Virus record (IMG/VR): IMGVR_UViG_3300018080_000030
Coordinates: 1 to 52,552 of that record
Length of the DNA: 52,552 nucleotides
Direction: 5' to 3' (one strand)
Source: a virus
Shown here: piece by piece, positions 1-52,552 of the stretch
How positions within the stretch are numbered: position 1 is the stretch's first letter
Layout: every line of letters starts with the position of its first letter
Notes under the pieces: model-generated
Told to the model about the DNA's origin: nothing
What the model saw: the letters and a program-made list of their open reading frames with translations, nothing else
The model's database searches: none
Program-made: the position numbers and the translations under genes

Positions 1-123
1 CCTGAGCGGTAGAAAGAAGCTGACAAAGAGTTCCAACGGAGGATTGTTTCTCCAGGCTCTTGGTGAGCTGGGATTTTCGTTAGCGTTAATCGCTAATGAT
101 ATAACCCAGTTGGTTGGTATGAA
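1..123. repeat. Direct terminal overlap (circular join), left copy
   Basis: The first 123 bases are identical to 52430-52552. An open reading frame continues across the join in the same frame, so this is most simply the overlap left when a circular or circularly permuted genome is linearised. A true 123-bp terminal repeat would have to lie inside a gene, which is less likely. Confidence 0.95.
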
Positions 124-472
124 AGGCGTGCTAAAGAGCTTTAAACCACCGCAAGGTGGTGATTTCGAGAGGAAGCCTATTTTGGTATTCCGCGAGATCC
201 TCTCCATGCCTGGTGGTCAGACCTCTCAGCCACAGCAAGAGGTACCGGCAACTGATCCAGCTATTGAGGATTGGGCAAAGCAGACTATAGCGCCATTGCT
301 ACAGCAGGCGCAACCTAATGGCTTGCCAGTAGCTGACGTAAATCAGCAGGTGGTAGCGGCTGCATATGCACAGCAGAAGGACGCAGCATCTGTTCAGAAG
401 CTGTTTTCCGGAGACAAATGGCTGATGGATAACTACATCATCAACAATGGTGTGGTGATGCAGCCTAAATGA
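2..472 (+). CDS. C-terminal part of possible ssDNA-binding protein (gene crosses the join)
   Basis: This is the 3' part of the gene that begins at 51987 (or 52203) at the other end of the window; position 2 is in frame with it. The joined product is 304 aa from 51987, or 232 aa from the internal start. This part reads on from the overlap (SNGGLFLQALGELGF) and ends in an Ala/Gln-rich tail. The pattern of a beta-rich N-terminal core, an aromatic/GD segment and an acidic or polar tail resembles phage single-strand-binding-like proteins encoded beside replication genes, but I cannot assign a named family. An SSB would suit the Sak4-like recombinase at 2104, because Sak4 proteins are known to work with a cognate SSB. 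A terminator-like stem-loop follows at 479-547. Confidence 0.7.
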   Translation: MSGRKKLTKSSNGGLFLQALGELGFSLALIANDITQLVGMKGVLKSFKPPQGGDFERKPILVFREILSMPGGQTSQPQQEVPATDPAIEDWAKQTIAPLLQQAQPNGLPVADVNQQVVAAAYAQQKDAASVQKLFSGDKWLMDNYIINNGVVMQPK

Positions 473-478
473 GCAGGC

Positions 479-547
479 GGCAGCAGGGTGTTGACCTCTG
501 CACTCCAGCGCAGTTAGCCTGTCATTAACGCATCCTGCTGCCTTTTT
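479..547 (+). terminator. Terminator-like stem-loop
   Basis: GGCAGCAGG (479-487) pairs perfectly with CCTGCTGCC (534-542) and is followed by five T residues. The loop is long (46 nt), which is unusual, but the T tract and the position right after the stop at 472 support a rho-independent terminator or processing site. Confidence 0.6.
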
Positions 548-584
548 AAGTACAGTGAACATTTAACAGTGAATGGAGGACATT

Positions 585-905
585 ATGGCTGACAAAATCG
601 AATTGGCAAAGCTTCTCCTCAGAAGAAAACAATTACAGGAGAAGGTTGATCAACTGAGGAATATCAATGTACCTGACCTGTTTAAGATAAAGGCAACCAG
701 GAGGCGTGCTTCGGAGGGAATCGATGACGTAGTAGCTGAGATTCCTAAGATTGCGATGCAGCAGGTAACTGCCGCATATGATTGGCACGCAAAAAGATTG
801 CGAGAAGTTGATGCAGCTATTCAACAGGCGAATTGGGTGACTATGATCGAGTACGAGAAGACTTGGATGGAAGACTACGTGGATCCTTATGCCAAAGCTG
901 AATAG
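585..905 (+). CDS. Small coiled-coil protein, unknown function
   Basis: 106 aa. GGAGGA lies 5 nt before ATG 585, so this start is preferred over ATG 573, which would put the ribosome site inside the gene. The N-terminal 30 residues are Leu/Lys/Gln-rich and should form a helix (KLLLRRKQLQEKVDQL). A basic patch with RRR follows, then two further predicted helices. No catalytic motif is visible. It lies alone between a terminator and a 357-bp non-coding stretch. A structural or accessory role in DNA metabolism is possible but unproven. Confidence 0.75.
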   Translation: MADKIELAKLLLRRKQLQEKVDQLRNINVPDLFKIKATRRRASEGIDDVVAEIPKIAMQQVTAAYDWHAKRLREVDAAIQQANWVTMIEYEKTWMEDYVDPYAKAE

Positions 906-1262
906 CTGAAAACATCCAGATGGAAGCGGAGGGGCAAAGGCGGGCAACCAGGCCTTAACTGGTTAGGTGGAGCGCGACACCGTTGCAATTATTATTTGTT
1001 AGCTCAATGGTAGAGCAACTGACTTAGGATCAGTAGGTTGTCGGTTCAAATCCGATGCATTACGGCACTGTAAATGCCTATAAAGTCGTCTGCGGACTTT
1101 AAGCGCAGGGTATTCCGAATGACCGAATTTTTAACAGTGAATATCCGAATACCCGACTAACGAGCTGCGGCTCCAGAACATCCAGAGACCGACTAAGAGA
1201 AATCCGAATAACCGCGCCCCTGCACCATCTGGTTTTTAACCTTTAACTACGGAGTAATACAT
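906..1262 (+). other. Structured non-coding interval with tRNA-like element and hairpins
   Basis: No convincing ORF occupies these 357 bases. They hold a hairpin AACCAG/CTGGTT (946-964), a tRNA-like element (about 992-1067), a perfect 7-bp hairpin TAAAGTC/GACTTTA (1081-1101) and a perfect 8-bp inverted repeat GGGTATTC/GAATACCC (1108-1154). Short CCGAAT motifs recur within 1112-1210. AACATCCAGA occurs twice (about 910 and 1177). TTTAACAGTGAAT before the 585 gene recurs near 1130. The density of local structure suggests a transcribed non-coding RNA or a processed leader of the 1263 operon. Expression is not shown by sequence alone. Confidence 0.55.
992..1067 (+). tRNA. Degenerate tRNA-like element, anticodon UAG
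   Basis: A canonical D arm (GCTC-loop-GAGC), a perfect 5-bp anticodon stem ACTGA/TCAGT with the 7-nt loop CTTAGGA (anticodon UAG at 1025-1027, Leu CUA codons) and a T arm GTCGG-TTCAAAT-CCGAT are present in correct order and spacing. The acceptor stem fails: only three of seven pairs form. The 3' strand GCATTAC instead pairs with downstream GTAAATGC, bulging one base. UAG would be leucine, yet the long variable arm of leucine tRNAs is missing. It may be a decayed tRNA or a tRNA-like RNA rather than a working tRNA. Confidence 0.5.
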
Positions 1263-1910
1263 ATGATAGTAACAGAAATAACAGAACAAAGGCCGTTTTT
1301 GTTCCGCGAAGATGTTTCAAGGGACAGAACTAAGCCGCATGTTTCCGGACTCATAAGACAGCATATTCTGGATACTGACCCAAAGAAGTCGTATCCCGAG
1401 TGGGAGGATATGACTGCCGAAGAAAGACGTGATACTTTGATGGCATGGGAGCTTGGATTCATGTGGGAGGATGCTCTTGCCAGAGAATTTGCTGGTAGAT
1501 GTAGTGGGATTCCAGCAGCCCCGCGAGAGGTCGATGGAATCATCATGACACCGGACCGGCTATGGCTTCCAGATAAGGAGGAACCAGTGAGGGTTCCTGA
1601 GAATGGCGATATGATAGAGATAGACGAATACAAAGCCACTAAGTACTCCATGAAGAACATGCCAGAAAACAATATGCGGTGGATGATGCAGACAAAGAGT
1701 TACTGCTATGGATTCAAGACCACAGTAGCAAACATGCTCATCCTTTACATAATGGGTGACTATGGTACCACCACAAGAGGGATGACCTACAAAGCCTTCA
1801 GATTTGAGTTCTCTGCTCAGGAGTTAGCAGAAAACTGGGCAGTGATGCTGGCTTTGAAGGAGAAGTGGTATCTCGCTCACGAAGAGCAAGACCATAGCAT
1901 GGATGGGTAG
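1263..1910 (+). CDS. PD-(D/E)XK (RecB-like) exonuclease
   Basis: 215 aa. The core of a PD-(D/E)XK nuclease is visible: a helical segment WELGFMWEDAL (about 62-72), Asp91 in VDGIIMTPD, Glu122-Tyr-Lys124 in EIDEYKATK and Gln143 in QTKSYCYG. These match motifs I, II, III and the following Q-x3-Y helix of RecB/Cas4-like exonucleases. It probably resects double-stranded ends to make single strands for the Sak4-like protein encoded at 2104, as phage exonuclease/annealase pairs do. The product is shorter than lambda exonuclease-type enzymes. The upstream SD is modest (ACGGAG); the AT-rich leader is non-coding. Nuclease family assignment is confident; the recombination role is inferred from neighbours. 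Confidence 0.8.
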   Translation: MIVTEITEQRPFLFREDVSRDRTKPHVSGLIRQHILDTDPKKSYPEWEDMTAEERRDTLMAWELGFMWEDALAREFAGRCSGIPAAPREVDGIIMTPDRLWLPDKEEPVRVPENGDMIEIDEYKATKYSMKNMPENNMRWMMQTKSYCYGFKTTVANMLILYIMGDYGTTTRGMTYKAFRFEFSAQELAENWAVMLALKEKWYLAHEEQDHSMDG

Positions 1911-1932
1911 AGAGAGAGGAGGTGATGCGGTT

Positions 1933-2064
1933 ATGTGGAAAGCAGAATACAATGACGAAGAAATGAGGTGGATGATAACAAATGGCGAGGCGGCATTCTG
2001 GTGTAAACGTCAAGAGGATGCTGAGTGGCTGGCCCAGATATTGAATATGACAAACAACCTATAA
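1933..2064 (+). CDS. Small protein (43 aa), unknown
   Basis: ATG 1933 follows GAGGAGGTGATG, a near-perfect ribosome site, and the 43-codon frame ends at TAA 2062-2064. The product is Trp-rich and ends AEWLAQILN, a pattern common in tiny phage proteins. It lies between the exonuclease and the Sak4-like gene and is probably co-transcribed with them. Function unknown. Confidence 0.65.
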   Translation: MWKAEYNDEEMRWMITNGEAAFWCKRQEDAEWLAQILNMTNNL

Positions 2065-2103
2065 GCAGCTCACCTCGGAATCAAATGGCATGAAAGGAGA
2101 ATC

Positions 2104-2838
2104 ATGGACTATAAACCGCTAAACTTAACTGGGTATGTAAAGAGGATCATCGTGAATGAGTGGGGAGAGGAGAAAACTGGCAAAAGTCACTTTGGTCTAA
2201 CAGGACCAAAGCCTCTGTTCTATATGAATCTCGATAAGGTATCCGGAGAAGATGTGTTGCCTAAGTTTGTAGGGCAGATGGTAGAGGCCAGAAACTACTG
2301 GACTACTGAGCCTGATAAAGAGCAGGGTATAATGGTGAGGAACAGGTTTATGGCGGATTGGAAGGAAGCCCTGCATGATGGTGCGACCAGAACAATTGTA
2401 GTAGATACCTTCACTGAGCTTAGAAGCTTGCTACTCCTTGCTGAATATGGGAAGACACTACAGGTTGGAAACAAATTCATGTACACACCTATCCATATGC
2501 ACTTAAGGCAATTGTTGAATGAGGCTTATACTACACCGAAAAACCTTATCCTCATACACAAGGCAAGGTCTAAGTACGTGAATGGAGAGGCTACTGATAC
2601 ACTGGAGATGAGTGGGTACAGTGAGGTACCGTATCTTGTGCAGACCAATGTCCAGACATTCAGGGAACCGGTGAGGAGTAGCGACAAAGTAGACTACCCA
2701 TTTGGGTTTCGTATTATTAACTGCTCACTGAATGGGAAATCTGACCTCATAAACCTGGAGTTTGTAGGAGCGATATGTAACTTCCAGATGCTGGCGTGTG
2801 CGATATTCCCTGGGACTACGTTGGAGGAGTGGACGTGA
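2104..2838 (+). CDS. Sak4-like RecA-fold recombinase (AAA_24 type ATPase)
   Basis: 244 aa. A Walker A motif GEEKTGKS sits at residues 21-28, and a Walker B strand TIVVDTFTEL has Asp100. This single RecA-type core, about 240 aa with the P-loop close to the N terminus, is the layout of phage Sak4 (AAA_24) annealing proteins, which promote single-strand annealing with an SSB. It sits in a run with a PD-(D/E)XK exonuclease, an ERCC4 nuclease and an SbcC-like ATPase. The SD is AAAGGAGAATC before ATG 2104. Its stop overlaps the start of the next gene (GTGA at 2835). Confidence 0.8.
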   Translation: MDYKPLNLTGYVKRIIVNEWGEEKTGKSHFGLTGPKPLFYMNLDKVSGEDVLPKFVGQMVEARNYWTTEPDKEQGIMVRNRFMADWKEALHDGATRTIVVDTFTELRSLLLLAEYGKTLQVGNKFMYTPIHMHLRQLLNEAYTTPKNLILIHKARSKYVNGEATDTLEMSGYSEVPYLVQTNVQTFREPVRSSDKVDYPFGFRIINCSLNGKSDLINLEFVGAICNFQMLACAIFPGTTLEEWT

Positions 2839-3602
2839 TCTATATTGACAGCAGGAGTGGTAGTAAGGAGCTATATCCGTTATTCCCTTCAGGGAGGGCA
2901 ATACTTACAACCCTTGACGCAGGTGATTTTATGTGGTTTGGATGGGGGCGGGAAGGGAAGCCTGTGAGGGTTGGTGTAGAGAGGAAAACTATAGGCGACT
3001 TACTTAATTCTATGACCAGTGGGAGGTTAGCCTCTGTGCAGGCTCCGAAGCTGGTAAACAGTTTCCACATAGTTTATTTACTTATCGAAGGAGACTATAG
3101 GAATGAGAGGGAGTATCTACAGTGGCGTAACAGGCCCAGAGAAAGGTGGCAGATTGATAGGAGGACATATGGTGGTGGGTATCTATACAGCTCCTTTAGT
3201 AACTTTATTGCTACATTGCAGGAGCAGGCTGGGTTCAGGGTATGGCACACTTCTGACATGGAAGAAAGCGTTGTGTGGATGCTTGGAAGGTTTTCTTGGT
3301 GGCAGAAGCAGTGGAATGAGCACTCAGCGATGGAGCAGATGCATGACGTCAGGACAGGTAGCACCTTTGCTCCACCGACATTCCTACGAGAGGTGGCTGC
3401 AAGGTTGCCAGGGATAGGATGGAAGAAAGCGAAGGTGATTGAGGAGGCCTTTCAAAGTACCTATGAGTTAGCGTGTGCTAAGGTTGAGGATATTTCGGAG
3501 CTGACTTACATAGACAGTAGAGGGAACAGCCGGAGAATCGGTGAGGTTGTTGCTAAAAAAGTGTTAGATGCTATACATAACAACAGACAGGAGGGAAGAT
3601 GA
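2835..3602 (+). CDS. ERCC4-type (XPF/MUS81-like) nuclease with helix-hairpin-helix tail
   Basis: 255 aa. The V-E-R-K motif at residues 48-51 (VGVERKTIGDL), with Asp31 upstream (DAGDF), is the active-site signature of ERCC4 nucleases, which cut branched DNA structures. The C-terminal 70 residues contain a helix-hairpin-helix (RLPGIGWKKAKVI). I chose GTG 2835, which overlaps the upstream TGA and follows GGAGGAG; an upstream ATG at 2796 in the same frame lacks a ribosome site and would overlap the Sak4-like gene by 43 bases. The enzyme may resolve recombination or replication intermediates. The family is clear; the substrate is inferred. Confidence 0.82.
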   Translation: MIYIDSRSGSKELYPLFPSGRAILTTLDAGDFMWFGWGREGKPVRVGVERKTIGDLLNSMTSGRLASVQAPKLVNSFHIVYLLIEGDYRNEREYLQWRNRPRERWQIDRRTYGGGYLYSSFSNFIATLQEQAGFRVWHTSDMEESVVWMLGRFSWWQKQWNEHSAMEQMHDVRTGSTFAPPTFLREVAARLPGIGWKKAKVIEEAFQSTYELACAKVEDISELTYIDSRGNSRRIGEVVAKKVLDAIHNNRQEGR

Positions 3603-3769
3603 AAACCGAAGAGGAAATTAGGAATGAGCTTAAGCGGGTAAAGTCTGACGAAAGACTGAATTATAAGACTGCAACAGTATCTGAGAATGTGCCTCTTGCC
3701 CTCATACAACTGGAACTTGAGGCCAGAGTAGCTACGCTGAGGTGGGTATTGGCTAATAAGGAGGACTGA
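3599..3769 (+). CDS. Small helical protein (56 aa), unknown
   Basis: ATGA overlap with the preceding gene and a GGAGGGAAG ribosome site before ATG 3599. It is predicted mostly helical and charged at the N terminus (MKTEEEIRNELKRVKSDE). No cysteine motif or membrane segment. Its TGA overlaps the next start (TGATGATG). Co-translation with the ERCC4 nuclease and SbcC-like genes suggests an accessory role in that module; this is inference only. Confidence 0.7.
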   Translation: MKTEEEIRNELKRVKSDERLNYKTATVSENVPLALIQLELEARVATLRWVLANKED

Positions 3770-5046
3770 TGATGAAACTGTTAAGCGCTGAAGTCTCGAA
3801 CTTCAGGAAAATAAGAATGGCAAAGGTGGAGTTTCCAAATGATGGAGTAGTGATGATTACTGGTCTCAATGAGACCGGCAAGACTACCTTTCTGAGGGCG
3901 ATAGAGGCTCCGCTGAGAGGTAAAGGTAACCTACCTCATACACTGCTATCTCACGATGAGAAATCTGGCGTGGTTAAGTTAGAAATAGGTGATGAGGATC
4001 GGAAACCACTGTACACAGTAGTCCTCAACTACACAAAGGTAAGAGGACCAATGCTGAAGCTGTTCAAGGCTTCTGGTGAGACTGTGTCAGGTCAGCAGTC
4101 TATACTCAACACGTTTTGGAATACCGTGGCAATGAGGCCATTGGACTTCGCTGAAGCCAAACAGGACGAGCAACGCAGAATACTGTTGGAGTCCAGCATA
4201 CTTCACGTGGGGGAGGATTTTACTGAGAGGACGGGCTTAGCTGAGCCGGAGAAGGACGTGTTGGCACAGCTTAAGCGTAGGGAAGACCACCTGTTTGAGT
4301 TACGCGGAGATGCTAACCGTATAGTGAAGGATTTGAAGGGTAAGCTGGAAGCTTACAAAGATGTCCCTGATGGGCTGGGTGATGTGTCAATGCAAGAGTT
4401 GTTAGATGAGCAAACAAGGCGACAGTCTCTTCAGACCCAGAGGATGTCTATTATCAACGAACTGGCAGGGAAGCGTAGCAGGATTATCGAGCTTGAGAAG
4501 ACGGTAGAGCAGTTGAAGAAGGATGTAGGCGTGCTGGAGGAACGGCTCAGCGCTATCCCAGAGCAAGACCTCGTTGGGATTAAGAATGAGCTTCTTAAGG
4601 CTCAACAGGCAAAGCAGTCCCAGGAGAAGGCTCAACTGGAAAAAGAGTTGGAGGCCGCGGAAAAGGAAGCCGACGAGAATAACAAAGCTCTGGAGGATGT
4701 CAGGGAGTATACAAAATCACTCACAGACACTATGGAGTTACCGTTGCCGGAGCTGGGGTTTGATGAGGACGAAGGCTTTGTGACGTATGAAGGAGAGCCG
4801 CTGGATGCCAGAGGTGACAGTAGGTGGATTAAGATAGGTATGGCTGTGGGAATAGCCACCGGAGCAGAGGTTGACCTCATACTGATAAAACAGGGCAATG
4901 ACTTGGACAAAAATTCTGTGAAGGAGATAATGGAGCTTGCACAAAAGCATGGGAAATTAGTGATAATGGAGAGGGAGAATCCAGTAGATGGAGCGCTGTT
5001 ACTCGAAATTGATGAAGGTGAAGTAAAGGAGGTCCCTGATGAGTAG
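3769..5046 (+). CDS. SbcC/Rad50-like coiled-coil ATPase, phage type
   Basis: 425 aa from ATG 3769 (ATG 3772 is equally possible; both follow AAGGAGG). The N-terminal ATPase half has Walker A GLNETGKT near residues 31-38. The middle (about 170-330) is a long charged coiled coil. The C-terminal half resembles the distal head of SbcC/Rad50/RecF-like proteins (DARGDSRWIKIGMAVGIA then VDLILIKQGNDLD), but the usual LSGG signature is replaced by RGDSRW. The protein is much shorter than bacterial SbcC (about 1000 aa). Such proteins usually pair with an SbcD-type nuclease; none is visible here, so a neighbour such as the ERCC4 or PD-(D/E)XK enzyme may be the partner (speculative). Confidence 0.72.
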   Translation: MMKLLSAEVSNFRKIRMAKVEFPNDGVVMITGLNETGKTTFLRAIEAPLRGKGNLPHTLLSHDEKSGVVKLEIGDEDRKPLYTVVLNYTKVRGPMLKLFKASGETVSGQQSILNTFWNTVAMRPLDFAEAKQDEQRRILLESSILHVGEDFTERTGLAEPEKDVLAQLKRREDHLFELRGDANRIVKDLKGKLEAYKDVPDGLGDVSMQELLDEQTRRQSLQTQRMSIINELAGKRSRIIELEKTVEQLKKDVGVLEERLSAIPEQDLVGIKNELLKAQQAKQSQEKAQLEKELEAAEKEADENNKALEDVREYTKSLTDTMELPLPELGFDEDEGFVTYEGEPLDARGDSRWIKIGMAVGIATGAEVDLILIKQGNDLDKNSVKEIMELAQKHGKLVIMERENPVDGALLLEIDEGEVKEVPDE

Positions 5047-5182
5047 TAAGAAGACCAGTAACTGGTGGGGGTACAACACTAAGAAGCAAAGCGAGAAAAG
5101 GAAGTCAAGTTCATCTCTTCGCTGGCTGTTTATTCTTATCGCTGGAGCGTTGTTATTAGCATCATTCGGAGGATTCAGATGA
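5039..5182 (+). CDS. Small single-pass membrane protein (47 aa)
   Basis: ATG 5039 lies behind AAAGGAGG and overlaps the end of the SbcC-like gene. A polar, Lys/Ser-rich N terminus precedes one hydrophobic segment (LFILIAGALLLASF, about residues 31-44). The stop overlaps the next small membrane gene (ATGA). Function unknown; a membrane anchor or host-directed toxin-like peptide is possible. Confidence 0.65.
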   Translation: MSSKKTSNWWGYNTKKQSEKRKSSSSLRWLFILIAGALLLASFGGFR

Positions 5183-5292
5183 TCGTTACACGGATTAGGA
5201 GACTACTGTGCTCAGCTCGGGGTAGGACGGTAATTATTTATTTTGTGCTATTTACAATGTTTGCATTTGCATTGGTAATATTAACTACGTAG
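5179..5292 (+). CDS. Small single-pass membrane protein (37 aa)
   Basis: ATG 5179 overlaps the stop of the preceding membrane gene and is preceded by CGGAGGATT. The basic N terminus (MIVTRIRRLLCSARGR) is followed by a hydrophobic segment of about 19 residues reaching almost to the end. Topology by the positive-inside rule would be N-in. It forms a translationally coupled pair with 5039-5182. Function unknown. Confidence 0.6.
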   Translation: MIVTRIRRLLCSARGRTVIIYFVLFTMFAFALVILTT

Positions 5293-5300
5293 GAGGAGCT

Positions 5301-5561
5301 ATGGCTACTAAGAAACCTGAAAAGGAAAACCTGTTGGAACAGACAGGTGAAATGCTCTCCCGAGAGGTTGAGTTGGAGACTGTGGAGAAAGTTAGAGAGG
5401 ACTTTAAGCGGAAAATTGGGAATTTGAAAGCCAGAATAGCTGACTATGAGAGACTTGCGGCTGAAACGCGTGATAAGCTCAGAACTCTGGAAAGTAAGAC
5501 GGTTGATGAGTACTTGCAGAGCGTGAATATCGCGGATTTTATGCATGAGAGGGAATTATGA
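5301..5561 (+). CDS. Coiled-coil protein preceding DNA polymerase
   Basis: 86 aa with SD AGGAGGAGCT. Almost the whole length is charged, heptad-like helix (VEKVREDFKRKIGNLKARI and onward). It overlaps the polymerase start by four bases (ATGA), so the two are probably translated together. A role as a polymerase accessory or processivity protein is conceivable from position only; no family recognised. Confidence 0.7.
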   Translation: MATKKPEKENLLEQTGEMLSREVELETVEKVREDFKRKIGNLKARIADYERLAAETRDKLRTLESKTVDEYLQSVNIADFMHEREL

Positions 5562-8071
5562 ATCTGGTGCCAGCTATAGGACCAGTTCCTGCTGACATAT
5601 TGCTGGTAGGAGAAGCCCCTGGTAGAGAGGAGGCAGCCAGGGGTGCTCCATTTGTCGGCGAATCAGGGCAGGAACTGACACAGTATTTGAGTAATGCAGG
5701 AATCAACCGTTATTCTCAATGCAGAATTACGAACCTGGTTCCATTCAACCCTCCTAAAAATAGAGACCCAAGTGCTGCTGAGATATTGGAGCACAAGGGC
5801 GCTTTGATAGACGAGATTGTAAATACCAGGCCAAAGGTGATAGGAGCGGTTGGCCGGCTATCTGCATCTACCCTTGCCATGCGTAATGTGGTGATGGAGA
5901 AGGAGCATGGTATCCCATTTATGTTTGGGAGTATACCAGTTGTCCCTATGTATCATCCCGCGGCAGGGTTACGGAGCACATGGCTGATGAGCAGGATACG
6001 GTCCGACTTTGAGCAGCTAAAGTTATGCTTAGATGGAAAGCTGAAGCCTGTAGAATGGGCTGCGCCAGCTATGGACATAGTTGAGCTTACTCCGGACAAC
6101 ATGATTACTGAAGCCTGCTTCTTCTTAACAGAGATGAATAGTACAGGTATAGTAGCTATAGATACTGAGAATCCGGATGACATACCTTGGAGCATACAGA
6201 TTTGTGCTACTCCTGGAACTGTGTTCTTTATTAGAGCCGCTGATATGGTACATCCTTCATTTGCTCGGCAAATCAAAGAAGCCATAGAGAACTCTCTATG
6301 CGTGTTTCATAACGCCAGGTATGACTTGGCTGTGCTGAGGAAGATGGATATACAGCCAACACGGTTTGTGGATACGATGAACATGGCTTACTTGTTGGGT
6401 GAGGTACAGAAGTTGAAGTATTTAGCATACAGACTACTCCATGTCCAGATGCAGGATTATGAAGAGGTGGTGAGAAGTTCTACGGAGTCCAGGGCTTTTG
6501 ACTATCTGACTAAGGTGTTAAGTATGGAGTGGGAAACTCCTGCACCTGTTCTTGAGCTGAAAGGCAGGAAACTACATACCAGAAATCCACAACACATCCA
6601 TACCAAGGTCCGCAGGCTGATGAAAAAGTGGTCTAATGATCCTATGAGTCTGCGGGATAAATGGGTTGACATGAAAGAGAAGGAGTATGTGGAGGCCAGG
6701 ATTGGTGAGATGCCGTTAGGGTCTGTAGCAAAGATTGACTTACAACAGGCTATGAATTATGCGTGCAGGGATGCTGATGTCACCATGAGGGTATATAGGA
6801 TTATGTCTCAGATGCTGAAAGACAGAGGGCTGGAGACCCCTCTTAAAATCGATATGGCTGCTCTGCCAATGGTGGTACAGATGGAGGAAAACGGTTTTCA
6901 ACTGGACTCAGGACACCTTATCCGGTATTCAATTCAGCTCAACCACAGGATGGAGAAGATTAAACATGAGTTGGATTGTCTGCTGCTGGAGAAGGGGTTT
7001 CTCAAAAAGGATGAGTATTATAATCCGAAGTCGCCGAAAGTGGCGATGGAGATGCTAAAACATCTGAAAGTTAGAGTCAAGACCACAGAGGCAAAGTACC
7101 TGATCCCGCATAAGGGCAGGCATAAGGCGATAGCTCTCCACCTGGATTTCAAAAAGCTGGCTAAGCTGGAATCCACATATACTACATCTTTGGTAAAACA
7201 GGTAAAGGATGGGAGGATTCATACCTCACTGCCTATGACTGTTGCTGACACGTGGAGACTGGCAAGCAGGAATCCGAATCTACAAAACATCCCTGTGCGT
7301 GGAATAGATGGTAAGACGATCCGCGAGGCGTTCATTGTTCCGAAAGGATGTAAGCTGCTAAGTGTGGATTACTCACAGATTGAGATGCGGGTAGCCGCAC
7401 ATATGAGCGCTGATGAGCGAATGATAAAAATCTTCCGACAGGGCAAAGACCTGCATAGTATGACCTCAGAGGCTATCTTCGGGGATACCACCTCTGAGCA
7501 TCGCTATCCTACAAAACAAGCAGGTTTTGGAATCTTATATAAGATTAGTCCTATGGGATTACATGAATTACTTGAAGCTGAGGGTGTGAAGAGTTGGACT
7601 GAGGAGAGGTGCGCACAGTTGATCCTTGACTGGTATAAGCAATATCCTGGGATAGCTGCTATGCAGGATAAGTTTGAGTTAGAAGCATTTAATACGGGGA
7701 GAGTGATGGACTTATTTGGTAAGCCTCGCATGGTTCCTGAAGTCTACTCTGCCCATGCCCGGGTGCGTAATGCTGGGGTGCGACAGGCGTGTAATGCCCC
7801 AATTCAAAGTAGTGCAGCCGGTATTTTGAAGAGGGCTATGGCTAAACTATTGCCAGTTTGTGAGATGTTATCGCAAGCTGGACACTTCAAACCACTCTTA
7901 CAGATACATGATGAGCTATTATTCGAGGTAGGTGAGGACATCTTGGACATGGCAGTGGAGTGGATTGTGTCTGCAATGGAAGACTCCGTGAATTTGATTG
8001 TTCCAATTAAATGCGATGTGGAGGTGGGGGATAACTGGGGGTCATTGGAGAGTTATTATGAAGATGGTTAG
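5558..8071 (+). CDS. Uracil-DNA glycosylase / family A DNA polymerase fusion
   Basis: 837 aa, three domains. Residues 1-155 resemble a family 4-like uracil-DNA glycosylase: motif 1 GEAPGREE (18-25) and motif 2 MYHPAAGLR with His133. The four cysteines that hold the Fe-S cluster in classical family 4 enzymes are absent. Residues about 195-410 form a 3'-5' exonuclease: Exo I Asp202/Glu204, Exo II Asn252-x3-Asp256, Exo III Tyr401-x3-Asp405. The rest is PolA: motif A with Asp604 (VDYSQIE), motif B with Arg649, Lys653, Phe657 and Tyr661, motif C HDE at 784-786. Motif B ends YK where YG is usual. No 5'-3' exonuclease domain is present. This is the replicative polymerase; the fused domain may scan template or product for uracil. 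Confidence 0.93.
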   Translation: MNLVPAIGPVPADILLVGEAPGREEAARGAPFVGESGQELTQYLSNAGINRYSQCRITNLVPFNPPKNRDPSAAEILEHKGALIDEIVNTRPKVIGAVGRLSASTLAMRNVVMEKEHGIPFMFGSIPVVPMYHPAAGLRSTWLMSRIRSDFEQLKLCLDGKLKPVEWAAPAMDIVELTPDNMITEACFFLTEMNSTGIVAIDTENPDDIPWSIQICATPGTVFFIRAADMVHPSFARQIKEAIENSLCVFHNARYDLAVLRKMDIQPTRFVDTMNMAYLLGEVQKLKYLAYRLLHVQMQDYEEVVRSSTESRAFDYLTKVLSMEWETPAPVLELKGRKLHTRNPQHIHTKVRRLMKKWSNDPMSLRDKWVDMKEKEYVEARIGEMPLGSVAKIDLQQAMNYACRDADVTMRVYRIMSQMLKDRGLETPLKIDMAALPMVVQMEENGFQLDSGHLIRYSIQLNHRMEKIKHELDCLLLEKGFLKKDEYYNPKSPKVAMEMLKHLKVRVKTTEAKYLIPHKGRHKAIALHLDFKKLAKLESTYTTSLVKQVKDGRIHTSLPMTVADTWRLASRNPNLQNIPVRGIDGKTIREAFIVPKGCKLLSVDYSQIEMRVAAHMSADERMIKIFRQGKDLHSMTSEAIFGDTTSEHRYPTKQAGFGILYKISPMGLHELLEAEGVKSWTEERCAQLILDWYKQYPGIAAMQDKFELEAFNTGRVMDLFGKPRMVPEVYSAHARVRNAGVRQACNAPIQSSAAGILKRAMAKLLPVCEMLSQAGHFKPLLQIHDELLFEVGEDILDMAVEWIVSAMEDSVNLIVPIKCDVEVGDNWGSLESYYEDG

Positions 8072-8115
8072 TAAATCATATGAAACCTTATAAAACTATG
8101 AGAGGAGGTGAAAGG

Positions 8116-9471
8116 ATGTGTATTGATAAGTTTGAAGAAGGAAAGCTGTATAGGTATTCTGGGATAGCCAGAGGAGAAGGGTGGAATTCCGAGGGAGATA
8201 TGGATTATCTGCTTGAAGGTGGTCTACACTATTGCCAGGAGGTTCAGAGCGTAGATGAGAAATACACCGACATTTTGTTTTATGATGATCCTGAAGGGAC
8301 AAGTTGGGCTTTCGATTCCATAGACATGTCTATGTTCCATGAAGTGTGTACTGATGATCTTCTGAACGCATGGGTTACCTTTGATGGACATCTGTGTCAT
8401 AAGTATGACCTGGATCCGAGAAGGGCATACAAAATCAATGAATGTGATCTCTACAACGAAACGGCTACCGATGGACCTATATTGGCACTATACCTGCACA
8501 GTGTGCATAAGGGGCAAGTAATGCTGATGAGTATCGATATGGATGAGGTATCTGGTGTGTTTGTTGTCCCTGAACTTGGAAAGTCCAGCATCGGTATTGA
8601 CAGGTTTGAAGTAGACCGGTATTATATGTGGGCTGGGAAAACTAAGCCGCCTGTAGGATGGGTAGAACCTATGTTCAGTGTCTTGGAAGGGCGGCCTCAC
8701 AGGTGTCTTGATGTGAGAGAATCTGAAGGTTCCGCAGCTGTCCTGTCAGGAGTCCGAAGGAGGGAAGGGAGTACTGGCCCATACTGGTATTACGGAGTCA
8801 GTGTTGGATGCTTTGTGGAAGTGTCGGACGAGTATGTTGCCAGGGTATTAAACAAAGAAGTCATAGGAGACGAAGTATTAACTAAAGCAGCCATAGTGGA
8901 GGAAGATGAGATGGTTGAGCCTGTTGCTGAGCGTGAGATCGTTGAAGAAGAAGAGGCTGAACCTATTGAACAACCAACCACAGGAGAAGAATCCTGTAGA
9001 GAGGAGAGACATTTTATGGAAAATTTAAGAGTATTGTTTGAGGAAATTAATGTAGGGGACGCAGTAACTTACTTAGGCGACAACGGACAGATCAAGAGTG
9101 GTGACCAGTGCATAGTGCTTAAGAAGCAAGATCATCACCTCAAAGTAGCTGGTCCTACTGGTGAACTCGTAGATACATGGTTACGAGAAGAAACCTTTGA
9201 CACTGTGATCAAAAAGCCTCTGCCTGAAGCCTACGTCATCATCGGACATCGGTGTGAAAACGTGTCTGAACTACTTTCGGACATTAAGGCTATGGAGCAA
9301 ACACTCAGAGACATCAGAACCAATTCTGCATGGTCAGGCAGAGTTGTGGGGTATAAGCTGACTCCTGTATTGGAAGCTACTGTGCAAGTCAAAGGTGTTC
9401 AGGGACAGCAAGTCCTGCAAGACTATGGTCATAGCTCACAGGATGACGGTCCCGCAAACCGTACCATCTAA
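8116..9471 (+). CDS. Unknown protein with duplicated N-terminal module and acidic linker
   Basis: 451 aa from ATG 8116, which follows AGGAGGTGA; an in-frame ATG at 8080 has no ribosome site. Two similar modules are seen at about residues 3-77 and 161-237, each with a hydrophobic/basic start, a GW, a LLEG or VLEG turn, an H-x-C pair and a closing F-x-EV strand. A Glu-rich linker (about 255-290) leads to a small beta-rich C-terminal part. An in-frame ATG at 9016 (codon 301) is preceded by GAGGAGAG and could give a separate 151-aa product. No family recognised. It lies directly after the polymerase gene and may be co-expressed with it. Confidence 0.75.
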   Translation: MCIDKFEEGKLYRYSGIARGEGWNSEGDMDYLLEGGLHYCQEVQSVDEKYTDILFYDDPEGTSWAFDSIDMSMFHEVCTDDLLNAWVTFDGHLCHKYDLDPRRAYKINECDLYNETATDGPILALYLHSVHKGQVMLMSIDMDEVSGVFVVPELGKSSIGIDRFEVDRYYMWAGKTKPPVGWVEPMFSVLEGRPHRCLDVRESEGSAAVLSGVRRREGSTGPYWYYGVSVGCFVEVSDEYVARVLNKEVIGDEVLTKAAIVEEDEMVEPVAEREIVEEEEAEPIEQPTTGEESCREERHFMENLRVLFEEINVGDAVTYLGDNGQIKSGDQCIVLKKQDHHLKVAGPTGELVDTWLREETFDTVIKKPLPEAYVIIGHRCENVSELLSDIKAMEQTLRDIRTNSAWSGRVVGYKLTPVLEATVQVKGVQGQQVLQDYGHSSQDDGPANRTI

Positions 9472-9485
9472 GTAGGTGATTAACT

Positions 9486-9512
9486 GCTGCGTAGTTATGG
9501 AAGCTACGCAGC
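9486..9512 (+). promoter_or_regulatory. 9-bp perfect hairpin between genes
   Basis: GCTGCGTAG (9486-9494) pairs with CTACGCAGC (9504-9512) around a 9-nt loop. It lies between the stop at 9471 and the start at 9539 and has no T tract. It may be a transcript-processing or attenuation hairpin. Confidence 0.5.
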
Positions 9513-9538
9513 TTCACTTTAACTGGAAGGAGAGAGAT

Positions 9539-10048
9539 ATGAGCACTTCTAAGCTTGTTGGGTGTATAATGCTCGCACTTGTGTACATGTTCCTGTTAGG
9601 ACTATGTGAGGGGTTACTTGATAGATTAGAGGCTGGAGAACGGCCAACTGAGACTATAGTGGGGATTAAGTGGCTGGAGCAGCCGGAGTTGAATGGTTGG
9701 ACACTCTGTCATATAGGTTTTGGAACGCTCACCTATGTAGGTGTGGACTTACTCTCTACCCACGTGGTGGAGCGCTGGTTTTTATCAGATGACTGGCATG
9801 TGCCGAAGTGGTCGAGATTATTGATTGCCTTTGGCGTGGGAGCTGGGTTGGAAGTGTATACTGATGGCTTGAATAACAAATATAGAATAAGTACATACTC
9901 ACAAGATGAAGGTGCCGACCTTGCTGATATTGTGGCGCATGGAATTGGGTGTATGCTTGGGATGGTTACTATGGACGTCTTAAAAACAAAGCGAGTGTGG
10001 GTATGGGTTGATGGGCATGGATGGGTGAGAGCGGAGGTCAGATTTTGA
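9539..10048 (+). CDS. Integral membrane protein, unknown
   Basis: 169 aa from ATG 9539 (SD AAGGAGAGAG). A long hydrophobic N-terminal segment (residues about 6-24), at least one central segment (about 88-105) and a hydrophobic C-terminal helix with GIGCMLGM suggest two to four membrane passes. The motif DEGADLADIVAHGIG is reminiscent of VanZ-like or other small membrane enzymes in which Asp and His face the membrane, but the match is weak. It overlaps the helicase start (TGAATG). Function unknown. Confidence 0.7.
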   Translation: MSTSKLVGCIMLALVYMFLLGLCEGLLDRLEAGERPTETIVGIKWLEQPELNGWTLCHIGFGTLTYVGVDLLSTHVVERWFLSDDWHVPKWSRLLIAFGVGAGLEVYTDGLNNKYRISTYSQDEGADLADIVAHGIGCMLGMVTMDVLKTKRVWVWVDGHGWVRAEVRF

Positions 10049-11002
10049 ATGACGGAGTTTAACAGATATAAGACATACTCATTACAGGTTCTGAGAATGG
10101 CGGATCCACCAGGGCCTCAGTTTTATGTGAAAGACCTTATTCCAGAGGGTGTGACTGTGATAGCAGGACCACCGAAACACGCAAAGAGTTGGATGGGGCT
10201 ACAGCTATGTGTGGCTGTGGCCTCCGGAGGTACAGCGCTCGGTGCTTTTGAAGTTAAAAAGTCCAAGAGTCTGTACTTTGCTTTGGAGGACAATGCTGGT
10301 AGGTTAAATCAGCGAATGAAGCAGCTAATGAGCGATGAGGAATGGCCGCCTGACTGCTTTTTCCAGTTAGGCATACAGGCTAATGAGATGCTGAGTGACC
10401 CTGTTAAGCACTTAGATAGCCTGCTTCAGGAGGTTGACGCCAGCTTTATTGTGATTGACACTATGAGTAGGTTTATGTTAGCTGTCCCTAAGAAACGAGA
10501 TGTCAATGCTTATTATGTGGAGTATGCTATGATGGAACCGTTCCAGACGTATGCTCTGGAGAAGCATGTAGCTGTGGTCTTCATCCATCACTTTAGTAAA
10601 AGGGAAAATACTAACGACGTGTTTGAGAGATTCAGTGGGACACAGGCAATCAGTGGAGGTGCGGATAACCTGGTAGGAATTGTCCGTGCGCCTGCTGGAA
10701 TAACAGTGGCAACTCAAGGTAGGGATATTGGTAGGAATGAATGGCCGGCTGAATTTGATATGTCCACAGGGCTATGGACTGTTCATACAGGTGAGTACCA
10801 TGTTGACATTACGAAAGAACAGTTCAAGGTATTGGAAGTTCTGGGGAAAGGAGGTAGCACTGGGATGTTTCCGGAAGCTGTAGCTAAGCAACTAAGAAAG
10901 TCCGATGATGCTGCCAGGAAGCTGTTGTATCGGCTGGAGAGAGATGGGAAGGTAGAGAAGACGCCTTATAACACCTACAAGGTGAAAGAGACTATAGTGT
11001 AA
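10049..11002 (+). CDS. RepA-like (AAA_25) hexameric helicase / ATPase
   Basis: 317 aa. The P-loop is GPPKHAKS (residues 40-47), with Ala in place of the usual second Gly. Walker B is ASFIVIDTMSR with Asp137. HHFSKRE near residue 177 and an SGTQAISGGAD motif fit RepA/DnaB-related AAA_25 ATPases. The last 60 residues look like a winged helix (VAKQLRKSDDAARKLLYRL). As the only helicase candidate, it is probably the replicative helicase or helicase loader. No primase domain or primase gene was found. A tRNA-like element follows eight bases after its stop. Confidence 0.8.
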   Translation: MTEFNRYKTYSLQVLRMADPPGPQFYVKDLIPEGVTVIAGPPKHAKSWMGLQLCVAVASGGTALGAFEVKKSKSLYFALEDNAGRLNQRMKQLMSDEEWPPDCFFQLGIQANEMLSDPVKHLDSLLQEVDASFIVIDTMSRFMLAVPKKRDVNAYYVEYAMMEPFQTYALEKHVAVVFIHHFSKRENTNDVFERFSGTQAISGGADNLVGIVRAPAGITVATQGRDIGRNEWPAEFDMSTGLWTVHTGEYHVDITKEQFKVLEVLGKGGSTGMFPEAVAKQLRKSDDAARKLLYRLERDGKVEKTPYNTYKVKETIV

Positions 11003-11009
11003 AAGTATG

Positions 11010-11134
11010 GGGCATGTGGCGGAATTGGTAGACGCACGGGTAATGGCATACCCCGTCTCGGTTGCCACGCAAAAGTGCGCCTTTTAGGATGAGCAAGCGA
11101 ACGCCGAGTGCTGGTTCAAATCCAGCCATGCCCT
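11010..11134 (+). tRNA. tRNA-Leu-like element with about 35-40 nt excess length
   Basis: The 7-bp acceptor stem GGGCATG/CATGCCC is perfect (11010-11016 and 11127-11133), and the T arm GCTGG-TTCAAAT-CCAGC is perfect. The D arm (GCGG-AATTGGTAGA-CGC) is typical of leucine tRNAs. Total length is 125 nt, against 85-90 for tRNA-Leu. The anticodon region does not form a 5-bp stem with a 7-nt loop: either GGGTA/TACCC with a 6-nt loop or ACGGG/CCCGT with an 11-nt loop fits. A stem CTCGG/CCGAG then encloses about 42 nt. It could be an intron-bearing or expanded tRNA, or a tRNA mimic. Confidence 0.6.
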
Positions 11135-11161
11135 ATAATAACATGGAGAGAGGAGTAGGAA

Positions 11162-12043
11162 ATGAGTAAAAAACCAAAAGGCATGTATGAACAGTGCCGT
11201 GGGTGTGGTGAATGGCTGACATTAGAGCAAGTTGATGCAAGTTATAACCAACACAAAGCCCTGTATTGTGATAAGTGTGCTGCTCTTGTTGAGGAGCTTG
11301 AGGCAACAAGAGGCGTTACTGGAACGGGAACCGTCGCTTGCCGCTTGTGGAATACACTAAATGGGTTAGTACAAAGGCACCAGCTTCGTAGTTCTACGGT
11401 AGAGATTAGTTTTTCCGACAACTCCACTACTGAATTTGATTTCGAGTGTGGAAATTGTGGTTGTGATTATGTTGAGCGTCCGTTTAACTATTGCCCTAAT
11501 TGTGGGATAAAAATAAAGTGGGTGGAGAGGAATAAAATTTTGAGTAATAAGCAAAACATACAAACCCAACAAACTAAAACTGGCACAAATAATTTTTGTC
11601 CGGTTGATGCGTTTGTTGGGCAGCCGTCTGTACATTTTTCATCTAAGACCGATGAATGGGAAACACCGAGCGAACTATTCAACAAACTGAATGAAGAATT
11701 TAATTTTACTTTAGATCCGTGTTGCACAAAAGAAAATGCCAAATGCGAGCGGTACTTCACAATTGCCGAGAATGGTTTGGCGCACGACTGGAGCAACGAT
11801 GTAGTTTTTATGAATCCTCCTTACGGTAGAGAAATTGGCAAATGGATTGAAAAAGCATATAGAGAAAGTTTGAGAGGTGCGATAGTAGTTTGTTTAATAC
11901 CAGCAAGAACCGACACTAAATATTGGCACGATTACATTTTTAATAAAGCAGAAATAAGATTTCTGAAAGGGCGAGTTAAATTTAGCAATAAAGGGAGTGC
12001 GCCTTTCCCTTCGGCAATTGTGATTTACGGAATGCCGAAATGA
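11162..12043 (+). CDS. Dam-type DNA adenine N6-methyltransferase with N-terminal zinc ribbons
   Basis: 293 aa. Residues about 158-290 match phage Dam-type N6-adenine methyltransferases: DEWETPSELF, a LDPCC strand with Asp185, the catalytic NPPYG (218-222), then LIPARTDTKYWHDYI and RVKFSNKGSAPFPSAIVIY. The N terminus carries Cys pairs at 12/15 and 36/39 and a second set at 96/99 and 111/114, so two zinc-binding units are likely. The SD is AGAGAGGAGTAGGA. From about 11500 onward the base composition turns clearly A+T-rich, unlike the replication genes. It probably methylates adenine for protection or regulation; the target site is unknown. Confidence 0.88.
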   Translation: MSKKPKGMYEQCRGCGEWLTLEQVDASYNQHKALYCDKCAALVEELEATRGVTGTGTVACRLWNTLNGLVQRHQLRSSTVEISFSDNSTTEFDFECGNCGCDYVERPFNYCPNCGIKIKWVERNKILSNKQNIQTQQTKTGTNNFCPVDAFVGQPSVHFSSKTDEWETPSELFNKLNEEFNFTLDPCCTKENAKCERYFTIAENGLAHDWSNDVVFMNPPYGREIGKWIEKAYRESLRGAIVVCLIPARTDTKYWHDYIFNKAEIRFLKGRVKFSNKGSAPFPSAIVIYGMPK

Positions 12044-12101
12044 AAAGCAAGGTCTGCCCAACGGACAAGGCTGAGTTGCGAAAAAACAAAGGAATCAAAA
12101 T

Positions 12102-12512
12102 ATGAAGTGCGATGAAGATGGATGCAATAAAGAGGCAAAGTATTGGGCTACTGGTAATGGGATTACACCAACTCACGGAGTATGGTGTGCTGAACATATT
12201 TTGCAATTTATAAAGAATAGGGGGGAATCGGGTCAGCACATGAGTAGAATAATAATACCATCGGCATTTAAAAAAGACGAAGAAGTCGCACAGACTTTTT
12301 CGTCAACTCCAGCCGATTGTTATAATTTTGGGGTGGAAGATGTTGAAAAAGCAATGAAATTAATTGAAGAATATGCAGAAAAAACAAAAAGCAAATACTT
12401 TATTTTAAAAGCTGGGGGAAATGGATTAGAAGCAAAACCCATATCTGAATTTGCGGGCGAACATCTTTGGAGTGGATTAAGGATGATGCCGCCAGATGGG
12501 GGAAAATTATAA
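12102..12512 (+). CDS. Putative zinc-binding small protein, unknown
   Basis: 136 aa. The N terminus has Cys3, Cys8 and a later WCAEH (residues about 28-32), consistent with a CCCH-type zinc site like those in small treble-clef proteins. The rest is helical (VEDVEKAMKLIEEYAEKT) with a short beta end. The start has only a weak SD (AAAGGAATCAAAATATG), unlike most genes here, and codon use is A+T-rich. It belongs to the accessory island that starts with the methyltransferase. Function unknown. Confidence 0.7.
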   Translation: MKCDEDGCNKEAKYWATGNGITPTHGVWCAEHILQFIKNRGESGQHMSRIIIPSAFKKDEEVAQTFSSTPADCYNFGVEDVEKAMKLIEEYAEKTKSKYFILKAGGNGLEAKPISEFAGEHLWSGLRMMPPDGGKL

Positions 12513-12649
12513 CGTTAGACGCGTTAGCCGCCGTCATACTTCTTCGTGCTTTTCCGAGGACGGCTGCACGCGATGATTATACTGCCGTTTGTAAATTACA
12601 AAAAACACTAAAATGAGAAAACTGAACTAAAATAAAAAGGAGTTGGGCA
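12513..12649. other. Intergenic junction with GTTAG motifs and GC-rich imperfect hairpin
   Basis: Between two AT-rich genes lies a 137-bp spacer whose first 85 bases are GC-rich. It has AACGTTAGAC and GCGTTAGCC in tandem and an imperfect stem GCCGTC/GACGGC (about 12530-12563). It resembles the spacers of gene-cassette arrays, but the paired simple sites of an integron attC are not complete. A foreign insertion boundary is plausible. Confidence 0.35.
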
Positions 12650-12886
12650 ATGTCAAAAGCAAAACCGATACCAGTAAGCAAAGCGAAAGAAATTGCTAAT
12701 GAATTTGGATATGAACAAGTAATAATATTTGCACGACTAACTGGAAATGCCGGAATGGAACACATGACCACTTATGGCAAAAACAAAGAACATTGTAATA
12801 TTGCTGCCCAAATAGGGAATTTTCTGAAATATAAAATTATGGGGTGGGTGGAAGAAAACGTGACAGACCACGAAAAGGCAGTATAA
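12650..12886 (+). CDS. Small conserved-type protein (78 aa), unknown
   Basis: SD AAAAAGGAGTTGGGC before ATG 12650. The pattern KAKEIANEFGYEQVIIFAR, then MEHMTTYGKNKEHCNIAAQIG, is one I recognise from small uncharacterised phage and bacterial proteins whose core reads as a strand, a H-x2-TYG motif and a helix with HC. It is AT-rich like its neighbours. It probably folds as a compact alpha/beta domain; no activity can be assigned. Confidence 0.72.
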   Translation: MSKAKPIPVSKAKEIANEFGYEQVIIFARLTGNAGMEHMTTYGKNKEHCNIAAQIGNFLKYKIMGWVEENVTDHEKAV

Positions 12887-12952
12887 CGGTTCATAATAAC
12901 CGGTGCAGGTGGAGAAGATAGACTTTAACTAATAAAAGAGAGGAACAAGATC

Positions 12953-13282
12953 ATGAAGAATTTGAAACAAAGTAGCATTGGCCGGTGGGTGTGGGCATCC
13001 GTGTTCATTATTATGTTAGTTGCCGCCTGTTCCAGCGAGGAAGAAGGTCAAAGCTGGAAGAAACAAAAAACATTCGTTGGCATAATTAAGGATGCCAATG
13101 TAGTGCCAACTTCATTTAATGAATATATCAAAACACAAATAAAAACGGATAGAATGTTTTTTGTTGTGAGGGGTTTGCCCAATGTGGCAATCGGAGACTC
13201 ATGTTTTATTTATAAACGAAATGATGGTAGAAAATATGTCTCGTGGGCAAATACACAAACATTGTATTTCATAGGCAACTAA
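12953..13282 (+). CDS. Small secreted lipoprotein
   Basis: 109 aa. The N terminus is basic, then a hydrophobic stretch (VWASVFIIMLVAAC) ends in a lipobox LVAAC with the acceptor Cys near residue 26, followed by SSEEE. The mature part is a small beta-rich domain (FFVVRGLPNVAIGDSCFIYKRNDGRKYVSW). SD GAGAGGAACAAG. It should be exported and anchored in a membrane, perhaps to block other phages at the cell surface, as some phage lipoproteins do. It is AT-rich and ends the accessory island. Confidence 0.78.
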   Translation: MKNLKQSSIGRWVWASVFIIMLVAACSSEEEGQSWKKQKTFVGIIKDANVVPTSFNEYIKTQIKTDRMFFVVRGLPNVAIGDSCFIYKRNDGRKYVSWANTQTLYFIGN

Positions 13283-13311
13283 CATAGTATTCAATAACAT
13301 AGGAGAGGTAT

Positions 13312-13614
13312 GTGACAAATGATACGAAGAATCATAGCAAGCTATTGGAGATTTACCGAACATTTGGGGAGTGCGGGCTTGATCTGGTCCAGCGTGAGTT
13401 CGGATGTAGGGACACCGCGCTCAGGGAAATCATGTGGCTCGCAGACCAGGTTGAGCAGCATGGGAAGGTGGTTGACATAAAACAGTATATCCAAGACACT
13501 GAGGAAGCTATCGTGCTTAGCACGTATGAAACATGTGGAGAGAACATATCAGCTACTGCACGAGCGCTTAATGTAGAGAGGTGTTATGTGCGTAAGAGAT
13601 TGAAGAATGCCTAA
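13312..13614 (+). CDS. Fis-like helix-turn-helix DNA-binding protein
   Basis: 100 aa from GTG 13312 (SD AGGAGAGGT; the ATG two bases earlier is followed at once by TGA). The C-terminal 40 residues (EEAIVLSTYETCGENISATARALNVERCYVRKRL) form a Fis/NtrC-type helix-turn-helix, with the recognition helix near residues 85-97. The N-terminal 60 residues are helical and may dimerise. It is a candidate transcription regulator of the phage or a binder of the repeat arrays at 45.9-46.7 kb (inference). The composition returns to that of the phage core. Confidence 0.72.
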   Translation: MTNDTKNHSKLLEIYRTFGECGLDLVQREFGCRDTALREIMWLADQVEQHGKVVDIKQYIQDTEEAIVLSTYETCGENISATARALNVERCYVRKRLKNA

Positions 13615-13759
13615 GTACGGAAAAACAATCACATGGACTCAACACCGAGAGACTGTGCAGGTATCTGTGCGGGGTTGCGAGTCTATTAGAGAAGCCGCCA
13701 TGCTTGTTATAGGGGAGGCGGTTTTGGATGGTTGGCTGCCTCCCCGAAGGTGGCAATGA
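13607..13759 (+). CDS. Small protein (50 aa), unknown
   Basis: ATG 13607 overlaps the end of the HTH gene by eight bases. The frame is open for 50 codons to TGA 13757-13759. The ribosome site is weak. The product (SIREAAMLVIGEAVLDGWLPPRR) looks like a small alpha/beta protein. Coding is likely because the overlap fits the local style, but it rests on position alone. Confidence 0.5.
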   Translation: MPKYGKTITWTQHRETVQVSVRGCESIREAAMLVIGEAVLDGWLPPRRWQ

Positions 13760-13824
13760 TGGCGACGCGGGGATACGACGTTAGCAGAGTTATTGGAGTG
13801 TACTAACAGTGAGGAGGACTCAGC

Positions 13825-14073
13825 ATGATAATTGAATCTATCAAAATTGGCATGATATTAATATTAAGTAGTTTCGTTGGAGCAAGTCTCGCAATGATGG
13901 CTTGGGGCTGGTTTGAGAAGCGTGAGAACACAGCCCGACTGATAATCAGGCCTTACAAGTCATTGCCAGACAGGAAAGTCGTGGTCGAAGTATATGGAGG
14001 TGTAGCAGATATAATAGAGTGTCCGGATGATGTAGACGTAGAGATTAAGGAGGACAACAGTGATGAAGGATAA
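13825..14073 (+). CDS. Small single-pass membrane protein
   Basis: 82 aa, SD GAGGAGGACTC. A hydrophobic segment at residues about 5-27 (IKIGMILILSSFVGASLAMMA) is followed by a basic stretch and a short beta-rich domain ending in an acidic tail. The positive charges after the segment suggest the C terminus faces the cytoplasm. It overlaps the next gene by 11 bases. Function unknown; it sits beside a secreted protein gene, so a joint role at the envelope is possible. Confidence 0.7.
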   Translation: MIIESIKIGMILILSSFVGASLAMMAWGWFEKRENTARLIIRPYKSLPDRKVVVEVYGGVADIIECPDDVDVEIKEDNSDEG

Positions 14074-14857
14074 GACCATAGGTAAAAGCATATTAGTCCT
14101 GTTAGGTATCATAATAATCCTTGTAGTATACTTGGCCCTTTGCGTGTCATCTGCGCGGAGTCAGGCGTTGGTGTTGGAAGCCTCGTGCGGCGGGATTTCA
14201 GTAGACAGTATTCCTGTACCGCGATACCAGCCGATCGAGGTTATATGGGGGGACCTTGAGACAGTGATAGGGACGACTACCACAGGAAACGGCTTCCCAC
14301 TTGAAGCTGATAGCAATAAGTTTGTAGTAAATTTAATGATAGACTCGGTGCTTGATTCCGTCGTGATATATGCAATAACAGTGGATGACGTGATTTATCT
14401 CTCTCCGCCGATAGCTGTCAAGATTGTGGGCGCTGGATTCTACAGTGCGGAACTTCCTAAATGGGAGTTATTCTACCATACACCATCGTTTGACACTACT
14501 GCGCTGGACGTTAAGATAACGGTAGGTTGGCTCACACCTACTACTTATATCTCCGGTGCCCCGCTTGACAGCATTCATCACTACGAAGTCTGTGTAAAGG
14601 AGGCTGGTACAGGGACAGAAAGTAACTTTGTCCTATACCCCACAGATGTCATAGCTGTGCAGGGACGGAGTTATGGAGAGTTCCTTGCCAGCCTCAAACT
14701 CAGCACAGACTATATGGTGGCTATGACGGTCACTGCATGGTGGTATGGGCAGGCAGGCGTCGAGAGTGCTTACAGCAATTGGTATGATTTTAAGTCTCCT
14801 GATATACCACAGGCTCCTGGAGAGGTAGCTGTGCAGGAGATAGTTATTGACTTTTGA
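14063..14857 (+). CDS. Membrane-anchored or secreted protein with fibronectin III-like domain
   Basis: 264 aa from ATG 14063 (GTG 14060 also possible; SD AAGGAGGAC). Residues about 8-32 are strongly hydrophobic (SILVLLGIIIILVVYLAL) with a possible cleavage region at SARSQA. The C-terminal 100 residues resemble a fibronectin type III fold: DYMVAMTVTAWWYGQAG then VESAYSNWYDFKSPD and a Pro-rich end. It is likely displayed outside the cytoplasm. Phage proteins of this kind often bind surfaces or carbohydrates, but nothing here identifies the ligand. Confidence 0.7.
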   Translation: MKDKTIGKSILVLLGIIIILVVYLALCVSSARSQALVLEASCGGISVDSIPVPRYQPIEVIWGDLETVIGTTTTGNGFPLEADSNKFVVNLMIDSVLDSVVIYAITVDDVIYLSPPIAVKIVGAGFYSAELPKWELFYHTPSFDTTALDVKITVGWLTPTTYISGAPLDSIHHYEVCVKEAGTGTESNFVLYPTDVIAVQGRSYGEFLASLKLSTDYMVAMTVTAWWYGQAGVESAYSNWYDFKSPDIPQAPGEVAVQEIVIDF

Positions 14858-14870
14858 AGGAGGTGATTTG

Positions 14871-15077
14871 ATGAAGTCAGTAATCAGGATAGAGACGGCT
14901 ATAGAGAGTGGTAGCAACGATTCTTGTAAATATACTTTGGAGCAGCTACTCACAGTATTACGGCAAGGTCTTGGCAACTACCTAACTGCTCCGGTTGTCT
15001 CCCTAAATATGGTGTTAAGAACGCCTTTCGTAGTTGAAGAGGTGGCAAGACACGTTGACGATGATCTGCCTTTTTAA
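14871..15077 (+). CDS. Small protein (68 aa), unknown
   Basis: ATG 14871 is placed seven bases behind GAAGGAGGTG; a TTG at 14847 in frame would overlap the preceding gene and has no SD. The product is helical in the middle (LEQLLTVLRQGLGNYL) with an acidic end (HVDDDLPF). No motif recognised. It precedes the packaging genes. Confidence 0.65.
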   Translation: MKSVIRIETAIESGSNDSCKYTLEQLLTVLRQGLGNYLTAPVVSLNMVLRTPFVVEEVARHVDDDLPF

Positions 15078-15112
15078 CAACTTTGGCACGATATTTGATG
15101 TAGAGGTGAGAT

Positions 15113-16051
15113 ATGGTGAGATTCACTGCTAATGGACGTTACGTACATGTAGTGAACCAATATGGAGAACTGGTAAACAAAGTGTTCGTTCCGACTTTCA
15201 TGTACGCTGCTGCCCAAGGGATGAAGTACAAAAAAGACTGGCGAAATGCCTATAATCTTCGTATATTAGAATCAGGGGACAAGGTTGCTTGTGATGATGG
15301 CTATGTGGTTACTGTGGTTAAAATCAGCTACGGCTCTACAATCAACAAGATCACTACAGAAGTCAACTCAATCGTAGAGCTGCCACCAGGGCAGCCTCCG
15401 TTAGACTTGGAAGGCTGCTTCTTGACCACGAATCCACAGATACTTGGAGGGTACTTTATAGCTCCTCCAATGATGCCTGCTAAGCGGTTACTGGAATATA
15501 CGAAGATCGCACAGGCTTTCCTGAATACCCTTGACTTAGAGAAAGCCTACAGAAGTGTTCGGCCTGGCAGGACTACGAAAGCTGACATCGAGAGGATACT
15601 ATACAAAGACGAGTTTAGGTATATACTTATGGCGCACATTTTAGATTACTTTCACAAAAGCGGTGTGACACCTGATGCGGTGTTAGCTCTTGTCCATGAG
15701 AGGATGGCTGATGAGGCTCCTGTTGACACACTACTATCTTACCTGGAGTTGTATGCTAAGATTCACCCAGATATGCACGTTGATGGTGTACCAAGAGATG
15801 GGCTACAACAAATCACTGCTGTAGCCAGACCTGTTGGCTATATTGAAGACACCAGATATATCGACGCACACATTGAAGGCACGGCTTTGGAGGAAGCATC
15901 CTCATCGGATGAGGAAATCAGTCAACTCCAAGAGAATGAAATCATAACAAAGGAGGATAGTGATAGTGTGTACTCTATGCAGTTTGATGAGATTAACAGC
16001 GCTTCTGAAAATGAGGAGCTTCCTCTTAATAAACCTGTAAAGGAGACATGA
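15113..16051 (+). CDS. Probable small terminase subunit with extra N-terminal domain
   Basis: 312 aa, SD AGAGGTGAG. Residues 1-100 form a beta-rich module (GRYVHVVNQYGELVNKVF, then SGDKVACDDGYVVTVV). Residues about 122-225 follow the pattern of small terminases: an AQAFLNTLDLEKAYRSVRP helix-turn-helix, a segment with EFRYILMAHILDYF, then VTPDAVLALVHERMADEA and DTLLSYLELYAKIHPD. The tail is acidic. Its place two genes upstream of the terminase ATPase supports TerS, which recognises DNA for packaging. The assignment is by pattern and position, so moderately sure. Confidence 0.6.
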   Translation: MVRFTANGRYVHVVNQYGELVNKVFVPTFMYAAAQGMKYKKDWRNAYNLRILESGDKVACDDGYVVTVVKISYGSTINKITTEVNSIVELPPGQPPLDLEGCFLTTNPQILGGYFIAPPMMPAKRLLEYTKIAQAFLNTLDLEKAYRSVRPGRTTKADIERILYKDEFRYILMAHILDYFHKSGVTPDAVLALVHERMADEAPVDTLLSYLELYAKIHPDMHVDGVPRDGLQQITAVARPVGYIEDTRYIDAHIEGTALEEASSSDEEISQLQENEIITKEDSDSVYSMQFDEINSASENEELPLNKPVKET

Positions 16052-16398
16052 TGAGACTCGGTAAAATTGAGGAGAGTGTGTTAGAAGTATCACACATGGG
16101 AGAACCTTTTGTTGGGTTGGTAGTGGAGATTTTGGATCAATTCCATGAGGATGGGATGTTGATGTACTTCTGTAGAGGATATAGTAGACAAACACACACA
16201 TTCAACGTGCCCGCAAAGCATGTAACGGAATTGCCAGATCCACCGAAAGTAAAGCGGAAGAAAGCGAGACGCAGTGAACAAAGACCGGTCAGGACTACAA
16301 AGCCTGGTGGAGGCAGTAAGCAAGCCGCCTCAACAAAAGCCAAGAAGCCAGGTGCAGCCGCCTCTAAGTCAGCCTCCTCAGCTAAAGCTGGAGCGTAA
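16048..16398 (+). CDS. Small basic-tailed protein overlapping terminase
   Basis: 116 aa from ATG 16048 or 16051, both behind AAAGGAG. The first 70 residues are a beta-rich, SH3-like module (FVGLVVEILDQFHEDGMLMYF). The last 45 are Lys/Ala/Ser/Pro-rich and very basic, as in DNA-binding tails. The basic tail is encoded in the same bases as the N terminus of the terminase ATPase (16274-16398) in another frame. It may bind DNA during packaging; no family recognised. Confidence 0.65.
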   Translation: MMRLGKIEESVLEVSHMGEPFVGLVVEILDQFHEDGMLMYFCRGYSRQTHTFNVPAKHVTELPDPPKVKRKKARRSEQRPVRTTKPGGGSKQAASTKAKKPGAAASKSASSAKAGA

Positions 16399-17422
16399 GT
16401 CATTTACAAAGGCTGATTTCAGAGAGAAAGCTTGGAAAGATCACATATTCTTTTGTAATGAGCTGTTTCCTGAAGCGTTTTTTGTACCGTTCTGTGATGT
16501 GCATAGGAAGTTATTTCAGGTGGTGTTTGGTCCGGACCCTTATGTCAGCGTTATTGCCCCAAGGAAGCTGGGCAAGACACCGATAATCTGTTTTAGCTAC
16601 CCTATTAAGTTGGCGCTGTATGACGTTGAAACTTACATAGTCATAGCAAGTGAGACTATGGATGAGAGTAGGAGACATATCCAGAAGCTCACGAGAGCAT
16701 TGGAGTCCAATGAGAAGATTCATTACTACTATGCTAACCTCATTGACCGGAAGAACAGGGAGACTCAGAAGGAGTCAGTGCAGCTCTCGACAGGGCTGTG
16801 GTTTAGAGCTAAGTCCTTTATGTCACAGATCAGAGGAACTGCTGGTGATTGGACGCCACCGTCACTCATCATTGTTGACGACCCTCAGAGTAATAAAGAT
16901 GTCAAGACGGAGCGGTCACTTAAAGATGCGCAGAACTGGTTTGATGATGAAGTCATTTACTCCAAGGCGAAGAAGTGGAGGCATCCACGTCATGGAGCTG
17001 TGGGAAGTGGAAAGGTCAGGTTTCTTGGAACTTCCCTTCACCCGCAATGCTTAGCTGAGATAGTAGATGCCGACGAGAGGTTTGTTTCCAGGAGATATTC
17101 AATTCTGCAAAATCCAGAGACGGGGGAACCGGATACTGTGCATGGAGTGAGTATTTGGGAGGACATGTTTCCAACTAAAGAGTTGTATGCTGAGATGCGG
17201 AAAGCTGAAAGGGTGGGGAAGTTAGGGAACTGGCTTCAGGAACGTATGAACATGCCATACAAGTATGGAAGCAGGACTTTTGATGTGCAGGATATGAGGT
17301 TCTGGGATGAACCCGGGAATAGGTTTGACATTATAAATGATACGCCGGTGTTAGTAGTAGAAACGCCATTGTTATTTGATGAATATGAGCACAGGGAGTT
17401 TGAAGATGTTAGCACGGAATGA
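16274..17422 (+). CDS. terL: Large terminase, ATPase domain only
   Basis: 382 aa. Walker A APRKLGKT (95-102), Walker B LIIVDD (198-203) and the coupling motif LGTSLHP (251-257) are those of phage DNA-packaging motors. Typical TerL proteins carry a C-terminal RNase H-like nuclease and reach 450-700 aa; here the frame stops soon after the region QERMNMPYKYG and no nuclease follows. A matching nuclease domain is encoded separately at 18634-19344. The GTG start at 16274 has a weak ribosome site and overlaps the preceding gene by 125 bases; the low-complexity first 40 residues leave the exact start uncertain. Confidence 0.88.
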   Translation: MNKDRSGLQSLVEAVSKPPQQKPRSQVQPPLSQPPQLKLERKSFTKADFREKAWKDHIFFCNELFPEAFFVPFCDVHRKLFQVVFGPDPYVSVIAPRKLGKTPIICFSYPIKLALYDVETYIVIASETMDESRRHIQKLTRALESNEKIHYYYANLIDRKNRETQKESVQLSTGLWFRAKSFMSQIRGTAGDWTPPSLIIVDDPQSNKDVKTERSLKDAQNWFDDEVIYSKAKKWRHPRHGAVGSGKVRFLGTSLHPQCLAEIVDADERFVSRRYSILQNPETGEPDTVHGVSIWEDMFPTKELYAEMRKAERVGKLGNWLQERMNMPYKYGSRTFDVQDMRFWDEPGNRFDIINDTPVLVVETPLLFDEYEHREFEDVSTE

Positions 17423-17672
17423 TTACAGGTGTAAGAAATGTGGGAAGGTAAGTGAGTATTACGGAGCACCGCCATCCAGGTGTACCTGTGGTGGTGAGTG
17501 GGAGGTAGTGTTCACTGAGCCGGCAGAGACTATCACAGAACACGCAAGCACTGTACTCCATGTGATAGACCAGAACAAGAAACTGATGGAAGAGGTGTAT
17601 GAGGAGGATGCAGCTGCTAACTCTGAGGCTATGAAGGATTTAGAGAGTATTACTCATAGGAGTGTTGTTTAG
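17406..17672 (+). CDS. Zinc-ribbon small protein between terminase halves
   Basis: 88 aa from ATG 17406 (SD GGGAG); it overlaps the terminase ATPase by 17 bases. The N terminus has CKKC (residues 9-12) and CTC (about 25-27), forming a rubredoxin-like zinc knuckle as in small FmdB-type ribbons. A helical acidic tail follows. Similar small zinc-ribbon proteins are common in phage packaging regions. It may be a DNA- or protein-binding adaptor; unproven. Confidence 0.72.
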   Translation: MLARNDYRCKKCGKVSEYYGAPPSRCTCGGEWEVVFTEPAETITEHASTVLHVIDQNKKLMEEVYEEDAAANSEAMKDLESITHRSVV

Positions 17673-18020
17673 ATGACTACTGAGAACATAGTAATTAAGG
17701 CGCTGGAAGAGCCGGAGGAGCAGGAAGCAAGAAGTAAAATTATGCCTATAGTTGAAGTACCTGTATATGATGAGTTTGCTGAAGAAGGTTTCGAGGTAAG
17801 CACTCTTGGAATCGAGTATTCCCATCAACCTGATCCCCCAGACGCGGCAACTGCAACTTTAATGACGTATGGTTTTGAGCCTCACAATGCTGTGGTACCC
17901 TCTTTCAGGCAAACCCAGGAGTTTTATAGAATGGAGCATGAAACCAGAAGGATAGTGGGGCGGGAGTATGAACATAGTGACTTTGATGCTATAAAAGGTT
18001 TAGAAAAACCAGAAGAATAG
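17673..18020 (+). CDS. Unknown protein between terminase halves
   Basis: 115 aa beginning directly after the preceding TAG, with AGGAG 11 bases upstream. It is Glu/Pro-rich with little predicted hydrophobic core, so it may be partly disordered. Segments such as IMPIVEVPVYDEFAEEGFEV and FRQTQEFYRMEHETRRIV give no family. It lies between the terminase ATPase and nuclease genes and might bridge the two chains; this is speculation from position. Confidence 0.65.
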   Translation: MTTENIVIKALEEPEEQEARSKIMPIVEVPVYDEFAEEGFEVSTLGIEYSHQPDPPDAATATLMTYGFEPHNAVVPSFRQTQEFYRMEHETRRIVGREYEHSDFDAIKGLEKPEE

Positions 18021-18029
18021 GAGGACCAA

Positions 18030-18644
18030 ATGGCAAAAATTAAAGTGAAAACAGCTACTGTAGCTGAAGTCCATGAGGACATAGATAGTCTTCATGCTCA
18101 GCTTATTGCACAAGCTGAGGAGCTTGTGTCTGATGGGACTACACAACAATTAGAGGTATGGGACAAGATGCTTGAACGCGGCTTCTGGAAAGTTCCTGGA
18201 GCTGATGAGGGTAAAGCACAGATGCAGAAGTTCCAGCAGGCTAAACGTATGGGTGAGTTAGCTCTAAACTATAGGGATAAATACCCACACAACAAATTCG
18301 TAACAGTTAAAGGTGTGGAGTATATCTGTAAAAAGTATGCCCTGGTATACGGCCCTGCCCACAGGTTTGTGTCAGAGATTCCTGATAAAAATAAGCAGGA
18401 GATTGCTGACTTCAAAGTTGACGGAAATGATCGGGAAGATGTGGTTATGCAGGTTATTGGTAAGCCAGAAGACTTTGACCTAAGTGGTGATTGGGAAGTA
18501 CGGGGTTACAAAGTTGTAGACGCTGACCCCATCGTATTACAGCCAGTGCGTGGAGGGTTCTTAATCGTAAGTAAGTGGGGTGAAGAGGCTGACATCAAAG
18601 AAGCGAAAGGTGTGGGTCCGTTCAACCCGAAAGATGAATCATAG
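18030..18644 (+). CDS. Unknown protein upstream of terminase nuclease
   Basis: 204 aa, SD AGGAGGACC. The first 100 residues are helical and charged. The middle has an alpha/beta stretch (FVTVKGVEYICKKYALVYGP) and the end a beta-rich part (LQPVRGGFLIVSKWGEEA). No catalytic signature. Its stop overlaps the terminase nuclease start by 11 bases, so the two are likely translated together. A head or packaging role is inferred from position. Confidence 0.7.
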   Translation: MAKIKVKTATVAEVHEDIDSLHAQLIAQAEELVSDGTTQQLEVWDKMLERGFWKVPGADEGKAQMQKFQQAKRMGELALNYRDKYPHNKFVTVKGVEYICKKYALVYGPAHRFVSEIPDKNKQEIADFKVDGNDREDVVMQVIGKPEDFDLSGDWEVRGYKVVDADPIVLQPVRGGFLIVSKWGEEADIKEAKGVGPFNPKDES

Positions 18645-19344
18645 AAGACTGATAACCTTGAGAACGTTTACTGCGGCTGACTTGGCCAGCAGTGATAGCG
18701 AGACTTCAGATGATACTGTCGTGATGACCTGCGGGGTATCTAAACAGGGCTACCGCTTCTTTTTTGACAAATGGGTCTCGAAGGATGCGGAGCCTACGGA
18801 GATACTCCGTGAGGTTATTAGGCAAATGATACACTACAAAAGCTCCAGGGGCTTCATCGAAAAGAACAGGTTTGAATCGATAATGAGAACCTGTAGGAAA
18901 CTGGTGCAGAGGGGCTTTTATGGCGACCCGGCCCAAATTGGCAGGGTTATTCGTAGAATAAGTATGGTACCACATTATGGTAGAGAAGGGAAACAGAATC
19001 GTATCGTAGACGGTATCTCACAGGAGCTGAAAGCTCACATGCTTTACTTCCGTGGAGGTGAGGATTGGAATGACGTGCGTAATCAGATCCTGATGTATCC
19101 AGCTGTTTCATTTGATGATATATTGGATACCATTGAAATGTTGATCTCTAAGAGCTATGGACCATCGGTGGACGTGGTAAACCAGCACAGTCCAGCCGAG
19201 GATGTGTATAGCCGGCCTGACAACAAACCATTAACAATTAACGAGGTACTTGCACAGAAAAGGTATAATGTTTGGACAGGAGGCTTTGTAAATAATGGCT
19301 CAAAGAGACGAGAAGCCTGTAGTTACGGAAGAATCACAAAATAG
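18634..19344 (+). CDS. Large terminase, stand-alone RNase H-like nuclease domain
   Basis: 236 aa from ATG 18634; a GTG at 18580 in frame is possible. The order of motifs is that of TerL nuclease domains: TFTAADLASS with Asp16, SDDTVVMTCGVSKQGYRFFF, GFIEKNRF with Glu76, RIVDGISQELKA, YFRGGEDWNDVRNQIL, and a final FDDILDTIEML with Asp161, Asp162 and Asp165. Normally this domain is fused behind the ATPase, which here is a separate gene ending 1.2 kb upstream. The last 50 bases overlap the portal gene. It should cleave concatemeric DNA together with the ATPase subunit. Confidence 0.82.
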   Translation: MNHRRLITLRTFTAADLASSDSETSDDTVVMTCGVSKQGYRFFFDKWVSKDAEPTEILREVIRQMIHYKSSRGFIEKNRFESIMRTCRKLVQRGFYGDPAQIGRVIRRISMVPHYGREGKQNRIVDGISQELKAHMLYFRGGEDWNDVRNQILMYPAVSFDDILDTIEMLISKSYGPSVDVVNQHSPAEDVYSRPDNKPLTINEVLAQKRYNVWTGGFVNNGSKRREACSYGRITK

Positions 19345-21418
19345 TACCCCACATAAAAGTGATGAAGCTCAGAAACTCTATGATGAGTGTGCCTCAATCG
19401 TAAACTCCCCTAAGAGGCAAGAAAGAGTTACTCAGTGGAAAAGAGAGACTGGATTCTACTTTAATGCTCAATGGGAGAAGGGGGAGAGTGATGACTTAGA
19501 GGCAACAGGACAAGTAGACATCGTACTTAACACCCTTCGCAGGGCTATTAGGACACTGTTGTCACAGATGACGTTGAACCTTCCAAGCGCGCAATTCCTA
19601 CCGCGCCATATGTTACCACGATCAGCACAAGATGAGCAGTTTCTCGAAGAGATGAGAAGCCGCGTGAACTCGGTTTCTGGGCTATGGGATCATTGTTGGT
19701 ATATCAGCGGTGGTCCAATAATCACCAGGCGAGCAATCAAGCACCAACTTGTATGCGGACTTGGATACCTCGCCACCTACCTTGACCCACAAGCTGACTT
19801 CTATAGAGGTGAGCTGAAGTTTGAAAGCCGTATCCCCTGGGAAGTAGTAGTTCCACTAAACGCCTCAGATTTTGACTTTAATGATGCCCATAGACAGTTT
19901 TACCGGAAACAAATTACCCTTGGGGAGGCTGTGAGGATAGTAGGTGAGGGCCACAGGGACTTACTGAGGAACAACGCAATCGTATTAGTCAATGATCTTG
20001 ATCCGGATATTGGCATGTATGCCCCAGACGCTTCTCCGGTGTTTGCTATACCTATCACAGAATCACATGAGACTGACAAAGGAGATGATGACCTCATTAT
20101 TGAGTGGGTTGAGTGTGAGGAGAAGATAGCACATCCTGCGTTCCTGTATAAGGTAGAGACTTCTGATGTTGAGGTGGACACAATTATCTATGAGCCTTGG
20201 GGTGATGCCACCGATGGGGAAGAAGAAATCAAAGCCAGATTAAAGGCAAGAGGTATTAAAGCAAATATCAGTAAAGCCGATATAGACATACCAAGAGTTC
20301 AGCAGACAACCATCGCTGGCCGTGAGGTAATGGTGAGTAGGGAGTTACTACCTACTTCTCAGTATACATCAATACCAGTAATCGATGAGGATACTCATAA
20401 CCCATTATGTTATGGAGAGATATTTTTTGTAGCGCCGGCTCAGAAGCTGCTTAATAAGGTGTTTAGCCTGGCGATACTCCATCTTCAGACCAGTGGTAGT
20501 GGAGACAAGCTGATTGGTACAAAAGGCGCGTTTGGGGATACTCTTGAACAGGTAGAAGCTTTCCAGAAAACCTACACCAACCCATCGTCAGTGACTGAGC
20601 TGGCATCTGAGAACGTAGATGAGAAGAGCATTGGGGACATCATTATGCGCCTCCAAGCTACCCCGTTACAGCCTGCTGCAATCCAGGCTATCTCGTTGAT
20701 TACCAGCTGGATTGACAGGCTTACCCTGCATCCAATCTCATGGGGTGACCCATCCTCGGCACCCCGTACCGCAAGTGCGACGTTCGGTTTGAAGGAGTGG
20801 GGTGACGAGCCTTCCAAAATTCCAGCACTCCACCTCAACTATGCTATGCAGCGATTAGGGCAGACCTGGTTAGATAGGGTAGCGCATCACTATACTGTCC
20901 AAAAATCATTTGGTGTTCCGAATACTTATGGACAGATGAAGCAGTACATGATCAACACTCCGCAGGAAGGCGGGGCTATTTTAAATGACATCAGAGATTT
21001 CAAGGCAAACATATTTATAGCCAGCAGCAGTACGGTAATGATGAACAGAATGAGTATACTTATGGTGCTGAAAGAGTTGATGCCGATACACCCAGCATTC
21101 ATAAAGATGTTCCTACTGTATTCCGATATACCAGAAAAGTTTGAATTAATCAAAGAAATGGATTATACAAAGGGGCTGGAGCAACAAGTCGAGCAGTTTA
21201 TGCCGATGGTGGAGAAACTGCAACAGGAGTTAGCGTCAAAGGATGAGGAAACACAAAAGCTAATGTCAAAGGTAGAATTAACTAAACTAAAAGGTACGAT
21301 TAGTCAAATCACCACCAAGTACCGTGAGTGGCTCAAATACACACAAAAGGAAAAAGAGATGAGAGACCAAGTGATGCGGGAACAGGCCAGTCAACGAGTC
21401 GTAGGTGGTGGAGAATGA
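19295..21418 (+). CDS. Portal protein
   Basis: 707 aa, SD AGGAGG 11 bases before ATG 19295. The length, position between terminase and capsid, an N-terminal region with FYFNAQWEKG and VDIVLNTLRRAIRTLL, and a C-terminal coiled coil (EQFMPMVEKLQQELASKD) fit portal proteins of short-tailed phages, which are about 530-730 aa. The portal forms the dodecameric DNA gate and docks the terminase. It overlaps the nuclease gene upstream and the scaffold-like gene downstream. Residue identity is too low to name a subfamily by eye. Confidence 0.82.
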   Translation: MAQRDEKPVVTEESQNSTPHKSDEAQKLYDECASIVNSPKRQERVTQWKRETGFYFNAQWEKGESDDLEATGQVDIVLNTLRRAIRTLLSQMTLNLPSAQFLPRHMLPRSAQDEQFLEEMRSRVNSVSGLWDHCWYISGGPIITRRAIKHQLVCGLGYLATYLDPQADFYRGELKFESRIPWEVVVPLNASDFDFNDAHRQFYRKQITLGEAVRIVGEGHRDLLRNNAIVLVNDLDPDIGMYAPDASPVFAIPITESHETDKGDDDLIIEWVECEEKIAHPAFLYKVETSDVEVDTIIYEPWGDATDGEEEIKARLKARGIKANISKADIDIPRVQQTTIAGREVMVSRELLPTSQYTSIPVIDEDTHNPLCYGEIFFVAPAQKLLNKVFSLAILHLQTSGSGDKLIGTKGAFGDTLEQVEAFQKTYTNPSSVTELASENVDEKSIGDIIMRLQATPLQPAAIQAISLITSWIDRLTLHPISWGDPSSAPRTASATFGLKEWGDEPSKIPALHLNYAMQRLGQTWLDRVAHHYTVQKSFGVPNTYGQMKQYMINTPQEGGAILNDIRDFKANIFIASSSTVMMNRMSILMVLKELMPIHPAFIKMFLLYSDIPEKFELIKEMDYTKGLEQQVEQFMPMVEKLQQELASKDEETQKLMSKVELTKLKGTISQITTKYREWLKYTQKEKEMRDQVMREQASQRVVGGGE

Positions 21419-21440
21419 CAATCGACCAGAGGAGGACATA

Positions 21441-22697
21441 TTGCCAATAACACTTGACACTGACGACAAAGGGAGACCAATTACTGGGATAAAAAGCGCA
21501 CTCCCACATGGGGATTTGCAGTCTTATGGTGACAAAGTTCACACTGTTGATGCTGAAGACGCCTTCGGAGACTTGGAGTTTGAAGACATCCCTGTCGGCA
21601 AACCTGAAGAAAATCAGGGGAATGGTAAGCAGCAACAACAGGCAGCTAAAGGTGATAACGAGAGTGCTGATGATGCGGCATCAGAAGATGAGGAAGAACA
21701 GCAGCAACAGCAGCAAGATGACGATGATGAGGCTGGAGATGAGCAGGGTACTGAAGATGCAGGTGACGCTGGGGATGATGAGGGCAAAACTGTAAGGGGA
21801 GTTAAGGTAGACATAAGTGAGGAGACTTACCAATACCTCATCAAGCTCCCAAAGGACCAACTTATCGCCAGGGGAGAGAAACTGAAGAATGAAGTCTCCA
21901 AAGTAGGCACACGGCTGGGGCAGCTGGAGAAGGTAGTGGGTCCCACTGTTATGAAAGCTCTGAATGATGGTGAGGATCTAACTGTGGTTAAGAATCTGAT
22001 GGCTGATCTACCTGACCCAGCATTTCAGGAACATATAAGTCATTTCTATGAGGAGCATCAACGTGGCGCTGATGGTAGCTGGAAAAGGTCTGCTGATTAT
22101 GTGCCGCCTAAGCCGGTGTTGGATGAGATTTTGAGGCTTAATGCCGAGAGAGATAAGCTGACGGTGATGGATTTCTTTGAAGGAGAAGCAGGAGAGTTTG
22201 ACTTCAATGAAGCACACACTTCTCCTGGCAGTAAAAGTGGCATTGCATTAAAAAAGTTTGAACAAAAGAAGGCGGAAATAGAATCCAGCTTACAAGAGTT
22301 GGCTTCAAGAGCAACGCAGGCTTCTCAACAGAGCGCAGTGTCTGCTGAGGAGCAGGTAAGAAAAACACAGGAAAATTGGAAAGCGTTAGAAGCTAAACAC
22401 CCAGAGCTTGTTGACCCGCACGTTAGAGCTGAATTCGTACAGTACCTGAAGACTAATAAAGGTAATCTGTATGATGTATATTTTGAGGCTTTTAGGGCAT
22501 CAAAGCATGGACAGAAGACTACGCGCACATTGGTACTGGAAGAGTTGTCTCTGGTCAACAAAAACCGGAGCAAAAAAACCAGACCTAAGCAGTCGCGAGG
22601 GACTGATAAACAGGGTAAAAGTTTCCATGACGTTGATCCTAAACAACGCGAGGTTGTGAAATCTGATGCTGATTACTTCGGTGATTATGAGGAGTGA
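21441..22697 (+). CDS. Probable capsid scaffolding protein
   Basis: 418 aa if started at TTG 21441, which has a perfect AGAGGAGG five bases upstream; GTG starts at 21405/21408 in frame lack an SD. The first 130 residues are extremely acidic and Gln-rich (runs of Asp, Glu and Gln), followed by helices with charged heptads (LKNEVSKVGTRLGQLEKVV) and a basic C-terminal tail (KNRSKKTRPKQSRG). Acidic, helical, with a basic C-terminal tail, and immediately before the major capsid gene: this is how scaffolds look in P22- and T7-like phages. Sequence similarity to a known scaffold is not evident. Confidence 0.7.
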   Translation: MPITLDTDDKGRPITGIKSALPHGDLQSYGDKVHTVDAEDAFGDLEFEDIPVGKPEENQGNGKQQQQAAKGDNESADDAASEDEEEQQQQQQDDDDEAGDEQGTEDAGDAGDDEGKTVRGVKVDISEETYQYLIKLPKDQLIARGEKLKNEVSKVGTRLGQLEKVVGPTVMKALNDGEDLTVVKNLMADLPDPAFQEHISHFYEEHQRGADGSWKRSADYVPPKPVLDEILRLNAERDKLTVMDFFEGEAGEFDFNEAHTSPGSKSGIALKKFEQKKAEIESSLQELASRATQASQQSAVSAEEQVRKTQENWKALEAKHPELVDPHVRAEFVQYLKTNKGNLYDVYFEAFRASKHGQKTTRTLVLEELSLVNKNRSKKTRPKQSRGTDKQGKSFHDVDPKQREVVKSDADYFGDYEE

Positions 22698-22750
22698 TGA
22701 CAATCCCGCACACTGTCGTACAAATGGAGGACGTGGATGAAGCTGTGTAA
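22697..22750 (+). CDS. Micro-ORF between scaffold and capsid genes
   Basis: A 17-codon frame starts at ATG 22697 behind GAGGAGTG and overlaps the scaffold stop. It ends at TAA 22748. It may be a leader peptide coupling scaffold to capsid translation, or chance. Confidence 0.25.
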   Translation: MTIPHTVVQMEDVDEAV

Positions 22751-22768
22751 TAAACGGAGGAATAAGGT

Positions 22769-24172
22769 ATGGCAGCGACAACTGTATTAGGATTGACGGG
22801 TGTGTCAAGAACTGATGGAGCTGCGCCCCCGCTACAGAACCGTAGAAAATATGATCGTTCTGACAAGATCATAATGAAGGGCTTAGCCGACGCACCGTTA
22901 CTCCATATAATGATAAAACGAGGCCAAAAGCGTGCAGTAGGCGACATCAAATACTATATGTTTGAAGACGACTACTTTGTGCAGTCAGGAACACTCAAAG
23001 GGTGTACGGCTGCTGGCGCCGATGCGGCCTTAACCACTGGTCTTCAGTATATGTATATTGCTGGAGACGCAAGTGAAAAGGGCAACACTTTATTACGGCC
23101 AAATGACATCATTCATATTCCTGCCTTTCAGGATAATCAAACCAATACTAAAGGTACTGGTAATGGAACTACTGACGGTGCGGTAGGTATGGCTGGTGAA
23201 GATGTTCGGATTCGTGAGTTTGTCACAGATAACGTAGCACTTGTTACCCGAGGCGGTGGTGAGGGGACACTTACCACAAACATCACAGCTGGTAGTGGGA
23301 ATACCTTGAAGTGGGAATACAAGGGTAATGCACTTCCAGACGCCTCTGCAAGCCCTGTCGCCAGAGCGCAGGCTATCGATGAAGACTACAACTATCGTCA
23401 GGTCATGCGACTCTCATGGGACGTCTCAGGACGTAACTTGATGCAGGACATGTATGGGCCAAGTGATATTCAAAGGTATGCTGTGAAGAACAGAACTCAG
23501 TTCCTGAGAAATCTGGAGCGGACATTCTGGACAGGTCACAGATACATTGCATACTCTGCAAACGGGTTGGAACAGTCAACAACTGGCGGTGCTTTCGAGT
23601 ATATAGTAGATACCTCCACTACTCGTAAAGCTGTATATGATGCCAGCAAAGACCTCCTTGAGGGTGACGCTTCTCAGCGAGTCTGGAAAGTGAATAAAAA
23701 CTTTGGACTGGATAACTACAATCGGTTTATGGAGAAGGCATTAAAGTACGGCAGTAGAAATAAGCTTGGTGTCGGAGGCCGAGAATTCTTGGTTACTCTG
23801 GAATCAATGCTACGTCCGTACTATGGCAGCTTTGACTGGGATGTGGACTCTTTCGGTTTTGGAGTTGTCATGGCAAGATGTTCGTTTGGTAGAATCCCGA
23901 TCGTAGTTGAGCAGGAATGGTCAGACTGCGCCGCGGGATATGGTTATTTCTTTGCATCCGTTGACATGGATTACATGTGGTATGTGTATGGCGCAGGCCC
24001 ATGTGCCATCAAGGGATGCGGAAATACCAATAGCGATGTACATTTACATCAGGAAATTCAGGGCAATGATGAAGCTCATCGCAAAGATGAGTTGTTTGCA
24101 GACTTTGGTTTCGACCAGAGATTCCGCAAAGCTCACAGCTTAATCGTAGCCGAAGCCTCAACCATTAGTTAA
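22769..24172 (+). CDS. Major capsid protein
   Basis: 467 aa, SD CGGAGGAATAAGG. It follows the scaffold candidate and precedes small head genes. Features fit an HK97-fold capsid of the SU10/DUF5309 style: an N-terminal extended segment, a long middle helix region with RNLERTFWTGHRY, a repeated aromatic P-domain-like stretch (LRPYYGSFDWDVDSFGFGVV) and a C-terminal beta part. Gly/Thr-rich loops at about 110-175 may form a surface insertion. High-level expression is suggested by the strong SD. Capsid identity is confident from context; the fold name is inference. Confidence 0.8.
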   Translation: MAATTVLGLTGVSRTDGAAPPLQNRRKYDRSDKIIMKGLADAPLLHIMIKRGQKRAVGDIKYYMFEDDYFVQSGTLKGCTAAGADAALTTGLQYMYIAGDASEKGNTLLRPNDIIHIPAFQDNQTNTKGTGNGTTDGAVGMAGEDVRIREFVTDNVALVTRGGGEGTLTTNITAGSGNTLKWEYKGNALPDASASPVARAQAIDEDYNYRQVMRLSWDVSGRNLMQDMYGPSDIQRYAVKNRTQFLRNLERTFWTGHRYIAYSANGLEQSTTGGAFEYIVDTSTTRKAVYDASKDLLEGDASQRVWKVNKNFGLDNYNRFMEKALKYGSRNKLGVGGREFLVTLESMLRPYYGSFDWDVDSFGFGVVMARCSFGRIPIVVEQEWSDCAAGYGYFFASVDMDYMWYVYGAGPCAIKGCGNTNSDVHLHQEIQGNDEAHRKDELFADFGFDQRFRKAHSLIVAEASTIS

Positions 24173-24183
24173 AGGAGGTCGGT

Positions 24184-24870
24184 ATGCCACTTAACACAAC
24201 AAAGCAGAACAGACGACGTGGTGACTATGACAGAAATGTCAAACGTAAGAAGATATTTGTCCCCGCATTGCCGTCAGGAATACCTGCTGGTGCAGTGGAG
24301 CATAACGGTACAACCACCACGACTGCTCTATTCTATGCCGTAGGTGATCAGGTAGCTGCTTTCGCCGATCTCAACAGTACCCGTCAGGTCTTTCCAAGAC
24401 TGGCCACACAGAACGATGAAGTAAGTATTAACTGGAAAGTACCTGATGACTACTATAATGGTGAGGACATGTTTGTCTGGGTAGTATTTGCCCCTGACGG
24501 GTGTACGACTACCAGTGCGCAATTATCGTACATAGTTTACTATGATGCTAAGAAGGTTGTGGATTATGGACGGAAGCCTGGTACCAAGGATACCCTTACA
24601 GGCGAGGCTGCTACAGAGGCAAGCACTGCAATGGATGATGCGATTGATCAGGACATCTACATGGATGGGCTTACTAAGTACGCGATGTATCGCGGTGAAC
24701 GAGGTAAGATTAGTGGGTCCAAGGTGCATGTGGAGGACTGGATGACCTTTAAGATTAAGTGTGATGCTGCTATCGTAGATAGCGCCGCTATGTCTATCGT
24801 AGGTCTTGAAATCGATTATGCATTGCGTTACCGCAATCCTGATGGTACAGAAATTTACTTTGAAGAGTAA
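24184..24870 (+). CDS. Head-associated structural protein
   Basis: 228 aa, SD AAAGGAGGTCGGT. A basic N terminus (KQNRRRGDYDRNVKRKK) is followed by a beta-rich body with alternating hydrophobics (EDMFVWVVFAPDG, AQLSYIVYYDAK) typical of immunoglobulin-like or jelly-roll decoration proteins. Position between the capsid gene and another small structural gene suggests a decoration or head-fibre role. No direct family match recognised. Confidence 0.6.
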   Translation: MPLNTTKQNRRRGDYDRNVKRKKIFVPALPSGIPAGAVEHNGTTTTTALFYAVGDQVAAFADLNSTRQVFPRLATQNDEVSINWKVPDDYYNGEDMFVWVVFAPDGCTTTSAQLSYIVYYDAKKVVDYGRKPGTKDTLTGEAATEASTAMDDAIDQDIYMDGLTKYAMYRGERGKISGSKVHVEDWMTFKIKCDAAIVDSAAMSIVGLEIDYALRYRNPDGTEIYFEE

Positions 24871-24882
24871 TAGGAGGTCGTA

Positions 24883-25278
24883 ATGACACGATATGGAAGA
24901 GGTAGTCAGCATGGCCACGCTATGGACTCTACTTTACGGACACCGGCAGGGGGTGTTGGTAAGATGGTATTCGAGTTCGTTAAGGTAAGCCCCAGTAGCG
25001 ATACTGTGTACGTCTACAACAGAAACAAAACCGCCTACGGGCAGGACCCAACTGATGCGACGACTGGTGCGGCAATTGTGAACGACATTAAATATGTCGA
25101 GCACATCACCGTGACACCGTACATGGTGACTGGTGCGCCGTCCACAACTACCGCACAGAGGCCACCTGTGGTGAAGTATATAAATGGGCCTACGACACTT
25201 GCCCTTATTTACACGATGGGATTGGCTGCCGCTGGTGGCTCAGGTGTTACGATAGGCATCTTTGGTAAGTCATGGTAA
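24883..25278 (+). CDS. Small head-associated structural protein
   Basis: 131 aa, SD TAGGAGGTCGTA. It is Gly/Thr-rich with beta character (SSDTVYVYNRNK, VEHITVTPYMVTG) and a hydrophobic C terminus (TLALIYTMGLAAAGGSGVT). It probably forms part of the capsid surface or a head-tail joint. A strong stem-loop at 25287-25319 follows and may end the head transcript. Confidence 0.58.
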   Translation: MTRYGRGSQHGHAMDSTLRTPAGGVGKMVFEFVKVSPSSDTVYVYNRNKTAYGQDPTDATTGAAIVNDIKYVEHITVTPYMVTGAPSTTTAQRPPVVKYINGPTTLALIYTMGLAAAGGSGVTIGIFGKSW

Positions 25279-25286
25279 ACAACAAA

Positions 25287-25319
25287 GGTGGAGCTGCTGA
25301 ACTATATGGCAGCTCCGCC
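25287..25319 (+). terminator. Stem-loop between head genes and glycosyltransferase cassette
   Basis: An 11-bp stem GGTGGAGCTGC/GCAGCTCCGCC (one G-U pair) encloses an 11-nt loop, eight bases after the stop at 25278. No T tract follows. It may be a transcript 3'-end stabiliser or partial terminator that lowers expression of the glycosyltransferases relative to capsid genes. Confidence 0.5.
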
Positions 25320-25338
25320 GCAATTATGGAGGACCATT

Positions 25339-26358
25339 ATGAGATATTGTCTTTATGCTCAACCGCAGTGGTTGATACAAAGCTATGGACTTAGTCCAAA
25401 CACTGTGACACCTATTAAGCATCTCGCGCTGCCAAGGGTGATGCACAGCGGTCTGGTAAACTGGATGAAGGTATTAGAAGGTGTAGCGTGTGTTCCTGCT
25501 AATAAGGAAATGTATGAAGCTGTGGATGTTATCAACGTAAACTTGCCTACCAGGAACATCGGCTGTATCAAAAAGATACACCAGCATCTTCGTGATTTAC
25601 AGATGAATGGTAAGGCTCCAATGGTTATCGCTAACCCTGATTATGCCGTAGAGATGTGGTGGTATGAAGGACGCATTGACTTGTTTTTGAAGGACATAAA
25701 TCTGGCTGATAAAATCTTCTGTGTACATCCAGCGATGAGTGAGACGTTGGAGGTGTTGCTGGAGAAGCAGGTGTGGACAATCCCACATCCAACAGATGTG
25801 CAGACGTTGCGTACTGAGTTTTTTGAAAAAAGATACAGTGACCCATTTAATTTCATCACTGTACTCGTCTTAGCCCATAGTTATGATAGGAACTATATTA
25901 TACCAACTGAGGTAGTGCAGACTATTCAGAATAACGATGCTGTGATGAGGACCGCGATGGTCGGTAAAGTCGGCAGGGATTCAATGTACCTTAAAGACAG
26001 GTATGACGAATACTATGAGGCAATGCCCTTTCCGGATCTAATGAACCTGATTAGTAGAGCTGATGTAGTTATCGACACATCGTTCTTTCACAGCTATGGC
26101 AGGGTTCCGGTAGAGTGTGCTGCTGTAGGAACACCTTGCATCACACACAACACAGTCTATTCTGGGAAGCTATTGTTCCCTGAGTATCAGTGTGATATTA
26201 TGGATGGGAAGCAGCTGTTTCAGAAGATCAACCAGGTGTTGTTTAATGAGCCACCAAGCAAGTCCACCCGGGAAACATACTCTAAGGAGGCTGAGAAACA
26301 CTTTGGCTATGAAACTTCACGTAGAAAATTTACCAAAATGGTAGAGGAGGTTATATGA
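25339..26358 (+). CDS. GT-B (GT4-like) glycosyltransferase 1
   Basis: 339 aa from ATG 25339 (SD ATGGAGGACC). The C-terminal half has the GT-B donor-binding pattern: ISRADVVIDTSFFHSYGRVPVECAAVGTPCI style helix-strand with Glu in VPVECAAVGTP, as in GT4 enzymes. The N-terminal half is alpha/beta with ADKIFCVHPAMSETL and WTIPHPTDV, a hinge often seen before the donor domain. It should transfer sugar from an activated nucleotide to an unknown acceptor. It is translationally coupled to the next glycosyltransferase (ATGA at 26355). Confidence 0.78.
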   Translation: MRYCLYAQPQWLIQSYGLSPNTVTPIKHLALPRVMHSGLVNWMKVLEGVACVPANKEMYEAVDVINVNLPTRNIGCIKKIHQHLRDLQMNGKAPMVIANPDYAVEMWWYEGRIDLFLKDINLADKIFCVHPAMSETLEVLLEKQVWTIPHPTDVQTLRTEFFEKRYSDPFNFITVLVLAHSYDRNYIIPTEVVQTIQNNDAVMRTAMVGKVGRDSMYLKDRYDEYYEAMPFPDLMNLISRADVVIDTSFFHSYGRVPVECAAVGTPCITHNTVYSGKLLFPEYQCDIMDGKQLFQKINQVLFNEPPSKSTRETYSKEAEKHFGYETSRRKFTKMVEEVI

Positions 26359-27245
26359 AAGTAGCCATTGTTGCAATAGATGGAAGTTGGACCGCCTCTA
26401 TAGGGTATGAGTATGCGATTAATACTACAGGTGCAGAATGCCAATGCTTTTATCAGCTACCTAATCTTTATGGTCACAATAATCCCCAGGGAGAGTATTT
26501 CACTGACCTGAAAGATGTCCCTCACAAGTATGACTTGTTGATATTCGCAGGTACAAAGCTGTTCCATGAAGCCTACCTAAGATGCCCTGAGCTGCTAAAG
26601 GCTTACAAGGGCTGTATAAAGGTCATTCCAAGTGGCAGGTACTACAGAAAAAACCACGAGATGTTGAATGCCGCATTCAAAGATGTCGGTGTTGAGTTAC
26701 ATGTGATGCCGGATTTATTCCGATATTGTGAAGGGGAGCAGGTCCCGTTCTATCCACCCATGGAACTGGTTCCTACATTCCAGGCACCATATATAACTGT
26801 GTGTCACTCGCCATGTAATGTACAGAAGATGATGACAAAGGGTTCACATATTATCTGCCCTACGGTTATGAAGTTTACAGTAGCATTTGATGTAATACTG
26901 TATACTCCATGGCCACAAGCCATACAGCGTAAAGCTCGGTGCCATATTTTCATAGATCAGATAGTGAGTATACGTGAGTACACTGGCGGCATAGGTAAAT
27001 CTGGTCTTGAAGCTATGTCTTTAGGACTGGCAACTATCTCCAGTGGGGAGCCATACACATCAGACTTGCTGCCTTCTCCACCGGTGCTGTGGGCTGATAA
27101 GGACACCTTGAAATATGCGCTGATTAATCTGTTACAGAAAGCCGATTACAGGAGAAAGGTGATCGAGGAGCAGCGCTCATGGGCCAGAGAGTTTCTCAGC
27201 TATGAGTTTGCTGGAAGACTACTGATGAAGGGGGGTAAGAGATGA
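26355..27245 (+). CDS. GT-B-type glycosyltransferase 2
   Basis: 296 aa, SD GAGGAGGTT, ATGA overlap on both sides. The recognisable part is the donor domain: HIFIDQIVSIREYTGGIGKSGLEAMSLGLATISSG, in which SGLEAMSLG is the GT4-type Glu helix. The N-terminal domain is alpha/beta. Short for the family (usual 350-400 aa), so loops may be reduced. The acceptor is unknown; virion protein, phage DNA or host envelope are all possible. Confidence 0.74.
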   Translation: MKVAIVAIDGSWTASIGYEYAINTTGAECQCFYQLPNLYGHNNPQGEYFTDLKDVPHKYDLLIFAGTKLFHEAYLRCPELLKAYKGCIKVIPSGRYYRKNHEMLNAAFKDVGVELHVMPDLFRYCEGEQVPFYPPMELVPTFQAPYITVCHSPCNVQKMMTKGSHIICPTVMKFTVAFDVILYTPWPQAIQRKARCHIFIDQIVSIREYTGGIGKSGLEAMSLGLATISSGEPYTSDLLPSPPVLWADKDTLKYALINLLQKADYRRKVIEEQRSWAREFLSYEFAGRLLMKGGKR

Positions 27246-28270
27246 AGAAGAAAGTGTTGATGTTTGCTATGTATGATTGGGCTAACTCAGGGTTCAAAAC
27301 CTCAGAAGCTGTAAATAGATGTTCTGATGACTATGAGGTAGAATATTTTGCTGTGAATCCTCACGTCTTTGGATATGAGAGGGGGAGCAATATAATCCTG
27401 GAGAAGGTTGATAGCAAGGTATATCAAAACAATGAGGTGGTAGCAAGGCTCAGGAAAGTGCTGGAGAAGTGTGATATTATGCACTTCAAAGGTGATGAGG
27501 GAGTGCCAAAGACAGTAGCTGAGATTGAAATCGATAGATTAAATAAGCCCGTGGTATGGACTGTGTGTGGTAGGGTATGGGAAGCTAAGCATTCAGAGCT
27601 ATGGGATGAATATGGTAAGTACACCGATGCATTATTAGCCACTACTCCAGACCACTTACAGCATGGGATTGAAGGGACATGGATGCCGCTTCCTATAGAT
27701 GTAGAGAGGTATAAGCCTATACCACGGGCTGATGACTGTATTGTGATTCAGCATTCCACTACTGCTGAGAGAAAGGGAACTGAGCTGATTAACCAGGTCT
27801 TTACTGGGCTGTACGAAGAATATAGCAAGGTCTTTTGCAGTATTCACAGTAATATTCCTTTCCAGTTAGCCATGCAGCTGAAGAGGATTTCTCACATCTT
27901 CGTAGACCAGATAAACAGGTACAATATATATGCAAATAGCGCTCTGGAGGCGATGGCCATAGGAGCTGCTACAGTTGCAAGTTGTGATTGGGCTGATGGG
28001 ATTACTTATGCTACTGAGAAAACGCTGCACGGTGTCCTAATTGAGTTGATAGAGTCACCGGAGAAGCTGCTTGAGGCCCAAAGGTTAGCAAGGGAGTATG
28101 CAGAGCAGGTTCATAGCTACCATGCAGTGTCTGCAAAGCTATGCAAAGTATATGATAGAGTGTTAAAGCGCGGAACGGTGTCTGATAATTCTAAGGTAAT
28201 TGGTCCTCCAGCCACTGTACGACAAGACACCGTTTCCGCTTATGAGAAGGAGACCAAAGATGACGGTTGA
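27242..28270 (+). CDS. GT-B-type glycosyltransferase 3
   Basis: 342 aa. An N-terminal Rossmann-like half (KKKVLMFAMYDWANSGF) and a donor half with HIFVDQINRYNIYANSALEAMAIGAATV; NSALEAMAIG corresponds to the GT4 Glu helix and resembles the same segment of the preceding protein (HIF-DQI in both), suggesting the two arose by duplication. It overlaps the following adaptor-like gene by 11 bases, so the glycosyltransferases are embedded in the structural operon. Confidence 0.76.
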   Translation: MKKKVLMFAMYDWANSGFKTSEAVNRCSDDYEVEYFAVNPHVFGYERGSNIILEKVDSKVYQNNEVVARLRKVLEKCDIMHFKGDEGVPKTVAEIEIDRLNKPVVWTVCGRVWEAKHSELWDEYGKYTDALLATTPDHLQHGIEGTWMPLPIDVERYKPIPRADDCIVIQHSTTAERKGTELINQVFTGLYEEYSKVFCSIHSNIPFQLAMQLKRISHIFVDQINRYNIYANSALEAMAIGAATVASCDWADGITYATEKTLHGVLIELIESPEKLLEAQRLAREYAEQVHSYHAVSAKLCKVYDRVLKRGTVSDNSKVIGPPATVRQDTVSAYEKETKDDG

Positions 28271-28877
28271 TGAGATGTTGGCAAGGTTAGGGTATAGGTT
28301 AGATGATGAAGATGCTGGAAGGTTCACAGAAGCTGTTAAGTTAGGAGCGTTAAATGTTGTGCAGGATGTGGTGGCTGGCACTGTTACCACCTCACTGTTA
28401 AGAGTACTCCATAACACTGTTAATCTCACCTGCTCAAATGATGGCAATGCCTTGCCGGCTGATTACTTTCGGTATGTTGGTGGTGAGCTGTATAAGCTTA
28501 GTCCTGTGAAATGGGTGACTAAGTTGTCGGAGGATAATTTAGGAGTGCTGGATAGCTCACTCACTAAGGGCACTGATAAGGATCCAGTGTGTTATGTATG
28601 GGGTGATAAGATATACCTGAAGATTAACCTTAGCACCTATGGTAAGAATGGCTCAAAGTTGAAGCTGTATTATGTGAAGGAGCCAACAACACTTATATCC
28701 GGTGGTACCTGTGAGATAGCCTCAGTCCTGCACCCATATGTAGTGGACTGGGCTGAGAGTTATCTCAGGAAAACGTATAAGTATGGAAGCCTGGAAGAGG
28801 CGGACAAGATGAACCTGTATGCTGAAGAGCGCATTAAGGTTATTTCAGAGCAATATAAAACAGGAGCTTTGTTATGA
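28260..28877 (+). CDS. Head-tail adaptor-like protein 1
   Basis: 205 aa from ATG 28260 (SD GAAGGAGACC). The helical N terminus (VDEMLARLGYRLDDED), a LPADYFRYVGGELYKL stretch, a KIYLKI strand and a closing helix (HPYVVDWAESYLRKTYKYG) follow the layout of short-tailed phage adaptor (gp4/gp11-type) proteins that ring the portal. A second adaptor-like gene lies at 32068. Function is inferred from pattern and place. Confidence 0.58.
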   Translation: MTVDEMLARLGYRLDDEDAGRFTEAVKLGALNVVQDVVAGTVTTSLLRVLHNTVNLTCSNDGNALPADYFRYVGGELYKLSPVKWVTKLSEDNLGVLDSSLTKGTDKDPVCYVWGDKIYLKINLSTYGKNGSKLKLYYVKEPTTLISGGTCEIASVLHPYVVDWAESYLRKTYKYGSLEEADKMNLYAEERIKVISEQYKTGALL

Positions 28878-31690
28878 AAAAGATATTATTTATCATCTTG
28901 GTGTTGGCAGCTGCTGGGGGAGTGCTTGGGCAAACTGACACCGCTACCGACTCACTGTTCAGGATTATAGATGATCTACCGGCGGCACAGTTAAGTGGCA
29001 TGGATGATAACACTATTCCCAACACCGATTACTGGAATGAGCACGCTTATCTATGGCTGGAATACACGATTGCTAAGGTCAAGCAGATGGACTCGCTTAC
29101 CATGGTGTCCAACAACGTGTGGAATGCGTTGTGGTTTGACTCGTTGGCAGCAGCAGTTGATGACTTTGTGGCAAATGCGCCGGATACTGCGATCTTCTAT
29201 ATTCCTGCGGGCGAGTATTTGATTAGTGATAGTTTGAATTTTGAGTTCTGGGGTCCTAATCAAGCAGACTGGGCTATCATAGGCGACCCTGGTGGGACCG
29301 TGATTAAAGCACGCAGTGCAACGAAGATGGACTCTACAAGGAATATGGTTAATATCTGGACGAGCGGGCTGTCAAGTGATGTAGATTCTACGTTTAACAA
29401 CTTCCTGATATATGGTGTCACATTTGACCACAATGGCGGTGGCGGTACTCGGTTCTACTGGGCTAATGTGAATCACGATAGCTGTGGTCACGCATTGCGC
29501 ACATACAGGTATGATGGTGGTTCAAGCGTGTTTCAGGACTTTGGGCCGTTTCATACAGGACAATCTTTTTATCCGCGTCCACAGGCGTCGTTCGACCTGC
29601 CGGAGTCGCACGGGTATATGGTGAGAGTGCTTGGAACGGTGTATCAGATGCATATTATCAACTGTGTATTCAGGAACTCGAACGGCGGCGCTATTTACAA
29701 TCACGGCTACCGTAATGGTGACAACTCAGGTTGGGGTAATGCTATTGAGGGCGGGTCTATCACTAATTGCACGTTTAGGTTTGTGCGAGGTGTTGCTATT
29801 TCCAATTTGCAGAACGGCCCAAGCTCAATCAGTAACAATTACTTTAGATGGGTAGGAGTTGCGTACTACGCGTCCACCGGTGGGTGGTCTTTTGCGAATA
29901 ACCGCGTTGAGGAGTATGATTCATCTGCGGTGATACTTAGCTCCGCAAACTGGATGTCGGTGAATAACAACATCTTCTCTGAAGGCGCTGGTCCGGCGAT
30001 AGTGTGTCATGCTAACTGCTCTGGATCAATACAAGGTAATACATTTATTAATCTTATGGCTGATAACGCACACTTAGGATCGGGATGTTCTGGGGATTCA
30101 CTGGATGCTGCAATACAGTTTATTGGATATTTTACAAATCAGACGACCGGTGCAGGAGTATGGCCGCATGGTATCTCAATTACCAACAACTATTTTCAGA
30201 CTCACTCTGCATCGTATGATGCGCCTGTGCAGTATTTTGTGTATGGGCTGTATAGGAATGTCACTGGCGCAGGCGGTATCTACGAAACACTCACAGGGGG
30301 TGATCCTGCAATGCCGGATAGTTGTGATGGAAATATTATTGCTAATAATATCATTGGTTGGGGAAGGACGTCAAGATCGGAAGCGGTGCTTGGTATAACT
30401 AACTTGCCGTTATCTCGAAATAATGTGCATGACAATTTCTATGTAAGGTCAAGCAAGTATAATCCATATGGGTTGCCAACTGTCTACGGTAATTCGAGGA
30501 AGTCACTGGTTGACCTTGTAGCAAGTGTGGGAGATAGTTGTGAGATAGTATTGCCTGCTGGGGTATATACGATAGCTGAGAGCCTGGTGATTAATAACAA
30601 CGCTGTAACATTGAGAGGGGTAGGCAAGGCAACAGTTATCAGACTCGCTGATCTTAGTTCACCAAGTAGTGTTATCTTCGCACGAGATAAATACAGAATA
30701 ACTATACGTGATTTACGCATACAGGGAAGGAAATACCTCCAACCTGCGGATGCCTCAAATGTTACAAACAACGGGGTTATGCTACATGGCGGGTTTGGAC
30801 ACAGGATTGAAAACGTGTTCTTTCAGGATATTAAGAATGCCGCTGTACGACTTGACTCAGGTGCTGTAACTATGGAACGTGTGGTTGTCGAAAACTGCGA
30901 GATTGACTCATGTGGTTATGGTATTTGGTATAGCTATGGCGCATCTGGCCACATCACCAATAACCATATTCGTGATACTGATAATATAGCAATCACGCTT
31001 AGTGGTGTGAGTGGTACTACCATTACTGGCAACTCTATCGATGAGACCAGTGATGTCGGATGCTACTTGAGTTATTCAAACGCAAACACAATAGCAGGCA
31101 ACAGTTTCGGGAACACTGGTAAAGAGTGTATCAAGTTAGCCGCCTCAAGTAGAGTAGCTATCACAGGCAACAGGCTTGATGGCGCTGGTAGTGCTGCTAA
31201 CAACACATACAGTGCCATTAATCTTGTGCATGATGGAACTGCTGGGTGCAAAGATAACACTATTGTAGCCAATACCTATAATGATGCTGGAGGTGGTAAC
31301 AAAGCTAAATATTTGGTAGAGATTGAGGATAATGCCCTCAACTGTGACAACGTAGTAGGTTTTAATGCGGGGCTTGAAAATGACTTCACTGTAGCGCTTG
31401 ATGGCACTGAGTATTCATATAACTATGTAATAACCACTGATTCTACTGGTAAGAAGTTTGTGTATCATGCACCCGCGTACCACTCATTCAAGATAGACGG
31501 CGCTGAAGCATTAGCGCTCGGTGGTGGATTTTTAGCATTCGGCAGTGGCGTGTTTCCTGTGCTTCAGACCAAAACACCGCCTGCATCCAACTCTACAGGA
31601 ACGGCTGGACAGTTCGCATGGGATGGAAGTTATTTATATATCTGCACAGCCACTGATACATGGGAGCGTGTAGCTGTGGCAGCTTGGTAG
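28874..31690 (+). CDS. Right-handed beta-helix protein with signal peptide (tailspike-like)
   Basis: 938 aa. The N terminus MKKILFIILVLAAAGGVLGQ is a textbook Sec signal peptide with a cleavage site after about residue 19. Residues about 60-480 and 520-850 each read as beta-helix coils: repeated NxxI/NxxF and GITITNN-type turns (ISITNNYF, ITGNSI, IAGNSF, ITGNRL) as in pectate-lyase-like folds. The start of each half has a VxDxV segment followed by PAGxYxI (IPAGEYLI and LPAGVYTI), the usual entry to such helices. The C terminus ends GTAGQFAWDGSYLYIC and TWERVAV, a tip found on phage fibres. It is probably a receptor-binding or polysaccharide-degrading protein; the signal peptide is unexpected. 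Confidence 0.8.
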   Translation: MKKILFIILVLAAAGGVLGQTDTATDSLFRIIDDLPAAQLSGMDDNTIPNTDYWNEHAYLWLEYTIAKVKQMDSLTMVSNNVWNALWFDSLAAAVDDFVANAPDTAIFYIPAGEYLISDSLNFEFWGPNQADWAIIGDPGGTVIKARSATKMDSTRNMVNIWTSGLSSDVDSTFNNFLIYGVTFDHNGGGGTRFYWANVNHDSCGHALRTYRYDGGSSVFQDFGPFHTGQSFYPRPQASFDLPESHGYMVRVLGTVYQMHIINCVFRNSNGGAIYNHGYRNGDNSGWGNAIEGGSITNCTFRFVRGVAISNLQNGPSSISNNYFRWVGVAYYASTGGWSFANNRVEEYDSSAVILSSANWMSVNNNIFSEGAGPAIVCHANCSGSIQGNTFINLMADNAHLGSGCSGDSLDAAIQFIGYFTNQTTGAGVWPHGISITNNYFQTHSASYDAPVQYFVYGLYRNVTGAGGIYETLTGGDPAMPDSCDGNIIANNIIGWGRTSRSEAVLGITNLPLSRNNVHDNFYVRSSKYNPYGLPTVYGNSRKSLVDLVASVGDSCEIVLPAGVYTIAESLVINNNAVTLRGVGKATVIRLADLSSPSSVIFARDKYRITIRDLRIQGRKYLQPADASNVTNNGVMLHGGFGHRIENVFFQDIKNAAVRLDSGAVTMERVVVENCEIDSCGYGIWYSYGASGHITNNHIRDTDNIAITLSGVSGTTITGNSIDETSDVGCYLSYSNANTIAGNSFGNTGKECIKLAASSRVAITGNRLDGAGSAANNTYSAINLVHDGTAGCKDNTIVANTYNDAGGGNKAKYLVEIEDNALNCDNVVGFNAGLENDFTVALDGTEYSYNYVITTDSTGKKFVYHAPAYHSFKIDGAEALALGGGFLAFGSGVFPVLQTKTPPASNSTGTAGQFAWDGSYLYICTATDTWERVAVAAW

Positions 31691-31703
31691 GAGGTGATTC
31701 TGT

Positions 31704-31883
31704 ATGCCTAAAAAGAAACATGCTGAGCTTGCACGAAGAGCGCGTGCGCTGGGGCTTACAGGAGACGCATATAACTCTTATGTGTATGGGACACTGAGCA
31801 CGATAAAGAAACGCAGAAAAGCTAAGCAGAAGAGGACGAGCAGGAAACCTAAAAAGTCCACACGGAAGAGGAGGAGACGATGA
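31704..31883 (+). CDS. Very basic small protein (59 aa)
   Basis: SD AGGAGGTGATT before ATG 31704. More than one third of residues are Lys or Arg, ending KKSTRKRRRR. An alternating helical middle (LARRARALGLTGDAY) precedes the basic tail. It could bind packaged or ejected DNA. The stop overlaps the next gene (ATGA). Confidence 0.65.
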   Translation: MPKKKHAELARRARALGLTGDAYNSYVYGTLSTIKKRRKAKQKRTSRKPKKSTRKRRRR

Positions 31884-32068
31884 CAAGACCAGCACAGCCG
31901 ATGCCTAAAGGCAGAAGAAAGCCTGGAGTGACCTCAAGGCCGGTTGGGAGACAAGTTATAGGAGCTAAAGTATTTCCGGAGGCAGGTGAGGACCCACGCC
32001 AGGGCTGCCATGTGCTGAGGGATGACAGTAAAGTAGAGACGACTTTTGCTAAAAAGGACGATGAATAA
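31880..32068 (+). CDS. Small protein (62 aa), unknown
   Basis: ATGA overlap upstream and TAATG overlap downstream; SD GAGGAGGAG lies inside the previous gene. It is Pro/Arg/Gly-rich at the start (PMPKGRRKPGVTSRP) and acidic at the end, so probably flexible. A minor structural or assembly role is likely by position between adaptor and tail genes. Confidence 0.62.
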   Translation: MTRPAQPMPKGRRKPGVTSRPVGRQVIGAKVFPEAGEDPRQGCHVLRDDSKVETTFAKKDDE

Positions 32069-32952
32069 TGAACTTACGGGAAGCACAAGATCATGTTAAG
32101 GCGCTCCTGACTCATCATGGAGTTGGCCAGACTGACAGGATTTCTGCTGGGCTGATCGACTCTGTACTAAATGCGTCTATGGAGCAGCATTTTGAGTACC
32201 TGAAGTTTGAGAAGGTATACTGGCATTCACTGGTTACACAAGGGCAGGATGAGTATCAGTTACCGGATGGGCTGATTGGTGTTAGTATGATCAAAGTAGC
32301 TGGTGAAAGGTACTATCCCGCAGCATTCCCCTTTGTAGAAGATGCTAAGAGAGTTGCCACCGACCGGACAAGAGTAACCGAGGAGGGCACTGAAGTTAGT
32401 GCAGTTGCCGATAGATGGTACTGGCTGAGGAGATATATGTTGCAGATATATCCAGAGCCGGAGGAGGATACCCCGACCGACACGTCTGGAAGCTGCACAG
32501 TGTCTGGTTCTACGGTGACTGTTACCTCCGGATCACTTGGGACTACAAATAGTTTAAAGAGGATGTTAGCATTAGTAGGTAGCAATTACTTTGTGATACT
32601 CAGCAATGACGGTGATGAGTTCTCCGTTGATGGGACACCGAGTTCTTCAGCAACCACCTACGAGGTCTACAATCCAGGCTTACAGATTTGGGGGACTATG
32701 AGGCCATCAGAGCTGACGGAGGATAGCGATGACCTGCCTGGTAGTTATGTGGATCAGATGGCTGTGGTACTTCAGACTGCCTATATAGTAGCACTGATGC
32801 TACCTAACAAGCAAGGGATTAATATCAATGGGTTAGCTGATACGTATCAGAAGTTCAGGAAGCAGTCAAAGCAGACTGAGATGAATCGAACATTTACACC
32901 AAAAAATGTGCAGCCTTTTACCTTCAGAAGTGATCATGCGGGGTATAAGTAA
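32068..32952 (+). CDS. Head-tail adaptor / tail tubular A-like protein
   Basis: 294 aa. The helical N terminus (LREAQDHVKALLTHH), then FEYLKFEKVYWHSLVTQGQDEYQLPDGLIGV, recalls tail tubular protein A (T7 gp11-like) and P22 gp4-like adaptors, which have an N-terminal helix bundle and a small beta domain. A Ser/Thr-rich insert (TDTSGSCTVSGSTVTVTSG) interrupts the middle at about 144-195 and may form an extra domain. It is coupled to the tail nozzle gene (TAATG). Confidence 0.68.
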   Translation: MNLREAQDHVKALLTHHGVGQTDRISAGLIDSVLNASMEQHFEYLKFEKVYWHSLVTQGQDEYQLPDGLIGVSMIKVAGERYYPAAFPFVEDAKRVATDRTRVTEEGTEVSAVADRWYWLRRYMLQIYPEPEEDTPTDTSGSCTVSGSTVTVTSGSLGTTNSLKRMLALVGSNYFVILSNDGDEFSVDGTPSSSATTYEVYNPGLQIWGTMRPSELTEDSDDLPGSYVDQMAVVLQTAYIVALMLPNKQGININGLADTYQKFRKQSKQTEMNRTFTPKNVQPFTFRSDHAGYK

Positions 32953-35393
32953 TGGCTGACTTGATAGTGTCTGTTTTCAGGGGGTGTTATGAAAAGGCTT
33001 CAGAGTTTGATCTGCCGGTGGCTTTTAGTGAGGAATATAAAGACTGGTATCCTACCTATGAAGGTAAGCTGGTGAAGCGCCGTGGGTATGAACCCGAGTG
33101 GCTGGATTCCGACGAAGCCACCACTACAGCAGCTATCACTACTGGGCTGGCTGGTAACATTATCAATATGTTTGAGTTGGTGACTGGGAGATCAGAGACT
33201 ACTGCTCCTAACGAGGCAATAAAGTATTTGTGTCAAACTGATGATGGTCTTGGCAAAATTTACTACTTTGATGAATCTGTGCCGACATGGACAAGGTTGG
33301 ACTGTGGGGCCACAGATACCACGACCACTGCATTGACTGACTTCAGGGACGCTAACAGCGTTGTGCAGAAATGCAGGTTTATGGCAGAGAACGGTGTTGT
33401 AAGGGTGCTGGCTGGGAATAGAAGTGTGAACCAGCCTCTATGGTGGGGGTATTGTGGGGCAAGGTTCCCCAATGCCATTTCAGATAACTCCGGTACTAAA
33501 GCGCCTATTAGTGGAGGATTCCTCAGCACCGCTCAAAGAGCTAAGATTGAATCTCCTGTTATGCCTACAATAATTGATCATACAGGTATCCCAGAGCCGA
33601 CTGGGGTGACGTGGAACAGTGCCTTAGAATTAAAGGCTACTGGTAATTGGCAGTATAGATATTATCGGTACAGGATGGCACTGCAATATGACCATAAACA
33701 ATGGAGTCCTCCAAGCCCTGCCGATGGGGATATGTTGGCAGCCTTGTCAACACTTAATGACAACTACAGGACAAGGACATCATTGTTGGTGGAGATAGAC
33801 TCTTCCATTATAAGTAGGCGAGTTACTGGGTTTGCTATATTCAGGTCAGATGAGTTGACCGGAGCTGCTATGGGCCGGCGAGAGTATGGCACATTCAGAT
33901 TACTGACGTATGCTACGTTCTCCGATAACTGGGGTAAGATTATTAAGTCCTCTGGCATCTCGTTGTCTATAGCTGAAAGGCTTATCTGGCCATATACCAG
34001 TCAGTGGATATTCGCTACTTATACTGATGCAACCAAAACTTTTGCCATAGGCTCCACAGAAGCAGGTGATGATGCATTAGCTGACGATATGCTAAATGGG
34101 GGAATGCTGATAGCATGGCACCCAACCAGTAACACCTTTTACTATTGTTTAATAGCTGATACTGATTTCACGGCTGTTGATGACCAGAGCATAGTTATTG
34201 ATACAGCATTAGGTGAGAACGATGGGGAAACTTTTGTTATCCAAGCTGTGAGTGGTTGGTACGAAGATTCTGGGACATACAAGTACTTATTTCTGGACGA
34301 CGTCCCAAAAGAGGTTATGGATTATTCAGTGACAATGAATGACTTTCTTGGCATATCTCAAGATGACTATACTGTCATGTACCCAAAGTATGGAACTACG
34401 ATACAGGGGCAGGCATTTTATGCCAATGGCTATCATCTGGATGAGCAAAAGGAGCACCTTATCTCGTATGGAATGCTGACGAACTCCGGGCTGTTTGCTA
34501 ACGATACACACCTCACGAGGAATGTTTTTACCTGCGGGGTACCGATAAAAGGTTTGGCATCCATCGCAGATAGGCTTATTGTGTTCGCAGACACTGGCAT
34601 CTTTATAGGCATTATCCCGAATGCTAATGAGGCCAGCTGGGACTTTGAAAAACTGTTTGATCAGTTTGGGTTGATGGCTGAGGAGTCCCTGGTATCGATT
34701 TCCGGAAGACTGCTCTTCTTAGCCTCTGACTGGGATGTCAAGATGTTTGATGGTACTCAGCGTCCTAAGTCTATTGGAGGTGGGATATATGATGTATTGC
34801 GTGATGCAGGTGATGCGTCTATTGATTACTTGAAAAATGCGATAGGCTTTCAGATGCCAAAGCACAACATGTACGTACTGAGGATACAGACGGGGGCGAC
34901 AAGTTATGAGTATTGGGCTTATCCCCTCGATGGGGACGTAGGATGGATCCAAATCAGGTGGGCTGACACCTTCACAGGATTCTTCAGCACCAGTACTGGC
35001 GAGACCTTTGCATTCAAAGCTGACGACTTAATGCGTCTTAATAAAGGGACTGATGATGATGGCACAGCCATCAATCCGGAGTGGAAGTCATTACCACTAT
35101 CGTTGGACAAAAAACTTATCCATCACTTTGAACAGATGGTGGCGGTGTATAAGTCTAATACAGCTATTCAGTGTCAGATTTATTTGGATGGCAGTGTATC
35201 TGCTCATGGTACCGTTTCTCTGGATTCTCAAACTCTGCTGAAAGCGGTATCTAAGAACGTTCCTCTGAGCACAATGGCCAGGACTATTCAACTGAAATTC
35301 AATATACCATTAGCAAACAGGGCAAGTAATACGCAGTGTGAAATAGATGAGGTTATTCTGCCGGTGGAAAAGACGTCTGGAGGTCATGTGTAA
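32952..35393 (+). CDS. Tail nozzle / tail tubular B-like protein
   Basis: 813 aa. A long beta-rich protein with features of short-tailed phage nozzle proteins (T7 gp12, P22 gp10): repeated aromatic strands, and a central GLASIADRLIVFADTGIFI then SLVSISGRLLFLASDWDVKMFDG pair that looks like beta-propeller blades. The size agrees with T7 gp12 (794 aa). It follows an adaptor gene as expected and overlaps the fibre-like gene by one base (TAATG). Confident as a tail protein; subfamily uncertain. Confidence 0.74.
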   Translation: MADLIVSVFRGCYEKASEFDLPVAFSEEYKDWYPTYEGKLVKRRGYEPEWLDSDEATTTAAITTGLAGNIINMFELVTGRSETTAPNEAIKYLCQTDDGLGKIYYFDESVPTWTRLDCGATDTTTTALTDFRDANSVVQKCRFMAENGVVRVLAGNRSVNQPLWWGYCGARFPNAISDNSGTKAPISGGFLSTAQRAKIESPVMPTIIDHTGIPEPTGVTWNSALELKATGNWQYRYYRYRMALQYDHKQWSPPSPADGDMLAALSTLNDNYRTRTSLLVEIDSSIISRRVTGFAIFRSDELTGAAMGRREYGTFRLLTYATFSDNWGKIIKSSGISLSIAERLIWPYTSQWIFATYTDATKTFAIGSTEAGDDALADDMLNGGMLIAWHPTSNTFYYCLIADTDFTAVDDQSIVIDTALGENDGETFVIQAVSGWYEDSGTYKYLFLDDVPKEVMDYSVTMNDFLGISQDDYTVMYPKYGTTIQGQAFYANGYHLDEQKEHLISYGMLTNSGLFANDTHLTRNVFTCGVPIKGLASIADRLIVFADTGIFIGIIPNANEASWDFEKLFDQFGLMAEESLVSISGRLLFLASDWDVKMFDGTQRPKSIGGGIYDVLRDAGDASIDYLKNAIGFQMPKHNMYVLRIQTGATSYEYWAYPLDGDVGWIQIRWADTFTGFFSTSTGETFAFKADDLMRLNKGTDDDGTAINPEWKSLPLSLDKKLIHHFEQMVAVYKSNTAIQCQIYLDGSVSAHGTVSLDSQTLLKAVSKNVPLSTMARTIQLKFNIPLANRASNTQCEIDEVILPVEKTSGGHV

Positions 35394-36367
35394 TGTCAAG
35401 TTATAAGCCAATGCTGACATTTGAAAAAGAATCTGACGTCAATCCTGAAATGCTGAACTTGTTGGTACAGGAGGTCAGGAAGGTAGGCTCAAGACTAAGC
35501 CCAGCTGCGAGTCCTGGTGGTGGTGTAGTTATAGATAACCTTGGAGGTAGTGGCGGGAGCAGCGGAGGCAGCTCAACCTTCACAATCTCAGAAGATCTTA
35601 ATATGAACAACTATGACATTATCAATGTAACTGAGGTTGATGGAGTTGACGTGTCTGCGATTGCGTTGGATAATATGCCCGCTGCTGCCGCAGGAGATAT
35701 TGATTGCGGTGGTCAGGCTGTCACCAATGTAGGTAACGTGGATGGGGTAGATGTGAGTGCTATAGCCTTAGACAATATGCCGGCAGCATCTACTGGTGCG
35801 ATTGACTGTGATGGCCAATCGATTTCGAATGTTGGAACAGTAGATAGTAGAAACATCAGTACCGATGGCGCAAAGTTAGATAGTATTGAAGCCGGCGCTG
35901 ATGTGACAGATTTCGCTAACGTGCGTATTGCACTTGCTGCGGCTACTGCATATGTTGACTTCAATGGCCAGAATATTCAAGGCGTTGGATCGGTTGATGG
36001 GAGGGATGTGAGTGCTGATGGCTCTAAGCTGGATAATATTGAGGCGAATGCTGACGTTACTGATTTTGCTAATGTCCAGACTGCATTGGCAGCTGCTTCA
36101 GGTGCAGTGACTTTTAATAGCCAAAACCTAAGCAGTATTAATCAGTTATCCACACCGACTGTTGTTACCGGCACACTCACTGAGTACGGTCTTGGCAGTG
36201 GTATTACTATAGCAAGTGATGTTGGATTCCATAACACATCACCAACGTCGCAAGCATCACATATTTCCGACCCTGCTGGAGGAGCTACACAGGATGCTGA
36301 AGCAAGGTCAGCTATTAATAGTATCCTGGTGGTGTTAGAGAATCATGGATTAACTGCTTCATCTTAG
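35393..36367 (+). CDS. Tail fibre-like protein with internal repeats
   Basis: 324 aa. A Gly/Ser linker (residues about 40-60) leads to two repeat types: two copies around VDGVDVSAIALDNMPAA and two copies around DGxKLDxIEAxADVTDFANV, each followed by a NGQxI or FNSQNL strand. The DGxDVSxDGxKLDxIE motif is widespread in phage fibres as a triple-stranded beta repeat. The N terminus (VNPEMLNLLVQEVRKVGSRL) likely attaches to the tail. The C terminus is a helical stretch (AEARSAINSILVVLENHGL). A trimeric short fibre is the best guess. Confidence 0.74.
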   Translation: MSSYKPMLTFEKESDVNPEMLNLLVQEVRKVGSRLSPAASPGGGVVIDNLGGSGGSSGGSSTFTISEDLNMNNYDIINVTEVDGVDVSAIALDNMPAAAAGDIDCGGQAVTNVGNVDGVDVSAIALDNMPAASTGAIDCDGQSISNVGTVDSRNISTDGAKLDSIEAGADVTDFANVRIALAAATAYVDFNGQNIQGVGSVDGRDVSADGSKLDNIEANADVTDFANVQTALAAASGAVTFNSQNLSSINQLSTPTVVTGTLTEYGLGSGITIASDVGFHNTSPTSQASHISDPAGGATQDAEARSAINSILVVLENHGLTASS

Positions 36368-36375
36368 GAGGACAT

Positions 36376-36540
36376 ATGGACGAGTATACTATAGGTAAAG
36401 ATGTAGGGGAGTTACAGGCACTGATGACACAGCACGCACGAAAGATTAACGTTTTAAGCGCGTCTATTGATGCGCTTATATTGAGAGTGGATAGGCTGGA
36501 GGCGCAGAACACTCAGAGTGATAAGGAGCCTGAGAAATGA
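36376..36540 (+). CDS. Small coiled-coil protein (54 aa)
   Basis: SD TAGGAGGACAT before ATG 36376; stop overlaps the next start (ATGA at 36537). The sequence has clear heptads (LMTQHARKINVLSASIDAL then ILRVDRLEAQ), predicting a helical oligomer. Such short proteins between fibre and ejection genes may be chaperones or small virion parts. Confidence 0.65.
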   Translation: MDEYTIGKDVGELQALMTQHARKINVLSASIDALILRVDRLEAQNTQSDKEPEK

Positions 36541-37067
36541 TTTACAAAACTGCACATAACCAACACATGCCTGGCATCTCCGGTGCCTCTGGTAAATCTG
36601 GTTCAAACTGGCTTAGATCGCTGGGCAATATTGACTGGAAAACAGCAGGTAAAGTTGGTCTGGGTCTTGGTGCTGCCGGAGGACTGCTCGGGTATGCCTC
36701 AAGCGGTATCGACTTTGACCCCACACTTACTGAGGAGTCTGTAAGGGAGGCAATAGATCAGCACAGAAGCATAGGGGGCAGAGCTATCAGTAGGAGATCA
36801 ACGTTTGGCAAAACAGACGCTGCGTCACAATTCTACGCCAGAGGCTTAGGGTCATCCGGAGCTGTTATTGGAGATATAGCAGGGTATGACCAAGCTGCGA
36901 TGGACGAGATAGCTCAACTGGAAGCAGCGTTATCTGAGGAGTTGATGAAAGCTTTGCAGTATATTGATCAAAGGGATTTACAATTAGCGATGGCTGAAGC
37001 TGAACAAGACCAGGGTATCTTCAGCACAATTGGTGAGCTAAGTGCTCTTGGCATGTTCCTGATATAG
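36537..37067 (+). CDS. Putative small ejection (internal virion) protein
   Basis: 176 aa. A Gly/Ser-rich N terminus, a hydrophobic glycine-rich segment (VGLGLGAAGGLLGYASSG, residues about 41-58) able to insert in a membrane, then helices (AAMDEIAQLEAALSEELMKAL). Position ahead of a helical protein and a 1372-aa giant mirrors the three ejection genes of T7 (gp14, gp15, gp16) and P22. Likely released into the host envelope at infection. Inferred from layout. Confidence 0.58.
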   Translation: MIYKTAHNQHMPGISGASGKSGSNWLRSLGNIDWKTAGKVGLGLGAAGGLLGYASSGIDFDPTLTEESVREAIDQHRSIGGRAISRRSTFGKTDAASQFYARGLGSSGAVIGDIAGYDQAAMDEIAQLEAALSEELMKALQYIDQRDLQLAMAEAEQDQGIFSTIGELSALGMFLI

Positions 37068-37077
37068 GAGGTACGTG

Positions 37078-37935
37078 ATGGCATATGAAGTGCTCAAGAA
37101 TGTGTTGGGGAGCGCTGTTCAGCAAAAACTGCAAGCAGCTACTCCTATAGGCAAGGCTCAACTGTTGAGTTTACAGTTACAGAACAAGCTTGCTGCGAGA
37201 ACTCTGGATGACCTGTTTCCCCTTCAGATGAAAAGGCTGGAGCGGGAAATCGAGACTATGATCGATCCTGAGAGGGCACTACAACTAAAAAAGCAGGAGA
37301 TTAAAGCTCAGCAGGATGCGATACAGGCGCGAGAGGAAGCCGTTATCCCGCTACAAAGGGATGCTGATATAGCAGTAAAGCGGGAGCCTTCTGTCCATGT
37401 GACTAAGACTGATAGGCCCAATACCTCGATTAGACAGTTATTCGTTGATGAGGAAGGTAAACCCAGTCAGAATGCTTATGACTGGCTAATAGACACCTCG
37501 ACTGGAGAGCGTATACGTCCTATCGGGCTTGCAAGGTGGGGTGAGCCGCCAAGCCCTGAAGGGTCAGGCAGCCAAGACCTGAGTAATCAAGAAATCGGCT
37601 TATTAATAGAAGGTGTGGTAGGCAAAGTGACAGCTGCTGGAACAATCTCTAAGGAAAGCTCTGAGCTGAAAGAGCTTGTCGAATCTTTAAGGGAAGTTGG
37701 GATATACGATGAGGAGTTCAAAGAAGCCAATCCAGAGCAAAAGTTGCTGTACTTAATCACCTCAGATTTCCCAGAAGGGGAAGTCTTTAGGAAGCTGGGA
37801 CCCCCTGGTGAGTTGTATAATAAGTACCCAGTGGTGACATCAGCTGTGCAGCAGCTGAAAAAAGCAGGACCATACGAAACCTTAATGGAGTTGAATAAAC
37901 ATGCTAATGCAAAGCCCCCGTTCTTCTCAAACTGA
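37078..37935 (+). CDS. Putative helical ejection (internal virion) protein
   Basis: 285 aa from ATG 37078 (SD TAGGAGGTACG). The first 110 residues are long charged helices (QLLSLQLQNKLAARTLDDLF, then KKQEIKAQQDAIQAREEAV). A middle part around ASTGERIRPIGLARWG-like residues is less ordered, and the end is again helical. It overlaps the large ejection gene by 35 bases. Part of the same presumed ejectosome; no enzymatic motif seen. Confidence 0.57.
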   Translation: MAYEVLKNVLGSAVQQKLQAATPIGKAQLLSLQLQNKLAARTLDDLFPLQMKRLEREIETMIDPERALQLKKQEIKAQQDAIQAREEAVIPLQRDADIAVKREPSVHVTKTDRPNTSIRQLFVDEEGKPSQNAYDWLIDTSTGERIRPIGLARWGEPPSPEGSGSQDLSNQEIGLLIEGVVGKVTAAGTISKESSELKELVESLREVGIYDEEFKEANPEQKLLYLITSDFPEGEVFRKLGPPGELYNKYPVVTSAVQQLKKAGPYETLMELNKHANAKPPFFSN

Positions 37936-40900
37936 TGAAGCTCCTCCTATGGATGCGGCAGCTCCAGGTAACGGTAAAAGTAAGTCATTTGGTGTTGGTG
38001 GTGGATATGAAAAGCCTCCTCGACCTGTGGAAGAGATTGCTGACAATATCCTGAAGGCATATCAGTTTATGAGTCTAAAGTTTGATGTGGGTACGCCGGA
38101 TGAGTTCTTAAAACGTCTTGAGGATAAAGGTGATCGTGAGCAGGTTTTTAATTACATGAGGAGTTATTTTGAAGTCGGGTCATTTGAGGACTTCACGGAC
38201 AGAATGACTACTCCAAAAATGCGCGAGGGATGGAGCCATAAGGCGTGGAGGTGGGCTAATACGCCATTACCAGAGAAGGCTCTGAGGTATATACAGAGTA
38301 TCCCTGAGCAGGTTTCAGATGAAGCTGCAATAGTAGGTACCGGCACAGAAAACCTTAGCTTTCTTGGTAAGAGAGGCCAGGATGTTGCAGCTCAAGTATT
38401 ATATGGGGCTTCACGATCTCTGGCAGAGACGTTGCTTGGACTCACAACCCCTCTCAACCTCACGCTACTTGGGACTATGGGTATTGGAGGGGCGTTGTTC
38501 CCAGCAGCCGGCAGAGTAGCTTCTGGAGCTTTCACAATAGATATGGCCAGGCATATTCCAGATCAGATATTAGCCATACGCGATGCTATCCAAGAGGGGG
38601 ATCCTTATAAGATTTCCAAAAGTGTGACAGACTTAGTCACTACCAGCTACTTTGTCAAACAAGCTGGGCAACACGCACTAAAGAAGCCGCCTCCAAGAAT
38701 GAAAGCTAAGATTGAGGAAGCTGAGAAGGTTGTTGTGGATGCTGCTCAGACTAAAGCAGTAGCTGAGGCTCTGAAGAATCTTGACCAGGCATTGGCAGAG
38801 GAGCCTGGAACGCTAAGTCCTGTAGACAGCGCTGTCCGTGCCAGAGCTATTGAGCGTGAGTTGGCTTATATCGATTACGTCAACCAATCCCCTCATGGTG
38901 GGAAATTGTTAAAAATGCGCCTGGCTTTTGAGGAAGCAATGGCTGAACGCGATGCCGCTTTTATCAAAGAGGTCAATACACCTGCATTGTTGAGAACAGG
39001 AGAAGGCCCCGAGTTTGGGGCTAAACAAGCGTCATTAGAAAAAGCTTGTATGCAAAGCCGGCTTGGAAGTAAGCTGTTGCGGAGGCGTCTACTTCGGATG
39101 CAGCAGGAAGCTGTGGAGCAGTTGGAAGGTGTTGAGAAAGTCAGCACTATGCCATCTGAGGTGGAGGGTGCTAAGTTTGTAATGCCTGAACCTTCAACTG
39201 AAAAAGGAGTAGTTACCTACCCTGACCCACATAGACGAGCGTTGGAAGCCAGAATCAATGAAGACTTAACGCGGGCTGAAATAGCAAGGTCTAAAGATGT
39301 TGCTGGTAAAGGGTTTATTGAGTTAATGGCTGAAGTAGCTGAAAAGGAAGCTGCTAAAGAAGCTGCAAAGGCTGAGGGGATGAAGCCAGAGAATATGGTG
39401 GTGAAGTCTCCTGAAGAGACCGTTCCACGGGTGTTGAAAGGGTTAGGAGAACCTGAGGTGCCTGGAGGGCCTGTGAAGCCTGGCGAGATTCTCAGAGCTG
39501 CCAGCAACAGCGTCGCTGAATCTGTAAGGGCGTTATATGAATTAATGGGAGGTGATAGGTTAGGTATTGTCCCATTCTCGGAAGCTAACTATGAAGCCGC
39601 AAAGCCTCACCTCCAGAAAGCTTGGGCTGAATATGAGAAGGTCAAAGCTGGGTTTGATGTGTTCTCAAAAGATATGCTGGATAAGCTTGGGGATAGAGGT
39701 ATTCCTTATTTGAGGGCATTTCAGGCTGAGATAATGCCGGAAGCTCCCACCAAGCTGACACTCAGTAATCCAGGTCCGGACCCAGCTAAGCACAATGAGC
39801 AGTTTGTGAATAAGGTGGTGGACTATATTTATGAGAGGAGAGGTGAGACCCCTCACCCCAAGCAGAAAGAGCATAAGCAGAGACAGGTACGCCAGATAAT
39901 TAATGATGAGGCGATGCCTATCGATCAAGGAAAGGCTATTGAGATTCAGCGGGCAATGGAGCTGGTTGATTTACGCACCAAGCAAGGAGGTAAGATATTA
40001 CCAGATGTTCCGGATGAATTCCCAGCGTTCTCACGCAGGAGAAGTCCAGATGGGCTGTTACTGCCACAGGTGTCATATGGAGATATGAGAGCTGTGATGG
40101 AGTCTCGGAAAATGCCGGAGACCAAATTTGGCTACAAATACACCACTCCAAGGAGGTTTATGACGGAGATGGGTGACAGAGTTAAAGAGACTTTTTATGA
40201 TGGGCTGGATGATTCTGTACATGCTGGCAAGATTGTCGAGAGTCAGGTTAAGAGGGCGTACAGTAATCGGTTGAGGGAGTTACGAAAGTTGCCGGCTGGC
40301 CAGCGCTTATTACCCGGGAGGAAATCGTTCAATCGCATAGGTATTTATGGTGACTTCAAAAGGTTTGAAGCTATGGAGCCTGGGAGGGGTTATGAGTACC
40401 TGAAGTTGTTAAAGATGAAAAAGCCACCAAAGCTGAATAAAGGAGAAGCTGAGCTGTACTCCATATACAGGTCGTACTTTGACCAACTCCATGAGATGGT
40501 GAACGAGGGACGTAAGCAGTCTGGTATGAAGCCTATAGGGTATGCTGAGGACTATTTTCCATTGATGAGAGATATGGCTGAGTTTGCTCAAACTCATGGG
40601 AATTTAGCTACCGCTAATGTTAGAGAGTGGAATGAGTTTATACATCCAAGGTCAACCAGGTTCCCGTTTGAGAAGGAAGCTCGTGGTACTGTGGCCCGGG
40701 TTGCTACTGATGCTGACGCAGTGTTTCAGGCTTATCTGGAAACAGCCACCAATCACGCATTTGTTGGCCCAAAGATTGCACACTTACGCGAGATTCTGAA
40801 GGAAGTCACTGATAGTAAAGGGGAGCCAGTATTTAGTTTGAAGACAGCTAACCCACATGCCCACAACTATCTTACTAACTGGTTAGACTTTGTCGCAGGT

Positions 40901-42019
40901 AAGCGCTTCCTGAGCTTTGAAAGCTCAGAGTGGTTAGACAAGCACATCTTCCAGAAGCTGCATAAGCATGTTGCGAGATCTATTCTTGCTGGTAATGTGA
41001 GGTCTGCTGGAGTACAGCTTACAGCCTATGCGCCTGCATTTGCTGAGATTGGCACTAAGTACTTAGTACAGGGGATATATGATGCTGCAAGCCTTATTGG
41101 AAAAGATGTGAAGTCAGTAGTTAAGAGAGGGGTGCCCACTGCCAGAGCGCTTGCCCATGAAGGAGCTTCAGCACTATTGGGGAGAACGTATGATGCAGCC
41201 CAGGTAGAGATTATGGGTAGAAGACTACGAGGGAAGGCTATACCGATTAAAGACACAGCTTTAGCTAAAGTTGTTGCAGGATCAAAGAACAGTATGCAGA
41301 GTGTGGAGCAGGCTATGACGTGGCTCGCCAAGCAGGGGTTGACGCCACTAACTGTGAATGACATGTTCACCGCTGAATCCGTGTGGCATGGCGGGTATAG
41401 GTATGCTACGCAGCATTTGAACCTGAAGCATAAGCCTGCTGTCCGGTGGGCTAATGATTTGGTAACGAGGACACAGGCATCAGCTGCCAGACACAACCTT
41501 GCCCCTATTCAGTATACAGCGTTGGGAAAAGCGATGACATTGTTTCAAACTTACGTCATTCAGCATTGGGAGTGGTTGACTAAGGATGTTATGGGATATA
41601 AGACAGCTGTAGTTAATCCTGATAGAGCTTTGATTATGCTACGCTACATGTTGGCATCCACAGCAATGAGCATTGTGTTTGAGGGGTTATTAGGGCAACA
41701 ATCTCCATTCCCTACTCCGTTGGCTGCTTTCATCAATGAGTACAATGATAATGGGAGTGTTGGCAAAGCTTCTCTCCTGGCACTGAGAGAGTTGGCAGAG
41801 CCTATACCGATAGTAGGAGGGGCATTCAGGTGGGGAAGTTCGCCAGCGGGTGCAGTAATCACAGCTGTTCAGGAGTTGGCTGAGATTTCACAATTTGAGG
41901 AGTACGGATGGAAGCCGTATACTTGGGAGGTTGTCGGCAAATTATTAGGTGTCCCTGGGACATCACAGGCGGCTAAAGTGTATAGAAAGCATGAACGAGA
42001 AAGGAAGTATGAACGATGA
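37901..42019 (+). CDS. Large internal virion / DNA ejection protein
   Basis: 1372 aa, the largest gene. Mostly helical and Ala/Glu/Lys-rich, with Ala-rich membrane-active stretches near the N terminus (LLGTMGIGGALFPAAGRV). The C-terminal third has the motifs of giant phage internal or polyvalent-type proteins: GYAEDYFPLMRD, then FTAESVWHGGYRYATQ, TRTQASAARHNLAPIQYTALGK and TLFQTYVIQHWEWLTKD. No lysozyme or transglycosylase active site could be identified. The start is uncertain (ATG 37901 or 37907, weak SD) and it overlaps the previous gene. It should form the channel through which DNA enters the host. Confidence 0.74.
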   Translation: MLMQSPRSSQTDEAPPMDAAAPGNGKSKSFGVGGGYEKPPRPVEEIADNILKAYQFMSLKFDVGTPDEFLKRLEDKGDREQVFNYMRSYFEVGSFEDFTDRMTTPKMREGWSHKAWRWANTPLPEKALRYIQSIPEQVSDEAAIVGTGTENLSFLGKRGQDVAAQVLYGASRSLAETLLGLTTPLNLTLLGTMGIGGALFPAAGRVASGAFTIDMARHIPDQILAIRDAIQEGDPYKISKSVTDLVTTSYFVKQAGQHALKKPPPRMKAKIEEAEKVVVDAAQTKAVAEALKNLDQALAEEPGTLSPVDSAVRARAIERELAYIDYVNQSPHGGKLLKMRLAFEEAMAERDAAFIKEVNTPALLRTGEGPEFGAKQASLEKACMQSRLGSKLLRRRLLRMQQEAVEQLEGVEKVSTMPSEVEGAKFVMPEPSTEKGVVTYPDPHRRALEARINEDLTRAEIARSKDVAGKGFIELMAEVAEKEAAKEAAKAEGMKPENMVVKSPEETVPRVLKGLGEPEVPGGPVKPGEILRAASNSVAESVRALYELMGGDRLGIVPFSEANYEAAKPHLQKAWAEYEKVKAGFDVFSKDMLDKLGDRGIPYLRAFQAEIMPEAPTKLTLSNPGPDPAKHNEQFVNKVVDYIYERRGETPHPKQKEHKQRQVRQIINDEAMPIDQGKAIEIQRAMELVDLRTKQGGKILPDVPDEFPAFSRRRSPDGLLLPQVSYGDMRAVMESRKMPETKFGYKYTTPRRFMTEMGDRVKETFYDGLDDSVHAGKIVESQVKRAYSNRLRELRKLPAGQRLLPGRKSFNRIGIYGDFKRFEAMEPGRGYEYLKLLKMKKPPKLNKGEAELYSIYRSYFDQLHEMVNEGRKQSGMKPIGYAEDYFPLMRDMAEFAQTHGNLATANVREWNEFIHPRSTRFPFEKEARGTVARVATDADAVFQAYLETATNHAFVGPKIAHLREILKEVTDSKGEPVFSLKTANPHAHNYLTNWLDFVAGKRFLSFESSEWLDKHIFQKLHKHVARSILAGNVRSAGVQLTAYAPAFAEIGTKYLVQGIYDAASLIGKDVKSVVKRGVPTARALAHEGASALLGRTYDAAQVEIMGRRLRGKAIPIKDTALAKVVAGSKNSMQSVEQAMTWLAKQGLTPLTVNDMFTAESVWHGGYRYATQHLNLKHKPAVRWANDLVTRTQASAARHNLAPIQYTALGKAMTLFQTYVIQHWEWLTKDVMGYKTAVVNPDRALIMLRYMLASTAMSIVFEGLLGQQSPFPTPLAAFINEYNDNGSVGKASLLALRELAEPIPIVGGAFRWGSSPAGAVITAVQELAEISQFEEYGWKPYTWEVVGKLLGVPGTSQAAKVYRKHERERKYER

Positions 42020-42633
42020 GAGCTAATCACGATTTACATTGGACGGTGGCGGTGCTGATGGCTGTGGCACTGCTATTTGGTGCAGCAAGTGCGTTTGGTC
42101 AGAATGCATTTGTCACAAACTATTCTCCGTTTTTGACTGTGACACTAACGAATACGGAGACTGAGGTAGTGTATGTGCTGTTTCCGGCTGAAGGAAGTTC
42201 ATGGACAATAAGTACGACATTGCCCACGAAGTACAGGGCTAATGCGACCAGCGGGCGCCGGAGACCGACGAGTGGGTTTGAGCAATTCGGTGACCTCACG
42301 TTGAATATTGAGCCTACAACCACCAGTGGGACGACAGATTCGTTGGCAGTGTGGATGAAGCCACTCATCTGGGACCCTGTGGACGAAGAATTTGCAGTTA
42401 TCGAGAGTGACTCAATGCTGATGATGTTTGGGCAGACTAACCTATACTATGCAGATAGTACTGGGCAGTCTGGACATTACTTAGATTGGGATACTACGGT
42501 GGAGTATTCATGCCTGCTGACTGGATGGGTATGGCCACACGCAGGACTTGCGGTGTACTTCAGGCAAGAAAGCGCGGCAGCGGTGATGACAACAACTATA
42601 TGGTTCAGTTGGACTGAACTACTGTTGAGATAA
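42016..42633 (+). CDS. Secreted protein with signal peptide, unknown
   Basis: 205 aa, ATGA overlap with the ejection gene. Residues about 9-28 form a Sec signal peptide core (WTVAVLMAVALLFGAASAFG), cleaved near AFGQ. The mature part is beta-rich with Thr/Ser and Trp (VTLTNTETEVVYVLFPAEG, WTISTTLPTKYRA), compatible with a small beta-sandwich. It is followed by another signal-peptide protein. Exported phage structural-region protein of unknown role, perhaps attached to a fibre after export. Confidence 0.7.
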   Translation: MRANHDLHWTVAVLMAVALLFGAASAFGQNAFVTNYSPFLTVTLTNTETEVVYVLFPAEGSSWTISTTLPTKYRANATSGRRRPTSGFEQFGDLTLNIEPTTTSGTTDSLAVWMKPLIWDPVDEEFAVIESDSMLMMFGQTNLYYADSTGQSGHYLDWDTTVEYSCLLTGWVWPHAGLAVYFRQESAAAVMTTTIWFSWTELLLR

Positions 42634-42643
42634 GGAGGCTATG

Positions 42644-44500
42644 ATGAGAAGGTTTATAATTCTGGCAATGCTGCTTATCCTATGTACCTCTCAGGTGTTT
42701 GCGGATGGCAGCGCTCTTAAAGGTAACAATACGCGGCTGCCGTTCCTATACGTGTCTGGAACGATCAGATGTGCGACGCTGAATGCTGCGTTGATTAACC
42801 TCAGTAATATGGTGATTGAGGATTCGTTGGTAATTGAGTCTGGAAGTAATAAGGTGTACATTGCGCCGGATTCGTCTGATTTTAACAACATTATTAACAT
42901 TAGTAGCGCCGGATTTGTAAATATTGGTTCTGCCTCTGCATCAAGTGTTTCGGCAAGTGGAGAGGTTGCGTTTGGTGGTAACACTGAGTTTTTAGGAACA
43001 ATATACCCGCGTGGAAACATTTTCGGGAGAACTACTGGACAGTCAACATTTGGGTATTATATAATGCCGTTGGCAGGGCAACAACTCAGTCTGCTTTTAA
43101 ATTCAGGTGCAAATCAGACAAATAATGTACTTGTGCTTGGAGATATTGATTTTGGGTATGATAAAAACTATGACCACGGGGCACAAAGCAACCCTTTGTT
43201 TGCAATACACACGGATGATGATCCGGATGTATCAAATAATTACTGGGGCGGATTTCAGCACGACAATACCGGACTTACTATACAGACAGGGGCGAATACA
43301 GGCGCAGGTTCTGCGCCTGCAACAATAGATAATTACATTTCTTTGCAGCCACGCGGAACAGAACAATTTCAGCTTGAAGGTGATGGCGATTTGGTGTTGT
43401 TTGGCGGGACGGCGGATAAGGATTTTACGATCACCTTAAACGGCGAGACTAATGATGGCGTGCTGACGTGGCATGAAGACGAGGATTCGTTGTCCATTGC
43501 ATGTGACCTCGGGGTCAGTGGCGAGATAAGAGGAAGTACCCATATCTTGAGTGGGAACTCAGGTAACGCGAGCCACACCTTTATAACACTCACAAACACC
43601 GATGAACCAGCTTCTGGAGAGACGAGCCAAACGGCAGACATTGTTTTTAAAGTAATGGGCACAACGGATGATGGAAGCAGCTTTGCCGCGCATGAGGTTG
43701 GGAAGATTTCAGGACGTAAAATTGATGATTTTTTCCACGCCACAACCGAAGAAGACCATGAGGGAGGAATTAGTGTGTGGGGTGTTGATAATGGTGCTTA
43801 TGCAGAAGCATTTTACACTTTGGGCAGTGCAACATATTTTGAGGGAAAAGTGCGGTTTAAGGCTAATGATGTTCGGATGTACGATAATTGTGGGGTTTAT
43901 TTTGGCACAAACGCATCAAACGCTCTTGTACTTGAAGGCGCAGACCCTAATGCCCACACAGTACAATTTCAACTTGGAGAAGGTGATGCGTATGGCGTAC
44001 CCGTTTTAATTCTCGGCGACAGGTCAATAAATAATGTGAATTTAGGTTTATTTGACGGTATAACCGAGCCTCGTTTTGAGGTGTTCGACGATGACGCAGA
44101 TAGTCATGTCGGTATTGGATTCTATGGTGATGATGAACCTGGAATTACTACAGATAACGATGATTTTACAATTGATACAGGAACGGGCGTATTGGCTGTT
44201 AATGATATGAAAGTCTTAACATATCGTGATGATGATATCGATGACAACGACTCATTCAACCTCCCTGATGGTGCAGTAGGGCACGGAGTTGTGTATATCG
44301 GCAATGACACCAACGAAGAAGGTGCCACATTTGCCATTTATGATGATAATGTTGTGCTTATAGCGAATACCGCAAATTGTCAAGAAGCCGATGCGGATAA
44401 TAAGCTTGTCATAATGGATGGCGGTGATACAGTAACTATTAAGAATACGTTAGGTGATGACTACAAGCTAACACTGACTCTGTGGTACTATGTACCGTGA
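42644..44500 (+). CDS. Large fibre-like protein with signal peptide
   Basis: 618 aa from ATG 42644; ATG 42641 is too near the AAGGAGG. The N terminus MRRFIILAMLLILCTSQVFA is a Sec signal peptide, cleaved before DGS. The mature protein is beta-rich with repeated strands as in phage fibre shafts: DKDFTITLNGETNDGVLTWHEDEDSL, then DGITEPRFEVF and DDFTIDTGTG. Acidic DD/DED loops are frequent, so calcium binding is possible. It ends NTLGDDYKLTLTLWYYVP, a hydrophobic strand that may trimerise. It is a candidate receptor-binding or surface-displayed protein. Confidence 0.7.
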   Translation: MRRFIILAMLLILCTSQVFADGSALKGNNTRLPFLYVSGTIRCATLNAALINLSNMVIEDSLVIESGSNKVYIAPDSSDFNNIINISSAGFVNIGSASASSVSASGEVAFGGNTEFLGTIYPRGNIFGRTTGQSTFGYYIMPLAGQQLSLLLNSGANQTNNVLVLGDIDFGYDKNYDHGAQSNPLFAIHTDDDPDVSNNYWGGFQHDNTGLTIQTGANTGAGSAPATIDNYISLQPRGTEQFQLEGDGDLVLFGGTADKDFTITLNGETNDGVLTWHEDEDSLSIACDLGVSGEIRGSTHILSGNSGNASHTFITLTNTDEPASGETSQTADIVFKVMGTTDDGSSFAAHEVGKISGRKIDDFFHATTEEDHEGGISVWGVDNGAYAEAFYTLGSATYFEGKVRFKANDVRMYDNCGVYFGTNASNALVLEGADPNAHTVQFQLGEGDAYGVPVLILGDRSINNVNLGLFDGITEPRFEVFDDDADSHVGIGFYGDDEPGITTDNDDFTIDTGTGVLAVNDMKVLTYRDDDIDDNDSFNLPDGAVGHGVVYIGNDTNEEGATFAIYDDNVVLIANTANCQEADADNKLVIMDGGDTVTIKNTLGDDYKLTLTLWYYVP

Positions 44501-44520
44501 ATAGCTGAGGAAGGGAAAGT

Positions 44521-44874
44521 ATGGGAATCGAGACAGCTCTTTTTAAAAGTATTCTGGAGTACGTGGCAGCAGGTGGCTCATTCGGTGTTGCGGTTCTAAC
44601 TGGGCTGCAAATCTGGTACCATGTGAGGTTGAGAAAGCTTGAAAAATCACAACATGGAGGATGTAGTGCTGTGGTAAAAGCGCAAGAGGCTGTTGACAAG
44701 GTGAAGCAGGATTTGAAGGACTGCACTGAGAGTGTAGATCAAAAGCTGGAGACTATTAAGGACGGTGTGCACGGCCATGAAGTAACGTTGGCCACAATCA
44801 ATGCACAGTATGAATCTATAGCAAACATGCAGAAACTTATTCTACGACGCCTGAAACTAAATGGCGGAAGTTAG
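44521..44874 (+). CDS. Membrane-anchored coiled-coil protein (lysis candidate)
   Basis: 117 aa, SD GAGGAAGGGAAAGT. A single membrane segment at residues about 14-32 (YVAAGGSFGVAVLTGLQIWY) is followed by a basic stretch and a long helix (VVKAQEAVDKVKQDLKDC). Architecture resembles Rz/i-spanin-like or haemolysin-XhlA-like lysis proteins, which have one anchor and a coiled coil, though orientation is reversed for XhlA. It begins a run of small membrane proteins after the structural genes. Lysis function is inferred. Confidence 0.55.
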   Translation: MGIETALFKSILEYVAAGGSFGVAVLTGLQIWYHVRLRKLEKSQHGGCSAVVKAQEAVDKVKQDLKDCTESVDQKLETIKDGVHGHEVTLATINAQYESIANMQKLILRRLKLNGGS

Positions 44875-44882
44875 GAGGACTG

Positions 44883-45059
44883 ATGAAGTTATTAACCCGG
44901 GAAGAGTATGAAGCTGCGGAGGAGACAATCAGGGAAGCTAAATTGTTCATTGAGCGCAACACAACCAGTGTGGCTGTGAATCCACAGTTTATGACGCTGA
45001 AGGTGCTTACACTCAATACTGAATTGGCGTTGAAAGCTCTTAGAAAGGAGTACACATGA
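44883..45059 (+). CDS. Small helical protein (58 aa)
   Basis: ATG 44883 follows TAGGAGGACTG; the TGA overlaps the next start (ATGA). Predicted helical, with REEYEAAEETIREAKLFIE and TLNTELALKALRKEY. No membrane segment. Part of the small-protein run that includes holin candidates. Confidence 0.65.
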   Translation: MKLLTREEYEAAEETIREAKLFIERNTTSVAVNPQFMTLKVLTLNTELALKALRKEYT

Positions 45060-45355
45060 ATCTCGGACCATTAGGAACACAGGTGTTCATAGGCGGCTTT
45101 GTATTGACATTGCTGGTAAAGTGTTTAGCATCAGCTTTAGCAGATGCACTGCCTTCCAGCCCTGACCGTTGGGACTCAATGTGGGCCAAGAAGCACTTAG
45201 CCCGCTGGGTAGATAGATACGTGCTGCCTGTGTATGTAGTCGTGTGGATCTGTGACTATGTAGGTTGGGCATACCTTCTGTTCTTCGCTGTGCTCGGGGC
45301 TGTATGTTGGAAGTTGTGGAATTATGTATACACTAAATGTGGAGGTGTGAAATGA
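45056..45355 (+). CDS. Small membrane protein, holin candidate
   Basis: 99 aa, SD AAAGGAGTACAC. Hydrophobic segments lie at residues about 8-28 and 57-90 (YVLPVYVVVWICDYVGWAYLLFFAVLGAVCW), predicting two or three passes, as in phage holins of class I or II. It is flanked by other small membrane genes at the end of the structural module. No endolysin neighbour was recognised, so the lysis role is tentative. Confidence 0.5.
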   Translation: MNLGPLGTQVFIGGFVLTLLVKCLASALADALPSSPDRWDSMWAKKHLARWVDRYVLPVYVVVWICDYVGWAYLLFFAVLGAVCWKLWNYVYTKCGGVK

Positions 45356-45570
45356 AAATTACACTTAGTCATGCGTTAGAAGGGTATAGAAAGCTTATAC
45401 TTGGGTTGCTATTTCTGGTGCTGACATATTTGCTGGCAGTGCGAGCTATGAATAGCGGTGCTGACCTGCTGGGGACTGCATCGATTATTGCGGCGATGGC
45501 AGCTGGGGTGCTGACAATTGTGCAGGGGAATGTCCAGGAACATAGAACTAAAAATGGCACCCCAAAGTAG
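45352..45570 (+). CDS. Small membrane protein, holin candidate
   Basis: 72 aa from ATG 45352 (SD TGGAGGTGTG). Two hydrophobic segments (LILGLLFLVLTYLLAV, residues about 15-30, and TASIIAAMAAGVLTIVQG, about 42-59) and a charged tail are typical of small phage holins. Its stop codon lies in the loop of a hairpin (45556-45583) that may end the late transcript. Confidence 0.55.
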   Translation: MKITLSHALEGYRKLILGLLFLVLTYLLAVRAMNSGADLLGTASIIAAMAAGVLTIVQGNVQEHRTKNGTPK

Positions 45571-45583
45571 TATCAGGGGTGCC
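45556..45583 (+). terminator. Terminator-like hairpin at end of late genes
   Basis: A perfect 8-bp stem GGCACCCC/GGGGTGCC encloses a 12-nt loop containing the TAG stop of the preceding gene. A T-rich stretch starts about 10 bases later but no tight T run follows. It probably marks the end of the late operon before the non-coding region. Confidence 0.6.
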
Positions 45584-45595
45584 TATACCTGCCTC

Positions 45596-45646
45596 TTATT
45601 TCGATGTCCCTTGGGGCTTCTTCTTCGCTGTACCTTCATCAAACAT
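45596..45646 (-). CDS. Minus-strand micro-ORF with strong ribosome site
   Basis: On the minus strand an AAAAGGAGG (around 45657-45665) lies 10 bases before ATG 45646, which opens a 16-codon Lys-rich frame ending at 45596. It is the only minus-strand frame with a good SD. It might be a leader peptide or remnant; it could be chance. Confidence 0.25.
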   Translation of the reverse strand: MFDEGTAKKKPQGTSK

Positions 45647-45919
45647 AGCCTCTGGTCCTCCTTTTAAAGCGAAGAGGCAGGACCGTGTGCCGCAGCCCTG
45701 CCAATTCTGTGCTAACAACCTAACTACGGGAGTGAGGTAGAAAGAATGAGTAAACGCTAAAATAGTTGCAAAAACCTTGCCAGAATCCCAACTAATCACA
45801 TAAATTCAGCTGTATTTTAAAGTTTTCTGAGCCAGCCTCCTATAAATGAGCTATGCAAAAACACGATTTTTTGAATTCGAACGCCGGACCGATGAAATCC
45901 AGCCGGATTTTGTAAAATA

Positions 45920-46020
45920 GGACGTGGCGTCCCCAGAACGTGGCGTCCTGTTACCTGGCCATCTTGTGGCTAAGGCGTCCTGATGACATGGGGATGTGGC
46001 GTTGTGACGTCCTGACGACG
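45920..46020. repeat. GTCCTGACG/ACGTGGCGTCC repeat cluster 1
   Basis: ACGTGGCGTCC occurs twice at 16-bp spacing (45922-45932 and 45938-45948). GTCCTGATGACA is at 45977-45988 and GACGTCCTGACG at 46006-46017. Related copies recur in cluster 2. GGATTTT (45905-45911) and AAAATCC (46022-46028) flank the cluster as an inverted pair. Likely protein-binding sites. Confidence 0.75.
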
Positions 46021-46096
46021 TAAAATCCACCATTTGGACAGCTTCGGACTCCCTCTGTGCGTGTCTGTGCGTGCGCCCCTTTAAAAACAAGTACTT

Positions 46097-46192
46097 ATGT
46101 CCGGACATTTGAGGACAAACCCGGACATTCCTGGACAAACGTGGACATGTCCGTATTTGTCCGTATTTGTCCTCGTTTGTCCCCATTTGTCC
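46097..46192. repeat. Array of 10-bp repeats in exact helical phase, inverted about a centre
   Basis: From 46103 nine 10-bp units lie end to end. Four forward units begin GGACA (46103, 46113, 46123, 46133), the central unit GGACATGTCC (46143-46152) is a palindrome, and four reverse units end TTTGTCC (46153-46192). A further palindrome ATGTCCGGACAT (46097-46108) joins the left edge. One site per helical turn on one face of the DNA, in two mirror-image arms, implies cooperative binding by a phage protein, as at replication or partition origins. Confidence 0.9.
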
Positions 46193-46225
46193 ATATATAA
46201 GTATATATATATAAAGAACTTAAGT
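46193..46225. other. AT-rich tract adjoining the phased array
   Basis: Immediately right of the array is a stretch made almost only of A and T (ATATATAAGTATATATATATA and on to TTAAG). Beside iteron-like sites, such tracts are the usual place of first strand opening in replication origins. It could also serve as a promoter region. Confidence 0.6.
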
Positions 46226-46264
46226 AGTTTTTAGGGGGAGAGGGCAGGTAGTAGGCTGTTTTAG

Positions 46265-46345
46265 CATGTCATCCTGTCCTGATGACACCACGTCCTAACG
46301 TCCTGACGTCGTAGTGACATGGCGTCATGGTGTCCTGACGTCCTG
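46265..46345. repeat. GTCCTGACG repeat cluster 2
   Basis: GTCATC/GATGAC forms a hairpin (about 46268-46285). GTCCTGATGACA (46276-46287) repeats the copy in cluster 1. GTCCTGACG occurs at 46300-46308 and 46332-46340. CGTCCTAACGTCCTGACGTCG is a run of half sites at 8-9 bp spacing, and TGACATGG (46315-46322) also recurs from cluster 1. The two clusters bracket the phased array and AT-rich tract. Confidence 0.75.
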
Positions 46346-46452
46346 TTTGTGGAATTTTGTGGAATTTTTTTAGCACAATTGTTGTGTAGGGATTATTAAA
46401 ACTACAGGTGGCGCGGAGTGCCGAAGTCCCCCTGCCGGTCGATCACTCGCTT

Positions 46453-46472
46453 GAAAAAACAATCCTTTTTTC
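46453..46472. repeat. Perfect 7-bp A/T hairpin
   Basis: GAAAAAA and TTTTTTC are separated by six bases. With its 3' T run it could act as a terminator in either direction. Confidence 0.4.
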
Positions 46473-46482
46473 GACGGCAAAG

Positions 46483-46517
46483 TGCTAAAAATTTACCATA
46501 GTGGTAAAAAATTAGCA
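46483..46517. promoter_or_regulatory. Imperfect TGCTAAAA palindrome (possible operator)
   Basis: Arms of 15 bases beginning TGCTAA and ending TTAGCA match at 12 positions around a 5-base centre and contain a perfect inner repeat TTTACC/GGTAAA. It resembles a dimer-binding operator or a strong RNA hairpin. Related half sites are near 46367 and 46597. Confidence 0.45.
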
Positions 46518-46647
46518 GTTAGCAGCGAAAAATCCCGCTCGGTTTGGCGCTTTTTCATTAATAAAATCTTTGGCACGCTGTTTGCCACACGCTTCGGTGC
46601 TAAAAAAGCAGCTTGCGCAAGTGCAATAAAGTCAGTAGCTTGCGGGC

Positions 46648-46664
46648 TGCTAAAAGTTTTAGCA
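46648..46664. promoter_or_regulatory. Perfect 17-bp palindrome TGCTAAAAGTTTTAGCA
   Basis: Eight-base arms flank a single central G. The same arm sequence recurs at 46483 and 46597, and in reverse near 46367, all within 300 bp. A repeated palindrome upstream of the next operon is what is expected of a repressor or activator operator. Confidence 0.5.
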
Positions 46665-46709
46665 AAAGCGGCTTGTGCAACCCGTTGTTTTTACTGAGCT
46701 TGCGAGCGT

Positions 46710-46916
46710 GTGATAAAAAAGTTATCAAAAAGTGATTATAAAATTAACAGGAAACGATTGCGGCTGCAAACACCATGCCAACGTTGTAAGTCATTGAAAA
46801 TTAAGCACTTACACACTAAAAAAATTTACGGCAAGCATTTTGCGGCAAAAAAAGCGACAATTTCGCGTCGTGTCTATGCCTTGTGCCCTGGGTGTGTAGA
46901 CACGGCAAGTTTATAA
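46710..46916 (+). CDS. Small basic zinc-ribbon protein candidate
   Basis: 68 aa from GTG 46710, no clear SD. Lys/Arg-rich, with CQRC (residues about 23-26) and LCPGC (about 58-62), a pair spaced as in zinc ribbons of small phage proteins. AT-rich codon use. If real, it may bind nucleic acid and could be the first gene behind the palindromes. The weak start keeps confidence modest. Confidence 0.5.
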   Translation: MIKKLSKSDYKINRKRLRLQTPCQRCKSLKIKHLHTKKIYGKHFAAKKATISRRVYALCPGCVDTASL

Positions 46917-46938
46917 CCCCTAACAAGCGAGGTGAATC

Positions 46939-47280
46939 ATGAGTGAAACAAGAGTAAGTGAGTTAGAAGAGCAAGTGCTAAAAGACTTGAATGCACTTGG
47001 TCTTGATTACGCTGGAGACAATGTGAAAGCCGTATATCTTTCTTTGGCGAAAGTGCTGATCACAGTGTCTGACTGTTCAGGCAAAAATGCCTGGCTGACA
47101 GGCCAATATCACAAGGCTGAAGCAGATCGCGGAAAGGAAGTAGGATTTGCAAAAAGCAAAGCCTCAAGAATTGCCGGATTTATTTTGAGGCACACAGTCA
47201 GTAAACCTAATCCACGATATAATGGTGGAGCGACAAGTGCTGAAGTTCCGGACGACGTGCGTAAAGAACTTGGCATATAG
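46939..47280 (+). CDS. Unknown small protein (113 aa)
   Basis: SD GCGAGGTGAATC before ATG 46939. Helical N-terminal half (VSELEEQVLKDLNALGLDY) and a region with KASRIAGFILRHTVSKP. No motif recognised. It is the first clearly expressed gene after the non-coding region, and a strong hairpin follows at 47299-47344, so it may be a single early gene or the end of a short operon. Confidence 0.7.
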   Translation: MSETRVSELEEQVLKDLNALGLDYAGDNVKAVYLSLAKVLITVSDCSGKNAWLTGQYHKAEADRGKEVGFAKSKASRIAGFILRHTVSKPNPRYNGGATSAEVPDDVRKELGI

Positions 47281-47298
47281 CTTAACTCGCTAAAAATC

Positions 47299-47344
47299 AT
47301 GTACTTAGGGCAACCCCCCTGATGGGGGGCTGCCTTTCGTACAT
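47299..47344 (+). terminator. Strong GC-rich hairpin with outer inverted repeat
   Basis: GGCAACCCCCC pairs with GGGGGGCTGCC (one mismatch) around a 4-base loop (47309-47334), nested in ATGTAC/GTACAT (47299-47344). Only three T residues follow. It lies 19 bases past a stop codon and is probably a terminator. Confidence 0.65.
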
Positions 47345-47364
47345 TCAAAATGGGAGGTAAAGGT

Positions 47365-47517
47365 ATGAAAAGACAGGCTATACATCAAAAAGCTGACAAT
47401 GTTCGATATAGGGACTCTATGGGACTTCCCTACACACAAAAAAAATCATATCTGAAAGTCTCTTGTTATTTTTTTTTGGTGCTGGCTCTCAAGTTACTTC
47501 AAGTTATCCTGTCTTAA
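47365..47517 (+). CDS. Small protein (50 aa) with hydrophobic C terminus
   Basis: ATG 47365 follows TGGGAGGTAAAGGT, a strong SD. The frame runs 50 codons to TAA 47515-47517. The C terminus (CYFFLVLALKLLQVILS) is hydrophobic, suggesting a tail-anchored membrane peptide. It sits between a hairpin and a putative promoter. It could instead be a leader sequence. Confidence 0.5.
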   Translation: MKRQAIHQKADNVRYRDSMGLPYTQKKSYLKVSCYFFLVLALKLLQVILS

Positions 47518-47528
47518 TTTATTTTTTT

Positions 47529-47557
47529 TTGTCTTTATTTTCCCTATAGGGTACACT
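47529..47557 (+). promoter_or_regulatory. Putative sigma70-type promoter
   Basis: TTGTCT (47529-47534) and TACACT (47552-47557) are separated by exactly 17 bases and preceded by T-rich DNA that could act as an UP element. Each box matches the consensus at four of six bases. It lies 70 bases before the gene at 47628 and would drive the rightward operon of early-type genes. Confidence 0.45.
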
Positions 47558-47627
47558 AATGAGGAGTGACAAGTGCATAGAAAACAGGTGTTTACGAAGA
47601 ACTATAATAATCATGGGAGGTTGCATC

Positions 47628-48395
47628 ATGGAGTCTATTGAGACCTATTACTACAGAGGCTACAGTATTGGCATATATCAGGATATTGATCCCCTTAACC
47701 CCAGAGAATTTGACAGTCTGGGGACGATGGCTTGCTTTCATACAGGATACAGTCTGGGTGATGAGGAGACACCTGATTATTATTCCGACTGGCTCGCAGA
47801 TATGGCGGACTCGATCGAGGATTTACCGGCCACCATAGAGGACATGGTGGTTAATGGCGCGCCTGTCCAGGAGCTGGGAAAAGTCTTGCTCCCACTTATC
47901 CGCAAACATTTCTTCATACTCCCGCTGTTTTTATATGACCACAGTGGTTTATGGATGTCAACATCTAACAGGTCTTGGCCATTCAACTGTCCTTGGGATT
48001 CAGGGCAGGTTGGGTGGATATACGTGAGCAGGAAGAGAGTAAGGGAACAATATGGCATCAAGAGGATTAGTAAGAAGTTGCAAGACAAAGTACTTGACAG
48101 GTTAGTAGGTGAAGTTAGGACGTATAGTCAATACTTGTCAGGGGACATCTATGGGTATATAGTGTGGGATGACGATGGGGAGGAAGTAGATTCATGTTGG
48201 GGGTACTATGGGTCTGACATCCATTCCAATGGACTAATGTGGACTGCGAAGGCAGCCATTGATGCAGACATCGAAGACCGCATAAAGAAACACATCAAAA
48301 AAGTGAAGGCGTGGATAAGAGGGCATGTGCCGTTTACTTATAGAGCGCCTTTGGTAAGTGGGGGGTTGAATAACAAGATTTGGAGGCTAATATGA
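47628..48395 (+). CDS. Conserved-type phage protein, unknown function
   Basis: 255 aa from ATG 47628, seven bases after GGGAGG; the frame is open upstream to 47559 without another SD. The sequence pattern is one I recognise from uncharacterised proteins of phages and other mobile elements: GYSIGIYQDIDPLNPREFDSLGTM, then LFLYDHSGLWMSTS, PWDSGQVGWIYVS and EVDSCWGYYG. These conserved blocks suggest an alpha/beta domain of ordered fold, but no catalytic role is known to me. It is coupled to the next gene by overlap. Confidence 0.78.
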   Translation: MESIETYYYRGYSIGIYQDIDPLNPREFDSLGTMACFHTGYSLGDEETPDYYSDWLADMADSIEDLPATIEDMVVNGAPVQELGKVLLPLIRKHFFILPLFLYDHSGLWMSTSNRSWPFNCPWDSGQVGWIYVSRKRVREQYGIKRISKKLQDKVLDRLVGEVRTYSQYLSGDIYGYIVWDDDGEEVDSCWGYYGSDIHSNGLMWTAKAAIDADIEDRIKKHIKKVKAWIRGHVPFTYRAPLVSGGLNNKIWRLI

Positions 48396-49231
48396 TACCA
48401 CAAGACGACCTAATTGAGAGTTTTGCACAAGGGTATAGGTCTGGAGAAGCATCCAATATGTTCATCGATGGTGATGCCATATATAGTTATGGCTACCGCT
48501 TCATACTGGCAATCCGTAGATGTGATTTTCTAATCAATGGGGACACATACTCACCCACTACCACCCAGCACACCATGAAGTGTATTTGTGGGCTAAGGCC
48601 GAATGTACAAATACCGTTCTCGGCACTGGAGCAAGTCTTCCGAGACAACACCTTATATCTTAGGGACGACTTCATAAATAACGCACATAGGATAGTTGTT
48701 GTGGACACGCAGGGGGATAAGTACAGGGAGGTACGGTACTTGAATCCGAAAACTGGTGAGCGGGAGACGAGGCAGGAACACTTACTGGGCGCTACCCTGT
48801 TTGAGTTTGATGGGAAGTACTTCCTATCAAGCACTGATAGTGGGGCGATCTGGGGGAGAGGCTATTTCTTAGTAGAGTTGCCTGGCAAGCCCTGTACAGT
48901 TGATAACGCCTTCGAGAGCTTGTTGCCAAATTATGTCAGGAAATATCCTGACGCACCATATATTCGGCAGGGCGAATTCTTCTTTGTGCCGGATTTAAAG
49001 AAAAAGGTGGCGGAAGGGGAGTACTCTAAACAAGTTGATCTCTCTGAAGCCTTTGGAAATGGTGGTAATCCACACTATGCCAGAGATTTCTACCGTCAAA
49101 AAAGGACAATCTGGGTACGGGGGACAGTACGTCATCCGGAACATAGAATGTGCAAACTTGGGGAGGTTTGGCACAAGGTCTACATAAATAGGGCTGTTAA
49201 AAGTTACAACTCTGCTGGGGGTGTTGACTAA
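48392..49231 (+). CDS. Conserved-type phage/plasmid protein, unknown function
   Basis: 279 aa from ATG 48392 (SD TGGAGGCTA). A C-terminal block, IRQGEFFFVPDL then TIWVRGTVRHPEHRMCKLGEVWH, is a pattern found in uncharacterised proteins of many mobile elements; the N-terminal part is beta-rich with FSALEQVFRDNTLYLRDDFI. The H/E-rich C-terminal block might bind metal. Function unknown. It overlaps the previous gene by four bases (ATGA-like coupling). Confidence 0.75.
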   Translation: MIPQDDLIESFAQGYRSGEASNMFIDGDAIYSYGYRFILAIRRCDFLINGDTYSPTTTQHTMKCICGLRPNVQIPFSALEQVFRDNTLYLRDDFINNAHRIVVVDTQGDKYREVRYLNPKTGERETRQEHLLGATLFEFDGKYFLSSTDSGAIWGRGYFLVELPGKPCTVDNAFESLLPNYVRKYPDAPYIRQGEFFFVPDLKKKVAEGEYSKQVDLSEAFGNGGNPHYARDFYRQKRTIWVRGTVRHPEHRMCKLGEVWHKVYINRAVKSYNSAGGVD

Positions 49232-49248
49232 CTAAGGGAGGTATGAAG

Positions 49249-49476
49249 ATGAAGCAGGAAATCAGCTTTCTGATAAGCAGTATTAATGGCTACTATGGGG
49301 TTGAGGTAGCCACCAACAAACACAGTCTCCGAGACTTATGGAAGATGAGGAGGGAGATTGAGGAGGCTGAACACCGCAAACCTAACAAAGGGAGGCCACA
49401 AAATGGCGAACAAAGATCAAGTTATGAAGGCCGTCAATACTGCGGCGGAAAACTACCTTACACACGTGAAGTGTGA
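49249..49476 (+). CDS. Small protein (75 aa), unknown
   Basis: ATG 49249 is seven bases behind GGGAGG; ATG 49243 would be too close. The first 45 residues look real (LISSINGYYGVEVATNKHSL), the rest overlaps the next gene by 74 bases and is polar. The overlap is longer than usual for this genome, so the tail may be under little constraint. Confidence 0.55.
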   Translation: MKQEISFLISSINGYYGVEVATNKHSLRDLWKMRREIEEAEHRKPNKGRPQNGEQRSSYEGRQYCGGKLPYTREV

Positions 49477-49873
49477 GGCAGAGCGAGAGCGTAGACGTCT
49501 ACAAGAGAGGGAGGGGGAAATGACAAAAGCTCTAAAAGAGCTTGCAAAGAAGGCACTCAAAGAGATACTAAGACCTCATGCCTCTACGATGAGGGACGCT
49601 GGTTTTAAGGTAGATGTGGATAACCTGGATGTCGATTTTCCACCTAAATGTGGGTGGCACTCAAAGCCACACATCGTCTTGGACAAAAGCTTGGGACTAA
49701 AGGATATAGAGAAGCAGCAGGATGAGGTAAACGAGAAGCAACGTCAGATAGTCAAAAGTGTTTGCAGGGAGCGTGACTCCCTCTTGCAAACAATTGCTCT
49801 GTTTGGTGTGTCAGAGAAACTCGCATCTATGGTGCAGAGTTTCTTCAAAAAAATGGAGGTGAGTGATGAGTGA
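49403..49873 (+). CDS. Charged helical protein, unknown
   Basis: 156 aa from ATG 49403 (SD GGGAGGCCAC). Long charged helices at the N terminus (AERERRRLQEREGEMTKALKEL) and near 105-125, with a short central part having CGWHSKPHIVLD. No family recognised. It is followed by the next gene with an 8-base overlap, so co-expression is likely. Confidence 0.68.
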   Translation: MANKDQVMKAVNTAAENYLTHVKCEAERERRRLQEREGEMTKALKELAKKALKEILRPHASTMRDAGFKVDVDNLDVDFPPKCGWHSKPHIVLDKSLGLKDIEKQQDEVNEKQRQIVKSVCRERDSLLQTIALFGVSEKLASMVQSFFKKMEVSDE

Positions 49874-50594
49874 AAGGTTATATGAGGTAGAGCTGATACT
49901 CTTCAATGGGGTGAATACCCCATTTTTGGAAGGGTTAGACTATGGATCTGCTACTTGTGCAGCCAAAGATCTGCACACGCAGGCACAGGAGTTCAGAGAG
50001 AGTCATGGGCTTAGCATGGGGGTAGATTGTTTCTCAGTGGTGACACACGAAGACATCATTTACTTTGCCGATCCTACTAAGCTGATGGTAGGCTTTGAGC
50101 TTATTGGCTCAAAGCTATCTCAAGTCTTAACAGATTTAAAGACCAGCTTCAATAAAGCTACGGTTGGTGGAGCACTCAACATGACACTATTTGCAGAACT
50201 TATGGCTACAATGGGTATTGCGAGAACGAAGGAGCTGTTGGATACATTTTACGGATTCTTCGCTTTTCCACATAGGACATCCCCAGCTTGTGGTGGATTC
50301 AGCGTTGATGAAGACGAGGTTTTCAGACTGGGCACTAAGCGGATAGACGATGCTCCGGAAGATGTGCGCAACACACTACCGACGCTTTTGGTGACGGACT
50401 CCTTGAGCATGGTTAAGAAGGCATACAATGCTTACCACGACTTAAGCCACGTGGTTATCGGGACTCTGTTGCACGAAGTATTAATGGATGTAAGAACAAC
50501 TTACGGCGGTTACTTCGACGTCGATAGCGAGGGTTTTGACAACGACGAGTTCTGGCATCGCTTTAAATGTGAGCATGAGCCGTCAAAGCAATAA
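49866..50594 (+). CDS. Unknown protein (242 aa)
   Basis: ATG 49866 lies behind GGAGGTGAGTG; GTG 49863 is also possible. Mixed alpha/beta; the N terminus (LYEVELILFNGVNTPFLEGL) looks like a ferredoxin-like or small regulatory domain, then helices (LNMTLFAELMATMGIARTKELL). No enzymatic motif was found. A large stem-loop (50600-50659) directly after its stop suggests the end of the operon begun near 47.6 kb. Confidence 0.68.
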   Translation: MSERLYEVELILFNGVNTPFLEGLDYGSATCAAKDLHTQAQEFRESHGLSMGVDCFSVVTHEDIIYFADPTKLMVGFELIGSKLSQVLTDLKTSFNKATVGGALNMTLFAELMATMGIARTKELLDTFYGFFAFPHRTSPACGGFSVDEDEVFRLGTKRIDDAPEDVRNTLPTLLVTDSLSMVKKAYNAYHDLSHVVIGTLLHEVLMDVRTTYGGYFDVDSEGFDNDEFWHRFKCEHEPSKQ

Positions 50595-50599
50595 TGAAT

Positions 50600-50659
50600 C
50601 AGCATCCCTGCGCCTCTGACCCCACCTCCCATGTTAGGGTCAGGGCGTGGGTGATGCTG
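50600..50659 (+). terminator. Long imperfect stem-loop
   Basis: CAGCATC pairs with GATGCTG at the base, and the inner strands (CCTGCGCCTCTGACCC against GGGTCAGGGCGTGGG) pair with few mismatches around a short apical loop. It starts five bases after the stop at 50594. No long T run follows. Terminator or transcript-end stabiliser. Confidence 0.6.
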
Positions 50660-50677
50660 TTAAGGTGAGGAGGTTTT

Positions 50678-50971
50678 ATGATCAGGAACATAGTGATGCT
50701 GGTACTTCTAATAGTGGCACAGTTATTGCTAAACTGCGGCTGTGCAAGCAACGACGATGCAGGCTATACGGCGACACTTACCAGTAAGACTGGGCAAGTC
50801 ACAAGCTTGAGCTGCTCAGGATACCGGATACGCAAAAATTACATAAGGCTATATTTCGACGATACAGGTAATGATGGGTTACCAACTCGTACCTACACAG
50901 ATTATTCAAGAGAGGGTTACGACATCACTATCACAAACAGTCTTGGTAGGAATGTGGTAAAGGGTTTGTAA
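50678..50971 (+). CDS. Small secreted lipoprotein
   Basis: 97 aa, SD GTGAGGAGGTTTT. The signal sequence (VMLVLLIVAQLLLNC) ends in a lipobox-like LLNC with Cys near residue 20, followed by GCASND. The mature domain is small and beta-rich (YTATLTSKTGQVTSLSCSGY, RLYFDDTGNDG). It is likely anchored on a membrane of the infected cell. Superinfection exclusion is one possible role of such early phage lipoproteins; this is inference. Confidence 0.75.
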   Translation: MIRNIVMLVLLIVAQLLLNCGCASNDDAGYTATLTSKTGQVTSLSCSGYRIRKNYIRLYFDDTGNDGLPTRTYTDYSREGYDITITNSLGRNVVKGL

Positions 50972-50990
50972 CTATATAAGGAGTCTCAGG

Positions 50991-51335
50991 ATGTCTAAGC
51001 GCCATACTATACAGCGTACTATCAAGATTATTATGATGTTATCGGGATGCACCCTATACATGGATTGGGTGCTCCCAACAAACCCGAGAAGCAAGAACCC
51101 TGTAATCCGCAAACTGATGGGAAGGGGTAAATCAAGTTATCTTAACTGTAAGGATCGTCTGCTGTTCGTGGTTGTATACCTGACAATACACATCACTTTT
51201 GGTGTGTCATTTTACTTGTCAGGCTCTCATATTGAGAACATTTTTTTAAACATCTATCCAAGCATGATTCAGTTATGGATAGGGTATCGTATATGTGTTG
51301 TTTTGAGACATAAGCATCGGATACAAAACTTATAA
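50991..51335 (+). CDS. Small membrane protein, unknown
   Basis: 114 aa, SD AAGGAGTCTCAGG. Hydrophobic segments at residues about 12-26 (IIMMLSGCTLYMDWV), 58-76 (LLFVVVYLTIHITFGVSFYL) and 87-105 predict two or three passes, with many basic residues in the loops. Encoded directly after a lipoprotein, so the two may act together at the envelope. No family recognised. Confidence 0.65.
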   Translation: MSKRHTIQRTIKIIMMLSGCTLYMDWVLPTNPRSKNPVIRKLMGRGKSSYLNCKDRLLFVVVYLTIHITFGVSFYLSGSHIENIFLNIYPSMIQLWIGYRICVVLRHKHRIQNL

Positions 51336-51349
51336 CACAGACACTTATT

Positions 51350-51423
51350 GGCGGGCTACTGTAATTTCTAAATAATTATATGCTACAATCAGACAATAAC
51401 CCTAATTCACGCAGTAGCTCGCC
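51350..51423 (+). promoter_or_regulatory. 12-bp stem with a promoter-like sequence in its loop
   Basis: GGCGGGCTACTG (51350-51361) pairs with CAGTAGCTCGCC (51412-51423) with a single G-U pair. The 50-base loop is AT-rich and holds TGCTACAAT (51381-51389), an extended minus-10 element. The structure could be a terminator for the upstream genes with a new promoter inside it, or a regulatory RNA element. Confidence 0.45.
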
Positions 51424-51442
51424 TTTAACTGGAGGAGGCAAT

Positions 51443-51583
51443 ATGGCTGAGCTATTAAAAGAGCCTGTTCTTTGGGCATTCCTCGCTGCGGCGTTTATCC
51501 TAAAGTTAGTACTCGGATACATCAAAGCTCCTTGTGAGAAGTTTATGCGTAGTGGGGAGCATTGGTGGGATATAGGAGGTTAA
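51443..51583 (+). CDS. Small membrane protein (46 aa)
   Basis: ATG 51443 follows TGGAGGAGGCAAT; an in-frame ATG at 51380 lies in the loop of the upstream stem and has no SD. One hydrophobic segment (VLWAFLAAAFILKLVLGYI, residues about 9-27). Function unknown. Confidence 0.62.
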   Translation: MAELLKEPVLWAFLAAAFILKLVLGYIKAPCEKFMRSGEHWWDIGG

Positions 51584-51584
51584 T

Positions 51585-51956
51585 ATGAGTGAAGAAACTA
51601 CTGAAGAAAAATTGAAGCGTATACCAAGCACAGAGAGGTTGAGCGTGTTTGAGACGACTTCAGATCCACACCCTTACTGTATAACCGAAAAGCATGTAGC
51701 TCATGCAAGCAAGCATTGTTGCGGGTTGCTTACAACCGAGTGCATCAGAGAAGCAGAGGCAAATGGAGCAACGTGTGGGGTAGAAGGGTGTATGTTATCG
51801 GTAGACGAGCACAAGCTCGTGCTGCTTGTCCAGGTAAAGAATCCGCCGGATAATCTAAATGATATAGCGGATGAACTACAAGCATATCTTGTGAGAATAA
51901 AGCCGATAGTCGAGGAGGTATTCCCAAAATGCGCGGGATTTGGATTTATAAAGTAA
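51585..51956 (+). CDS. Cysteine-rich small protein, unknown
   Basis: 123 aa. SD ATAGGAGGTTA. Cysteines occur as HCCGLLTTEC and ATCGVEGCMLS plus others, with His residues nearby (KHVAHASKHCC), so metal binding is possible. The C-terminal half is helical and ends KCAGFGFIK. No known family. It precedes the putative SSB gene. Confidence 0.68.
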   Translation: MSEETTEEKLKRIPSTERLSVFETTSDPHPYCITEKHVAHASKHCCGLLTTECIREAEANGATCGVEGCMLSVDEHKLVLLVQVKNPPDNLNDIADELQAYLVRIKPIVEEVFPKCAGFGFIK

Positions 51957-51986
51957 ACACAACTAACTAAACCATAGGAGGATACT

Positions 51987-52552
51987 ATGCAGAAATCAGA
52001 GGGGGTGATGCAGCAGCTCGGAGCTGTGCATGTACGGCAAGAGATTTTTGACTTTCTAAAATCTCTACCGTTGGGGCAATCTGCTCGCTGGAGGCGGAGG
52101 GCGTATGACCTTCTTTTCCAGCAGCAGTTGGAGAGTGCAGAGGCTACAGAAGATGTCTCCGCAGCAGAAGCGGAGGAAGAACTATTAGTAAAAGGAGAAG
52201 ATATGGGAACATTTGATGATTTGACAGATGGCATGTTTCTGGAAGGCATCGAGATTACGATCACCAATGCCAAGACGCTGGTTTTTGATTACGGAGGATC
52301 CAAGACACCGGCTCCTGGCATTATGTTGACGTACCAATCACCTTCATTGCAGAAGCCGGCTGAACAATTCTATAGCTGTGGTGATATAAAGGACTTAAAG
52401 CCAACAGCCGATGGAAAAGACTTTGAGTTCCTGAGCGGTAGAAAGAAGCTGACAAAGAGTTCCAACGGAGGATTGTTTCTCCAGGCTCTTGGTGAGCTGG
52501 GATTTTCGTTAGCGTTAATCGCTAATGATATAACCCAGTTGGTTGGTATGAA
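51987..52552 (+). CDS. N-terminal part of possible ssDNA-binding protein (continues at 2-472)
   Basis: The frame opens at ATG 51987 (SD ATAGGAGGAT) and runs off the window end, continuing in frame at position 2. A second in-frame start, ATG 52203 (codon 73), has its own AAAGGAGAAGAT and would remove a 72-residue N-terminal extension rich in Arg, Gln and Glu. The conserved-looking part begins there: FDDLTDGMFLEGIEITITNAK, with beta strands (LVFDYGGSK, GIMLTYQS) and FYSCGD-like residues, in the style of OB-fold phage DNA-binding proteins. Two products from one gene are possible. Function is inferred from the layout next to Sak4 and the polymerase. Confidence 0.68.
   Translation, partial: MQKSEGVMQQLGAVHVRQEIFDFLKSLPLGQSARWRRRAYDLLFQQQLESAEATEDVSAAEAEEELLVKGEDMGTFDDLTDGMFLEGIEITITNAKTLVFDYGGSKTPAPGIMLTYQSPSLQKPAEQFYSCGDIKDLKPTADGKDFEFLSGRKKLTKSSNGGLFLQALGELGFSLALIANDITQLVGM
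52430..52552. repeat. Direct terminal overlap (circular join), right copy
   Basis: Identical to bases 1-123. See the left copy. Confidence 0.95.

Follow-up and report, generated by a model that had tools for sequence, protein, structure and literature searches.

A tailed-phage large terminase inferred to be encoded as separate ATPase and nuclease genes

The T4 model of DNA packaging casts the nuclease domain of the large terminase (TerL) as the lever by which DNA is moved, acting through a flexible hinge. A comparative review describes a C-terminal RNase H nuclease associated with TerL as universal across tailed phages (PMC7824862). The isolated domains of T4 gp17 keep their ATPase and nuclease activities, and cutting the linker between them abolishes DNA translocation (PMC3012670). 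In HK97 a strand from the linker stacks on the nuclease hairpin, and phi29 gp16 still carries a vestigial nuclease domain (both PMC9410871). We found no published TerL divided into separate ATPase and nuclease genes in the open-access literature, and an earlier report elsewhere is not excluded. The closest published case that we found is the intron-fragmented terL of the Jug phages, in which group I introns rejoin the pieces and RNA reads document the splicing (PMC12363816).

The window analysed here spans an entire IMG/VR virus record (52,552 bases), which is classed as linear. Its layout is the usual head-and-packaging order of tailed phages with TerL in two pieces: a 312-aa open reading frame (ORF) and a 116-aa ORF are followed by the ATPase, a zinc ribbon, a 115-aa ORF, a 204-aa ORF, the nuclease, a P22-like portal, an ORF in the scaffold position and an SU10-like capsid protein. 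Both TerL pieces thus stand where a TerL gene is expected, beside the portal and capsid genes. The features, with their counterparts in a relative described below, are as follows.

16048..16398, + strand: 116-aa ORF with a basic C-terminal tail, upstream of the ATPase
16274..17422, + strand: TerL ATPase, stand-alone gene, 382 aa; start GTG 16274 or 16307
17285..17422, + strand: ATPase C-terminal tail, residues 338-382, predicted disordered; motif common to the relative
17406..17672, + strand: zinc ribbon, 88 aa from ATG 17406; sole gap gene kept in the relative
17673..18020, + strand: acidic 115-aa ORF (26 D/E vs 10 K/R); no relatives detected
18030..18644, + strand: 204-aa ORF, absent from the relative
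18634..19344, + strand: TerL nuclease, stand-alone gene, 236 aa from ATG; D16, E76, D162 and D165 plus K120 and R123
19295..21418, + strand: portal protein, P22-like (PF16510, E 1e-40; phrog_156, E 9e-45); 46% identical in the relative
21405..22697, + strand: ORF in the scaffold position, kept in the relative (34%)
22769..24172, + strand: major capsid protein, SU10-like (PF17236, E 6e-12); 66% identical in the relative

The first protein carries a Walker A motif (APRKLGKT), a Walker B motif (LIIVDD) and a motif C (LGTSLHP), and so has the Walker A, Walker B and coupling motifs that define a P-loop ASCE ATPase; R86, K90, D191, D192 and T242 are invariant in a 20-sequence alignment. Its start is uncertain, as a gene starting at GTG 16274 shares 125 nt with the 116-aa ORF before it and is homologous to the relative only from residue 36 onward. 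The structural model has a core pLDDT of about 95, is confident over approximately residues 30-320 of the modelled chain, and matches the TerL ATPases of PhiV-1, T4, T7 (a threading model), HK97, P74-26, Sf6 and D6E with Z scores of 13.8-23.9, those of T4, T7, HK97, P74-26 and Sf6 lying at 15-24 and unrelated helicase-like ATPases from 12.8 downward. Where other TerLs run on through the linker into the nuclease, this protein has only its tail (residues 338-382), which contains the motif WDxxGNxFDIxxxxPVxVxE, found in both the window and relative ATPases past the region common to other TerLs; the last 27 residues of the model are predicted to be disordered. On sequence and model together, gene 16274-17422 is a complete TerL ATPase and nothing more.

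The second protein, for which an alternative start at GTG 18580 would yield 254 aa, carries D16, E76 and D161/D162/D165, the Asp/Glu/Asp catalytic acids expected of an RNase H-fold nuclease. In an alignment of 21 nuclease sequences D16, K120, R123, D162 and D165 never vary, and D26 and E76 are almost invariant. An AlphaFold2 model made from an input alignment of 21 nuclease segments shows an RNase H core; as far as residue 180, its block pLDDT is mostly about 80-95. The best 34 PDB matches to this model are all TerL nuclease domains or TerLs (Z 11.1-14.1), including those of G20c, PhiV-1, RB49, T4, herpesvirus, D6E, Sf6, P22, HK97 and SPP1; resolvases come next, at Z 10.6 and lower, with the cellular ones under all TerL nucleases. 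By the same combination of alignment and predicted fold, gene 18634-19344 is a complete TerL nuclease, with all catalytic acids and nothing more. Single-protein phmmer searches of each of the two proteins against PDB sequences gave no true match.

The two proteins cover complementary parts of one TerL. Against phrog_38, the PHROG TerL family, the first gene matches profile positions 258-539 (E 1.2e-31) and the second 546-713 (E 8.4e-16). With an independent HMM of 492 positions, built from 30 TerLs found in this work, nearly all of them complete single chains, the window ATPase matched positions 19-305 and the window nuclease 315-465, and the corresponding proteins of the relative matched 20-306 and 315-465. 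Because these are adjacent, non-overlapping parts of a single TerL profile, the break falls in the inter-domain linker. E values were 3e-59 and 3e-18 in a four-sequence set and 1e-57 and 7e-17 among all window ORFs of at least 50 aa, so that the two-part TerL match is far beyond chance. The HMM found no second TerL among ORFs of at least 50 aa in the window or in the relative's genome, only these two genes in each, and hence no intact TerL in reserve; in both viruses two genes stand in place of the one polypeptide by which TerL is usually recognized. An earlier note on this DNA had proposed from the letters alone that TerL is split into an ATPase gene and a nuclease gene, listing APRKLGKT, IIVDD and LGTSLHP in the 382-aa product and naming a fold other than RNase H for 18634-19344 as grounds for refutation. 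Every coordinate and motif that it gave is present, the start of the ATPase remaining uncertain, the profile halves are complementary, and the predicted fold is RNase H, nearest to TerL nucleases.

Searching IMG/VR with an alignment of the window ATPase and three phage TerLs recovered 48 loci. Two of these (L006 and L007) are 62% identical to the window over the ATPase and have the same split, with the order ATPase (337 aa), zinc ribbon (98 aa), nuclease (209 aa) and, 160 bp on, portal (read in L007). The two contigs come from two different metagenomes and are 99.97-99.99% identical across their overlap, and L006 spans the ends of L007, which share about 127 bp; since L006 runs through these shared ends, the 50.3-kb relative is a closed circle. 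Scans of IMG/VR with single window proteins (ATPase, nuclease, portal or capsid) returned nothing, pair alignments of the nuclease, the capsid and the ATPase, used as additional queries, brought back those two contigs plus a more distant single-chain TerL, and two scans of genome contigs gave no prophage relative. Identity between the window and the relative is 62% for the ATPase, 66% for the capsid, 46% for the portal, 37-38% for the nuclease and about 34-36% for the zinc ribbon, and a 155-aa ORF with no detectable homology to the window's 116-aa ORF takes its place. To judge from these identities, the two viruses are well separated, yet the layout is kept.

The relative bears directly on whether the split could be an assembly chimera, or a decaying gene broken by insertion. 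Insertion did occur at this locus, as two of the gap ORFs in the window are missing in the relative; however, the split without those two ORFs is already present in a genome assembled from two metagenomes, the active-site residues are invariant, and there is no alternative TerL to take over. As the split is present in both viruses, an assembly error would have had to fall at the same spot twice. The split is not an assembly error, chimera or insertion as its cause is already refuted, and we give this explanation next to no weight.

The gap itself (17423-18633, 1,211 bp) is filled edge to edge by three intact ORFs that have their own ribosome-binding sites. The zinc ribbon is common to both genomes (36% identity over 69 aa, E 2e-8); it matches the Pfam zf-DPOE-like family (E 9e-6), and the NCBI FmdB zinc-ribbon model weakly matches both members. 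None of the 29 single-chain loci examined has a zinc ribbon between TerL and portal; CxxC matches upstream of single-chain TerLs were few and were discarded as unrelated or as frame artefacts. The relative lacks any match to the 115-aa and 204-aa ORFs, and because only the zinc ribbon is common to both, we infer that the acidic and 204-aa ORFs are later additions to an older split. The 204-aa ORF is similar (30% over 128 aa) to one part of a hypothetical protein of 303 aa in Leptolyngbya phage Lbo-JY46, the gene for which lies away from any annotated packaging gene.

A mature TerL could still be one chain if the two genes were exons joined by RNA splicing, as in the Jug phages, or their products by protein trans-splicing through a split intein. 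There is, however, no Rfam intron in or near the gap, and the relative's gap of 292 nt is exactly the zinc-ribbon gene, in another frame, its three genes overlapping by 1 and 4 nt, an arrangement typical of translational coupling within an operon; these overlaps, like the ORF-filled gap and its ribosome-binding sites in the window, count against splicing. Outside the profile match, the ATPase extends for about 37 residues at its end and the nuclease for about 8 at its start, too little length for an N-intein, and no intein end motifs were seen by inspection. The window does not meet the description of an intron- or intein-interrupted terL. With no intron, an ORF-filled gap, no room for an intein and invariant active sites, two translated proteins are favoured, and we consider splicing of either kind very improbable. 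These observations also bear out further statements of the earlier note, which had held a frameshift or intron to be unlikely and had placed three ORFs (zinc ribbon, acidic and 204-aa) in a 1.2-kb gap: the three are intact, with the zinc ribbon alone an ancestral occupant. A related genome joining both parts, which it had named as a refutation, did not appear; the relative has the same split.

Among the loci recovered, the split is rare. In the other 46 loci, every gene that is complete specifies a single chain, its open frame being about 487-702 codons long; three of these loci are partial or run off the contig, so the single-chain count holds as far as the contigs allow. A further distant locus (L069) is single-chain too. 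Five loci were considered as splits and rejected, as each forms one uninterrupted ORF of 468-493 aa when TGA is taken as a sense codon, and the TerL of the Pseudomonas PA11-like phages (Zobellviridae), the best GenBank match of the relative's nuclease, was set aside as a 535-aa single chain. Judged by the sequences at hand, the split is confined to one clade among the relatives found, and only two lineages with it are known. An ATPase tree and a nuclease tree both set the split pair beside the same group of single-chain TerLs, and these shared neighbours fit fission of one gene; support is weak (82 and 29 SH-aLRT) with long branches, and the placement is indicative only.

The two halves have not diverged equally. 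With the ATPases 62% identical, the two nucleases share 41% identity in the alignment, under the 49-68% seen for the nucleases of single-chain pairs with ATPase identity of 59-64%, and on this one comparison the nuclease appears to have drifted faster than when fused. Such relaxed coupling would fit a nuclease that has left the packaging motor for another job, such as junction resolution or degradation of host DNA, leaving an ATPase that works without it or with another nuclease, and RNase H-fold TerL nucleases do resemble RuvC-type resolvases. However, in both genomes this gene has kept its place between those for the ATPase and the portal, the protein is closer to TerL nucleases than to resolvases in profile and in fold, and no other packaging nuclease was identified; we therefore regard departure from the motor as unlikely, if less so than splicing.

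We favour instead a two-chain TerL that works in packaging, to which we assign a probability of roughly 0.8; there is no biochemistry, virion or co-fold evidence, and the packaging and cutting functions are inferred. A single-chain TerL would have been split by fission in the flexible linker between its domains, where a zinc-ribbon gene now sits. The ATPase chains would form a ring on the portal and pump DNA, and the nuclease chains would bind the ATPase non-covalently, perhaps via the conserved ATPase tail or the zinc ribbon (an inference only), and cut the concatemer both at initiation and at termination. The nuclease start has no Shine-Dalgarno match and overlaps the preceding stop in window and relative alike, and its upstream neighbour differs between the two. 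Because both genomes share these first two properties, it is a reasonable inference that ribosomes translate the nuclease after re-initiating at the stop codon upstream of it, which could hold its amount low. That the zinc ribbon may be part of the motor is a proposal only, with no demonstration. A fuller picture, in which a ring of ATPase subunits without a covalent C-terminal domain translocates DNA without a tethered nuclease domain, and the nuclease is a separate, recruitable, lower-amount subunit that is possibly docked by the zinc ribbon as an adaptor, remains tentative, and we put it at somewhat short of even odds.

The locus matters beyond its own lineage. Work on the separate subunits should be simpler than on full-length TerL, and such genomes would be miscounted by annotation pipelines built around a single TerL chain. 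The lineage also offers a direct test of whether a tether is needed, what replaces it and how the nuclease is silenced during packaging.

Among the closest known systems, the single-chain PHROG 38 TerLs, such as those of Desulfofustis phage LS06-2018-MD01, Caulobacter phage Kuura and Leptospira phage LbrZ_5399, have the same domains in the same order, with the portal gene next where annotated (Kuura), but in one chain of about 515-550 aa rather than 382 and 236 aa. The phi29 gp16 protein is likewise a motor whose own chain includes no working nuclease; unlike it, the window ATPase has no C-terminal domain and ends in a short disordered tail, not a vestigial nuclease, and a working-looking nuclease is encoded apart. 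The Jug phage terL also occupies more than one ORF, but its fragments are spliced together, whereas the search of the window found no intron, and its TerL is broken where the two domains meet. In herpesviruses the UL15/UL89 terminase exons are separated by other genes, and the nuclease fold is alike (Z 12-13 to the window nuclease model), but eukaryotic splicing restores one chain, unlike the two genes seen here. T4 gp17 has the same two domains at a flexible hinge; its split is experimental, whereas that of the window is natural and conserved. Since linker-split gp17 lost translocation, a natural split is both surprising and testable: two chains would need a substitute for the tether or another translocation mechanism, and, if the tentative fuller picture is true, translocation here would not depend on a tethered nuclease domain, which is a requirement in the T4 model.

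The DNA polymerase A gene is organized differently in the two viruses. At 5558-8071 the window encodes a single 837-aa protein that joins a uracil-DNA-glycosylase-like domain, a 3'-5' exonuclease and DNA polymerase A, whereas in the relative, a divergent 50.3-kb circular virus with the same split TerL, the counterpart of this protein consists of two ORFs of 483 and 457 aa (region L060 of that genome, 30595-33794, minus strand). The break falls between exonuclease and polymerase, and the 374 bp separating the two ORFs contain a near copy of the final codons of the first (PDWIKPL). No Rfam intron was found at this break.

Directly downstream of the head genes, the window carries three successive ORFs of about 300-356 aa each (25288-28270), which are kept in the relative and, judged by eye only, look like glycosyltransferases. 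The start assigned to the stand-alone TerL ATPase gene is putative; its frame shares 125 nt (16274-16398) with the preceding 116-aa ORF, and the two frames encode low-complexity tails, basic and proline/glutamine-rich.

At 11010-11134 a 125-nt gene resembles a tRNA (Rfam tRNA, 39.7 bits), its central part being unusually long. ARAGORN passed over it with introns disallowed and, with introns permitted, called it tRNA-His(atg) with a 32-nt intron; this 'intron' may alternatively be a misreading of a tRNA with a long variable arm.

Among the distant TerL loci from the IMG/VR scan, five that at first seemed broken (L037, L048, L050, L052 and L053) have a full-length open TerL frame only when TGA is read as a sense codon, a sequence-based inference that suggests phages with a recoded TGA.
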